Shown here piece after piece: positions 1-45,448 of a DNA stretch of 45,448 nucleotides (positions within the stretch are counted from its first letter, which is position 1; the number at the start of each line of letters is the position of its first letter). The notes below the pieces were generated by a model that saw nothing but the letters and a program-made list of their open reading frames with translations, was not told where the DNA came from and searched no databases. The stretch comes from Rhizobium sp. Q54 (GTDB lineage Bacteria; Pseudomonadota; Alphaproteobacteria; ATCC43930; CGMCC-115725), in the NCBI GenBank assembly GCA_945861155.1, contig CAMATN010000027.1:1-45448 (forward strand). The letters run 5' to 3'. Made by a program: the position numbers and the translations under genes.

Positions 1-18
1 GATGTCATTAAGAAATAA

Positions 19-61
19 CCTCATCCTGAGGAGCCCGCAACGCGGGCGTCTCGAAGGACGC
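19..61. repeat. Palindromic intergenic repeat, family A
   Basis: A 43-base unit beginning CCTCATCCTGAGGAGCCCGC and ending CTCGAAGGACG, with an internal hairpin (GCCCGC, AA, GCGGGC). The same unit occurs as an inverted pair at 16121-16237, so it is a dispersed repeat rather than part of a gene. Units of this type are frequent between genes in alphaproteobacteria. It lies beyond the stop codon of the flavin monooxygenase at 103. Confidence 0.75.
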
Positions 62-102
62 ACGGCGGCGGTCCCGGTGATCGCAGATACCATCACAGAC
101 TC

Positions 103-1314
103 TCAGCCCTCCGCCGCCGGGTCAACATCCTGCGCGCCAACCGTGCGATAACGGTATTCGTCGGGCACCGCGCGGCCGGTGTCGGTGAAGGCGCGGCGCA
201 CCGCCTCGACATTGTTGCCGAGAATGCGGCGGCGATTGACGCGGATCCAATTGTTGGAGCCGACCAGCGGCGCGACCGAACCCTGGAAATGCGGCATCAC
301 ATAGCGCGCGAACAGTTCATAGCTTTTCATCGTCTGCTCGCGGTTGGCCCATTCATGGGCGCGGAACATAACAGCGCCAAACCCGCCGTCGCTGGCCGCG
401 AGCAACCGCTCGATAACCCGGATCGCCGTGTCGGGCGAGCCGACCAGCGTCGTCAGCGCGTTGACCCCGTCGCGCACCGGGTCCTTGGAGGCGCCGGGCA
501 CGCGGCCGAGCGTTTCCTCGAAATAACTCGTGGTCTCGAGCCGCTCGCCGGCTTTGACCTGGCGCAGCGCCTCCTCGTCGTCCTCGGCGATGTGCATGCC
601 GACGACGATGCGCCAATCCTTGCGGTTCATCGTGGCGCCGTGCTGCGCCGCGGTTTCCTCGGCGATGCGCCACTGCGCCGCCATCGCCTCGGGGCCGCCC
701 GGCAGCCCGGCGCCGATCGACAACACCCCGAGCCCGTGCTTGCCGGCCGCGACCATGCCGAACGGGGTGATCGTGCTGGCGACCGCGATATGAAAGCGCG
801 GGTCGGAATAGGGCGCCAGATGGAGCCGCGCCTCGCGCAGCTCGAACCAGTCGGTCTGCATCGTCACCGGCTCGTTGCACCGCAACAGGCGTAGGATCGC
901 GTCGAGCGACTCTTCCATGCGGCGGCGCAGATGCACCGGCTCGATGCCCATCATGTAGGCGTCCGACGGCAGCGCGCCGGGGCCAACGCCGAGCATGACC
1001 CGGCCGCGCGTCATGTGGTCGAGCTGCACGAAACGCTGCGCCACCAGGAACGGGTGGTGGTAGGGCAGGCTCGTCACCCCGGAGCCGAGCCTGATGTGGC
1101 GGGTGCGTTCGGCCGCCTGGGCGATGAAGAGTTCGGGCGAGGCGATGACCTCCCAGCCAGCCGAATGGTGCTCGCCGATCCAGGCCTCGTCATAGCCGAG
1201 CCAGTCGAGCCACTCGACCAACTCCATGTCGCGCGCCATCGCCAGGGTCGGGTTCTCGCCGAGGCGGTGAAACGGCGCCAGAAAAATGCCGAATTTCATG
1301 CCGCGCTGCGCCAT
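103..1314 (-). CDS. LLM class flavin-dependent monooxygenase (LimB-like)
   Basis: A 403-residue bacterial-luciferase-like TIM-barrel enzyme. The N-terminal strand MKFGIFLAPF, the AWIGEHHS motif and the HIRLGSGV and GRVMLGVGPG segments mark the long LLM subgroup that includes limonene monooxygenase. Members use reduced FMN, supplied by a separate reductase, to oxygenate a small organic substrate in the cytoplasm; the substrate here is unknown. The start was set at ATG 1314 because GGAGGA lies 8 bases upstream; an in-frame TTG at 1329 overlaps that Shine-Dalgarno sequence, and ATG 1299 is a further alternative. It diverges from the small monooxygenase at 1388, leaving 73 bases for both promoters, and has a paralogue at 2590. 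Confidence 0.88.
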   Translation of the reverse strand: MAQRGMKFGIFLAPFHRLGENPTLAMARDMELVEWLDWLGYDEAWIGEHHSAGWEVIASPELFIAQAAERTRHIRLGSGVTSLPYHHPFLVAQRFVQLDHMTRGRVMLGVGPGALPSDAYMMGIEPVHLRRRMEESLDAILRLLRCNEPVTMQTDWFELREARLHLAPYSDPRFHIAVASTITPFGMVAAGKHGLGVLSIGAGLPGGPEAMAAQWRIAEETAAQHGATMNRKDWRIVVGMHIAEDDEEALRQVKAGERLETTSYFEETLGRVPGASKDPVRDGVNALTTLVGSPDTAIRVIERLLAASDGGFGAVMFRAHEWANREQTMKSYELFARYVMPHFQGSVAPLVGSNNWIRVNRRRILGNNVEAVRRAFTDTGRAVPDEYRYRTVGAQDVDPAAEG

Positions 1315-1387
1315 CGATCTATCCTCCAATTGCGAGCGGCTTTATCCTGCCCGGATTACGCGATCGAAAGCAAAAAGGGAAACCGCC

Positions 1388-1693
1388 ATGATCCATGTCC
1401 TCGCCATCATCACGACCAAGCCCGGCAAGCGCGACGAGGTGCTGGCCGCGTTCCGCGCCAACATGGCGGCGGTGCACGCCGAAGCGGGTTGCATCGAGTA
1501 CGGCCCGGTGATCGACGCCGAGGGCGGCGCCGGCGCGAAATTCGGCGCGGACGGTTTTGTCGTCGTCGAGAAATGGGAAAGCCTCGACCATCTGAAGGCG
1601 CACGCCGCCTCGCCCCACATGGCCGCCTACGCCGGCAAGACCCGCGACCTCCTCGCCAACCGCGAGATCCACGTGATGTCGCCGGCTGCGTAG
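1388..1693 (+). CDS. Antibiotic biosynthesis monooxygenase (ABM) domain protein, YgiN-like
   Basis: A 101-residue single-domain ABM protein, the usual length for the YgiN/quinol monooxygenase group. It opens with MIHVLAIITTKPGK, continues with AGCIEYGP, and contains the FVVVEKWES and SPHM segments typical of this dimeric ferredoxin-like fold. Family members oxidise quinols or polyketide phenols without a cofactor; which substrate is used here cannot be seen. The ATG at 1388 has AAGGGA upstream and matches the family N-terminus, although the frame is open further upstream. It diverges from the flavin monooxygenase at 1314, which suggests a shared control region and possibly a shared pathway. 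Confidence 0.85.
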   Translation: MIHVLAIITTKPGKRDEVLAAFRANMAAVHAEAGCIEYGPVIDAEGGAGAKFGADGFVVVEKWESLDHLKAHAASPHMAAYAGKTRDLLANREIHVMSPAA

Positions 1694-1711
1694 GGCATTC
1701 GACAAGACTGC

Positions 1712-2017
1712 CTACGCCGCGGCATCCTCGCGGGGATGCACGTCGCGCTCGATTGCCGGCCCGAGCTCGGCGAGCGTGCGCGACAGATCGTAGGCCGATT
1801 GCAGGTTGAGCCAGAACTCGGGGGAGGTGCCGAAATAGCGGCCGAGGCGGAGCGCCGTGTCGGCGGAGACGGCGCGCGGCTTCTCGGTGCGTAGAATATC
1901 GCCGATGCGGGTCGCCGGAACGCGCAGCGCAAGCGCGAGCGCGTTGGCCGAGAGGCCGAGAGGCTTCATGAATTCCTCGCGGAGAACTTCCCCGGGAGCG
2001 GTATGGATGCGCCCCAT
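1712..2017 (-). CDS. higA: HigA-family antitoxin (XRE helix-turn-helix)
   Basis: A 101-residue addiction-module antidote of the HigA group. It begins MGRIHTAPGEVLREEF and continues with a LGLSANALALALRVPATRI helix-turn-helix, then the conserved SPEFWLNLQSAYDL segment. The protein should bind HigB and repress its own operon. AAGGA lies 8 bases before the ATG. It follows the toxin gene by 12 bases, in the toxin-first order usual for higBA. The antitoxin frame is intact although the toxin frame is not, so it may now act only as a regulator or as protection against other HigB toxins. Confidence 0.88.
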   Translation of the reverse strand: MGRIHTAPGEVLREEFMKPLGLSANALALALRVPATRIGDILRTEKPRAVSADTALRLGRYFGTSPEFWLNLQSAYDLSRTLAELGPAIERDVHPREDAAA

Positions 2018-2029
2018 CGACTGATTCCT

Positions 2030-2223
2030 TCAGTGGTAATCGACGATCTCGACCAGCTCGGCCCCGGCTTCGCTCCACACAAAACAGATGCGCCACTGAT
2101 CGTTGATACGAATGCTGTGCTGGCCGCGACGATCTCCCTGCAACGCTTCGAGGCGGCGAAGTTCGGGCACGGTTTCGCCTCGGTATAGCGCCTCGGTGCG
2201 CCTGTCCTGAACGACCGTATCAC
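2030..2223 (-). pseudogene. higB: HigB-family toxin, frameshifted near its start
   Basis: The body of a RelE/ParE-fold HigB toxin is clear (RRTEALYRGETVPELRRLEA, then SIRINDQWRICFVW). HigB normally cleaves mRNA on the ribosome. The expected start, GTG at 2223 followed by VIRSFR, is in one frame, while the toxin body from about 2205 is in another. Restoring one base at the AGGAC tract (around 2205) gives a continuous VIRSFRDRRTEALYRGE, the usual N-terminus. The toxin frame alone could be read from an upstream codon at 2296, but that gives an N-terminus unlike the family. This is either a real inactivating deletion or a sequencing error in a short G run. Confidence 0.75.
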
Positions 2224-2232
2224 CGGGATCAG

Positions 2233-2253
2233 ATATGACGTTTTGCGTTATAT
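2233..2253. promoter_or_regulatory. Candidate higBA operator palindrome
   Basis: ATATGACG, a 5-base spacer TTTTG, then CGTTATAT: 8-base arms matching at 7 positions, 10 bases upstream of the toxin GTG. It is AT-rich within a GC-rich window and sits where HigA antitoxins usually bind to autoregulate. The operator role is inferred from position and symmetry. Confidence 0.45.
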
Positions 2254-2316
2254 GTGAACCATACAAGGCTGAGCAGAGTTCACTTGATCGTGTCACAATT
2301 CATCGATCTGACCCTG

Positions 2317-2409
2317 CCGTCATGGCCGGGCTTGTCCCGGCCATCCACGATTTTGCGCCAGGAGATGCCCGAAGACATGGATGCCCGGCACAAGGCCGGG
2401 CATGACGGG
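2317..2409. repeat. Inverted intergenic repeat, family B
   Basis: Two arms of about 33 bases (2317-2349 and 2377-2409) are near reverse complements. The left arm carries GTCATGGCCGGGCTTGTCCC, and the right arm carries ATGCCCGGCACAAGGCCGGG. A further partial copy of the right-arm core, GCCGGGCATGACGGG, follows at once at about 2409. Together with the operator above, this explains most of the 366-base gap 2224-2589; the rest holds a short hairpin (GGGTCCG and CGGACCC arms, 2539-2563) 27 bases before the next gene and nothing else recognisable. Confidence 0.7.
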
Positions 2410-2589
2410 CCGGGCATGACGGGGATGTGTGTCTCAATCAGCGAATCCCTGCTTAGCGGGCCGCGAGCGAGCGCAGGGCACACAAGCCGGGAATTTGCTT
2501 GCCGGATGCGTGGGCAATCGCCGACGATCGGCCGAGGTGGGTCCGCCTCCGACTTTCGGACCCCGAGCCATCGGCAAAGGCACCGCGAC

Positions 2590-3780
2590 ATGAGCGAATC
2601 CTATCTGAAGAGCGGCATTTTTCTCGCGCCGTTTCACAATCACGACGAAAACCCGACGCTGTCGATCGAGCGCGACCTGGAACTCCTCGAGCATCTCGAC
2701 CGGCTCAATTATCACGAGGCGTGGATCGGCGAGCATCATTCGGGCGGGTTCGAGCTGATCGCCTGCCCGGAGATGTTCATCGCCGCCGCGGCCCAGCGCA
2801 CCCGCCACATCCGGCTCGGCACCGGGGTCGTGTCGCTGCCCTACCACAACCCGTTCATGCTGGCCGACCGCATGGTTCAGCTCGACCACATGACGCGCGG
2901 CCGGGCGATGTTCGGGGTCGGGCCCGGCGCTCTCGTCCACGACGCGCTGAAGGTCGGCATCGACCCCGGCAAGCAGCGCCAGATGATGAACGAGGCGCTT
3001 GAGGTCATTGTGCCGCTGTTGCGCGGCGAGACCGTAAGCCGCAAGACCGACTGGTTCGAACTGGTCGAGGCGCAGTTGCAATTGCGTTCGTACACCAGGC
3101 CGACGATGGAACTGGCGGTCGCCGCGGCGCGCTCGCCGTCCGGGTCGCTGGCCGCCGGCAAATACGGCATCGGCATGCTGTCGATCGGCGGCACCAGCCC
3201 GATGGCGATGGAGGCGCATACCCGCAATTGGGGGCTCTACGAGGAGACCGCGCGGGCCAACGGGCATGTGCCGGACCGCAAGGACTGGCGCGTCGTCGGC
3301 CTGTTCCACATCGCCGAGACCCGTGAGGAGGCGCGCCGCAACGTACAGTTCGGGGTGCAGCCCTTCGCCGATTATTTCCGCGACGTGGCGACCTTCCCGA
3401 TCATCCCGCCCGATGTCCCCGATCCGTATCAGTGGCTGATCGAGAGCGGCACCGGCTGCATCGGCACGCCCGACGACGCGATCGCCTATATCGAGCGTTT
3501 GATGGTCGGCTCGGGCGGCTTTGGCGTGATCTGCGAACTCGCCCAGAACTGGGCCGATTGGGACGCAACCAAAAAGCATTACGAGCTGATGGCCCGCTTC
3601 GTGCACCCGCGTTTCCAGCAGAGCCGCGAGCGGTTGCGCGAGAGCTACGATTACGCCACGACCCATCATGTCGACTTCACCGGTCAGGCCAGCGCGGCGA
3701 TCCAGGCCGAAATCGACCGGCACGCCGCCCGTCGCGCCGCCGGAGAGAATAGCGGGGAGAAAAAGGCCGCGGCGGAGTAG
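2590..3780 (+). CDS. LLM class flavin-dependent monooxygenase (LimB-like)
   Basis: A 396-residue paralogue of the enzyme at 103-1314, with the same landmarks in order: SGIFLAPFHNHDENPTL, AWIGEHHSGG, HIRLGTGVVSLPYHNPF, MTRGRAMFGVGPGAL. It is expected to be an FMNH2-dependent monooxygenase of unknown substrate. The ATG at 2590 gives the family N-terminus; the frame is open back to 2254, but that part covers repeat DNA. No strong Shine-Dalgarno is visible (AAAGGCA about 9 bases upstream). The C-terminal tail is rich in Ala, Arg, Glu and Lys. The stop codon lies inside a perfect 24-base palindrome, and ubiK follows on the same strand. Confidence 0.87.
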   Translation: MSESYLKSGIFLAPFHNHDENPTLSIERDLELLEHLDRLNYHEAWIGEHHSGGFELIACPEMFIAAAAQRTRHIRLGTGVVSLPYHNPFMLADRMVQLDHMTRGRAMFGVGPGALVHDALKVGIDPGKQRQMMNEALEVIVPLLRGETVSRKTDWFELVEAQLQLRSYTRPTMELAVAAARSPSGSLAAGKYGIGMLSIGGTSPMAMEAHTRNWGLYEETARANGHVPDRKDWRVVGLFHIAETREEARRNVQFGVQPFADYFRDVATFPIIPPDVPDPYQWLIESGTGCIGTPDDAIAYIERLMVGSGGFGVICELAQNWADWDATKKHYELMARFVHPRFQQSRERLRESYDYATTHHVDFTGQASAAIQAEIDRHAARRAAGENSGEKKAAAE

Positions 3781-3797
3781 CCCGGCCGGGCTACTCC
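3774..3797. repeat. Perfect 24-base palindrome over the stop codon
   Basis: The half-site GGAGTAGCCCGG is followed immediately by its exact reverse complement. The TAG stop of the flavin monooxygenase is within the left half. As RNA it could fold into a strong stem, but no T-run follows, so it is not a classical terminator. It ends about 36 bases before the ubiK start. Confidence 0.8.
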
Positions 3798-3833
3798 GGG
3801 GGATTGCGGCCCAGGCAGGCGGAGGATAGCGCG

Positions 3834-4124
3834 ATGCAGAGCCAGAACCGGTTCTTCGACGATATGGCGCGGGTGGCGGCGGGCGCGGTCGGCGCCTTGT
3901 CGGGCGTGCGCGGCGAGATCGAGGCGCGCTTTCGCGATCAGCTGGAACGCGTGCTGGCCGGCATGGATCTGGTCAGCCGCGAGGAATTCGAGGCGGTCAA
4001 GGCGATGGCCGCCAAGGCCCGCGAGGAACAGGAAATGCTGCGGGACCGGGTCGAGGCCCTGGAAGCGCGGCTCGCTGCTTTGGGGCAAGGCGCCCAGCGC
4101 GTCGAGGGTCCCTCAACCGCCTGA
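3834..4124 (+). CDS. ubiK: UbiK-family accessory factor for ubiquinone biosynthesis
   Basis: A 96-residue BMFP (YqiC/UbiK) protein. It opens MQSQNRFFDDMARVAAGA, the conserved amphipathic N-terminal region. The middle segment VSREEFEAVKAMAAKAREE leads into a C-terminal coiled coil (LRDRVEALEARLAAL). In Enterobacteria UbiK supports the aerobic ubiquinone-modifying enzymes as part of a soluble lipid-handling complex with UbiJ; that role is carried over by family. The start at 3834 was chosen because family members begin at MQSQN-like residues; an in-frame start at 3804 is possible. The COQ9-like gene at 5708 may belong to the same theme. Confidence 0.85.
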   Translation: MQSQNRFFDDMARVAAGAVGALSGVRGEIEARFRDQLERVLAGMDLVSREEFEAVKAMAAKAREEQEMLRDRVEALEARLAALGQGAQRVEGPSTA

Positions 4125-4250
4125 GGCCAGCCGCCACTGGGAGCGCTAAATCTAGTCTTGCCAGCGCGGCCCCGCTTTGGCAGCGTAGCTATCAGGAACC
4201 CTGTCGTCGTCTCCAAGCAGCCGGGCGAATCATCCGGGAGGAGTGACCAG

Positions 4251-4316
4251 ATGGATCATCCAACCGACAGCTCCGCCGAATCGTCTCGTCGAGTCGCCTC
4301 CAGGAGGGCGCGATGA
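4251..4316 (+). CDS. Possible 21-residue leader ORF coupled to ybjN
   Basis: ATG at 4251 is preceded by GGGAGGAG, as strong a ribosome site as any in this region. The frame encodes MDHPTDSSAESSRRVASRRAR and stops at 4316, overlapping the ybjN ATG by four bases (ATGA). This arrangement would translationally couple the two. The peptide is Ser/Arg-rich with no known motif. It could be a regulatory leader, a real micro-protein, or chance. Evidence is the ribosome site and the overlap only. Confidence 0.4.
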   Translation: MDHPTDSSAESSRRVASRRAR

Positions 4317-4819
4317 CCTCAGTTTCCATGGTCGAAGTTCATTCTCCAACCGGCAATCCGATCGATCTGGTCGAAGAAATCGTTGTCGCCAACGATTGGG
4401 CGCACGACCGCGCCAGCGAGGAGGAGATGGTCGTCGAAATCTCCGGCCGCTGGGGCGATTACCATTTGTATTTCCTGTGGCAGGAGGATTTGAGCGCGCT
4501 GCATTTTTCCTGCGGCTTCGACATGAAGGTGCCGAAACGACGGCGCGGCCCGTTTTACGAGTTGCTGGCGTTGGCCAACGAGCGGCTGTGGCTCGGGCAT
4601 TTCGACCTCGCGGCCGGCGACACCTCGCCGGCGTTCCGCTATGCGGTGCTGCTGCGCGGCATCGGAACCGCAAGCTCGGAGCAGGTCGAGGACCTCGTCG
4701 ACATCGCGGTGTCGGAGTGCGAGCGCTTCTATCCGGCATTCCAGCTGGTGATCTGGGGCGGAAAATCGCCGGAAGAAGCAATGGCGACGGCGATGATCGA
4801 ACCGATCGGCGAGGCCTGA
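4313..4819 (+). CDS. YbjN domain-containing protein
   Basis: A 168-residue YbjN-fold protein (type III secretion chaperone-like fold). Seen features are an early DLVEEIVVANDW, the EMVVEISGRWGDYHLYFLW strand pair, LSALHFSCGFDMKVPKRRR, and a C-terminal segment ending AFQLVIWGGKSPEEAMATA. Its biochemical role is unknown; the fold suggests a protein-binding function. AGGAGG lies 5 bases before the ATG, and the start overlaps the 21-residue ORF by four bases. proC follows after 35 bases on the same strand, and the ybjN-proC pairing is common in alphaproteobacteria. Confidence 0.82.
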   Translation: MTSVSMVEVHSPTGNPIDLVEEIVVANDWAHDRASEEEMVVEISGRWGDYHLYFLWQEDLSALHFSCGFDMKVPKRRRGPFYELLALANERLWLGHFDLAAGDTSPAFRYAVLLRGIGTASSEQVEDLVDIAVSECERFYPAFQLVIWGGKSPEEAMATAMIEPIGEA

Positions 4820-4854
4820 TCGGCGACAGGCGATTTGAGCGGGGATAAGTCGCG

Positions 4855-5691
4855 ATGAACGCGGCAGCATCGATGCAGGCGAAAGCGGACACGATCGTGC
4901 TCGTCGGCTGCGGCCACATGGGATCGGCGATGCTGCGCGGCTGGCTCGCCCGTGACGCGGCGCGGCGCTTTCTGGTGATCGAGCCGGAAGGGGCACCGGG
5001 CGCGCTCGCCCAGGCCGCGGAAATCGCCTGGCATCGCGCCGCGGAGGAACTTCCGACCGATCTTGTCCCCGACGCGGTGGTGTTTGCGGTCAAGCCGCAA
5101 ATCATCGATCAGGTTGTGCCGGCCTATCGAAGCTGGGTGACGCCGCGCACGCTGTTCGTGTCGATCGCCGCCGGCACGACGATTGCCGGCATTGCCCGCC
5201 ATTTGGGCGAGGATGCCGCAATCATTCGCTGCATGCCGAACACGCCGGCCGCGATTGGCCGCGCCATCACCGTCGCCTGCCCCAATCCGCGGGTCGGCGC
5301 CGCGCAACGCCTGCTGTGCGACGCGCTGCTCGCCGCGATCGGCGACAGCGCCTGGGTCGAGGACGAGGCGCTGATGGATGCGGTCACCGCGGTGTCGGGC
5401 AGCGGCCCCGCCTATGTCTTTCTGCTGATCGAGGCGCTGGCCGAGGCGGGGGCGCGCGCCGGGCTGCCGGGCGATCTGGCGCTGCGCCTTGCTCGCGAGA
5501 CCGTCGCCGGCTCCGGCGCACTGGCGCGACTGTCGCCGGACACGCCGGCGCGGCTGCGCGAGAACGTGACAAGCCCGGGCGGCACCACCCGCGCGGCGCT
5601 CGATGTGTTGATGGCCCCGCACGGCCTGCCGGAATTGCTCGAACGCGCGGTCGCCGCGGCCACCGCCCGGTCTCGCGCTCTGGCCAACTGA
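4855..5691 (+). CDS. proC: Pyrroline-5-carboxylate reductase
   Basis: A 278-residue ProC, which reduces 1-pyrroline-5-carboxylate to proline with NAD(P)H, the last step of proline synthesis, in the cytoplasm. The N-terminal Rossmann motif is VLVGCGHMGSAML, followed by VFAVKPQ and the CMPNTPA motif. The C-terminal dimer domain has VSGSGPAYVFLLIEALAEAG and the signature VTSPGGTT. The length is normal. It sits 35 bases after ybjN and 16 bases before the TetR-fold gene, so the three are probably co-transcribed. Confidence 0.95.
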   Translation: MNAAASMQAKADTIVLVGCGHMGSAMLRGWLARDAARRFLVIEPEGAPGALAQAAEIAWHRAAEELPTDLVPDAVVFAVKPQIIDQVVPAYRSWVTPRTLFVSIAAGTTIAGIARHLGEDAAIIRCMPNTPAAIGRAITVACPNPRVGAAQRLLCDALLAAIGDSAWVEDEALMDAVTAVSGSGPAYVFLLIEALAEAGARAGLPGDLALRLARETVAGSGALARLSPDTPARLRENVTSPGGTTRAALDVLMAPHGLPELLERAVAAATARSRALAN

Positions 5692-5707
5692 TCGGGATCG
5701 CAGGGCG

Positions 5708-6400
5708 ATGACACCGGGCGCGGGATCGCCGCACGTATCAGGCGGCGCGGCCTTGTCGGCCGCGTCCTCCGCCGCGCCCTCGGGGGCGAGCGACACAGAC
5801 CGCCTGGTCGACGCCGCGATGCTCCTGATTGCGCGAGACGGCTGGCGGCGCCTGTCGATGGCGGCGGTCGGCGCCGCGGCGGATCTGCCGATCCTGCGCG
5901 TCTACCGTGCCTTGCCCTCACGCTCCGCCATTCTGTGCGCCTTCTTTCGCCGCATCGACGAGGCCGTGTTGAGCGCGCCTCCCGATGCCAAGACCGATGC
6001 TGATTCCGACGAGCGGCCGCGCGACCGGGTGTTCGATTTGCTGATGCGGCGTTTCGACGCGCTGACGCCCTACCGCGACGCTCTCGAGGTGCTTGGCCGC
6101 GAGTTGCCGGCCGACCCGGCGGCCGCGCTGGCCGCCGGAGCCGGGTTGCTGCGCTCGATGGCGTGGATGCTCGACGCCGCCGGGGTTTCGACGGTGGGTT
6201 TGGGCGGCGCCGTGGCGGTCAAGCTGACGACGGTGGCCTATTTGGCGACGCTGCGCGTCTGGCTGCGCGATGATTCGCCCGATCTTGCGCCGACCATGGC
6301 CGCGCTCGACCGGCGGCTGCGCGGCATCGAGCGCTGGTTCGGGTCGCGCCGGGGCGTCGGCCCAGGGCGGCAACCGGGACGCCAGCCGGCCGCGACCTGA
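5708..6400 (+). CDS. TetR-fold protein with a COQ9-like C-terminal tail
   Basis: A 230-residue protein. A low-complexity Ala/Ser-rich N-terminus of about 30 residues leads into a TetR helix-turn-helix (DRLVDAAMLLIARDGWRRLS, then PILRVYRALPSRSAILCAFF). The C-terminal part contains RVWLRDDSPDLAPTMAALDR, which resembles the C-terminal motif of the COQ9 ubiquinone-biosynthesis family (W-L-x-D-x-S-x-D-x-x-x-T-x-x-x-L-D-R-R). COQ9 itself is a TetR-fold lipid-binding protein. With ubiK three genes upstream, a quinone-related role is possible, but the helix-turn-helix looks complete and an ordinary TetR regulator cannot be excluded. The Arg/Gly/Pro-rich C-terminal end is unremarkable. Confidence 0.72.
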   Translation: MTPGAGSPHVSGGAALSAASSAAPSGASDTDRLVDAAMLLIARDGWRRLSMAAVGAAADLPILRVYRALPSRSAILCAFFRRIDEAVLSAPPDAKTDADSDERPRDRVFDLLMRRFDALTPYRDALEVLGRELPADPAAALAAGAGLLRSMAWMLDAAGVSTVGLGGAVAVKLTTVAYLATLRVWLRDDSPDLAPTMAALDRRLRGIERWFGSRRGVGPGRQPGRQPAAT

Positions 6401-6435
6401 AGGTGCGGCGGCGTTTGCTGCACCGCAAAAATATC

Positions 6436-6464
6436 TTGACGCCAGCGGCCAAGGCTACGATATA
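6436..6464 (+). promoter_or_regulatory. Candidate promoter for the phasin gene
   Basis: TTGACG at 6436, a 17-base spacer, then GATATA at 6459 (TATAGG at 6461 is an alternative -10). It lies 55 bases before the phasin ATG, in an AT-richer stretch, with the operator-like palindrome just after the -10. Confidence 0.45.
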
Positions 6465-6469
6465 GGTAA

Positions 6470-6484
6470 TTGTGCACTGCACAA
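6470..6484. promoter_or_regulatory. Candidate PhaR operator upstream of the phasin
   Basis: TTGTGCACTGCACAA is a perfect dyad: 7-base arms around a single C. It overlaps the expected transcription start of the phasin. PhaR repressors of alphaproteobacteria bind TGC/GCA-rich dyads in front of phasin genes and leave when polyhydroxybutyrate granules form. No phaR gene lies in this window, so binding is inferred. Confidence 0.55.
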
Positions 6485-6517
6485 AATCGCCGCGCCCCAG
6501 AACCGGAACCCCGCACC

Positions 6518-6952
6518 ATGGCCGATGCTCGTCAGAACCCGTTTGATATTGATGTGACCAAGATCTTTTCAGATTTTCGCTTTCGCCCGTTCGACCTCGA
6601 GGCGGTGTGGTCCGCCCAGCGCCGCAACATCGAAGCGCTGAGCCAGGCCAACCAGGCTGCCGTCGAGGGCGTCAATACGCTTGCCCGCCGGCAGATGGAG
6701 CTGACCCGCGAAACCTTCGAGGGTTTTTCGGCGTTGATGCGCGACCTGACCCAGCCGGTGTCGGCCGAGGACCGGATGGCCAAGAACGCCGATTACGCCA
6801 AGCAGATGCTGGATAAAGGCGTCACTCACGGTCGCGAGATCGCGACGATCGCCGCCAAGGCCGGCACCGATGCCGCCGAGATCCTGCAAAAGCGCGCCAC
6901 TGAAAGCCTCGACGAGATGCGCAATTTCGCGAGCCAGCAGACCCCGCGCTGA
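6518..6952 (+). CDS. Phasin family protein
   Basis: A 144-residue phasin that coats polyhydroxyalkanoate granules. It shows the family pattern of an N-terminal FDLEAVWSAQRRNIEALSQA helix, then NTLARRQMELTRETFEGFSA and long amphipathic helices to the end (MLDKGVTHGREIATIAAKAG). No signal peptide or membrane segment is present. The ATG at 6518 was chosen because it gives the family start MADARQNPF; the frame opens at 6470, inside the operator. A promoter and dyad lie upstream and a rho-independent terminator downstream, so this is a single-gene unit convergent with the histidine kinase. Confidence 0.9.
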   Translation: MADARQNPFDIDVTKIFSDFRFRPFDLEAVWSAQRRNIEALSQANQAAVEGVNTLARRQMELTRETFEGFSALMRDLTQPVSAEDRMAKNADYAKQMLDKGVTHGREIATIAAKAGTDAAEILQKRATESLDEMRNFASQQTPR

Positions 6953-6981
6953 TCGCATTAGCGACTTTGAAATTGCGGCCG

Positions 6982-7008
6982 AGGCCGTCCCATTCGGGGC
7001 GGCCTTTT
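6982..7008 (+). terminator. Rho-independent terminator of the phasin gene
   Basis: AGGCCGTCCC, loop ATTC, then GGGGCGGCCT (9 of 10 pairs) followed by TTT. It starts 30 bases past the phasin stop and ends just before the end of the opposing kinase gene. Confidence 0.7.
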
Positions 7009-7021
7009 CCGTGCCGGGATT

Positions 7022-8452
7022 TCAGCGCGGCAGGTGGATGCGGGCCCGCAAGCCGCCATGGGGCGAATTTTCCAGCCGCAATTCGCCGCCATGGCTGCGC
7101 GCCACGTCGCGCGCGATCGTCAGGCCGAGGCCGATCCCCCCGGTCGACGGGTTTCGCGAGGCGTCGAGCCGGCTGAAGGGCTGAAACACCCGCTCGCGTT
7201 CGGCCGCCGGGATGCCGGGTCCGTCATCGTCGATCAGGATATCGACGCCGTCTTCGAGCTTTACGCTCGACACCCAGACATGCCGGCCGTAGCGGCGGGC
7301 ATTGCCAACCAGGTTGGCGATGCAGCGCCGCAGCGCGTTCGGCCGCACCGGCAGCACCAGTTCGGCCAGCTGCGTCACCGCGAGCGGGCTGCCGTCGCGC
7401 CGCGCCGCCGCCGCCACATCCTCGATCAGACGCGCGATATCGGTGTCGACCGGCGCTTCGGTCCCCTCGCCGCGGGCGAAGTCGAGATAGAGATTGACCA
7501 GCCGTTCCATGTCCGCGACATCGGATTTGAGCTCGGCCGCGACCGGATCGTCCTTGATCAGTTCGAGGGCGAGCTTCATGCGGGTCAGCGGCGTGCGCAG
7601 ATCGTGTGACACTCCGGCGAGCATCTCGGTTCGCTGGCGGATCTGGCGCTGGATACGGTTGCGCATCTGGATGAAGGCGGCGGCGGCCTGGCGCACTTCG
7701 AGCGCGCCTTCGATCTTGGTGAAGGCGACCGGGCGCCCCTTGCCGAACCCCTCCGCCGCCGCCGCGAGCCGGCGCAGCGATTTGACCTGATTGCGCAGAA
7801 ACAGTCCGGCGACGCCCAGCAGCACCAGCGACGAGCCGACCATCCACAGGATGAAAATATAGGTGGTCGAGGTGTAGACGCGGTTGCGCGGCACGATTGC
7901 GGCGAGCACACCGCTCGGCAGCGGCACCTCGACGCGAATGTCGCGCGGGTCGCTGACCGCATCCATCCGGTAGGGCCGACCGACCCGTTCGGCGATCGCG
8001 AAACGGAGTTGTTCTTCGACCAGGCTGTCGCCCGCGGGCTCCGCCGCCGGCAATGTCGCGACCGGCGCCATGCTGAAAGCGATGCCGGTGAGCCCGGAGG
8101 CATTTTCGAGCAGCCGCGTCAGCTCCAAAGACGTATCGACATAGCGCATCGCGTCGATCACCAGACCGATATCGCCGGCGGTATCGGCCGACAGCCGTCG
8201 CGACACGGTCTCCCAGTGGCGGGCGTAAAACACCCAGGTCACGATGATCTGGAGCAACACCAGCGGCATCACGATCAACAGCAGCGAGCGGCCGAACATC
8301 GATTGCGGCAGCAACCGCTTGAGCCAGCTGCGCTGGCGAATGTCGAGAGCGTCCGGTGCGAGGTCGGGCGCCTCGACGCCTTGCATCGCCGGGTCGGCCG
8401 CTTCACTCGGGCGTGGGCGCATGGCATTTATAGGCACCTTGTCGTGCACCAT
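7022..8452 (-). CDS. Sensor histidine kinase (EnvZ-like)
   Basis: A 476-residue membrane kinase. Transmembrane helix 1 is at about residues 55-76, a periplasmic sensor loop spans 77-197, helix 2 is at 198-220, then a HAMP-like linker. The dimerisation box GVSHDLRTPLTRM carries the phosphoacceptor His283. The ATP-binding domain has the N box (CIANLVGNARRYG), G1 (DDDGPGIP) and G2 (GGIGLGLTI). Two starts are possible, ATG 8452 or ATG 8422. Its likely partner is the OmpR-type regulator at 9558-10274, transcribed in the same direction but separated by about 1.1 kb of foreign-looking DNA. The signal sensed is unknown. Confidence 0.9.
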   Translation of the reverse strand: MVHDKVPINAMRPRPSEAADPAMQGVEAPDLAPDALDIRQRSWLKRLLPQSMFGRSLLLIVMPLVLLQIIVTWVFYARHWETVSRRLSADTAGDIGLVIDAMRYVDTSLELTRLLENASGLTGIAFSMAPVATLPAAEPAGDSLVEEQLRFAIAERVGRPYRMDAVSDPRDIRVEVPLPSGVLAAIVPRNRVYTSTTYIFILWMVGSSLVLLGVAGLFLRNQVKSLRRLAAAAEGFGKGRPVAFTKIEGALEVRQAAAAFIQMRNRIQRQIRQRTEMLAGVSHDLRTPLTRMKLALELIKDDPVAAELKSDVADMERLVNLYLDFARGEGTEAPVDTDIARLIEDVAAAARRDGSPLAVTQLAELVLPVRPNALRRCIANLVGNARRYGRHVWVSSVKLEDGVDILIDDDGPGIPAAERERVFQPFSRLDASRNPSTGGIGLGLTIARDVARSHGGELRLENSPHGGLRARIHLPR

Positions 8453-8561
8453 CCTGCATCATAACTCATTGATCCTTACTTCGCTCCAGGTGTGCGATAT
8501 GGCTGCCCATTCTGCACCACCGCATCCCTGTCTTTTCCGAGATTAGGGCGAGATTTTTGCC

Positions 8562-8650
8562 ATGCGCTTTACCGACCGCACCATTGCCGCTCTCCCCTCC
8601 CCGAGCGCGGACAGCGGCTCTATGCTGACGACTCCGTCCCCGGCTTCGGG
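8562..8650 (+). pseudogene. Fragment of a P4-type tyrosine integrase (N-terminus only)
   Basis: ATG at 8562 opens MRFTDRTIAALPSP, the standard start of DUF4102/P4-like site-specific integrases. After a shift of frame at about 8610, the text QRLYADDSVPGFG continues the same domain, then TAG at 8651. The rest of the gene, including the catalytic domain, is gone. This is the scar of an integrative element. It lies in the 8453-8680 gap, which holds nothing else recognisable, and abuts the end of the Rap1a-like gene. Confidence 0.72.
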
Positions 8651-8680
8651 TAGCGGGGAGGAATTGACCTTCCCCGCCTC

Positions 8681-9043
8681 CTAACGAGGGCAAGGCATTG
8701 ATTCAATATATGCTTGCAACAATACCCATCCTACCGGCGATGCTGCCTGCTGAGGATGTTTCTGCACGAACCGACGTACCAAGTCAACATTTTGTTGCCA
8801 AGTAAATGCCATGTTCGGAGGACAATAGACCCGCTGGTCCCGGGTGCCCAATCTCTGTGATTGATTCTCTAGGTACATATTGTACCAGCTTAGGCCGACA
8901 GCTATTCCGACAATATGAACAGAACAGGTATCTTGTATATCTGCCGAAAGATTGCAAAGCTTCAGAATGACATTCGCTGGCGCTTCAGCCAAAGCTGGCC
9001 ACGAAATAAGGAAAAGTAACAAACAAGCAATCACGCGCTGCAT
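8681..9043 (-). CDS. Secreted Rap1a/Tai-family protein
   Basis: A 120-residue protein with a Sec signal peptide (MQRVIACLLLFLISWPALAE, cleaved after about residue 20). The mature part matches the Rap1a/Tai family: a Cys-containing first helix (LCNLSADIQDTC), a GIAVG segment, CPPNMAFTWQQ, the KHPQQAASP motif and a C-terminal MPCP. Cysteines 30, 40, 74 and 118 are placed for two disulfides. Founding members are periplasmic immunity proteins against type VI secretion amidases, but no effector is nearby, so the role is unknown. ATG 9043 has AGGATGG upstream; ATG 9052 is an alternative. GC is clearly lower than in the flanks (42% in 8881-8940, counted by hand). Confidence 0.72.
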   Translation of the reverse strand: MQRVIACLLLFLISWPALAEAPANVILKLCNLSADIQDTCSVHIVGIAVGLSWYNMYLENQSQRLGTRDQRVYCPPNMAFTWQQNVDLVRRFVQKHPQQAASPVGWVLLQAYIESMPCPR

Positions 9044-9084
9044 TTTACCCATCCTACTGAGGCCGGATTGCCGACGCCCAAAAA

Positions 9085-9111
9085 GAAAGCGGGATATTTT
9101 ATCCCGCTTTC
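9085..9111 (-). terminator. Rho-independent terminator, leftward
   Basis: A perfect 12-base stem (GAAAGCGGGATA and its complement) around a TTT loop. Read on the minus strand, it is followed by CTTTTTGGG. It lies 25 bases past the stop of the gene at 9136 and separates it from the Rap1a-like gene. Confidence 0.85.
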
Positions 9112-9135
9112 GGCGTAACACGCTATCGGCAAATA

Positions 9136-9480
9136 CTATTCTGAAACTGCTGCGCCGAGGAGGTTGTTAGTATCCTCTTCCGACAAACCGTACGGCTCGG
9201 TCGTCAAGCGTTCGCGCAATTCATCGAAGGTGTAACCCGTGCGATGCGGCCCCAAATCGAAGCCGCCAACCGGTTCGTTGTGGCGCCAGGTGGTCTGCAT
9301 GCCACCGATCGCATACCGCGGTTCGGTGCCAGCATAGGGAAACCGTTCTACAAAAATAACGTGGTGCATAAGATCATTGCTTCTTAAAAAGTTTGGAGGG
9401 TTCGCGCGATCCGCCTGCGGCGGAACAAAAAATAGATCGGGTTGACTAGACAGCGGTTCAACCATGACAAAACGTCGCAT
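9136..9480 (-). CDS. Hypothetical protein in the inserted segment
   Basis: A 114-residue soluble protein that I do not recognise. It has no signal peptide or membrane segment. Visible features are MHHVIFVERFPYAG, the segment IGGMQTTWRHNEPVGGFDLG and a C-terminal TFDELRERLTTEPYGLSEED. The start is uncertain: ATG 9480 (GGAGAG about 14 bases upstream) or ATG 9465. A strong terminator follows. Base composition is less GC-rich than the flanking two-component genes, and it sits between the regulator and its probable kinase, so it most likely arrived with the Rap1a-like gene and the integrase remnant. Confidence 0.5.
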   Translation of the reverse strand: MRRFVMVEPLSSQPDLFFVPPQADRANPPNFLRSNDLMHHVIFVERFPYAGTEPRYAIGGMQTTWRHNEPVGGFDLGPHRTGYTFDELRERLTTEPYGLSEEDTNNLLGAAVSE

Positions 9481-9557
9481 ACACTCGCGGCGACGCTCTC
9501 CAGGTTACGGTGAGACTATAACGAGATTAGACCCTCAAAAAGGCGCAGAAATCCTCT

Positions 9558-10274
9558 TTACTCGGGCTTGAGCGCATAGCCGGTGCCGCGCACGGTTTGG
9601 AGGTAGCGCGGGTAGCGCGGGTCGGGCTCGATCTTGCGGCGCAGGCGGGTCATCTGCACATCGACGTTGCGGATATTGCCGCGGAACGGCGCCGCCTGCG
9701 ACAGATCCTCGCGAGACACCGGGTCGCCCGCCCGCGCCGCCAGGCTCGACAGCAACCCGGCCTCGGCGGCGGTCAGATGCACGATCTCGGCGCCGCGGAA
9801 CAGCTCGTTGCGGCTGAGATCGAAGCGAAACGCGCCAAAGCGGATGTTGTCCGGCGTATCGTCGGGCGCCCCGCTCCGATCCAGGATGTTGCGGATTCGC
9901 AGCACCAGCTCGCGCGGCTCGAACGGCTTTGCGAGGTAGTCGTCGGCCCCCAGTTCGAGCCCGTTGACGCGGTCCTCGGGCTCGCCCATCGCGGTCAGCA
10001 GCAGCACAGGAACGCGCGGCATCCGGCCCTCGCCGCGACCCTCGCCCAGCCCCTCGGAGCGCAACGCCCGCGTCAGGTCGAGCCCGCTTTCGCCGGGCAT
10101 CATCACATCGAGCACGATCAGGTCGAAGGCAAAGCCGGCGAGGCTGGCCCGCGCCTCCTGCGCGTTCGCGGCGAGGGTCAGGCGAAAACCATTGTCGGAC
10201 AGATAGCGGCGCAGCAACTCGCGCAGCCGCGCATCGTCGTCGACAACGAGAAGATGCGGTTCAGAATCGCTCAT
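9558..10274 (-). CDS. OmpR-family response regulator
   Basis: A 238-residue regulator. The receiver domain has the acidic pair in VVDDDARL, phosphoacceptor Asp56 (LIVLDVMMPG), Thr94 and Lys116 (YLAKPFEP). The winged-helix DNA-binding domain covers about residues 145-238 (SREDLSQAAPF, NVDVQMTRLRRKIEPDP, TVRGTGYALKPE). A Gly/Glu-rich stretch (EGLGEGRGEGRM, about residues 74-85) is inserted before strand 4 of the receiver, which is unusual. ATG 10274 gives the standard receiver start. It lies 26 bases after recX on the same strand. The likely kinase partner is at 7022-8452, beyond the inserted segment. Confidence 0.92.
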   Translation of the reverse strand: MSDSEPHLLVVDDDARLRELLRRYLSDNGFRLTLAANAQEARASLAGFAFDLIVLDVMMPGESGLDLTRALRSEGLGEGRGEGRMPRVPVLLLTAMGEPEDRVNGLELGADDYLAKPFEPRELVLRIRNILDRSGAPDDTPDNIRFGAFRFDLSRNELFRGAEIVHLTAAEAGLLSSLAARAGDPVSREDLSQAAPFRGNIRNVDVQMTRLRRKIEPDPRYPRYLQTVRGTGYALKPE

Positions 10275-10299
10275 TGCGGCCACTATACCCCAGGCGCCG

Positions 10300-10938
10300 T
10301 CATTCTTGCGAAAGCGACGCATTTTCGAGCAAGGCGGCGATTTCCGCGTCGTCGACGCAGGTCAGGACCGCCTCGGCGGCGCGTCGGCCGAAGCCGGCGC
10401 GCGCGAAGGCGGCGAGCTCGCGCCGGCGCTCGGTCGGGGCCGTCCGGTACGGGCCGAGCCGGCGCCGCCGGGCAAAGGCGCAGGCTGCGGCGAGGTCGGG
10501 ATCGGCTGCCCCCTCGCGCAATTCCGCCAGCGCCAACGCGGCGTCCGCGGCGCCGATGCCTTTGGCTGCGAGCCCGGCCGCGATGCGGCGCAGCGAGCGC
10601 CCGCGCGCCAACCCCTGGCGCGCCCGGCCGGCGGCGTACACCGCATCGTCGAGCAGCCCCGCCGCGCGGTAGCGCGCGATCAGTGCGTCGATCAGCAACC
10701 CGGCCGCGCCGATCGCCTCGCCGTCGCCACCGACGCGCCGCCGCACCCGGCGCCGCAAAACCAGGCGCAAATGCGCGGCCGAGCTGGCATAGCGCTCGAG
10801 GTAGAAAAGCGCCCAGGTTTCGAGACGCGCCGCATCGATCGGCGGCGCCTCATCGGCGGTCGTGTCGGAGGGCGTGTCGGAGAGCGATTGCATCTGTCGC
10901 ACCAGCTTTAGCGCCGCGAGCGCATTTCCCTCTATCAT
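10300..10938 (-). CDS. recX: RecX-family regulatory protein
   Basis: About 212 residues. RecX proteins bind RecA filaments and limit recombination and SOS induction. The family core begins RLETWALFYLERYASSAAHL and includes LLDDAVYAAGRARQGLARGR, IAAGLAAKGIG and a C-terminal ELAAFARAGFGRRAAEAVL, i.e. repeated three-helix units. ATG 10938 is used here; ATG 10893 (start MQSLSDTP) is equally possible and would leave 75 rather than 30 bases to the divergent transporter. No recA lies in this window. The same frame stays open far upstream through the transporter, which is a high-GC artefact. Confidence 0.8.
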   Translation of the reverse strand: MIEGNALAALKLVRQMQSLSDTPSDTTADEAPPIDAARLETWALFYLERYASSAAHLRLVLRRRVRRRVGGDGEAIGAAGLLIDALIARYRAAGLLDDAVYAAGRARQGLARGRSLRRIAAGLAAKGIGAADAALALAELREGAADPDLAAACAFARRRRLGPYRTAPTERRRELAAFARAGFGRRAAEAVLTCVDDAEIAALLENASLSQE

Positions 10939-10968
10939 ATCGCAGGCCCAACATCCGAGACCCCTGCG

Positions 10969-12432
10969 GTGAGCGACGCCGGCGCCCCGTTTTCGACCGC
11001 CGTTCAACCCCGGCGGCGCATCGTGATCCCGCTGATCGTCGGCTGCGCGTTTCTGATGGAGGGGCTCGATTCGACGATGATCGTGGTGGCGATCCCGGCG
11101 ATGGCGAAAAGCCTCGGCGAGAGCCCGCTGCGCCTCAATCTGGTCATCACGAGCTACCTGCTGAGCCTGGCGGTCTTTATCCCGGTCAGCGGCTGGATCG
11201 CCGACCGCTTTGGGGCGCGCCGGGTGTTCTGCGCCGCGGTGCTGCTCTTTGCCGGCGGGTCGGCGTTGTGCGCGCTGGCCGACACTCTCCCAATGCTGGT
11301 GGCGATGCGGGTGGTGCAGGGCTTTGGCGGCGCGATGATGACGCCGGTCGGGCGGCTCATTCTGCTGCGCAGCTTTCCGCGCGCCGGGCTCGTATCGGCG
11401 ATGAACTGGATGACGATCCCGTCGATGATCGGCCCTTTGGTCGGACCGCTGGTCGGCGGGGTGCTGACCGATTACGTGTCGTGGCGCTGGATCTTTTATC
11501 TGAACATCCCGATCGGGCTGGTCGGCGGCGCGCTGGCGCTGTGGTATTTCGACAATTTTCGCGCGCCGGCGCCGACCCGGTTCGATCTCGTCGGCTTCGG
11601 GATCTGCGGGATCGGGCTGTTTCTGCTCGAATTCGCGATCGAGAATGTCGGCCGCCCGATGATCCCGCCGGCTATCGGCGCGGCGTTTTTTCCGCTGGCG
11701 CTGCTCGCGTTCTACGCCTACCGCCGGCACGCCCGACGCAGCGCCTCGCCGGTGCTCGACCTGAACCTGCTCAAGATCAAGACATTTTACATCGGCACGA
11801 TAACCGGCGGCATCTGCCGGGTCGGGCTCGACGCGACGCCGTTTCTGTTGCCGCTGTTGCTCCAGGTCGGGTTCGGGCTCAGCGCGGTCGAGACCGGGCT
11901 CTTGATCTTTTCGTCGACCTTCGGCGCGATGCTGGTCCGCGCCTTTTCGCGACGCCTGCTGCGCCTCGCCGGGTTTCGCTGGACCCTGGTCGGCGGCGCC
12001 GTGCTGTCGGCCGCGATCACCGCCGGGTTTGCCCTGTTGAGCGCCGACACGCCGCACTGGATCATCGTTCTGGTCGTGCTGCTGTCGGGCTGCATCCGCA
12101 GCATTCAGTATCTGGCGCTGAACACGATCAGCTATGCCGATGTGCCCTCGACGATGCTGAGCCGCGGCACCAGCGTCGGCGGCGTCGTGCAGCAATTGGC
12201 GCGCGGTTTCGGGGTCGCGATCGGCGCCGCGCTGCTCGCGGTGGTGGCCGGCCCCGAGCATGTGACCTCGGACGATTTCCGCGTCGTCTTTCTGCTGATT
12301 GCGCTGGTCCCGCTGATTTCGGCGTTCGGCTTTCTGCGCCTCGGCCCGACCGATGGCGCCGAGGTCAGCGGGCACCGGGCCCGGCGTCCTGGCCCGACGC
12401 CGACGGGCCGATCGGGGACCGACGACGAATAA
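10969..12432 (+). CDS. DHA2-family MFS drug efflux transporter
   Basis: A 487-residue major facilitator with about 14 membrane helices, the EmrB/QacA (DHA2) arrangement. Signatures seen are MEGLDSTMIVVAIPAMAKSL in helix 1, the motif-A-like GWIADRFGARR loop, VVQGFGGAMMTPVGRLILLR and the motif C-like region WMTIPSMIGPLVGPLVGG. It should export small amphipathic compounds by proton antiport; the substrate is not predictable. The gene starts at GTG 10969. It is divergent from recX. The C-terminal 30 residues are a Gly/Pro/Arg-rich cytoplasmic tail. Confidence 0.9.
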   Translation: MSDAGAPFSTAVQPRRRIVIPLIVGCAFLMEGLDSTMIVVAIPAMAKSLGESPLRLNLVITSYLLSLAVFIPVSGWIADRFGARRVFCAAVLLFAGGSALCALADTLPMLVAMRVVQGFGGAMMTPVGRLILLRSFPRAGLVSAMNWMTIPSMIGPLVGPLVGGVLTDYVSWRWIFYLNIPIGLVGGALALWYFDNFRAPAPTRFDLVGFGICGIGLFLLEFAIENVGRPMIPPAIGAAFFPLALLAFYAYRRHARRSASPVLDLNLLKIKTFYIGTITGGICRVGLDATPFLLPLLLQVGFGLSAVETGLLIFSSTFGAMLVRAFSRRLLRLAGFRWTLVGGAVLSAAITAGFALLSADTPHWIIVLVVLLSGCIRSIQYLALNTISYADVPSTMLSRGTSVGGVVQQLARGFGVAIGAALLAVVAGPEHVTSDDFRVVFLLIALVPLISAFGFLRLGPTDGAEVSGHRARRPGPTPTGRSGTDDE

Positions 12433-12535
12433 CAAGGCTGGGACGACCGATCGCGCAGTCGTGCCGGCGCGGTCGGTGTGATATTACCTCGCCGCGAGTC
12501 ATTTTGTCGAAGCGTGCCCACAACCGCGGTCATCC

Positions 12536-13156
12536 ATGCTTCCACCTCAAGACGATGTCAGGGGCCAGCCACACCGTCAGCGAGGATGGGCGGCCTTCCG
12601 CCCTCTCCCGCAATCGCCAACGGCCGCCGAGATTGTCGCCGACCGAGGCTTGTCGCTGGCCTTCCGCAGCGCGGCGGCTTTCGTCTTCGCGACCGCGTTT
12701 TTGTGGCCGACGATCAACGACGCGATGCTGTTCCGACTGTTCGCGGCCTATGCCTTCGTCGACGGCGTTCTGGCGCTCGCCCCCGGCGGGTGGGAGTTGT
12801 CGTATCGCCGGGCGTGGCCGCTGCTGATCGGCGGATGCGTCAACCTGGTCGGGTCGGGGATCGCCTATGCCTGGCCCGGGATGAATGTGCCGATGTTGGC
12901 CGATGTGACCGCGATCTGGGCTGTCGCGATCGGCGGCACGTTCGCGATCGCGTGTTTCACGCTGCGGGAGGCCGACCCGGATTGTCTTTTACTGCTCGGC
13001 GGCATCGCCTCGCTGGTCTTCGGCCGAGCCCTGATGTCGCAATTGGCCGGCGATGTCATCGTCTTGTCGACCTGGATGGGTCTCTATGCACTGACGATGG
13101 GGGTTCTTTTGTTAAAGCTGACGTTGCGGCGCTACCTGGCGATGTTGGATTTCTAG
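12536..13156 (+). CDS. HdeD/DUF308-like membrane protein
   Basis: A 206-residue protein with about six hydrophobic helices after a hydrophilic N-terminus of about 45 residues. The helix pairs LRSAAAF/WPTINDAML, AYAFVDGVLALAPGG, WPLLIGGCVNLVGSGIAY, LADVTAIWAVAIGG and WMGLYALTMGVLLLKL follow the HdeD pattern of repeated pairs ending in W-x-x-x-Y/G. Function in this family is poorly known; acid resistance in E. coli HdeD is not transferable. A later start near residue 40 (SLAFRSAAAF) is possible. The gene ends convergent with the P450 operon, and the 91-base gap between them holds a decayed repeat half (CTGGATTCCCGCTTTCGCGA). Confidence 0.7.
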   Translation: MLPPQDDVRGQPHRQRGWAAFRPLPQSPTAAEIVADRGLSLAFRSAAAFVFATAFLWPTINDAMLFRLFAAYAFVDGVLALAPGGWELSYRRAWPLLIGGCVNLVGSGIAYAWPGMNVPMLADVTAIWAVAIGGTFAIACFTLREADPDCLLLLGGIASLVFGRALMSQLAGDVIVLSTWMGLYALTMGVLLLKLTLRRYLAMLDF

Positions 13157-13247
13157 CGCACGACTGTTGAAGCCGTGCCGCCCCTGGATTCCCGCTTTCG
13201 CGAAGGGCTGTCCGGTTAACTTCGCAAACGCGGTTGTGCACAGCCGG

Positions 13248-14615
13248 TCAGCGCGGCTCCACCGTGACCATGATGCCGTGGCGCGGGCGCAGCGTGGTCC
13301 AGGCGGTCGGCTCGATCGCCTGACCGGGAACGAGGCGAAAGCGGAACCGCGCCGCCAGGATCGCCACCGTGATCAGGATCTCGTTGATCGCCAGCGCGGC
13401 GCCCGGGCAGACATGCGGCCCGACGCCGAACGGGATGTACGAATAGCGCGGGCGCGCGCCGGCCCGCTCCGGGCTGAAGCGGTCGGGGTCGAAACGGTCC
13501 GGGTCGGCCCACAATTTGCGGTGGCGGTGCACGACCCACGGCATCACCGCGACGACCGACCCGCGCGGGACCCGATGCCCGCTCACCGTGTCGTCGGCCG
13601 CGGCGGTGCGCAAGGTCAGCGGCAGCGGCGGATAGAGCCGCATCGTCTCGTCCACCAGCTGGCGCAGATAGACGAGCTTCGGCAGGTCGTCGGGAGCCGG
13701 GGTGCGCCCGCCGAGCACGTCGTCAAGCTCGGCATGCAGCTTCTGCTCGGCCCAGGGGTGCATCGCCAGCAGGTACCACAGCCAGGTCATCGCGCGCAGC
13801 GGCGTTGCCGCCGTCGCCGAGAGGGTCAGGACCTCGTCGCGGATTTCCGCGGTCGTCAGCGTCTGGCCGGTCTGGCGGTCTGGTGTGGTCGCCATGCGCC
13901 ACAACAAATCCTTGCCGCCGGCATAGTCTGGGCGGCGCCGTTCCGCGACCAGCCGATCGAGCAGCGCGTAATATTTGTCGACCCCGCTTCGGCCGCGGCG
14001 CCAGCGCTCGACAAAGCGCAGCCGGCGCGGCGTCGGCAGCACGTCGAGGATGCTGTATTTCTCCGGATAGCGCCCCATCCGCAGCACCATCTCGTCGATC
14101 CCGGGCTCGTCGCCGGCCCAGACGTACCCGGTCGTGCGCGTGATCAGATGCTGCAAGGTGCGGCCGATTTCGAGCGGCTGGCCCTGCGGGACCGCCGCCA
14201 ATAGCCGCGCCATGTGCTCGGTCAACTCGATCAGGGTCGGCAGGTCGGGACGCAGCGCGCGCTGGTCGAGCGCCGGGTTGATGATCCGGCGATGGCGCCA
14301 CCACGCCTCGCCTTCGAGGCAGACCATGCCGCCGCGCGAGCTGAACTCGAAGATCCGCCGGATCGCGCCGATGCGGTGGTAATTGTCGGTATTGTCCTGC
14401 AACACGCGCCGCATGCCGTCGGGATCGCTGACAACGAACACCCGCCCCCAGAAAAAGCGGCGCTCGACGAATAATTCCTCGAACAGCTCGTCGTCGCAGG
14501 CGGCGAGCGAATTGATCGGAAAAATCCTGATCAGCGCGAGCGTCGAGAGGCCGCGCGCCGGCCGCGGCGGCATCGCCAATGCCGGCGCTGATTCGGTTTT
14601 GTGGACGAGTGTCAC
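13248..14615 (-). CDS. Cytochrome P450 (second of a tandem pair)
   Basis: A 455-residue soluble P450. Present are the C-helix WWRHRR, the K-helix E323-TM-R326 (DETMRLYPPL), the DPDRFDPDRF meander and the haem loop FGVGPHVCPG with Cys403. In the I-helix the usual A-G-x-(D/E)-T-T is replaced by ATAATP (residues 267-272): the acid is Ala and the following Thr is kept. This should weaken the normal proton relay for O2 activation. Substrate and redox partners are unknown; no ferredoxin is adjacent. It follows the first P450 by 16 bases, so they form an operon. Confidence 0.93.
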   Translation of the reverse strand: MTLVHKTESAPALAMPPRPARGLSTLALIRIFPINSLAACDDELFEELFVERRFFWGRVFVVSDPDGMRRVLQDNTDNYHRIGAIRRIFEFSSRGGMVCLEGEAWWRHRRIINPALDQRALRPDLPTLIELTEHMARLLAAVPQGQPLEIGRTLQHLITRTTGYVWAGDEPGIDEMVLRMGRYPEKYSILDVLPTPRRLRFVERWRRGRSGVDKYYALLDRLVAERRRPDYAGGKDLLWRMATTPDRQTGQTLTTAEIRDEVLTLSATAATPLRAMTWLWYLLAMHPWAEQKLHAELDDVLGGRTPAPDDLPKLVYLRQLVDETMRLYPPLPLTLRTAAADDTVSGHRVPRGSVVAVMPWVVHRHRKLWADPDRFDPDRFSPERAGARPRYSYIPFGVGPHVCPGAALAINEILITVAILAARFRFRLVPGQAIEPTAWTTLRPRHGIMVTVEPR

Positions 14616-14631
14616 CGGCGCCTTCCCGCCT

Positions 14632-16029
14632 TCAGGCCACGCGGCTCGGGACCGCGAGGCGCGGTTCGAGCGTCATCCACATGCCGCCTTTGGGCCGGAT
14701 GTTGGTCCAGGCGGTCGGCTCGATCGCGCGCCCGGGGACCAGGCGAAAGCGGAAATGCCGCGCCAGCACCGCGACGGCGACGATCAGTTGCAGCATCGCC
14801 ATCGACGCGCCGACGCAGACATGCGGACCGACCGCGAACGGCAGGTAGGCATAGCGCGAGCGCGAAGCGATCTCGGCGGGCGCGAAGCGGTCGGGATCGA
14901 ACCGGTCGGGATCGCGCCACAATTTGCGGTGGCGATGCACCACCCACGGCATGATCGCGACGATCGCGTTGCGCGGAATGCGACGGCCGGACACTGTGTC
15001 TTCTGCCAAGGCGCGACGCATCATCATGATCGGCAGCGGCGGGTAGAGCCGCATCGTCTCGTCGAGCAGCTGGCGCAGATAGGGGAGCTTCGCGAGGTCG
15101 CCGACGCCCGGCCGGCGGCTACCGATGACCTCATCGAGCTCGGCGTGGAGCTTTTCCTCGGCCTCGGGATGGGTCGCCAGCAGGTACCAGACCCACGGCA
15201 GCGGGCGCAGCGAGGTCGCCGAGGTCGCGCCCAGGGTCAGGATCTCGTCGTGCAATTCGGCGGTGGTGAGGCCCTCGCCGGTGTCGCGGTCGCGCGCGTT
15301 GACCAGCCGCCACAGCAGGTCCCTGCGACCGGCATAGTTCTCGCTCCGCCGTTCCTCGATCAGCCGGTCGAGCACCGGCGCAAAGCGCGCCGCCTCGATC
15401 CGGGTCTTGCGGTAGCAGTCGAGAAAGCGCAGCCACCCCGGCGTCGTCAGCAGGTCGAGGGCGCCATAAGGTCCGGGATATTGTCCCATGCGGTCGATCA
15501 TCGGGTCGATCGCGCGGTCGGCGCCGGCAAAGACATGACCTGCCGACAGCGTGACCAGATGGCGGAAAGCGTCGTGCAGATCGATGCCCTGCCCGGCCGG
15601 AATCGCCGCGAGGTGGCGCGCCATCTCCTCGGCCAGATCGATCATGACCGGGCCGTCGGGCAACATCGCGCGGTGGTCGAGAGTCGGGTTGATCAGCCGG
15701 CGGTGCCGCCGCCACGGCGCCCCCTCGGCATGCAGCATCCCGCTGCCCGCGGCGAATTCGAAGACCCGGCGAATCCAGGTCAGGCGGGGATAATTGTCGA
15801 CATTGTCCTGCATCACCCGGCGGATGCCGTCGGGGTCGCTGATCACGAAATACCGCTGTCCAAAGAGACGGCGCTCGACGACCAGCTCGTCGAACAGTTC
15901 CTCGTCGCACGCCGCCAGCGAGTTGTCCCGCGCGACGCGCAGCAGCCGCAACGTCGAAAGCGGCCGCGCCGGGCGCGGCGGCATCGCCGGCAAGTCCGGC
16001 CAAGGATCGATCCCGTCGGCGGTAGTCAT
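14632..16029 (-). CDS. Cytochrome P450 (first of a tandem pair)
   Basis: A 465-residue P450 closely related to its downstream neighbour; both share WVVHRHRKLW, EPTAWT and the same domain order. K-helix E324-TM-R327, FDPDRF, and haem loop FAVGPHVCVG with Cys405 are present. The I-helix reads ATSATS (268-273), again with Ala where Asp or Glu is expected. ATG 16029 has AAGGGA upstream at long spacing. The pair probably arose by duplication and may act on related substrates or successively on one. The upstream gap 16030-16341 contains only a repeat pair. Confidence 0.93.
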   Translation of the reverse strand: MTTADGIDPWPDLPAMPPRPARPLSTLRLLRVARDNSLAACDEELFDELVVERRLFGQRYFVISDPDGIRRVMQDNVDNYPRLTWIRRVFEFAAGSGMLHAEGAPWRRHRRLINPTLDHRAMLPDGPVMIDLAEEMARHLAAIPAGQGIDLHDAFRHLVTLSAGHVFAGADRAIDPMIDRMGQYPGPYGALDLLTTPGWLRFLDCYRKTRIEAARFAPVLDRLIEERRSENYAGRRDLLWRLVNARDRDTGEGLTTAELHDEILTLGATSATSLRPLPWVWYLLATHPEAEEKLHAELDEVIGSRRPGVGDLAKLPYLRQLLDETMRLYPPLPIMMMRRALAEDTVSGRRIPRNAIVAIMPWVVHRHRKLWRDPDRFDPDRFAPAEIASRSRYAYLPFAVGPHVCVGASMAMLQLIVAVAVLARHFRFRLVPGRAIEPTAWTNIRPKGGMWMTLEPRLAVPSRVA

Positions 16030-16120
16030 CGAGTGTTTCGGATCCCTTCAGGCAGGCGTAGCGAACCTACCGCACCCGCCGCGTCGCAAACAGCCCCAGC
16101 TACGCGCTGGATTAGCGCGG

Positions 16121-16237
16121 TGCGTCCTTCGAGACGCCCGCTGCGCGGGCTCCTCAGGATGAGGAACGTTCTTAATCCCATCGTTATCTTACCTCATCCT
16201 GAGGAGCGCCCCGGAAGGGGTGCGTCTCGAAGGACGC
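16121..16237. repeat. Inverted pair of family A repeats
   Basis: Arms 16121-16164 (GCGTCCTTCGAGACGCCCGC, reverse orientation) and 16192-16237 (CCTCATCCTGAGGAGCGCCC) flank a 27-base AT-richer centre. Each arm matches the unit at 19-61. With this pair, the 312-base gap 16030-16341 between the divergent P450 and deacetylase genes is largely explained; the remainder (16238-16341) shows no clear element. Confidence 0.75.
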
Positions 16238-16341
16238 TACCGCGCCTCTGCAATCGATCTGTTCTCCGTCTTCGGCACCGGCCGTGCGCGCGACCGCGGG
16301 TTTGTGCGACACTGGCGTCCACCCCGTTCTCGGTGATCGCA

Positions 16342-17271
16342 ATGACGACGCTGCTCTATACCCATCCGGCCTGCCTCGAACACGACCCAGGGCGCCATCA
16401 TCCCGAATCGCCTTCGCGCCTGCGGGCGGTGCTCGATGCGCTCGACGGGCCGGATTTCGCCCGGCTCGAACGGCGCGAGGCGCCCGAAGCCGCGCTCGAC
16501 GACATCGCAAGGGTACATCCGCGCCGCTTTGTCGAGCGCCTGCTCGCCGCAGCGCCCGAATCCGGCCATGCCGCCATCGACGCCGACACGATCCTGTCGC
16601 CGGGATCGGGACGCGCCGCGTTGCGCGCCGCCGGAGCGGTCGTTGCCGCGGTCGACGCGGTCGTGGCGGGCGAGGCAGACAATGCCTTTTGCGCGGTGCG
16701 CCCGCCCGGCCATCACGCCGAGCCCGGCCGGGCGATGGGGTTTTGCCTGTTCAACAACGTCGCGATCGGGGCGCTCAGGGCGCGCGAGGCGCACGGCATC
16801 GGCCGCGTCGCGGTCGTTGATTTCGACGTGCATCACGGCAACGGCACGCAGGCCTGCTTCTGGGACGACGACAGCCTGTTCTACGCCTCGACCCATCAGT
16901 TTCCGCTCTATCCCGGCACCGGCGCGGCGAGCGAAACCGGGGTTGGCAACATCGTCAACGTGCCGTTGCGCCCGATGGCCGGGTCGCGCGAGTTCCGGCT
17001 CGGCGTCGCGCGCCAGATCCTGCCTGCGCTCGATTCGTTCCGGCCCGAGCTGCTGCTGATCTCGGCCGGGTTCGACGCCCACAAAAGCGACCCGCTCGCG
17101 CAACTGATGCTCGACGAGACCGATTACACCTGGGTAACCGAGCAGCTGCTGGACGTCGCTCGCCGGCATGCCGGGGGCCGGGTCGTCTCGACGCTCGAGG
17201 GCGGTTACGATCTGGCTGGGCTCGGCGCCAGCGCGGCGGCTCACGTCGCCGTACTGATGGCGGGGCGCTGA
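16342..17271 (+). CDS. Histone deacetylase family protein (class II-like deacetylase)
   Basis: A 309-residue zinc amidohydrolase of the arginase/deacetylase fold. Catalytic features are RPPGHHAEP (His124, His125), FDVHHGNGT with the metal ligands Asp162 and His164, SAGFDAHKSDPL with the third ligand Asp, and the late EGGYDL Tyr loop. Bacterial members remove acetyl groups from lysine, polyamines or other small amides; which one applies here is not visible. ATG 16342 was chosen to match the family start TLLYTHPACLEHDPG; GTG 16333 is possible. xseB follows after 143 bases, so it may be separately transcribed. Confidence 0.92.
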   Translation: MTTLLYTHPACLEHDPGRHHPESPSRLRAVLDALDGPDFARLERREAPEAALDDIARVHPRRFVERLLAAAPESGHAAIDADTILSPGSGRAALRAAGAVVAAVDAVVAGEADNAFCAVRPPGHHAEPGRAMGFCLFNNVAIGALRAREAHGIGRVAVVDFDVHHGNGTQACFWDDDSLFYASTHQFPLYPGTGAASETGVGNIVNVPLRPMAGSREFRLGVARQILPALDSFRPELLLISAGFDAHKSDPLAQLMLDETDYTWVTEQLLDVARRHAGGRVVSTLEGGYDLAGLGASAAAHVAVLMAGR

Positions 17272-17283
17272 TGGCCGGGCGCT
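17256..17283. repeat. Tandem 14-base duplication at a stop codon
   Basis: GATGGCGGGGCGCT and GATGGCCGGGCGCT are adjacent, with a partial third copy GATGGCG. The deacetylase stop codon (17269-17271) spans the junction of copies one and two. A small slippage duplication; no function suggested. Confidence 0.6.
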
Positions 17284-17414
17284 GATGGCGGTGTGAGCAA
17301 AGCTGTTGTAATTTCGCAACGAAGACGGGTATTCGCGCGTTTGGATAGGGAACGCGCGCTGTATCCGCCTTTGCATCGTGTTGAGTAGAGCCATTGTGTG
17401 CAAACAGGGTGCCG

Positions 17415-17666
17415 ATGAGCGATCCGATAGAGGCCGCGGATGTCGCGGCGATGAGCTTTGAGGACGCGCTTGCCGAATTGGAGCAGATCGTGCGGCGACT
17501 GGAGGCCGGACAGGTCAAGCTCGACGACGCGATCCTATGCTACGAGCGGGGAGCCCAGCTGAAGCGCCATTGCGAACAGAAGCTCAATGAGGCGCAGCAG
17601 CGCGTCGATCGCATCGTGATTGGGGCCGACGGCGCGGTCGGCGCCGAGCCGGCAAAGCTCGATTGA
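17415..17666 (+). CDS. xseB: Exodeoxyribonuclease VII small subunit
   Basis: An 83-residue XseB. The core MSFEDALAELEQIVRRLEAG, followed by AILCYERGAQLKRHCEQKL, is the family coiled-coil helix pair that binds XseA. The enzyme degrades single-stranded DNA in both directions. The start at ATG 17415 (MSDPIEAADV) agrees with the family; an earlier in-frame start at 17394 lacks support. ispA follows 39 bases downstream, the standard xseB-ispA-dxs order. The large subunit xseA is not in this window. Confidence 0.93.
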   Translation: MSDPIEAADVAAMSFEDALAELEQIVRRLEAGQVKLDDAILCYERGAQLKRHCEQKLNEAQQRVDRIVIGADGAVGAEPAKLD

Positions 17667-17705
17667 GAGGATGCGGCTCGCGATGAAGCTGGTCCGAGAG
17701 GCAAA

Positions 17706-18617
17706 TTGACCGAGAGCCTGTGGCCCGATGACGTCGCGCTGGCCGAAGCGAGCGCCGAAACGATTCGGCTGACCGATGGGTTGATCGAGCGCCTGCTCGT
17801 CGTGCCGCCCGGGCGCGAGGCGCGGGTTTACGACGCGATGCGGTACTCGGCGCTGGCTCCGGGAAAGCGGCTGCGGCCCTTGCTGGTGCTGGCCGGTTCG
17901 CGGCTCTTCGGCGTCCCCCGGCGCAGCGCGCTGCAGGTTGCCGCCGCGATCGAGATGGTCCATGCCTATTCGCTGATCCATGACGATCTGCCGGCGATGG
18001 ACGACAGCGATTTGCGGCGCGGCCGGCCGACCTGCCACAAGGAATTCGACGACGCGACCGCAATCCTGGCCGGCGACGGGCTGTTGACGATGGCCTTTGA
18101 GGTGCTGGCGCACCCCGACACCCACGGCGATCCGGCGGTCCGCGTGGAACTGGTCGCAGCGCTGGCGATCGCGGCCGGCGCGGCCGGCATGGTTGGCGGC
18201 CAGATGATCGACCTGATCGCCGAGACAGAGACGCTCGATATCGCCGCGATCACGCGGCTGCAGCGCATGAAGACCGGTGCGCTGATCGCGTTTTCCTGCG
18301 AGGCGGGCGCGATCCTGGCCAAGGCGGCGGGCGACAACCGAACCCGGCTGCGCGGCTTCGCGCACGATCTCGGGCTCGCCTTCCAGATCGCCGACGATCT
18401 GCTCGACGTCGAGGGCTCGGCCGCCGAAACCGGAAAGCCGGTCGGGGTCGACGCCGCCGCCGGCAAAGCGACCTTCGTGTCGATCCTCGGGGTTGAGCGG
18501 GCCCGTGCCCAGGCCGATCTCCTGGTCGGCCAAGCCGTTGCCCATCTTGATTTTTTCGAACAACGCGCGGAACTTTTACGACAAGTGGCACGATTTGTCG
18601 TAAACCGGCGCACGTGA
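17706..18617 (+). CDS. ispA: Farnesyl/geranyl diphosphate synthase (polyprenyl synthetase)
   Basis: A 303-residue short-chain prenyl synthase that condenses isopentenyl diphosphate with allylic diphosphates. The first aspartate-rich motif is HDDLPAMDD (from residue 92) and the second is DDLLD (230-234) in FQIADDLLDVEG. GKRLRPLL and GQMIDL are also family blocks. It starts at TTG 17706 with GAGAGG just upstream. The product, farnesyl diphosphate, feeds ubiquinone, undecaprenyl and hopanoid synthesis, which fits ubiK, hpnN and hpnK elsewhere in the window. dxs follows almost directly. Confidence 0.94.
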   Translation: MTESLWPDDVALAEASAETIRLTDGLIERLLVVPPGREARVYDAMRYSALAPGKRLRPLLVLAGSRLFGVPRRSALQVAAAIEMVHAYSLIHDDLPAMDDSDLRRGRPTCHKEFDDATAILAGDGLLTMAFEVLAHPDTHGDPAVRVELVAALAIAAGAAGMVGGQMIDLIAETETLDIAAITRLQRMKTGALIAFSCEAGAILAKAAGDNRTRLRGFAHDLGLAFQIADDLLDVEGSAAETGKPVGVDAAAGKATFVSILGVERARAQADLLVGQAVAHLDFFEQRAELLRQVARFVVNRRT

Positions 18618-18632
18618 TTGAGGAGCCCAGCC

Positions 18633-20570
18633 TTGGATCAGAAGCCCCTCCACATTTCCAACCGGACGCCGCTGCTCGATCGGATCAACGTGCCGGCCGA
18701 TCTGCGGCGCTTCCCCGAATCCGATCTGCGGCAGATCTCCGACGAATTGCGCGCCGAATTGATCGACGCCGTGTCGATCACCGGCGGCCATTTCGGCGCC
18801 GGGCTCGGGGTCGTTGAGCTGACCGTCGCGCTGCACCATGTCTTCGAGACGCCGCACGACCGGCTGATCTGGGATGTCGGGCACCAAGCCTATCCGCACA
18901 AGATCCTGACCGGACGGCGCGACCGCATCCGCACGATCCGCCAGGGCGGCGGCCTCTCGGGCTTCACCAAGCGCTCCGAGAGCGAATACGACCCGTTCGG
19001 CGCGGCGCACAGCTCGACCTCGATCTCGGCCGGGCTCGGCATGGCGGTCGCGCGCGACTTCAAGGGCGAGCGCCGCAACGTCATCGCGGTAATCGGCGAC
19101 GGCGCGATGAGCGCAGGGATGGCCTATGAGGCGATGAACAACGCCGGGTCGATGGATGCGCGCCTGATTGTGATCCTCAACGACAACGACATGTCGATCG
19201 CGCCGCCGGTCGGCGCGATGAGCGCCTATCTGTCGCGCCTGTTGTCGTCGAAATCGTTCTTGTCATTGCGCCATTTGGCCGGCGAGGTGGCGCGCCATCT
19301 GCCGAAGCGGCTTGAGCACGCCGCGCGGCGCGCCGAGGAATTGGCGCGCAGCTTCGTCACCGGCGGGACCCTGTTCGAGGAACTCGGCTTCTATTATGTC
19401 GGCCCGATCGACGGCCACAACATCGACCATTTGCTGCCGGTGCTGAAAAACATCCGCAACAGCACCGAGACCGGGCCGGTGCTGATCCACGTCGTGACCG
19501 AGAAGGGGCACGGCTATCTGTCGGCCGAGCAGGCCGACGACAAATGGCACAGCGTCGCCAAATTTGACGTCGTGACCGGCGCCCAGGCCAAAACGAGTTC
19601 GAAGGCGCCCTCGTACACCACCGTCTTCGCCAAATCGCTGATCCAGGAGGCCGAGAAGGACGAGCGCATCGTCGCGATCGGGGCGGCGATGCCGTCCGGC
19701 ACCGGGCTCAATTTGTTCGGCGACAAATTCCCGAAGCGCTGCTTCGATGTCGGCATCGCCGAGCAGCACGCGGTGACGTTCGCCGCCGGGCTCGCCGCCG
19801 AGGGCATGAAGCCGTTCGCGGCGATCTATTCGACCTTTCTGCAGCGCGCCTACGACCAGGTCGTGCACGATGTCGCGATCCAGAAACTGCCGGTGCGCTT
19901 TGCAATCGACCGCGCCGGGCTTGTCGGCGCCGACGGCCAGACCCATTCCGGATCGTTCGACCTGGCCTATCTCGGCGTGCTGCCGGGGTTCATCATCATG
20001 GCGGCGGGCGACGAAGCCGAACTGATGCACATGGTCGCGACCTGCGCGGCCATCGACGATGCCCCATCAGCGGTACGGTTTCCGCGCGGCGACGGGATGG
20101 GCGTGGCGATGCCTGAATTCGGCGTGCCGCTCGAGATCGGCCGCGGCCGCATCATGCGCGAGGGCACCAGCATCGCCCTCTTAAGCCTCGGCGGCCGCCT
20201 CGCGGAATGCCTTAAGGCGGCGCAGGAACTGGGCGCCTACGGGTTGTCGACGACGGTCGCGGATGCCCGGTTCGCCAAGCCCCTCGACACCGATCTGATC
20301 AACCGGCTGGTGCGCGAGCACGAGGTCGTCATCACGATCGAGGAAGGTTCGATCGGCGGTTTCGGCAGCCATGTGCTGCATTATTTGGCGACGACCGGCG
20401 CGCTCGACCACGGGCTCAAGATCCGCACGATGGTGCTGCCCGATGTGTTCCTAGAGCACGATTCGCCTGTTGCGCAATACGACACGGCCGGGCTCAACGC
20501 CCGCCACATCGTCGCCACCGCGCTGGCCGCGCTCGGCCGCGAGATCGCCGAACTGCCGGCTCGCGCCTAG
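18633..20570 (+). CDS. dxs: 1-deoxy-D-xylulose-5-phosphate synthase
   Basis: A 645-residue thiamine-diphosphate enzyme that joins pyruvate and glyceraldehyde 3-phosphate, the first step of the MEP isoprenoid pathway. N-terminal domain: [11 protein letters not shown] and the TPP/Mg site [18 protein letters not shown]. Middle domain: the catalytic Glu in [15 protein letters not shown], then [14 protein letters not shown]. The C-terminal transketolase domain ends about residue 640. TTG 18633 is preferred because GAGGAG lies 7 bases upstream; an in-frame TTG at 18618 would add five residues and overlaps the ribosome site. Length is normal. Confidence 0.95.
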
Positions 20571-20600
20571 CCCAGCTTGGTCTAAGCAAACCAGCCCGCC

Positions 20601-21407
20601 TCAGTCCTCGACAGCCTGGTTCACCGAACCGCCGGTCGCGGTGCGCCCGCCATCGACGACGAATTGCCCGCCGGTAACGTTGCTGGCGAGGTCGGAGCAC
20701 AGGAACAGCACCATGTTGGCGATCTCGTCGGGCGTCGTGTAACGCCCGGTCGGCATCGCCGCCTGATAGCGCCGCGCGACGCTCGCCGGGTCGGCCGGGT
20801 TGATCTGCTGTTCGAGCGAATGGATCATCCTGGTATCGACGGGACCGGGACAGACCGCGTTGACGCGCACGCCGTCGCGCGCGACCTCGCCGGCGGCGGT
20901 CTTGGTCAGCCCGATGACGGCGTGTTTGGAAGCGACATAGGCCGGCATGCCGGGGGTGGCGACGAGGCCGGCGACCGACGCGGTATTGACGACCGCCCCC
21001 GATTTCTGCCGCAGCATCTCCGGCAGCACGTGGCGCAGCCCGAGGAACACGCCCTTGACGTTGACCGCGATCACCTGGTCGAACATCGCCTCGTCATATT
21101 CGGCGGTGTGCGTCAATTTCCCCTCGATGCCGGCATTGTTGAAAAAGCAGTCGATGCTGCCGTAGGCGTCAAGCGCGGCCTTTACATAGGCCTGCACATC
21201 GGCCGATTTGGTCACGTCGGCGGCGACGAACATCGCCTCGCCGCCCTGCTGGCGGATGATGCCGGCGGTGGCCTCGCCCCCCGCCCTGTCGCGGTCGACG
21301 ACGACCACCTTGGCCCCCGATTTGGCGAAGGCGAGCGCGGTGGCGCGTCCGATGCCATTCGCCGCCCCGGTAACCAGCGCGACCTTGCCGGTGAAGTCGA
21401 TGTCCAT
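20601..21407 (-). CDS. SDR family NAD(P)-dependent oxidoreductase
   Basis: A 268-residue classical short-chain dehydrogenase. The nucleotide loop is VTGAANGIGRA, then the NNAG motif (CFFNNAGIEG), catalytic Ser in VNTASVAGL, the YVASK active-site Tyr/Lys pair and the PGPVDT loop. The C-terminus ends in the family block NVTGGQFVVDGG. An Asp at the end of strand 2 (VVDRDR) suggests NAD preference. The substrate is unknown. It reads toward dxs (convergent) and follows the FMN reductase on the same strand after a repeat-filled gap of 122 bases. Confidence 0.92.
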   Translation of the reverse strand: MDIDFTGKVALVTGAANGIGRATALAFAKSGAKVVVVDRDRAGGEATAGIIRQQGGEAMFVAADVTKSADVQAYVKAALDAYGSIDCFFNNAGIEGKLTHTAEYDEAMFDQVIAVNVKGVFLGLRHVLPEMLRQKSGAVVNTASVAGLVATPGMPAYVASKHAVIGLTKTAAGEVARDGVRVNAVCPGPVDTRMIHSLEQQINPADPASVARRYQAAMPTGRYTTPDEIANMVLFLCSDLASNVTGGQFVVDGGRTATGGSVNQAVED

Positions 21408-21425
21408 CGCGTCCCTCCCACTATT

Positions 21426-21508
21426 CGTCGTCCCGGCGAAGGCCGGGACCCACCCGTCAGCCGCTCGTGCGCTGGAATGGTGGATTCCGGCCTTCGCCGG
21501 TATGACAG
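21426..21508. repeat. Inverted intergenic repeat, family C
   Basis: Arms 21426-21453 (CGTCCCGGCGAAGGCCGGGA core) and 21478-21508 (ATTCCGGCCTTCGCCGG core) are near reverse complements around a 24-base centre. The same family lies between sufB and sufC at 31275-31409. It occupies the gap between the SDR and FMN reductase genes. Confidence 0.75.
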
Positions 21509-21529
21509 CTTTGAACTATATCCCCAGCT

Positions 21530-22099
21530 TTATGACTTCTTCCCGACCTGCTTTGCCCAGCCGGCGAGATTGGCCATCAGATCGCGGATGAACCCCTTCG
21601 CCGCCTCGTCGGTCAGATTGCCGTCGGCGTCGAATTTGGTCTGGGCCTGGCCGATCAGCACCTCGGGCTTGTTGAGCGGGTGCATGTCGAGAAAGACGCA
21701 GCTGCGGCGCAGATCGTATTGCGCGCGAGCGCTGCCGGCCATGCCGGCGGCGGCGCCGATGATCGCGCAGGGTTTGCCGGCGAACGGCTGATCGGGCGGG
21801 CGCGAGGCCCAGTCGATCGCATTCTTCAAGACGCCGGTCATCGAGTAATTGTATTCGGGGCAGGCGAACAGCAGCGCGTCGGCCGCCGTGATCTGGCGCC
21901 GCAGGGTCTCGACCGCCGCCGGAAAGCCCTGCGCCCGGACATCCTCGTTGTAGAGCGGGATCTGCGAGATATCCGCGACCGTGACGTTGATGCCGGCCGG
22001 CTTTAGCGCGATCGCGGCGCGCAAGGCGGCCATGTTGTAGGAGCCCTGGCGCAGGCTGCCGCAAATGCCGAGTACCGAAATCGTGCCGGCGTCGCTCAT
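21530..22099 (-). CDS. NADPH-dependent FMN reductase family protein
   Basis: A 189-residue flavodoxin-like reductase of the ChrR/YieF group. It has the phosphate-binding loop GSLRQGSYNMAALRAA, then the flavin motif CPEYNYSMTGVLKNAIDW and the family GKPCAIIGAAAG segment. Members reduce FMN, quinones or metals with NAD(P)H. It could supply reduced FMN to the LLM monooxygenases in this window, but that is only a suggestion. Its start overlaps the end of the MFS transporter by four bases (ATGA), so the two genes are one transcript. Confidence 0.92.
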   Translation of the reverse strand: MSDAGTISVLGICGSLRQGSYNMAALRAAIALKPAGINVTVADISQIPLYNEDVRAQGFPAAVETLRRQITAADALLFACPEYNYSMTGVLKNAIDWASRPPDQPFAGKPCAIIGAAAGMAGSARAQYDLRRSCVFLDMHPLNKPEVLIGQAQTKFDADGNLTDEAAKGFIRDLMANLAGWAKQVGKKS

Positions 22100-23379
22100 G
22101 GGGTTCCTCCGATCGATGCCTGTTGCGAACGGTTATCGCAGCTCTCGGTTGCCGGCAAGTTCGATAGTTCCTCGGGCGGGCGCACCTTGCGGAAATTAAC
22201 CAGCAGCAGGATGTCGTAGGCGCCCTTGACGATGCCGGCGATCACCAGCGGCCAGCCAAACGTGGACAGCGTCATCAGATAGCCGGCGATCAGCGATCCG
22301 GCCGCCCAGGCAAAGGTTTTCGGCACCGCCGTGATGCTGGCCGCCGCCGCGCGCTCCTCCGGCGCGACCACCGCCATCAAATAGGAACTGCGCGTCGGCA
22401 CGTCCATCTGCGACAGCGCGCTGCGCGCCAGTAACAGCGCGATCGCGACCGGCAAATCCGGCGCGAACGGCACCAGCGCCAACAGGATGTTCGAAGGCAG
22501 ATGGGTGAACACCATCGTGTTGATCAGGCCGATACGCGCGGCGATCGGCACCGCGATCAGATACGACACCGCCGAGCAGATGCCGCTCCAAAACAGGATC
22601 GTCGCGGCGGTCGTGACCGAGATCTCAAAGCGCTGGTAGAGCCACAGCGCGAGCAGCGACTGGACCAGAAACCCGGTGCCGAACGAATCCATCCCAAAGA
22701 GGGCCGCCAGCCCGTAGACGAGCCGCCTCGATTTGCCGAGCGGTTTGCGCTGCGCCGCCCCGCCGACTTCTTCCGGTGCCTCGATCGCCGGCGACAGCGG
22801 CCGGTAGAGCAGCAGCGTCGCGAGGCCCAGCATCGCATAGGCGACGAACATCAGCTGCATCAGCCCGATCCGGCTGACGCCTTCCCAGCCCGCCGCCAAA
22901 TCGGGGGCCGCCGCCGCGAGGGTCCCGAATGCGCCGGCCAGCGACCCGATGATGCTGTAGCGCGCGAAAAGGGCGGTGCGGCGGCGCGGCTCGGCGGTCT
23001 GCGCCAGCGCGGCCTGTTCGAGCGGCAGAAAGATGCTGGCGTCGCCCGATGTCGGGTTCATCGTGCCGACAAACGCGATCAACAAGAGCGGCCAGAACGC
23101 GGTCGTGACGGCAAACCCCGCCCCGGTCGCCGCCATCAGCAGCGCCGACGCCAGCAGCATCAGCCGCACCGAATAACGGGTGGCGACGATGCCGACCCAC
23201 AGCGTCAACAGCGCGGTGCCGATCAGCGTGCTGGTGACGAGGACGCCGACGGCAAGCGGGCTAAAGCCAAGCTCGATCAGGTAGATCGGCACCAGCAGCG
23301 CGACAAACCCGTCGCCAAACGCGCGCAACCCCCGCGCGACCAGAATGCGATTCGTGTCGGAAAAACGGGCGGGTTCCAT
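22096..23379 (-). CDS. MFS transporter
   Basis: A 427-residue transporter with about 12 membrane helices. N-terminal SDTNRILVARGLRAFGDGFV, a long central loop (about residues 190-215) and a late PTRSSYLMAVVAPEERAAAA cytoplasmic loop resemble MFS members related to YfcJ-like or antibiotic resistance carriers. Substrate unknown. It precedes the FMN reductase gene with a four-base overlap, which suggests the two act together, for example in redox-active compound handling. It diverges from the restriction-modification genes; the 256-base gap 23380-23635 holds only a candidate promoter. Confidence 0.87.
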   Translation of the reverse strand: MEPARFSDTNRILVARGLRAFGDGFVALLVPIYLIELGFSPLAVGVLVTSTLIGTALLTLWVGIVATRYSVRLMLLASALLMAATGAGFAVTTAFWPLLLIAFVGTMNPTSGDASIFLPLEQAALAQTAEPRRRTALFARYSIIGSLAGAFGTLAAAAPDLAAGWEGVSRIGLMQLMFVAYAMLGLATLLLYRPLSPAIEAPEEVGGAAQRKPLGKSRRLVYGLAALFGMDSFGTGFLVQSLLALWLYQRFEISVTTAATILFWSGICSAVSYLIAVPIAARIGLINTMVFTHLPSNILLALVPFAPDLPVAIALLLARSALSQMDVPTRSSYLMAVVAPEERAAAASITAVPKTFAWAAGSLIAGYLMTLSTFGWPLVIAGIVKGAYDILLLVNFRKVRPPEELSNLPATESCDNRSQQASIGGTP

Positions 23380-23566
23380 CGGGCGCTCCTCGCGAGGCGA
23401 GTGGCGCAGAACTTGGACGATTCGCCGCCTAACGGGGCGCCTGCCGAACCCCGCACCGCCGATCTACGCCATCGCACAGCGGAGTGCAAGTCTCAGCATT
23501 GTAAGAACAAAAATTGAACTTACGCGTAGCGGTTCGGGAATCGCTTGTGGCACACTCTCCCCCGTG

Positions 23567-23596
23567 TTGGCATTATCTGGCCGCCAGCGCTCTAGA
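23567..23596 (+). promoter_or_regulatory. Candidate promoter for the restriction-modification genes
   Basis: TTGGCA at 23567, an 18-base spacer, and TCTAGA at 23591, 40 bases before the methyltransferase ATG. No controller-protein gene or C-box-like repeat is visible. Confidence 0.3.
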
Positions 23597-23635
23597 TGTT
23601 GAGAGCTGCGAGTTGGTGTAAAGGACCGAACGGCT

Positions 23636-24664
23636 ATGGCCCAAACGGCAACCCAAGCACTGTATGAGGAGCAAGACCGGCTTAATGCCAATCTCCCGCA
23701 TATGCCGGCGACGGACAATGAGCCCGGCGCAGTCGGCGTTCTGCTTAAGGCGAATCGAGCGCTACGGCAGCGCCGTTGGCCGGCGCCATACGATCGCACG
23801 CGGCACGAGATGATGCTCGGCGACGCCCGTGATCTGGGATTCATTCCCACCGAATCGGTTCATCTCGTCGTAACCTCGCCGCCCTACTTCAATTTGAAGC
23901 CGTACGCCACGGATGCCGGGGGCCGTCAACTCGGCCGTATTGAGGACTACGAATCCTTCCTTGATGAGCTCGATCGCGTCTGGCGTGAGTGCGCGCGCGT
24001 CCTGGTTCCCGGCGGGCGAATCTGCTGCGTTATCGGCGACATCCTCATCCCGCGGCGCGCGGACGGTCGGCATCGAGTGCTGCCTCTTCCTTCCGATATC
24101 CAGGTTCGCAGCCGAGAGAACGGCCTCGACAACCTCACGCCGATTCTTTGGTTCAAGATCGGCAATAGAACCAACGAGGCCGGCGGCGGATCAAGCGGTT
24201 ATTACGGCAAGCCATACCAGCCCGGTGCGATCATCAAGAACGACCACGAGCACGTAGTCATGCTGCGCAAGCCGGGCGGATATCGCACGAACCCAATGAT
24301 CAAGCGCGCGTTGTCGATGCTCCAGCGCGACGAGATGGCCGCCTGGATGCGTCCGGTTTGGTCCGACATTCGCGGCGCAAGCCTGCGCGACGGTCATCCC
24401 GCGCCCTTTCCGGTAGAAATGGCCGAGCGCTTGATCCGCATGTTCAGCTTCGCTGGGGATATTGTGCTCGATCCGTTTGCGGGTTCTGGCTCGACCGCCG
24501 TGGCGGCCATTCGGTCCGGCCGCAATTCGATTTCAGTGGAGATTGAGCAATCCTACCTTAATGCGGCAACGCGCCGATCCGCAAAAGAAGCGGCCGAACG
24601 AGCGGGTGGGAACCATTCCGCTATCGTGAGCGAGGCATCCAGTGCAGCTGGGAATAGCATTTGA
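23636..24664 (+). CDS. Type II DNA methyltransferase (N4-cytosine or N6-adenine)
   Basis: A 342-residue beta-class methyltransferase: the catalytic motif SPPY (81-84, VVTSPPYFN) precedes the target region, and the AdoMet site FAGSGST (281-287) is C-terminal. SPPY is more common in N4-cytosine enzymes, though not exclusive. The target region includes GNRTNEAGGGSSGYYGKPYQ. Its TGA overlaps the A of the next gene's ATG (24664), so the nuclease is translationally coupled and follows its protective methylase. An AAAGGA lies upstream. The recognition sequence cannot be read from the protein. Confidence 0.92.
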   Translation: MAQTATQALYEEQDRLNANLPHMPATDNEPGAVGVLLKANRALRQRRWPAPYDRTRHEMMLGDARDLGFIPTESVHLVVTSPPYFNLKPYATDAGGRQLGRIEDYESFLDELDRVWRECARVLVPGGRICCVIGDILIPRRADGRHRVLPLPSDIQVRSRENGLDNLTPILWFKIGNRTNEAGGGSSGYYGKPYQPGAIIKNDHEHVVMLRKPGGYRTNPMIKRALSMLQRDEMAAWMRPVWSDIRGASLRDGHPAPFPVEMAERLIRMFSFAGDIVLDPFAGSGSTAVAAIRSGRNSISVEIEQSYLNAATRRSAKEAAERAGGNHSAIVSEASSAAGNSI

Positions 24665-25449
24665 TGCCGCTCGATACTGAATTCATCGATCACCTTTCAA
24701 AGGGCGGTTATCACCCACGTACATCGCGACATAGTGATTTTCTTTCCTTCCGAATCATCCGTGACGTGATTTCAGCATGTCCATTGCTCAAGATTCGCGC
24801 TACAGCGGGAGAAGTAACTGCAAAGCTGCGCCATCACCAACAGGTCGGCCACGCCGATTGGGTCATCGATATCGCGATCGGAACATGTTCTGGCGCGCCG
24901 AAGGCCCCGCTGGTGGACAGCGCTGAATATGGACATATAAATTTAGCACCGCCGGTAATTATCCAGATCGCGATAGAGCTCAAGTCCATATTCACTGAAC
25001 ATGGTAAAGCGCGCCGGAATCGGTTGAGAGACTTTAATGCTTTTCACGGATATGCGCATCAGTATGATCCAAAAACGGTAGCGGCTGCATTTTTGATTGT
25101 CAATTCATCGGAACGGTTCTACTCGCCGTTACGCGACGCGAATGATATAACAGTGCACGGCACACTCAAAATTCCGGCCCGCCGTATGGCACAGAATGCT
25201 GTCGACATATTTCGTACCATTCACCTCCGGAACTCGGTTTCTGATCCACCGGGTATGGAGGCAATGGCGGTCGTTGTCGTGGAACACGATAACTTGGCTT
25301 TTCACCCGCAGCCGGAACTGCACACATCCGTTCATCGAGTTAGTCGAATTGCCCCCATCCCACCCAGCCCACCGGTTGGTGATCCGCTACATTACCAAAC
25401 AATGATCCAGCGGATCTGCAACCATTACACGCAACGGTTCACCACCTAG
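24664..25449 (+). CDS. Probable type II restriction endonuclease (PD-(D/E)XK-like)
   Basis: A 261-residue protein of no named family that I recognise. A possible nuclease core is WVIDIAIG (Asp69) and, 35 residues on, IAIELKS (Glu105, Lys107), the ELK form of the PD-(D/E)XK active site, followed by a strand AAFLIVNSSERFYSP. Position and one-base overlap with the methyltransferase make it the cognate nuclease. GC is low for the window (42% in 25021-25080 by hand count, against 72% in 25621-25680), a sign of recent acquisition. The methylase is GC-richer than the nuclease. Confidence 0.7.
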   Translation: MPLDTEFIDHLSKGGYHPRTSRHSDFLSFRIIRDVISACPLLKIRATAGEVTAKLRHHQQVGHADWVIDIAIGTCSGAPKAPLVDSAEYGHINLAPPVIIQIAIELKSIFTEHGKARRNRLRDFNAFHGYAHQYDPKTVAAAFLIVNSSERFYSPLRDANDITVHGTLKIPARRMAQNAVDIFRTIHLRNSVSDPPGMEAMAVVVVEHDNLAFHPQPELHTSVHRVSRIAPIPPSPPVGDPLHYQTMIQRICNHYTQRFTT

Positions 25450-25453
25450 TACG

Positions 25454-27017
25454 GTGAATTACTTCCCCGCCAACCTCGGGGTTGGCGAGGCGGATGGGTG
25501 GTTTTGGGCGAAGGCCGATCATACCCCTTACGGCGCCCGCACCCGCCGGGATATATTCAGTGTTTCCGTAGCGCAGGAGGAGCCCGTGCGCGTCGAGTCT
25601 CACCGCACGCCGCCCAAATTGAGGCTGGATCCCGGCGCCGGCGGGTTTCGGGATTTCGCGAGCGCCGGCGGCCAGTTCTTTTCCGAGACGATGCGGCTTC
25701 CCGGCGGTCGTTACGCGGCCCGCGTGCAAATCATGTTTTCCGAGGCGGCGGCCGGCGAAACGATAACCGTCACGGCGCGCCTGCCCGCGGACGGGCGCAT
25801 TCTCGACCAAACGACCCTGGGCGCGACGCCGGACAATCGCGCCATGCTCGATGATCTTTATCTTCGATTTGATCTGGCCGCCGAACAAAATGTCGAGATT
25901 TGCGGCCATGCCGAGGCGCATTGCAGCACGAGTTTGCTGCGCTATCTGACCCTGATTTCCAGCGATGACGAGGCGCTCGATCCCGAGGCGTTCAGCTTCC
26001 AGGGCGTCGCCAGGCCGGGTATTTCAGACCTTTCCTGTGTGATTTTCGGCACGACGGCGGTGTGCAACGCCTCTTGCCTGCATTGCCCGACCAACAAGGA
26101 TTATCGGCGGGATTTCCCGCATGGCTACATGGATTTCACGCCTCGATCGTCGAACTCTCCGATGCGATCGGCGTGCATGTCGAGGCGGTGTCTCCCGCAA
26201 CATACAACCGCTTGATGCACCCGCTGAAGGCCGATCGCGTATTCCCGAAAATCTTGTCGCTTCTGAATAGCGATAAATCCAACAAAGTCCATATTACAAC
26301 GCCGGTTCACAAGGGCAATCTCGGCGAAATCCCGAACATACGGCGATACTTCGAAGCGCACGGAGCGGGCGACCCGCATTTCACCCATATCGGCAACCGC
26401 TCCTGGGAGGCCGGGCCCTGGAGCGAATTGGCGCTGGCCCCGGTTGGAGGCTATTGTTACCCTGACGAATAAACGAGGTATTGAACGGCAAGGCGTGGTT
26501 CGACATGTTCGAAATTCATCGAACCAAGAGTTGGTCGAAAAAACCGGCATGCAGTCGTTGCCGGTATGACCATTCGGGCGTCGTACGGGGAATTGTCGAC
26601 ACATTGCTCGCGCCGGACAACCGGTCGCAGCGATTTTCGGCGCGGGCCTTCCATCTGACCCCCGGAGCGACCCGGGCGCACGACGACAGCGGGATCGCCG
26701 TTGGCGGCGAGGCGGCCGACGGCATCGTGATTTATGGGCCGTATCGTCGCCTGATGCCGGGCCGCTATCGCGTCAGTCATTTGATCGACGTGGTAACGCT
26801 CGCCGCGCCCGCGGCATCGATCGAGCCGGCCATCGAGATCGACATCGTCGTCGACGGCGCACGGCAGACCGCCGTAAAAAAATACCCTGTCGCCGGTTGC
26901 GGTCCGATCGAACTCGAACTTGAGTTTCAAAGCGACGGGTCGGTCACCGAGTTTCGGGTCGGCAAAACTGGCGTCGAATTCGTCCACAAAGGCGCGCTGG
27001 TCAACCAGCTTTTATAG
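25454..27017 (+). pseudogene. Radical SAM/SPASM enzyme, multiply broken
   Basis: One degraded gene spread over three frames. Frame 1 (25454-26149): an N-terminal beta-sandwich-like domain, then the radical SAM cluster motif CNASCLHC and GYMDF. Frame 2 (about 26150-26472): ADAIG-type core (SDAIGVHVEAVSPATYNRLM), VHITTPVHKGNL, GNRSWEAGPWSELALAP, stop TAA after GYCYPDE. Frame 3 (26475-27017): NGKAWFDMFEIHRTKSW, KKPACSRC (SPASM-type Cys) and a C-terminal domain resembling the N-terminal one. At each joint, family residues seem missing, so there are deletions as well as shifts. The start is uncertain; GTG 25454 follows the nuclease stop by five bases. Confidence 0.78.
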
Positions 27018-27431
27018 TTAGAGCAGGCCGAGTTCGAGCTTCGCTTCCTCGCTCATCCGGTCGCGGTCCCAGGGCGGCGTCCAGACCAGCTTGACGCGGG
27101 CGTCGTTGACGCCGGGCACCGAGCGGACCGCCGCCTCAACCTCGCCCGGCATGCTTTGCGCGACCGGGCAGGCCGGCGTCGTCAGCGTCATCTCGACATA
27201 GACAATGCCGCCCTTGCGCACGACGAGTTCGTAGATCAGCCCAAGCTCGACCAGATTGACCGGGATCTCGGGGTCCTGAACGGTTTTGAGCGCGTCGAGC
27301 ACCGGCCCCAGCAACTCGGGATCGTCCTCGCCCTCGGGCCGCTCGACGCCCTCGGTCTCGGGCGGCGGCGGCGGTGCGAAATCGAAATAGTTGCGGTTAT
27401 CTTGCCCCTTGGCGTCTTCCCCGGTGGCCAT
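27018..27431 (-). CDS. sufT: SUF system protein SufT (MIP18/DUF59 family)
   Basis: A 137-residue protein whose core is a MIP18-like domain: VQDPEIPVNLVELGLIYEL, then MTLTTPACPVAQSMPGEV with the conserved reactive Cys, and WTPPWDRDRMSEEAKLELG at the end. A Pro-rich linker (FAPPPPPET) precedes the domain. SufT-type proteins help deliver Fe-S clusters to target enzymes. ATG 27431 was chosen because the longer frame upstream overlaps sufU. It is the last gene of the SUF operon, 5 bases after sufU, and ends back to back with the radical SAM pseudogene. Confidence 0.92.
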   Translation of the reverse strand: MATGEDAKGQDNRNYFDFAPPPPPETEGVERPEGEDDPELLGPVLDALKTVQDPEIPVNLVELGLIYELVVRKGGIVYVEMTLTTPACPVAQSMPGEVEAAVRSVPGVNDARVKLVWTPPWDRDRMSEEAKLELGLL

Positions 27432-27436
27432 ATCCC

Positions 27437-27904
27437 CTACTCCGTCTTTACCGTGCCGCCGGCCAGCCCCGATTTGAGCGCCGCCTCGAAAGCATGCCAC
27501 GGCAGCGTCGCGCATTTGACCCGCACCGGATACGCCTTGACCCCGGTCAGCGGCTCGAGCCGCTCGGCATCCTCTTGAAGCGCTTCCGGCAGCTCCTCGG
27601 CGCCGCCGCCGGTCACGGTGGCGTGAAATTGCGCGAAGAGGGCACGCGCCTCGGCGATCGTCTTGCCCTTAACGACCTCGGTCATCAGCGAGGCCGCCGC
27701 GGTCGAGATCGCACAGCCGCGCCCCTCGAAGCTGACATCGGCGATGCGTTCGCCCTCGACCGCGAGGTAGACGATGATCCGGTCGCCGCATAGCGGGTTG
27801 TGGCCGCGCGCCAGATGCGTCGGGTGTTCGAGCGCGTGAAAATTGCGCGGGTGGCGACCGTGATCGAGGATGATGTCCTGATAAAGCTCGCGCAGATCCA
27901 TCAT
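27437..27904 (-). CDS. sufU: Fe-S cluster assembly scaffold/sulfur-transfer protein SufU
   Basis: A 155-residue SufU. Its zinc-binding Cys set is seen in NPLCGDRI, FEGRGCAIS and VRVKCATLPW; the Asp of CGD is the fourth ligand. The 18-21-residue insertion that separates SufU from IscU is present (TVTGGGAEELPEALQED). SufU accepts sulfur from SufS by zinc-ligand swapping and passes it to the SufBCD scaffold. It starts ATGATG, the first ATG overlapping the sufS stop by four bases. Confidence 0.94.
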   Translation of the reverse strand: MMDLRELYQDIILDHGRHPRNFHALEHPTHLARGHNPLCGDRIIVYLAVEGERIADVSFEGRGCAISTAAASLMTEVVKGKTIAEARALFAQFHATVTGGGAEELPEALQEDAERLEPLTGVKAYPVRVKCATLPWHAFEAALKSGLAGGTVKTE

Positions 27905-29154
27905 CGCTGGAACATCTCCCGGCAGGCCCCGATCGCCTCGGCCAGGCGGTCGATGTCGGCCTCGTCGTTGTAGACCCCGAGCGAGGCGCGCACCGTCCCG
28001 GCGAGGCCGAGCTTTTCCATCAGCGGCTGCGCGCAGTGGTGCCCGACCCTGACGGCGACGCCGTGCTGATCGAGCACGGTGCCGACATCGTGCGGGTGCA
28101 CGCCATCAATATTAAACGAAAAAACGCTGAGCTGCCGCTGCCCGCCCGGCACCATCTTAACCCCGGGAATGCGCGACACGCGATCGACGGCATAGCCAGT
28201 CAGCGCCTCCTCGTGGTCGCGGATCGCGTCGCGCCCGATGCCTTCGATAAAGTCGAGCGCCAGGCCGAGGCCGACGACGCCGGCGATATCCGGGGTGCCG
28301 GCCTCGAACCGGTGCGGCGGCTCCTGGAACTCGGTGTGGTCGATCTCGACATTGAGGATCATGCCGCCGCCGCCTTGCCAGGGCGGCATCGATTCGAGCA
28401 AATCATAGCGCCCGTACAGCACGCCGGTTCCGGTCGGGCCATAGGCCTTGTGGCCGGAAAACACATAGAAATCGCAGCCGAGCGCCCGCACGTCGACCGG
28501 CATCCGCGGCACCGCCTGGCAGCCGTCGACCAGCACCTTGGCGCCTACGGCATGCGCCAGCTCGACGATCCGCGCCACCGGAAGGGTCGCGCCGGTCACG
28601 TTGGATATATGGGTCACCGCGACGAGCCGGGTGCGCGGCGACAGCAATGCCTCGAATGCCGCGAGGTCGAACTCGCCGGTATCGTCGGTCGGCGCGACGA
28701 CCAGTTTGAGCCCGAGCCGGTCGCGCAGCATCTGCCACGGCACGATGTTGGAATGGTGCTCGACATCGCTGATCACGATCTCGTCGCCGGCGCGCATATG
28801 CGCCGGGCCCCAGCTCTGGGCGACCAGGTTGATCGCCTCGGTCGCGCCGCGCACGAACACGATCTCGCGCTCGTCGGCGGCATTCAGAAAGGCGCGAGTT
28901 TTCTCGCGCGCCGCCTCGAACCGGTCGGTCGAGCGCCCGCTGAGCTTGTACACGCCGCGATGCACGTTGGCGTAGTCGGTGCGGTAGAACTCGGCGATGC
29001 CGTCGATAACGCTGCACGGCTTCTGCGCGCTCGCGCCCGAATCGAGGAACACGAGGCCCGGGTTGCGCTCGAAGATCGGGAACTCGCGCCGCAGCCGGCG
29101 CGGATCAAAGCGGCCACCCGGCGCCTCGACGCTTCGTAAAGATGCTCCGGCCAT
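27901..29154 (-). CDS. sufS: Cysteine desulfurase SufS
   Basis: A 417-residue type II PLP-dependent desulfurase that takes sulfur from cysteine and gives it to SufU. Seen are RGATEAINLVAQSWG, ISDVEHHSNIVPWQ, the PLP-lysine motif FSGHKAYGPTGTGVLYG and the persulfide Cys in VGHHCAQPLMEKLG. ATG 29154 (MAGASLRS) lies 2 bases after the sufD stop; the frame is open well upstream inside sufD, which is not a real extension. Length and order (sufD-sufS-sufU) are standard. Confidence 0.95.
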   Translation of the reverse strand: MAGASLRSVEAPGGRFDPRRLRREFPIFERNPGLVFLDSGASAQKPCSVIDGIAEFYRTDYANVHRGVYKLSGRSTDRFEAAREKTRAFLNAADEREIVFVRGATEAINLVAQSWGPAHMRAGDEIVISDVEHHSNIVPWQMLRDRLGLKLVVAPTDDTGEFDLAAFEALLSPRTRLVAVTHISNVTGATLPVARIVELAHAVGAKVLVDGCQAVPRMPVDVRALGCDFYVFSGHKAYGPTGTGVLYGRYDLLESMPPWQGGGGMILNVEIDHTEFQEPPHRFEAGTPDIAGVVGLGLALDFIEGIGRDAIRDHEEALTGYAVDRVSRIPGVKMVPGGQRQLSVFSFNIDGVHPHDVGTVLDQHGVAVRVGHHCAQPLMEKLGLAGTVRASLGVYNDEADIDRLAEAIGACREMFQR

Positions 29155-29156
29155 CC

Positions 29157-30476
29157 CTACCCCTCCAATTCCGCAAGCCGTCCGGCGAGGCGCCGCAACA
29201 GATGCGTGCGCTTGGCGATATCCTCGATCGTATCCACCGCCTCGCGCAGGAACCCATCGATCAGCATGCGGCGCGCCTCGTCGGCCGGGATGCCGCGGGC
29301 CTGCAGATAGAAGAGCGCGGTCTCGTCGAGGTCGCCGACGCTGGCGCCGTGGCTGCACTTGACGTCGTCGGCATAAATTTCGAGCTCGGGCTTGGTGTCG
29401 ATCACCGCGCGCTGGCCGATGATCAGGTTGCGGCTCAGCTGGTGCGCATCGGTCTTCTGCGCGTGCTCGCGCACGATCATGCGGCCCTGGAAGGCGCCGT
29501 GACCGCGACCGGCCGCGACCCCCTTGATCAGCTCGCTGGTCTGCCCGCCGGGCGCCGTGTGATCGACCACGGTGACGATGTTCGCCTCATCGCTGCCGGT
29601 GACAACATAGGCGCCGTTGATCACGCATTTCGCACCCTCGCCCATCCGGATATTTGCTTCATGGCGCACGCGCTGCCCATTGAGCAACAGCACGAACCCG
29701 GTGAACCGCGCGCCCTCGCCGAGCCTCGCTTCAATTTGTGCAAGGTGCACCGCCGCCGCCGATTCCTCGACCAGGACGGTACGGGTCAGCTCGGCTCGTT
29801 GCCCCAGCAAAACGCCGACCAAATCGTTGCGCCAGTAGCGTCCCTCACCAGCGTAGGTTTCGATAATGCCGGCCCGGCTGCCTTCACCGAGCATGACCAC
29901 GCTGCGGGTATGAAACGAGCTTTCGCTGATGCCTGCGCCGAGGTGAACGATCTCGAGCGGCCGATCGAGCGTAACCCCCGGCGCGATGTCGAGAACGAAC
30001 CCGTCCGAGAAGAACGCTGTATTGAGCGCGGCAAACGGGTGTGCCTCATCGCCTTCAATACCCTCGACGGCGGCGCGCACCAGATCCGGGCGCTCGCGCA
30101 TGGCGTGCGCCGTCGAGCCAAACCAGACGCCGCTCCGCGGCTCGACCGTCGACAGCTCCGGCGCGAAGCGGCCATCGACGAGTACGAGACGGCTCGCCGC
30201 CTCGGGCAGCGACAGGTGCGCCAAGCGCTCGCTCAGCGCCGCCGTGTCGGCGCGCGGCGCCGCAGGGGAGGGCAGCAGCGGCTGATTTTCGAGCGGCTGC
30301 AGATCGAGATAGCGCCAGCTCTCGCTCTTGCGGTTCGGGAAGCCGAGCTCGGCGAAGCGGGTCATCGCCTGCTGCCGGCGCGCCGCAAGCCAGCCCGGCT
30401 CGCTGTCGTCGGGGACGAAGCGGGCGAGATAGCCCCGCGCCTCGGGCTTGACCGGGAAATCGACGACCGCGTTCAT
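29157..30476 (-). CDS. sufD: Fe-S cluster assembly protein SufD
   Basis: About 439 residues. SufD partners SufB and the SufC ATPase in the scaffold complex. Family blocks seen are KSESWRYLDLQPL near the start, LDRPLEIVHLG, EGRYWRNDLVGVLLG, and the C-terminal KCSHGASVGDLDETALFYLQ, which carries the His that binds iron in E. coli SufD. ATG 30476 (MNAVVDFPVKPEARG) is used; ATG 30503, which overlaps sufC by 11 bases, is the alternative. It lies 17 bases after sufC. Confidence 0.93.
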   Translation of the reverse strand: MNAVVDFPVKPEARGYLARFVPDDSEPGWLAARRQQAMTRFAELGFPNRKSESWRYLDLQPLENQPLLPSPAAPRADTAALSERLAHLSLPEAASRLVLVDGRFAPELSTVEPRSGVWFGSTAHAMRERPDLVRAAVEGIEGDEAHPFAALNTAFFSDGFVLDIAPGVTLDRPLEIVHLGAGISESSFHTRSVVMLGEGSRAGIIETYAGEGRYWRNDLVGVLLGQRAELTRTVLVEESAAAVHLAQIEARLGEGARFTGFVLLLNGQRVRHEANIRMGEGAKCVINGAYVVTGSDEANIVTVVDHTAPGGQTSELIKGVAAGRGHGAFQGRMIVREHAQKTDAHQLSRNLIIGQRAVIDTKPELEIYADDVKCSHGASVGDLDETALFYLQARGIPADEARRMLIDGFLREAVDTIEDIAKRTHLLRRLAGRLAELEG

Positions 30477-30492
30477 CGCTGCGTCCGCCACC

Positions 30493-31260
30493 TCAGGCCG
30501 CATCGCCGCCCATGGCGTCGGCAAAGGTGCCGTAACCGCGCTGCTCCAGCTCGGCGGCGAGATCCTTGTCGCCGGACTGGATGATGCGGCCGTCCTGCAG
30601 CACATGCACATAATCGGGCTCGACGTAGTCGAGCAGCCGCTTGTAATGGGTGATCATGACGATCGCGCGGTCCGGCGAGCGCAGCCCGTTGACGCCGCGC
30701 GCGACGGTCCGCAGCGCGTCGATGTCGAGGCCGCTATCGGTTTCGTCGAGGATCGCCAGACGCGGTTCGAGCATCGCCATCTGGAAAATCTCGTTGCGCT
30801 TCTTCTCGCCGCCGGAAAACCCGACATTGACGGCGCGCTGCAATAGATCGTCGCCGATATCGAGCAGTTTGAGCGTGGCGCGGACGAGCCGCAGAAACTG
30901 CCCGGCGTCAAGCTCGGGGTCGCCGCGATGGCGGCGCTGCGCGTTGACCGCGGCGCGCAGAAAATAGGTGTTGTTCACGCCCGGGATCTCGACCGGGTAC
31001 TGGAACGCGAGGAACACGCCCTCGCGCGCCCGCTCGTCGGCCGCCATCGCCAGCAGGTCGCGGCCCTGATAGCGGACGCTGCCCTCGGTGATCTCGTAGC
31101 CTTCGCGGCCGGCCAGCACCGCGGCGAGCGTCGATTTGCCGGACCCGTTGGGGCCCATGATCGCGTGCACCTCGCCCGCGGCGACCGACAGGTCGATCCC
31201 CTTCAGGATCTCGCGGCCATCGGCCAGCCTCGCGTGCAGATTTTTGATTTCGAGCATCAT
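30493..31260 (-). CDS. sufC: Fe-S cluster assembly ATPase SufC
   Basis: A 255-residue ABC-type ATPase that drives the SufBCD scaffold. Walker A is GPNGSGKST, the signature is SGGEKKRNE, and Walker B is LAILDETDSGLDID; the GEKKRNE and DETDSGLDIDAL forms are typical for SufC. It starts at 31260 (or the next ATG, 31257). A repeat pair of about 155 bases separates it from sufB, so translation is not coupled to sufB. Confidence 0.95.
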   Translation of the reverse strand: MMLEIKNLHARLADGREILKGIDLSVAAGEVHAIMGPNGSGKSTLAAVLAGREGYEITEGSVRYQGRDLLAMAADERAREGVFLAFQYPVEIPGVNNTYFLRAAVNAQRRHRGDPELDAGQFLRLVRATLKLLDIGDDLLQRAVNVGFSGGEKKRNEIFQMAMLEPRLAILDETDSGLDIDALRTVARGVNGLRSPDRAIVMITHYKRLLDYVEPDYVHVLQDGRIIQSGDKDLAAELEQRGYGTFADAMGGDAA

Positions 31261-31274
31261 CGCCCATGCGTCCC

Positions 31275-31409
31275 GTTGTCATCCCGGCGAAAGCCGGGAT
31301 CCATTTCTGCGCGGGCGTGTTGGTTACTGTCTCGCACGAGCTTTGAAACTCCTCGGAAACGCCATCAATTGCACCACCATGGGTCCCGGCTTTCGCCGGG
31401 ACGACTGTT
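31275..31409. repeat. Inverted repeat, family C, inside the suf operon
   Basis: Arms 31275-31304 and 31379-31409 (core CATCCCGGCGAAAGCCGGGA and its complement) flank a 74-base centre. The same family is at 21426-21508. In the suf transcript it would sit between sufB and sufC, where a stem could affect RNA stability or stoichiometry. Confidence 0.75.
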
Positions 31410-31415
31410 ATTGAA

Positions 31416-32885
31416 CTACCCGACGCTGCCTTCAAGGCTGACGGCCAAAAGTTTCTGCGCCTCGACCGCGAATTCCATCGGCAGTTCTTTCAGGACTTCC
31501 TTGCAGAACCCGTTGACGATCAGCGACAGCGCGTCCTCGTCGCTCAATCCGCGTTGGCGGCAATAGAACAGCTGGTCGTCGCTGATCTTCGAGGTTGTCG
31601 CCTCGTGCTCGACCCGGGCCGACGGGTTGCGCACCTCGATATAGGGCACGGTGTGCGCGCCGCAGCGGTCGCCGATCAGCAGCGAATCGCATTGCGTGTA
31701 GTTGCGCGCGCCGTGCGCCCGCGGCTGGATTCGCACCAGCCCGCGATAGGTGTTCTGCCCGCGCCCGGCCGAGATACCCTTCGAGATGATCGTCGAACTG
31801 GTGTTCTTGCCGATATGGATCATCTTGGTCCCGGTATCGGCCTGCTGGCGGTTGTTGGTGATCGCGACCGAATAGAACTCGCCCACGGAATCATCGCCTT
31901 CGAGGATGCAGCTCGGGTATTTCCAGGTGATCGCCGACCCGGTCTCGACCTGGGTCCACGAGATCTTCGAGCGCGCCCCGCGACAGGCGCCGCGCTTGGT
32001 GACGAAATTGTAGATGCCGCCCTTGCCCTCGGCATCGCCCGGATACCAGTTCTGCACGGTCGAATACTTGATCTGCGCATCCTCGTGCGCGATCAGCTCG
32101 ACGACCGCGGCGTGGAGCTGGTTCTCGTCGCGCTGCGGCGCGGTGCAGCCCTCGAGATAGCTGACGTAGCTGCCCTTGTCGGCAATCAGGAGGGTGCGCT
32201 CGAACTGGCCGGTTTTCGCCGCGTTGATGCGGAAATAGGTGCTGAGCTCCATCGGGCAGCGCACCCCGGGCGGGATGTAGGCGAACGACCCGTCGCTGAA
32301 CACGGCCGAGTTCAACGCCGCGAAAAAATTATCGTTCTGCGGCACGACGGTGCCGAGATAGCGGCGCACCAACTCGGGGTGCTCGCGCACCGCCTCGCCG
32401 AACGAGCAGAAGATGATGCCGAGTTCGCCGAGTTCTTTCTTAAAGGTGGTCGCCACCGAGACGCTGTCGAAGACCGCGTCGACCGCGACCCCGGCCAGTT
32501 CCACCCCGGCCAGCGCCGCGCGCTCGCGCAACGGGATGCCGAGCTTTTCGTACATCGCCAAGAGCTCGGGATCGACCTCGTCCAGCGATTTCGGGCCGGC
32601 GCTCTGCTTCGGCGCGGAGTAATAGGTCGCGGCCTGATAATCGATCGGCGCGACATTGACCTTGGCCCAATCGGGCTCGGTCATCTCCCGCCAGGCGCGG
32701 AACGCCGCGAGCCGCCAGTCGAGCAGCCACTCCGGCTCTTCCTTCTTGGCCGAGATGAAGCGGACCGTGCTCTCGTCGAGACCGGGGGGTGCGGTATCGG
32801 CTTCGATATCGGTCACGAAGCCGTATTTGTAGCCCTCCTGCGAGAGCTCGCGGACCGTGTTCTGGGTATCGAGAGAGGCGCTCAT
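31416..32885 (-). CDS. sufB: Fe-S cluster assembly protein SufB
   Basis: A 489-residue SufB, the scaffold core that receives sulfur and builds the cluster with SufC and SufD. Family blocks are [10 protein letters not shown] near the N-terminus, [60 protein letters not shown] and the C-terminal [18 protein letters not shown]. The start overlaps the Rrf2-regulator stop by four bases (ATGA), so both are read from one promoter. Confidence 0.96.
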
Positions 32886-33358
32886 CGGGGCGGCTCATCC
32901 ATAAAAATTCGGGCATCACGGGCAGGTTCGGTGAATGAAGCGGCCGGCGCGAACGCCAGCGGTCCGATCATCTCGGCGAGAGATATCGCCGACAGCGCGG
33001 CGCCGACGGCCCGGTTGATCGCCGCCCAATGCGGCCGGGTCGGGCAGTAGGTGGTGCGCTCGCAATCGGCTTCATGGACCGAGCATTGGGTCAGGCCGAT
33101 ATCGCCGTCGATCGCCGCGACAACTTCGGCGATCGAGATCGCGGCAGGCCGGCGGGCCAGGCGATAACCGCCGGCGGGGCCGCGCGTCGCGGTCACCAGA
33201 CCCGCGTGGGCCATCGCCTTCAACAGCTTGGCGGCGGTTGCCCGGGGCAGGCGGGTAGAGGCGGCAATCGCCGCGGCGGTGGCCTGCCGGTCGGGATGCG
33301 CGGCAAGATGCGTCGCGACGATGACGCCATAATCGGCGAGCTTGCTGAGGATGATCAT
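32882..33358 (-). CDS. Rrf2-family SUF regulator (IscR-like)
   Basis: A 158-residue Rrf2 regulator. The winged helix begins [19 protein letters not shown] and includes [20 protein letters not shown] and the [10 protein letters not shown] wing. Three cysteines (92, 99, 105) match the spacing of the [2Fe-2S] ligands of IscR, so it probably senses cluster supply and represses the suf genes when clusters are plentiful. It heads the operon and overlaps sufB by four bases. Unusually for IscR, the C-terminal tail is longer and ends in FMDEPPR. Confidence 0.9.
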
Positions 33359-33402
33359 CGGCGAGCGGGCTCAAAACGATTGATGCGGACCAAACGAGGC
33401 CA

Positions 33403-33421
33403 CCAATTCGGACCGGATTGG
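33403..33421. promoter_or_regulatory. Candidate operator palindrome upstream of the suf operon
   Basis: CCAATTCGGACCGGATTGG: 8 of 9 symmetric pairs match around a central A. It lies 45 bases upstream of the Rrf2 regulator start, where autoregulation would act. No close match to a known Rrf2/IscR box; inferred from symmetry only. Confidence 0.35.
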
Positions 33422-33533
33422 TACGCAATAGATCGTCGCTCGGGGCGCCTCGGTCAAGGCGAAATCGGCGGGCCCTGATCGGACCGGGTCGCCCTGTGGC
33501 GTTCAGCCGCAAAAAGGCAGAGTCAGACCCCAC

Positions 33534-33959
33534 TCACTCCTGTGGGAGCCCCAACGCGTGCTCGATCGCCTTGAAAACCTGGCTCGGCAGAAACGGCTTG
33601 GCGAGAAAGCCGAGAGGCCGGGCCGCCGCGGCGCGGGCGGTGGTCTCGGGATCGGCCAGGCCGGATAAAAAAATCGCCGGCAACGAGAATTTTTGCCGCA
33701 GCAGACAGGCGAGTTCGATGCCGTCGATCGGCCCGTTGAGGCGGATATCGACCAGCGCCAGTGTCGGATGGTTCTCAGCGGCGAGAGACAACGCTTCCTG
33801 GCCCGACGCGGCGATGCCGGCGACGCAATACCCCGATTCTGCGAGAACTTCCTCGATATAGCTTGCGATCAGCGCCTCGTCCTCGACGATCAGGATGCTG
33901 ACCGGCTTGCGTCTGTCGTCCGGCGCAACCACTTGAGACCGATCCTCTGCCACCGGCAC
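33534..33959 (-). CDS. Single-domain response regulator (receiver only)
   Basis: A 141-residue CheY-like receiver without an output domain. The acid pair is in LIVEDEALIASYIEE, the phosphoacceptor is Asp71 (ALVDIRLNGPIDGIEL), Ser99 replaces the usual Thr, and Lys121 is in FLAKPF. This sequence type is often the partner of HWE/HisKA_2 kinases in alphaproteobacterial stress or general-signalling pathways. No such kinase is intact nearby; an apparent remnant is at 34107. The 296 bases to the next gene (33960-34255) contain only that remnant. Confidence 0.87.
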   Translation of the reverse strand: MPVAEDRSQVVAPDDRRKPVSILIVEDEALIASYIEEVLAESGYCVAGIAASGQEALSLAAENHPTLALVDIRLNGPIDGIELACLLRQKFSLPAIFLSGLADPETTARAAAARPLGFLAKPFLPSQVFKAIEHALGLPQE

Positions 33960-34106
33960 GCCCCCAATTGCCGATCACCTGAAGGTGCGTCTGGCCAACA
34001 CAGATGCGGAAACGCGAGTTCCAAATGCGCGGTTTGCCTATCGCTAACGCTAGCCGCAGATTCTCTGCAAGCGGTTAACAGTCCCCGAAATTCCATCCCG
34101 ACCGCG

Positions 34107-34259
34107 ATGAAGCTGCTGATCGTCGAAGACGACCGCGAGAAATACGGCCGGCTTGGCACGGTAACGCTCGGCGAGACTGAAGTCGCTGGATCCCTCTGCG
34201 CTCAGCCTCCGGGGCTTAAGGTGCGGATCGAATTTCCAGCATGCTCACCGGCGATCTAG
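34107..34259 (+). pseudogene. Possible remnant of a receiver joined to a kinase tail
   Basis: A 50-residue open frame. It starts MKLLIVEDDREKYGRL, like the first strand of a response regulator, then at once continues GETEVAGSLCAQPPGLKVRI, which resembles the last strand of HWE-type kinases. Such a join would result from a deletion between two genes. The stop overlaps the end of the opposing small gene. Identification rests on short similarity and is weak. Confidence 0.3.
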
Positions 34260-34459
34260 CAATCCGCACGGTGGTCGCTAGTGGCGTCGTCGTCGTCGTC
34301 GATCCGCCGATCGTCGATACGCCGCGCGGTCTCGACGATCATCTCGCGGAATCCCTGCGAATCGAACCCGGCGCTGCGCAGCACCGGCGCCATGACGTCG
34401 TCGTCAAGCAGTTCGTCGAGGGTCGGCTCATAGCGGCAGCGGTCGGTGCGTCCAGCCAC
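34256..34459 (-). CDS. Small conserved-looking hypothetical protein
   Basis: A 67-residue protein. The core DELLDDDVMAPVLRSAGFD, followed by QGFREMIVETA, looks like a small family widespread in alphaproteobacteria (DELLxDP-x-x-x-x-V-M-x-x-D-G). No function is known. The C-terminus is acidic (RRIDDDDDATSDH), encoded by a GTC-type trinucleotide run. It starts at GTG 34459 with AGGAGG 5 bases upstream, the best ribosome site in this region and the main reason to trust it. Divergent from hpnN. Confidence 0.62.
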   Translation of the reverse strand: MAGRTDRCRYEPTLDELLDDDVMAPVLRSAGFDSQGFREMIVETARRIDDRRIDDDDDATSDHRADC

Positions 34460-34580
34460 GATCCCCTCCTGACCTGTAAAACTTTTTGTAGGATCGGCTT
34501 AAAGGATGTCCTCATTGTGACGCGGGTCGGGAAATCTCGCGGCAATTTATTCACTGCTCCGCCCGAATTTCCGTTTAGGT

Positions 34581-34606
34581 GGAACCAGGAGACCGCGGCA
34601 CGTGTT
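34581..34606 (+). promoter_or_regulatory. Candidate EcfG-type promoter before hpnN
   Basis: GGAAC at 34581, 17 bases, then TGTT at 34603. This approaches the EcfG general-stress consensus GGAAC-N16/17-CGTT of alphaproteobacteria. It lies 90 bases before the hpnN GTG. The -10 has one mismatch. Confidence 0.35.
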
Positions 34607-34695
34607 CGCGCGGGTCGCGGTTCCATGGGGCTCAACGGGCGGCGTCCGGCAATCGTTCCCGTGTGGCGGTGCGGGGCCAGCGAACGAGAGGCCGC

Positions 34696-37320
34696 GTGAT
34701 CGCCCGCTTGATCGCGGGAATCGTAGAGGGCGCCCGCCGCCATAACGCCGCGGCCGCGATCGCGATCGCGATCATCCTCCTGGCGCTCGGCGCGGGGTTT
34801 TACGCCGCCACGCATCTCGCGCTCGACACCGATCTCGATCGCATGCTGCCCGCCGGGCTCGCGTGGCGGCAAAACGAGATCGCGCTCGATCGGGCCTTTC
34901 CGCAGAACAACCATTTGCTGGTCATCGTGATCGACGGCAAGACCGGCGATCTGGCGGACCGCGCCGCGCGCCAGATGGCCGACCGGCTGCGCGCCCAGCC
35001 CGAGCTGTTCAGCCATGTGCGCCAGCCCGATGGCGGCGCGTTTTTCGCCCGCAACGGGCTCTTGTTCCTGCCGCTCGCCGAGTTGCAGGCGATGGCGGAC
35101 AATTTGATCTCGGCGCAGCCGCTGATCGGCAGCACCGCACGCGACCCGAGCCTGCGAGGCCTGTTCGACACGCTGGCGCTGTTTGTCGGCGGCGCCGACA
35201 ACGACCCGGCCGCGATCGACCGGCTCGGGCCGACCTTGAGTGCGATCGGCGTTTCGGTGGAGGGGGCGCTGGCGGGCCGTGACGAGCCGGTGTCGTGGCA
35301 CCGCTTGATGACCGGCCAGGCGCCCGACAAGCGCGAGCTGCGCCGCTTTGTCGTGACGCGGCCGGTCCTCGATTTCGACGCGCTCGAACCCGGCGCCCGG
35401 CCGCGCGCCGAGATCCGCCGGCTGGCCGACGAATTCGGGCTGGACCCGCGGCGCGGGTTGCAGCTGCGCATGACCGGGCCGGTGGCGCTCAACGACGAGC
35501 ATTTCGCGACCCTGCGCCAGGGCGCGCTCGAATCGACATTGCTGTCGATCGTCGCGGTTTGCGCGATTCTGTTCGCCGCGGTCCGGTCGGCGAGACTGGT
35601 CGGCGCGATCCTGCTGACGCTCGCGGCGGGCCTGATGCTGACTGCCGGGTTTGCCGCGCTGGCGGTCGGGTCGCTGAACCTGATCTCGGTCGCGTTCGGC
35701 GTTCTGTTCATCGGTCTGGCGGTCGATTTCAGCATTCAGTTCAGCGTGCGCTACCGCGACCAGCGGCACCGCCTCGGCAGCCTGCCGGCGGCGCTGCGGG
35801 GCACGGCGGAAACGATCGGCCCGGCGCTCGTCCTGGCGGCCGGCGCGACGGCGATCGGGTTCCTGGCTTTTGTCCCGACGCGGTATACCGGTATCCGCGA
35901 GCTCGGCTGGATCGCCGGGTTCGGCATGCTGATCGCGATCGTGCTGAACTTTACGTTGCTGCCCGCGGCGCTGGCGCTGCTGCGGCCGCCGGGCGAACCC
36001 GAGCCGATCGGGTTTCGCCGGGCGGCGCCGCTCGATCGCTTTCTGTTGGAGCGGCGCGGCTGGGTGCTCGGCGCCGCGTCGGTGCTGGCGGTCGTCTGCC
36101 TCGCGCTGCTGCCGTGGGTCCGCTTCGATTTCGATCCGCTGAACCTGAAAAACCCGAACGCCGAATCGGTCGCGACCGCGCGCGACCTGATGAAAGACCC
36201 GATGACGACGCCCTACACGGCCGAAATTCTGGCGCCGTCGCCGCGCGACGCCGAGGCGCTCGCCGAGCGGCTCTCGACCCTGCCCGAGGTGGCGCAGGCC
36301 ATCACCGCTTCCAGCTTCATCCCCGAGCAACAGGCGGAGAAACTCGCGATCGTCGGCGACCTGGCACTGCTGCTCGGCCCGACCCTGACGCCGGACTCGG
36401 TATTACCGCCGCCAAGCGACGACGCGGTGATCAAATCGCTCGCCGCCTGCCGCGACGCGTTGCGGCCTGTTGCGGCAGCGGGTGGGCCGCAAAGCGCGGC
36501 GGCGCGTCTCGCCAGCGCGCTCGACATCGCGGCGACGCGCGGAACCGCGATCGTCCCGGCCCTGCGGGATGCCCTCGTTGCCGGCCTCGACCAGCGCCTC
36601 GCGATGCTGCGCGGTCTGATCGAGGCCGAGACGGTGACACTGGCGAGCCTGCCGCCGGAGCTGCGCGACAGCTGGATCGCATCCGACGGGCGCGCCCGGG
36701 TCGAGGTGTTTCCGCGCGGCGACGCCCGCGACCCGGCCGTGCTGGAGCGGTTTGTCGCCGCGGTGCGCGCAATTGCGCCTGACGCAACCGGCGCGACGGT
36801 GACGATCCAGGAGGCCGGCCGGCTGATCAGCTCTGCCTTCCTGCAGGCCGGGCTGATCGCGGTCGCGGCGATCACGGTGCTGCTCGCGGTGGTCCTGCGC
36901 CGGTGGCGCGATGTCGCGCTGGTGATCGCCCCGCTGCTGCTCGCCGCGATCTTGTCCCTGGCGATTACCGTCGCGATCGGGATCAAGCTCAATTACGCCA
37001 ACATCATCGCGCTGCCGCTGCTGCTCGGGATCGGGGTCGCGTTCGACATCTATTTCGTGATGAATTGGCGCGCCGGACAGACCGATCACCTGCAATCGAG
37101 CACGGCGCGCGCGGTCATCTTCAGCGCGCTGACGACGATGTCGGCCTTCGGCAGCCTGGCTTTGTCGAACGATCCGGGGACGGCGGGGATGGGCGCATTG
37201 CTGACGATATCGCTTGCCTGCACGCTGTTCTGCACGCTGTTGATCCTGCCGGCGCTGCTCGGCCCGGCAGCGCAATCGCTTAGCCCGCCGGAGCGAGATC
37301 GCCGTACCCGATCAGGCTGA
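34696..37320 (+). CDS. hpnN: Hopanoid transporter HpnN (RND/MMPL family)
   Basis: An 874-residue RND-type inner-membrane transporter with two MMPL-like halves. The first helix is AIAIAIILLALGAGFYAATH, followed by the large periplasmic loop (LDTDLDRMLPAGLAWRQNE). Membrane blocks contain SVAFGVLFIGLAVDFSIQFS and, in the second half, LLLGIGVAFDIYFVMNWRA, with the charged Asp in each. HpnN carries hopanoids to the outer membrane in Rhodopseudomonas. GTG 34696 with GAGAGG just upstream gives the best start. The 3' end overlaps hpnK by 41 bases in convergent orientation. Confidence 0.92.
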   Translation: MIARLIAGIVEGARRHNAAAAIAIAIILLALGAGFYAATHLALDTDLDRMLPAGLAWRQNEIALDRAFPQNNHLLVIVIDGKTGDLADRAARQMADRLRAQPELFSHVRQPDGGAFFARNGLLFLPLAELQAMADNLISAQPLIGSTARDPSLRGLFDTLALFVGGADNDPAAIDRLGPTLSAIGVSVEGALAGRDEPVSWHRLMTGQAPDKRELRRFVVTRPVLDFDALEPGARPRAEIRRLADEFGLDPRRGLQLRMTGPVALNDEHFATLRQGALESTLLSIVAVCAILFAAVRSARLVGAILLTLAAGLMLTAGFAALAVGSLNLISVAFGVLFIGLAVDFSIQFSVRYRDQRHRLGSLPAALRGTAETIGPALVLAAGATAIGFLAFVPTRYTGIRELGWIAGFGMLIAIVLNFTLLPAALALLRPPGEPEPIGFRRAAPLDRFLLERRGWVLGAASVLAVVCLALLPWVRFDFDPLNLKNPNAESVATARDLMKDPMTTPYTAEILAPSPRDAEALAERLSTLPEVAQAITASSFIPEQQAEKLAIVGDLALLLGPTLTPDSVLPPPSDDAVIKSLAACRDALRPVAAAGGPQSAAARLASALDIAATRGTAIVPALRDALVAGLDQRLAMLRGLIEAETVTLASLPPELRDSWIASDGRARVEVFPRGDARDPAVLERFVAAVRAIAPDATGATVTIQEAGRLISSAFLQAGLIAVAAITVLLAVVLRRWRDVALVIAPLLLAAILSLAITVAIGIKLNYANIIALPLLLGIGVAFDIYFVMNWRAGQTDHLQSSTARAVIFSALTTMSAFGSLALSNDPGTAGMGALLTISLACTLFCTLLILPALLGPAAQSLSPPERDRRTRSG

Positions 37321-38200
37321 TGCCGAGTTCGGCGATCCGGCGCCGCACCGCGGGGCTGACGAGCGCGGCCAATTCCTCGGCATGGCGGTACGAGGGCATG
37401 CCCTCGGCGAGCGCCGCATTGGTCTCGGTGGCCGGGTGGAAATAGATTTCGCTGACCCCCGGCGGCAGATGGGGCAGCAGGGCGAGCACCCGGTGCTCGG
37501 TCATCGCGCCGCTCCACGCGATCCCAAAGACATGGTCGTTCATCGCCAGCCCGGCGCGGCCCAGCCGCCGGCGCAAGCCCGCGATCGCCGGCCGGTAGAG
37601 GGGCGCCTTGTAGCGTTCGCCCGGAAACGCAAGCCGCAGCGCCGCGACCGGCTCGGCGGGCAGGCGCACCGCCCGCATGCCATAATCGCTGCCGATCTCG
37701 ACGAGCAGCCGCGCGATCGTCGGATGCAAATGCATGTGCTGGTGTGCATTGACGTGGTCGAGCGCGAGCCCGGTCGCCCGGAACGCCTCGAACTGAGCGC
37801 GAATTTCGGCGGCGAGACGCCCGCGCATCCCCGGCGCCAGAAAATAACGCAGCCCGGCGCGGACCGGATTACCATCGAAACGCCCGTCGCGGCGGACCAG
37901 GCTGCCGAGTTCGGCGGCCGGCAATACCGGGCTGCCGCCGATCAGCACGAGGTGCAACCCGACCCGCAGCCCGTCGAGGCGGCGGAGCCCACGGAGCCTG
38001 ATTGCGCGCGCCACGGCATCGGCGGCGGCAGGCGCCGCGACCATCAGGCTGGCGCAGGACAGGACGCCGTCGCGGCAGGCCGTCTCGACGGCCTCGTTGA
38101 TCGCGACGTCGCGCCCGAAATCGTCGGCGCAAACGATCAGCCGCCGCGGCGAAATTTTCAGCTCGAAACCTCCCCGGCCAACCGTATGGGATAACTGCAT
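37280..38200 (-). CDS. hpnK: Hopanoid biosynthesis-associated HpnK (YdjC/ChbG-like deacetylase)
   Basis: A 306-residue carbohydrate deacetylase-like protein. Metal ligands are seen in VCADDFG (Asp26/27) and HVNAHQHMHLHP (His153, His155), with GLHLVL (His83). In Burkholderia HpnK deacetylates acetylglucosaminyl-bacteriohopanetetrol. ATG 38200 lies inside a repeat half-site; a CTG at 38161 with GGGGAGG 7 bases upstream matches the family N-terminus (LKISPRRLIVCADDFG) and could be the real start. The remaining hpn genes are not in the window. Confidence 0.88.
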   Translation of the reverse strand: MQLSHTVGRGGFELKISPRRLIVCADDFGRDVAINEAVETACRDGVLSCASLMVAAPAAADAVARAIRLRGLRRLDGLRVGLHLVLIGGSPVLPAAELGSLVRRDGRFDGNPVRAGLRYFLAPGMRGRLAAEIRAQFEAFRATGLALDHVNAHQHMHLHPTIARLLVEIGSDYGMRAVRLPAEPVAALRLAFPGERYKAPLYRPAIAGLRRRLGRAGLAMNDHVFGIAWSGAMTEHRVLALLPHLPPGVSEIYFHPATETNAALAEGMPSYRHAEELAALVSPAVRRRIAELGISLIGYGDLAPAG

Positions 38201-38230
38201 TGCGAGGAGCCGCGCGACGACGCAATCTCG
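38196..38230. repeat. Half-copy of intergenic repeat family D
   Basis: GCATTGCGAGGAGC followed by CGACGCAATCTCGATGG. It matches one arm of the pair at 39205-39280 with two or three changes. It covers the annotated hpnK start codon. Confidence 0.6.
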
Positions 38231-38278
38231 ATGGTGCTAAATTGGCGCGCTGAAAATTACCACGGAGTCGCGGCTGCC

Positions 38279-39184
38279 ATGACCATCGATTTTCGTCCGG
38301 CCGAGCCCGATCGGCTGCCCGATTTCGTCGGGATCGCCGACGGCATCGACCTGTCCCGGCCGGTCACCCAAGACGAGGTCGCGGCGATCGCCGCCGGCAT
38401 GGACCGCTTCGCCGTGCTGATCTTCCACGACCAGGCGATCGACGACGAGCAGCAGCTCGCCTTCAGCCGCCATTTCGGGCCGCTCGAACACGCGATCTCG
38501 CATGGCATCGCCCGACAACACCAACGTGGGCTCGCGCCGGAAATCGCCGACATCTCCAATCTCGGCCGCGACAACACGGTGCTGGCGCGCGACGACCGGC
38601 GCCGCCTGTTCAGCCTCGGCAACATGCTGTGGCACTCGGACAGCTCGTTCAAGCCGACCCCGGCGAAATATTCGCTGCTGCATGCGCGGGTCATTCCGCA
38701 GCCGGGGCCGCTCGGCAATGGCAATACCGAATTCGCCGACATGCGCGCCGCCTATGACGCGCTCGACGACGAAACAACGGAGCAATGCCGCGATCTGGTC
38801 TGCATGCACAGCCAGATCTATTCGCGCGGTCTCCTCGGCTTTGCCGAATGGACCGAGGATGAACGGGCGCGCAATCAGCCGGTGCCGCAGCGCTTGGTGC
38901 GCCGCCATCCGGGAAGCGGGCGGCGCTCATTGTTCCTGTCGGCGCATGCCGGCGAGATTATCGGCTGGCCGGTGCCGGAGGCGCGCGCCTTTCTGCGCGA
39001 TTTGAACGAGCACGCGACGCAGCGGCAATTCGTCTACGCGCAGCAATGGCGGGGCGGCGATCTGGTGATGTGGGACAACCGCGCCATGATGCACCGCGCC
39101 CGGCGCTACGACCCCGCCGCGGTCCGCGAACTCCACCGCACCACCGTCGCCGATTCCGCCCCGACGCTGCAGCAGGCGGCGTAG
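38279..39184 (+). CDS. TauD/TfdA-family alpha-ketoglutarate dioxygenase
   Basis: A 301-residue Fe(II)/2-oxoglutarate dioxygenase. Iron ligands are His119 and Asp121 (MLWHSDSSF) and the distal His272 (NRAMMHRARRYD); Arg283 or Arg287 (VRELHRTT) binds 2-oxoglutarate. The segment HFGPLEHAIS is typical of the TfdA-like group that oxidises phenoxyacetates, taurine or similar acids; the substrate is not determined. The frame is open from ATG 38231, but ATG 38279 gives a family start (MTIDFRPAEPDRLP); both have weak ribosome sites. Confidence 0.9.
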   Translation: MTIDFRPAEPDRLPDFVGIADGIDLSRPVTQDEVAAIAAGMDRFAVLIFHDQAIDDEQQLAFSRHFGPLEHAISHGIARQHQRGLAPEIADISNLGRDNTVLARDDRRRLFSLGNMLWHSDSSFKPTPAKYSLLHARVIPQPGPLGNGNTEFADMRAAYDALDDETTEQCRDLVCMHSQIYSRGLLGFAEWTEDERARNQPVPQRLVRRHPGSGRRSLFLSAHAGEIIGWPVPEARAFLRDLNEHATQRQFVYAQQWRGGDLVMWDNRAMMHRARRYDPAAVRELHRTTVADSAPTLQQAA

Positions 39185-39204
39185 CCGAGATTGCGCCGGT
39201 CGCA

Positions 39205-39280
39205 CGAGATTGCTTCGCTTCGCTCGCAATGACAGCACAGTTGTTGTCATTGCGAGGAGCGCAGCGACGAAGCAATCTCG
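39205..39280. repeat. Inverted intergenic repeat, family D
   Basis: Arms 39205-39233 (CGAGATTGCTTCGCTTCGCT start) and 39246-39280 (GTCATTGCGAGGAGCGCAGC start) are near complements around a 12-base centre. It occupies most of the gap between the dioxygenase and LLM genes. Confidence 0.75.
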
Positions 39281-39313
39281 ACCCGTTTTGAATACTGCCT
39301 GACGGAGAGACGC

Positions 39314-40168
39314 ATGCAGATCGGCGCGGCGATGTTCTTTACCGATTATTCGATGAGCCCGGCCGCGCTGGCGCAGGCGCTGGAGGCGCGCGGCTTTGAA
39401 TCGATGTGGGCGCCCGAGCATTCACACATCCCGCTGGCGCGCAACTCGCCGTTTCCCTCGGGCGGCGAGTTGCCGAAGCAATATTCGCAGGTGATGGACC
39501 CGTTCGTGACGCTGAGCGCCGCTTCCGCCGTCACCAGCACGATCAAGCTCGGCACCGGGGTCTGCCTGGTGATCCAGCGCGACCCGATCCAGACGGCGAA
39601 GCTGGTTGCCTCGCTCGACCAGGTGTCGGCCGGGCGCTTCCTGTTCGGGGTCGGCGGCGGCTGGAATGCCGAGGAGATGGCCGATCACGGCACCGAATTC
39701 AAAACCCGCTTCAAGCTGATGCGCGAGCGGATCGAGGCGATGCAGGCGATCTGGACCGAGGACCAGCCCGAATATCACGGCGACATGGTCGATTTTCCGC
39801 CGATGACGAGCTGGCCGAAGCCGGTACAGAAGCCGCACCCGCCGGTCATCGTCGGCGGCATGTTCCCGCATGCCGCGCGGCGCGCGATCCGCTACGGCAA
39901 TGGCTGGATCCCGCATTCGCGCCGGCCGCAATACGAGGACGTCACCGACTATTTGCCGCAATTCCGCCAGATGGCGGCGGAAGCCGGCCGCGACCTCGCG
40001 CAATTGCCGGTCACGGTGTGGGGCGTTCCCCCCGACCTCGACCGCCTGAAGCGCCACCGCGACCAGGGCGTCGCGCGCGGCGTCGTCCAACTGGCCGCCG
40101 ACAGCGCCGACAATACGTTGCCGATACTCGACCGCTGGGCCGGGCTGATCCGCTCGCTGGCGAATTGA
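39314..40168 (+). CDS. F420-type LLM oxidoreductase (first copy)
   Basis: A 284-residue luciferase-fold enzyme of the short TIGR03619-like group. It starts MQIGAAMFFTDYSMSPAAL, then FESMWAPEHSHIP, SAVTSTIKLGTGVCL and GGGWNAEEMADHGTEFK, with the ligand-binding PHPPVIVGGMFP loop. Members are annotated as coenzyme F420-dependent, though alphaproteobacterial ones may use FMN. CGGAGAGA precedes the ATG. A near-copy is at 41585, with a serine hydrolase between, which suggests duplication with an intervening gene or co-selection as a pathway. Confidence 0.9.
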   Translation: MQIGAAMFFTDYSMSPAALAQALEARGFESMWAPEHSHIPLARNSPFPSGGELPKQYSQVMDPFVTLSAASAVTSTIKLGTGVCLVIQRDPIQTAKLVASLDQVSAGRFLFGVGGGWNAEEMADHGTEFKTRFKLMRERIEAMQAIWTEDQPEYHGDMVDFPPMTSWPKPVQKPHPPVIVGGMFPHAARRAIRYGNGWIPHSRRPQYEDVTDYLPQFRQMAAEAGRDLAQLPVTVWGVPPDLDRLKRHRDQGVARGVVQLAADSADNTLPILDRWAGLIRSLAN

Positions 40169-40248
40169 CCGCCGGCGTGCTTTGATCTGTCTCGGGCGCG
40201 CACCCTGTTACGCAGACGCAAAAAATAAATATCGATGGGGAGAAACCG

Positions 40249-41547
40249 ATGAAGATTTGCCGCCTGCTGCTTTTCGGGCTGATTGCCACCTCATGGGCGG
40301 GCATCGCCCTGGCGGAAGATTTCGCCGCCATCGCGAAGCCCGAGCAGCTCGGCTTTTCGCCGGAACGGCTGAAGCGCATCACCGAGACTTATCAGGGCTA
40401 TGTCGATCGCGGCGAGCTGCCGGGCGCGGTGCTGCTGATTTCGCGCAACGACAAGCTGGCCTATGTCGAGGCCATCGGCTACCAGGACCGGGAAAAGAAG
40501 ATCGCGATGAAACCGGACGCGATCTTCCGCCTCGCGTCGATGACGAAGCCGATCGTCTCGGTCGCGGCAATGATGCTGGTCGAGGAAGGCAAGCTCGACC
40601 TGATCAGGCCGGTGTCCACCTATCTGCCGGAGTTCAAGGACGTAAAGGTCGGCGTCGAGGAACTCGACCCGGTCACCGGAAAGCCGGGCTTGCGGCTCGA
40701 GACGCCGCGCCGGGCCATGACCGTGCAGGATTTGATGCGCCATACCTCCGGTCTGGTGTACGGCCAGTTCGGCGACAGGCTTGTTCACCTGGCGTATCGC
40801 GAGGCCAAGGTCTCGGATCGTGGTCAAAGCTCGGCCGAGCTGATCAGCAAACTCGCCAAGCTGCCGCTCGCGCATCACCCCGGATCGGTATGGGAATACA
40901 GCATGTCGACCGACGTGCTCGGGCGGGTGGTTGAAGTCGTCTCGGGCATGGAGCTCGACCGCTTTATCGCCGAGCGCATCACCAAGCCGCTCGGGATGAA
41001 TTCGACCGATTTCTACGTGCGCGAGCCCGATCTCGGTCGTCTGGCCCAGGCGCAAGCCGGCCCCGATGGGAAAACGCCAACGCTGCGCGATGTGACGGAA
41101 AAGCCGCGCTTGCTGTCCGGCGGCGGCGGCATGGTTTCAAGCGCCGCCGATTATTTGCGTTTTTCGACAATGCTGCTGAATGGCGGCGAGTATGGCGGCG
41201 TCAGGCTGCTGTCGCCGCATACCGTGCGGTTGATGACCAGCAACGCCCTGCCGCCGGGCATCGCCTATACCGAACGGTCGCGGCGCCAGCCCGGTGATTC
41301 GCTACCCACCCCCGAAATGGGGCAGGGTTTCGGTCTCGGCTTCGCGGTGCGCACCGCCCCCGGCCACAATCCGCTCCCCGGCTCGGTCGGCACCTATTAC
41401 TGGAACGGCGCGTTCGGGACCGGCTTTTTTGTGGATCCCCAGCAGAAGTTGATCGCGATGCAGCTGATCCAGATGCCCTCTCCGCAAGGCACGCCCTATC
41501 GCCGGACCTTCCGCACGCTGACCTACCAGGCGTTGACCGGCTCGTGA
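40249..41547 (+). CDS. Secreted serine hydrolase (beta-lactamase class C / family VIII esterase)
   Basis: A 432-residue exported enzyme. The signal peptide is MKICRLLLFGLIATSWAGIA with cleavage after ALA22. The nucleophile motif is S97-MTK100 (RLASMTKPIVS), the second motif Y217-SM (WEYSMSTDVLG) has the Tyr of class C and family VIII esterases, and the late YYWNGAFGTGFFVDP segment is the third conserved block. It may hydrolyse an ester or amide in the periplasm. The start is well supported by GGGGAGA. It lies between two LLM oxidoreductases on the same strand, so may act in one catabolic pathway with them. Confidence 0.9.
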   Translation: MKICRLLLFGLIATSWAGIALAEDFAAIAKPEQLGFSPERLKRITETYQGYVDRGELPGAVLLISRNDKLAYVEAIGYQDREKKIAMKPDAIFRLASMTKPIVSVAAMMLVEEGKLDLIRPVSTYLPEFKDVKVGVEELDPVTGKPGLRLETPRRAMTVQDLMRHTSGLVYGQFGDRLVHLAYREAKVSDRGQSSAELISKLAKLPLAHHPGSVWEYSMSTDVLGRVVEVVSGMELDRFIAERITKPLGMNSTDFYVREPDLGRLAQAQAGPDGKTPTLRDVTEKPRLLSGGGGMVSSAADYLRFSTMLLNGGEYGGVRLLSPHTVRLMTSNALPPGIAYTERSRRQPGDSLPTPEMGQGFGLGFAVRTAPGHNPLPGSVGTYYWNGAFGTGFFVDPQQKLIAMQLIQMPSPQGTPYRRTFRTLTYQALTGS

Positions 41548-41584
41548 CCCCGCCCGCCTAAAGCCCCTGCAAGGGAGACCCGTC

Positions 41585-42442
41585 ATGCAATTCGGCGCCG
41601 CGATGTTCTTTACCGATTATTCGATGGGGCCGGGCGAGCTGGCGCGGGCGCTCGAGGCGCGCGGGTTCGAATCGGTGTGGGCGCCCGAGCATTCGCACAT
41701 CCCGACATCGCGCCGCTCGCCGTTTCACGGCGGGCCGGGCGAACTGCCGAAACAGTATTACGACGTGATGGACCCGTTCGTGACGCTGAGCGCGGCGGCC
41801 GCCGTCACCACCACAATCAAGCTCGGCACCGGGGTGTGTCTCGTGACCCAGCGCGACCCGATCCAGACCGCCAAGCTGGTCGCCTCGCTCGACCAGGTGT
41901 CGGGCGGGCGGTTTCTGTTCGGCATCGGCGGCGGCTGGAACGCCGAGGAGATGGAAGACCACGGCACCGTCTTCAAGACGCGTTTCAAGCTGATGCGCGA
42001 GCGGATCGAAGCGATGAAGGCGATCTGGACCCAGGACGCCGCCGAGTATCACGGCGAATTGGTCGATTTCGGACCGATGGCGGCGCGGCCGAAGCCGGTG
42101 CAGACGCCGCACCCGCCGGTCATCGTCGGCGGCGCCTTTCCGCATTCGGCGCGGCGCGCGCTGCGCTACGGCAATGGCTGGATCCCCAATGCGAGCCGGG
42201 CGCATTACACTGACGTGACCGATTTCCTGCCGCATTTCCGGCAGATGGCGGAGGAGATGGGCCGCGATGTCGGCGACGTGCCGGTGACGGTGTGGGGCGC
42301 CGGCGAAGATCTCGACCGGCTGCGCCGTTACGAGGAGCAGGGCGTCGCCCGGGTCGTCGTCAGCCTGCCGCCGGACAAATCCGACAAGACACTGCCCGAG
42401 CTCGACCGCTGGGCCGAACTGATCCGCCGCGCCGCAAGCTAG
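41585..42442 (+). CDS. F420-type LLM oxidoreductase (second copy)
   Basis: A 285-residue protein closely matching the enzyme at 39314 along its whole length (AAMFFTDYSM, WAPEHSHIP, LGTGVCL, GGGWNAEEM, HPPVIVGG). Main differences are in the SHIP-to-PKQY loop (TSRRSPFHGGPG instead of LARNSPFPSG), which borders the active site, so the copies may differ in substrate. GGGAGA precedes the ATG. It is the third short gene in a likely operon with the serine hydrolase. Confidence 0.9.
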   Translation: MQFGAAMFFTDYSMGPGELARALEARGFESVWAPEHSHIPTSRRSPFHGGPGELPKQYYDVMDPFVTLSAAAAVTTTIKLGTGVCLVTQRDPIQTAKLVASLDQVSGGRFLFGIGGGWNAEEMEDHGTVFKTRFKLMRERIEAMKAIWTQDAAEYHGELVDFGPMAARPKPVQTPHPPVIVGGAFPHSARRALRYGNGWIPNASRAHYTDVTDFLPHFRQMAEEMGRDVGDVPVTVWGAGEDLDRLRRYEEQGVARVVVSLPPDKSDKTLPELDRWAELIRRAAS

Positions 42443-42464
42443 ACGCAGCCCGACCGAGGCTCGA

Positions 42465-42833
42465 TCAGAGCTTTGCCGGCTGATGCTTCGCGGCGGTGCC
42501 GGCGACGGGCGTCCACGAGGGCGGGTCGCTCGCCGGGAAGCTGTCCTCCGACGCGGAATCGACCGGGTCATCCCCCACGGCGTTGCGCGGGTCGCCGTGT
42601 TCGCCCGGCGTCCCGATGCCGAGCGCCCGGTACAACAGGCAATGCCCGGTGAGGCCGCGTCCCAGCAGCGCGGCGCCGCCGATCGCCAACGCGATGCGGC
42701 CAGGCGAGGGATGCGCCAGCGCCCGCGCGAGCAGCGCCGCGCCGGCAACCGTCGAGCCGATTCGCTCGGCGGACCCGACATTCATGGCCGGGGCATTGAT
42801 GGCCGGGGATTGAGGGCTGGTCGCGTTCGCCAT
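42465..42833 (-). CDS. Small membrane protein of the DUF2892/YgaP-like type
   Basis: A 122-residue protein. After a polar N-terminus, two hydrophobic segments (IGSTVAGAALLARALA and IALAIGGAALLGRGLTGH) match DUF2892 (NVGSAERIGS start of domain), the membrane part found after rhodanese in YgaP. No rhodanese is fused here. The C-terminal 45 residues are polar and acidic (DDPVDSASEDSFPASDPPSW). ATG 42833 has GGAG about 8 bases upstream; the frame stays open to 42956. It opposes the LLM gene end to end and diverges from the PBP gene. Confidence 0.75.
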   Translation of the reverse strand: MANATSPQSPAINAPAMNVGSAERIGSTVAGAALLARALAHPSPGRIALAIGGAALLGRGLTGHCLLYRALGIGTPGEHGDPRNAVGDDPVDSASEDSFPASDPPSWTPVAGTAAKHQPAKL

Positions 42834-43036
42834 CGGGTCGCTCCAGATAATTGGCCGATCTGTCGAAACATTCGCGCTGGGAACTCGGTTCCGGGCCGGC
42901 CGAATTACGCGTTGCCAAAGCCGTGGCACAGTTCGGTGCATAATCGCCGCTCGCATGGCGGAGCGGTCCGCCGCTAGGGTGGGGAACCCGTCGATGTGCC
43001 CGGTGATGCGCCCGGAAATCGGCCCGGCAGCGGGCG

Positions 43037-45085
43037 ATGCCTGAGCCGCGCCCGCTGCGCGTCGATCCGCGCGAGCGGATCGGGGCCGCCCCGCCGCCCT
43101 GGGCGCCGCGCCGGCCCGGCCAGGGCGCGGACCGAGGCCACGGCTTGGGACGGCGTTTCCTCGGCGGTATTTTCAAGCTCGTTGTGCTGCTCGTCCTGTG
43201 GGGCGCGATTATCGGCGGCGGCGCGCTCGCCTATTTCGCCGTGACCCTGCCGGACACCAGCCAATTGACCGTCGCCGAGCGCCGCCCGAGCGTCACGGTG
43301 CTGGCCGCGGACGGCAGCCTCGTCGCGAGCCTGGGCGATTTGTTCGGGCAGCCGATGTCGCTGGGCGAGGTGTCGCCGTTTCTGCCGAAAGCGGTGATCG
43401 CGACCGAGGACCGTCGCTTTTACAGCCATTTCGGGATCGATCCCATCGGGCTCGTTCGCGCCGCCGCGGCCGATCTGCGGGCCGGCGCCATCGTGCAGGG
43501 CGGCAGCACGATCACCCAGCAACTCGCCAAGATCGTGTTCCTGACGCCGGAGCGCAGCCTCGCCCGCAAGATCCGGGAAACCCTGCTGGCGGTATGGCTC
43601 GAACATCGTTTCAGCAAGGATCAGATCCTCGAAATCTATCTGAACCGGGTCTATCTCGGCGCCGGAACCTATGGCGTCGATGCCGCGGCGCAGCGCTATT
43701 TCGGGAAATCGGCCGCCCAGCTCGGGCTGTTCGAAAGCGCCGTCATTGCCGGGTTGTTGAAGGCGCCGACCCGGTTCAGTCCGGCGCGCGATCGGACCGC
43801 CGCGGCCGGGCGGGCGGCGCAGGTGCTCGACAACATGGTTGCAGCCGGCTTTATTACCGCGGCCGACGCCGCCAGCGCCGAAAAGCAGGGCCTGGCCCCG
43901 GCCGCGATCGGCCGGCCGGGATCACGCTATTTCGCCGACTGGGTCGCCGACCAGACCCGCGAATTCGCCGGCGCCGGCAATCGCGACCTGACGATCCGCA
44001 CCACCCTCGACCCGCGGCTGCAATCCCAGGCGGAGGCGGCGATCGCCGATGTGCTGGCGCGCAACGGCGCCAAGGACGCGGTCGGTCAGGGCGCGCTCGT
44101 TGCGATGGCGCCCGATGGGGCGGTGCGGGCGATGGTCGGCGGGCGCGATTACGGGCGCAGCCAGTTCAACCGCGCGACCCAGGCGCAGCGCCAGCCCGGC
44201 TCGGCGTTCAAGCCGTTTGTCTATCTCGCCGGGCTCGAAGCCGGGCTGCGCCCCGATGACCGCCTGATCGACGCGCCGATCCGTATCGGCAATTGGCAGC
44301 CACACAATTACCTGAACCGCTACCTGGGCGAGATCAGCCTCGCCCAGGCGCTGGCGCAATCGGTCAATACGGTCGCGGTCCAAATCGCCGAGCGCGCCGG
44401 CATCGCGCGTGTCGTCGCGACGGCCAACCGGCTCGGCATCACCTCCGAACTGGCGCGCGACGCGAGTATCGCGCTCGGCACCAGCGAGGTGAATTTGTTG
44501 GAGCTGGTCGCCGCCTATGCCCCGTTCGGCAATGGCGGCCTCGGCGTCCTCGCTTACGGGATCAGCGAAATCCGCGACAGCAGCGGCAGGGTGGTCTACC
44601 GCCGTGCCGGGTCGGGAACGGGGGCAGTCATGGCGCCGGAACTGGCCGGCATGATGAACGCGATGCTGGCCGGGGTGCTCGCCCAAGGCACCGGGAAATC
44701 CGCGGCGCTGCCCCGGCCCGCCGCCGGCAAGACCGGCACGACCCAGGAATACCGCGACGCCTGGTTCATCGGATACACCGCGGATCTGATCGCCGGCGTA
44801 TGGCTCGGCAACGACGACGACACGCCGATGAACAAGGTGACCGGCGGGACACTGCCGGCGATCGCGTGGCGCAATTTCATGCTCGCCGCGACCAAGGGAA
44901 TGCCGGTCAGGCCGCTGCCGACCGCTCCCGCGCCAGGGCTGGACGCCAAGGTGGCGGCGCCGCTGGCGGCCGAGGAATCGGCCATCGACCGGCTGTTCGG
45001 GTTGCTTGCCGGACCATCGCGGACGGAGGCCGAGAAGCCGCCGGTCGATCCCGCCCGCTACCCCGGCCCGGCACCGCGGAATTGA
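43037..45085 (+). CDS. Class A penicillin-binding protein (PBP1A family)
   Basis: A 682-residue bifunctional peptidoglycan synthase. A cationic Pro-rich cytoplasmic N-terminus is followed by one membrane helix (about residues 46-68). The GT51 glycosyltransferase has catalytic Glu124 (ATEDRRFYSHFGID) and GGSTITQQLAK. The transpeptidase has Ser389-FK (SAFKP), SVN (442-444) and KTGTT (565-569). It polymerises lipid II and crosslinks the peptides in the periplasm. The C-terminus is Pro-rich. No operon partner is seen; a VapC fragment follows. Confidence 0.93.
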   Translation: MPEPRPLRVDPRERIGAAPPPWAPRRPGQGADRGHGLGRRFLGGIFKLVVLLVLWGAIIGGGALAYFAVTLPDTSQLTVAERRPSVTVLAADGSLVASLGDLFGQPMSLGEVSPFLPKAVIATEDRRFYSHFGIDPIGLVRAAAADLRAGAIVQGGSTITQQLAKIVFLTPERSLARKIRETLLAVWLEHRFSKDQILEIYLNRVYLGAGTYGVDAAAQRYFGKSAAQLGLFESAVIAGLLKAPTRFSPARDRTAAAGRAAQVLDNMVAAGFITAADAASAEKQGLAPAAIGRPGSRYFADWVADQTREFAGAGNRDLTIRTTLDPRLQSQAEAAIADVLARNGAKDAVGQGALVAMAPDGAVRAMVGGRDYGRSQFNRATQAQRQPGSAFKPFVYLAGLEAGLRPDDRLIDAPIRIGNWQPHNYLNRYLGEISLAQALAQSVNTVAVQIAERAGIARVVATANRLGITSELARDASIALGTSEVNLLELVAAYAPFGNGGLGVLAYGISEIRDSSGRVVYRRAGSGTGAVMAPELAGMMNAMLAGVLAQGTGKSAALPRPAAGKTGTTQEYRDAWFIGYTADLIAGVWLGNDDDTPMNKVTGGTLPAIAWRNFMLAATKGMPVRPLPTAPAPGLDAKVAAPLAAEESAIDRLFGLLAGPSRTEAEKPPVDPARYPGPAPRN

Positions 45086-45092
45086 TCGCCGG

Positions 45093-45299
45093 TCAAGCTG
45101 TCCAGGGATCGATCACCGACACCGGCAAATCGGCGAAATGGCGGGTATTGCGGGTCGCCAGCGTCGCGTGCCGGGCAATCGCAATTCCAGCGATCATCGT
45201 GTCGCGCAGTTCGCCGGGCCGGCCGGCCTGATTTCGGTTCGCCATCAGGACCGCCGCTTCTTCGGCTGCGCGCGCGTCGAATGGCAATACTCGATCTTC
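45093..45299 (-). pseudogene. VapC-family PIN toxin, N-terminus lost
   Basis: The C-terminal part of a PIN-domain toxin: EDRVLPFDARAAEEAAVLM, RPGELRDTMIAGIAIARH, then ATLATRNTRHFADLPVSVI. VapC proteins are ribonucleases acting on tRNA or rRNA. The catalytic acids of the first half are missing, since the frame runs into a stop exactly where the IS end begins (about 45301). No VapB is seen, as it would lie beyond the IS. This is probably a toxin interrupted by transposition. Confidence 0.72.
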
Positions 45300-45300
45300 A

Positions 45301-45448
45301 AGGCTCTATTAGCAAAACGTAATGATCTGGCGTAGAATGGCCGAAACGCTGGAGGATTGAGGGTATGGAGCGGCGTGCATTTCAGGCATGGCTGTGTGGG
45401 GTCGACACGCTGACGGAAGCGCAGAAGGCGCAGGCTGGGGAGGTTCTG
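45301..45448 (+). mobile_element. Left end of an IS1595-like insertion sequence (cut by the window edge)
   Basis: The boundary is inferred where the VapC reading frame breaks off. The end sequence starts about GGCTCTATTAGCAAAACGTA, which looks like an IS terminal repeat, and a transposase gene begins 64 bases inside. The other end and target-site duplication are outside the window. Confidence 0.55.
45365..45448 (+). CDS. IS1595-like transposase, N-terminal 28 residues only
   Basis: The frame begins MERRAFQAWLCGVDTLTEAQ and runs to the window end without a stop. The pattern M-x-R-x-x-F-x-x-W-L-x-x-x-x-x-L-T-E-A-Q is that of transposases with a zinc ribbon and a DDE domain (IS1595 type). GGAGG lies 11 bases upstream. 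Family assignment from 28 residues is provisional. Confidence 0.55.
   Translation, partial: MERRAFQAWLCGVDTLTEAQKAQAGEVL

Follow-up and report, generated by a model that had tools for sequence, protein, structure and literature searches.

The window analysed in this study, the whole stretch of 45,448 nucleotides from Rhizobium sp. Q54, harbors two P450 genes in tandem, both on the minus strand, with the start of P0001 lying 16 bp past the stop of P0002 (Table 1). The two proteins are 59% identical, and both display the characteristics of the P450 superfamily, namely a PF00067 (p450) match above the Pfam cut-off of 22.8 bits, the ExxR pair and a haem-ligand Cys within an FxxGxxxC loop, so that the original prediction was right in stating that the ExxR pair and the haem Cys are kept in both genes; the Trp and Arg of the C helix are likewise retained in the sequence alignments. 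The P450 fold was recovered for P0002 by an AlphaFold2 model and by fold matches. Three P450 matches were detected in the genome, the third of which, on another contig, reads AGHETT.

Table 1. Positions of the P450 pair and of its characteristic residues in the window
Feature	Positions	Strand	Evidence
P0002, upstream P450 of the pair, 465 aa, paralogue type A	14632..16029	-	PF00067, 225.7 bits
P0001, downstream P450 of the pair, 455 aa, GTG start, paralogue type B	13248..14615	-	PF00067, 198.4 bits
I-helix motif ATSATS of P0002, residues 268-273	15211..15228	-	translation, alignment
I-helix motif ATAATP of P0001, residues 267-272	13800..13817	-	translation, alignment
ExxR (ETMR, E324-R327) of P0002	15049..15060	-	sequence
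ExxR (ETMR, E323-R326) of P0001	13638..13649	-	sequence
Haem-ligand Cys405 codon of P0002 (FAVGPHVCVG)	14815..14817	-	sequence
Haem-ligand Cys403 codon of P0001 (FGVGPHVCPG)	13407..13409	-	sequence
Leu273 of P0001, helix I; Ala in 60/64 canonical rows	13797..13799	-	alignment
Ala167 of P0001, predicted E helix; Phe in 60/64 canonical rows	14115..14117	-	alignment; helix from P0002 model

The canonical P450 monooxygenase motif AGx(D/E)T was found in neither P0001 nor P0002. Both had been predicted to lack the I-helix acid, and this was confirmed, as their relatives read AGHETT where the pair reads S266-A267-T268-A269-A270-T271-P272 (P0001) and G267-A268-T269-S270-A271-T272-S273 (P0002). The alignment gives the motif region as DQVVTIFMAGHETTAVALTW in a near canonical relative (L137) and as DEVLTLSATAATPLRAMTW and DEILTLGATSATSLRPLPW in the window pair. 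No acid is placed elsewhere in the helix core of either protein, the closest being E261 and E290 in P0001, and E262 and E289 in P0002. We then consider the small subfamily to which the pair belongs, hereafter the clade. In an alignment of 73 rows (A2; 7 clade rows, 64 canonical rows and 2 other acid-less rows), the four key columns hold Ala, Gly, Asp/Glu and Thr in all 64 canonical rows, and the acid is present in 0 of the 7 clade rows. From its Asp anchor to its Trp anchor, helix I spans 20 residues in 64/64 canonical rows and 19 in six of the seven clade rows; L038 retains 20, so not every clade member has the deletion. Taking all readable clade genes, the helix is one residue short in nine of ten, the window pair included, and the motif glycine is mostly lost. 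The change thus read from the alignments is a rebuilt motif together with the loss of one residue, rather than a point substitution.

Owing to this deletion, the register of the motif is ambiguous, and the pairing of Ala with the acid and of Thr with the alcohol depends on the position of the gap. With the gap before the motif, as in the original prediction, the acid would have become Ala and the Thr would be kept; with the gap after the motif, Thr would stand at the acid position and Pro or Ser at the alcohol position. The clade members reading AGAQAP keep A-G, which favors the former register, and under either placement the acid would be absent. The proposal that Ala replaces the acid while the next Thr stays is upheld for the pair in the gap-before register, but the Thr is not conserved across the clade. 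Nor is the Ala conserved among the homologues: in ten clade sequences the acid position holds Ala in 4, Val in 4 and Gln in 2, and the position after it Thr in 7, Ala in 2 and Ser in 1 (alignment A2 instead places L038 as Ser/Pro at the acid and alcohol positions), the Thr being gone in two members, L034 and L036 type B. The motif variants of the clade include ATSATS, ATAATP, AGAQAP and STSVTS. Mean pairwise identity in the seven motif columns is 0.43, compared with 0.58 for the core, and 45 of 384 alignment windows are less conserved still, so that the motif is variable, yet not the most variable part. The dN/dS ratios (Nei-Gojobori, six pairs) fall between 0.13 and 0.34 in five pairs and are highest, at 0.56, in the window pair; the proteins are under purifying selection while the groove drifts.

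The rarity of the change was assessed in P450 frames collected by similarity to the clade, a sample that does not stand for P450s as a whole. The collected loci gave 165 frames, from which contained, shorter and X-bearing ones were removed; this left 151 of at least 380 aa, 139 with AGx(E/D)(T/S) and 12 without, and a further 26 frames from a phylum-level search displayed AGHET in all cases. Collapsing at 90% identity reduced the 177 frames to 103, of which 91 carry AGx(E/D)(T/S) and 12 do not, with the clade making up 10 of the 12. The acid is thus present in 91/93 non-clade and 0/10 clade P450s (frames under 90% identity), and its loss in the clade is not due to chance. Independent acid losses were also noticed. 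A different P450 of the same genus (L050:10461-12056, genome G021) reads AGHATT, with Glu changed to Ala and no deletion, and a P450 of genome G224 (L182:1192-2718) reads SATVTT, its acid and glycine independently lost at normal helix length.

Clade members were detected in five of the eight genomes of the genus (G000, G021, G022, G023 and G026), and in the other 31 genomes of the family the best full-length match is at most 41% identical. In a profile search, the best match outside the genus reached 3.9e-144, whereas the seven full-length members all scored 8e-228 or better, and by these scores nothing closer was found in 385 class-level and 398 phylum-level genomes, with at most four candidates scored per genome; absence outside the genus is here a judgement by score and not by motif-by-motif reading. 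A scan of genome contigs (best 80 of 116 relatives) disclosed 79 loci, comprising five clade loci and 74 at 31-34%, mostly from Mesorhizobium, and the best matches on plasmids are under 35% identity. As far as searched, the subfamily appears confined to one alphaproteobacterial genus. No paper on it was found among the open-access papers searched on the acid-alcohol pair, the I helix and CYP184A1, by title or abstract opening, those subjects and not the genus itself having been targeted.

In an IQ-TREE phylogeny of 76 rows (collapsed at 85%), nine clade rows form one group (100/100) that lies within canonical P450s from the same bacterial family and class. The SH-aLRT support of this group remains 100 when the motif columns are removed, and the acid-less label needs three changes. 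One ancestral loss would explain the clade, which supports the earlier view that the trait was ancestral to both duplicates. The canonical AGHETT P450s of the same family (L137-L141 among them) are 37-41% identical to P0002, share its haem loop and ExxR, and form with the clade one larger supported group (99/85). Unlike the clade, they display the acid, the glycine and a full-length helix I, and a tandem partner on the same contig is not among the matches listed for them.

The paralogue types are older than the species. The genome of the window (G000) harbors types A and B, G021 has one contig with D and C and a second with B and an end fragment of C, G022 has D, C and B following one another, of which D and B have broken frames, and G026 harbors type D alone, while G023 contributes the outgroup member L038, whose motif is AGGVSP with an extra residue after it. 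The tenth member, a broken gene in G022 that is too short for the tree, has the motif of the G021 type B gene and is 80% identical to it. The three-gene clade array of G022 (L036:5635-9767) has two broken frames, for which assembly error or decay is possible, this being a draft genome, 74% complete, in about 410 contigs.

Other residues have changed along with the motif. All seven clade rows carry Leu/Ile at position 273 of helix I and Ala/Thr at position 167 of helix E, and L050 and L182, acid-less without the deletion, retain Ala and Phe there. The swap looks like what repacking around a shortened helix would produce, with a presumed contact between the two positions; the branch of the clade is long, and about 30 positions in all are specific to the clade. 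The Arg/Gln at R274, one turn past the lost acid, was considered as a CYP152-like carboxylate anchor and rejected as too weak, the column reading R in 5 and Q in 2 of the 7 clade rows, and mostly N, L or V, with R in 5/64, in the canonical rows.

The AlphaFold2 model of P0002, built on the 73-row alignment (pLDDT 91.7, pTM 0.92), has helix I running from 256 to 272, broken at 273-275 and resuming to 286, and Prolines 276 and 278 may cause the break. The break need not apply to other members. A model of P0001, from 7 sequences and with a mean pLDDT of 59, was set aside. AlphaFold can also miss such breaks, as an excerpt of PMC12192976 describes for human CYP51, whose model lacks a break present in crystals. 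The solved fold nearest to P0002 is CYP184A1 (7wzl; Z 40.8, rmsd 2.5 over 428 residues, about 29% identity), and CYP184A1, CYP97 and CYP102 are the best sequence and fold matches among solved structures; unlike the window pair, 7wzl reads AGHETT.

The explanation that we favor, although we hold it as an even call, is that these are functional haem-thiolate P450s which activate O2 without the Asp/Glu-Thr relay, with protons probably coming from water, Ser/Thr or substrate. The pair are tandem paralogues of a small subfamily whose oxygen-binding groove in helix I was dismantled once, in its ancestor. As the alignments and the tree show, AGHETT there lost its acid, and in most lines its glycine, most members became one helix residue short, and the packing residues around the motif changed from Ala to Leu/Ile (helix I) and from Phe to Ala/Thr (helix E). 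By structural inference, the deletion would also have removed the usual I-helix bulge. Haem would still be bound via the Cys and electrons still accepted, because the ExxR pair, the Trp and Arg of the C helix and the FxxGxxxC loop have all been retained. Electron delivery is an assumption here, since the window's contig contains none of the ten Fer2-domain places of its own genome and no redox partner was found among the neighbors looked up on that contig and in the relatives, a subset of all neighbors; the ten places elsewhere in the genome make redox partners possible. O2 would then be activated without the relay, with an ordered water, the Ser/Thr residues of the motif or the substrate donating the second proton. 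If this protonation were slowed, peroxo or hydroperoxo chemistry, such as epoxidation and C-C cleavage, would be favored over plain hydroxylation, and an excerpt of PMC9112060 describes that breaking the acid-alcohol pair, mainly by Thr mutation, impedes the passage from Cpd 0 to Cpd I and favors epoxidation. Besides the assumed electron delivery, several observations count against this explanation: L038 keeps all 20 residues, the gap within the motif can be placed in two ways, with L038 aligned as Ser/Pro in A2, the loss of Thr in L034 and L036 type B fits poorly with ordinary O2 activation, and a gene beside L038 would suit the use of peroxide. That gene (L038:5020-5883, genome G023), cut by the contig end, encodes a GMC-family oxidoreductase and adjoins the outgroup clade P450; the GMC family includes H2O2-forming oxidases.

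Peroxide use is our second choice, and a rather doubtful one. The enzymes would be peroxygenases or hydroperoxide-metabolising enzymes in which H2O2 or an organic hydroperoxide takes over from O2 and the reductase, leaving the relay dispensable and free to decay. The absence of the acid in all ten readable members and of the alcohol in two, the drift of the motif, the lack of Fer2 on the window's contig and the GMC gene beside L038 all agree with it, and there are precedents for a changed groove in CYP152 (PMC5818669) and CYP74 (PMC10813956). According to excerpts of these and of PMC10988616, CYP152 has Arg-Pro in place of the acid-alcohol pair and a Cys loop that is said to differ, with the substrate carboxylate helping to supply the proton (PMC5818669, PMC10988616), and CYP74 has nine extra residues in its haem domain (PMC10813956). 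The clade resembles CYP152 in the absence of the acid-alcohol pair and CYP74 in its diverged I-helix groove. Unlike CYP152, it displays Ala/Val/Gln followed by Thr/Ser/Ala and an ordinary FxxGxxxC proximal loop, and the lack of the Arg-Pro pair and of the nine-residue insertion around the Cys loop rules out membership of CYP152 and CYP74, respectively, on sequence. No peroxide-forming enzyme was found among the subset of window neighbors looked up. Moreover, acid loss and peroxide use are separable, since CYP105D18 is H2O2-driven with an I helix said to be conserved in an excerpt of PMC10750395, and vertebrate CYP51 is acid-less and depends on O2/NADPH.

Vertebrate CYP51, with His at the acid position, is an ordinary O2/NADPH monooxygenase, and it is unlikely that the window pair are likewise wholly ordinary O2/NAD(P)H monooxygenases that can do without the acid. 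ATSATS and STSVTS do resemble the TSSTTS of its helix I, which appears as a 'broken' I helix in ligand-free structures (PMC12192976, in excerpt), so that the two share a polar Ser/Thr run and a tendency to a broken helix, as in the P0002 model, and the other catalytic landmarks are kept in the clade. The AGAQAP members, however, lack the alcohol too, and the one-residue deletion occurs in 0/64 canonical rows. CYP51 chains stand well below the best sequence and fold matches among those listed. We rank O2 activation, with the proton coming from water, Ser/Thr or the substrate, first, peroxide use second and a wholly ordinary enzyme third. P450nor (CYP55) has Ala-Thr at the acid-alcohol positions, in which it resembles the pair; it is not among the best matches listed (60 by sequence, 50 by fold).

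It seems quite unlikely that, with the I-helix bulge and the oxygen-activation groove both abolished by the deletion, the two or three co-encoded paralogues run chemistry without any O2 activation, for example the rearrangement of a substrate hydroperoxide or a peroxygenase design distinct from CYP152 and CYP74. That the genes are decaying, or encode haem-binding pseudoenzymes after duplication, is very improbable, for although two of three array genes have broken frames in the G022 draft, the motif drifts and the window pair has the highest dN/dS, the other five pairs show low ratios, ExxR and Cys are kept and both window copies are intact. The acid-alcohol pair is a textbook element of P450 oxygen activation, and this lineage, in which the loss was single and ancestral, canonical sisters are close and the replacements vary (ATSATS, ATAATP, AGAQAP and STSVTS), would make it possible to probe, on a natural series instead of point mutants, whether the acid, the threonine and the helix bulge are needed.

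No neighbor is common to all six clade loci. Divergent from the P450 pair, the window harbors at 16330-20570 a row of genes made up of a histone-deacetylase-family gene, a small frame that by eye is maybe xseB, a polyprenyl synthetase and DXS. The last two suggested a connection with isoprenoid chemistry, which was set aside because homologues of neither were found in L034-L038, on contigs that are short (5.9 to 20.3 kb, with 14 kb of the longest examined). In L035 and L036 the arrays are preceded by an HlyD-type adaptor and by a large protein that, by eye, resembles an RND pump, and in L034 and L037 a single gene separates the canonical P450 from those of the clade. A 421-aa protein with no Pfam match (L034:1753-3018) adjoins the clade P450 there, and the genome of the window has a 67% homologue of it (L049, about 8097) near its canonical P450. 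An inverted pair of the 15-base repeat CTCATCCTGAGGAGC was noticed at 16149-16207, where it separates the P450 pair from the divergent histone-deacetylase-like gene. The repeat looks like a REP-type dispersed palindrome and has 105 copies in the genome (56 forward and 49 reverse), against 0 for a control pattern.
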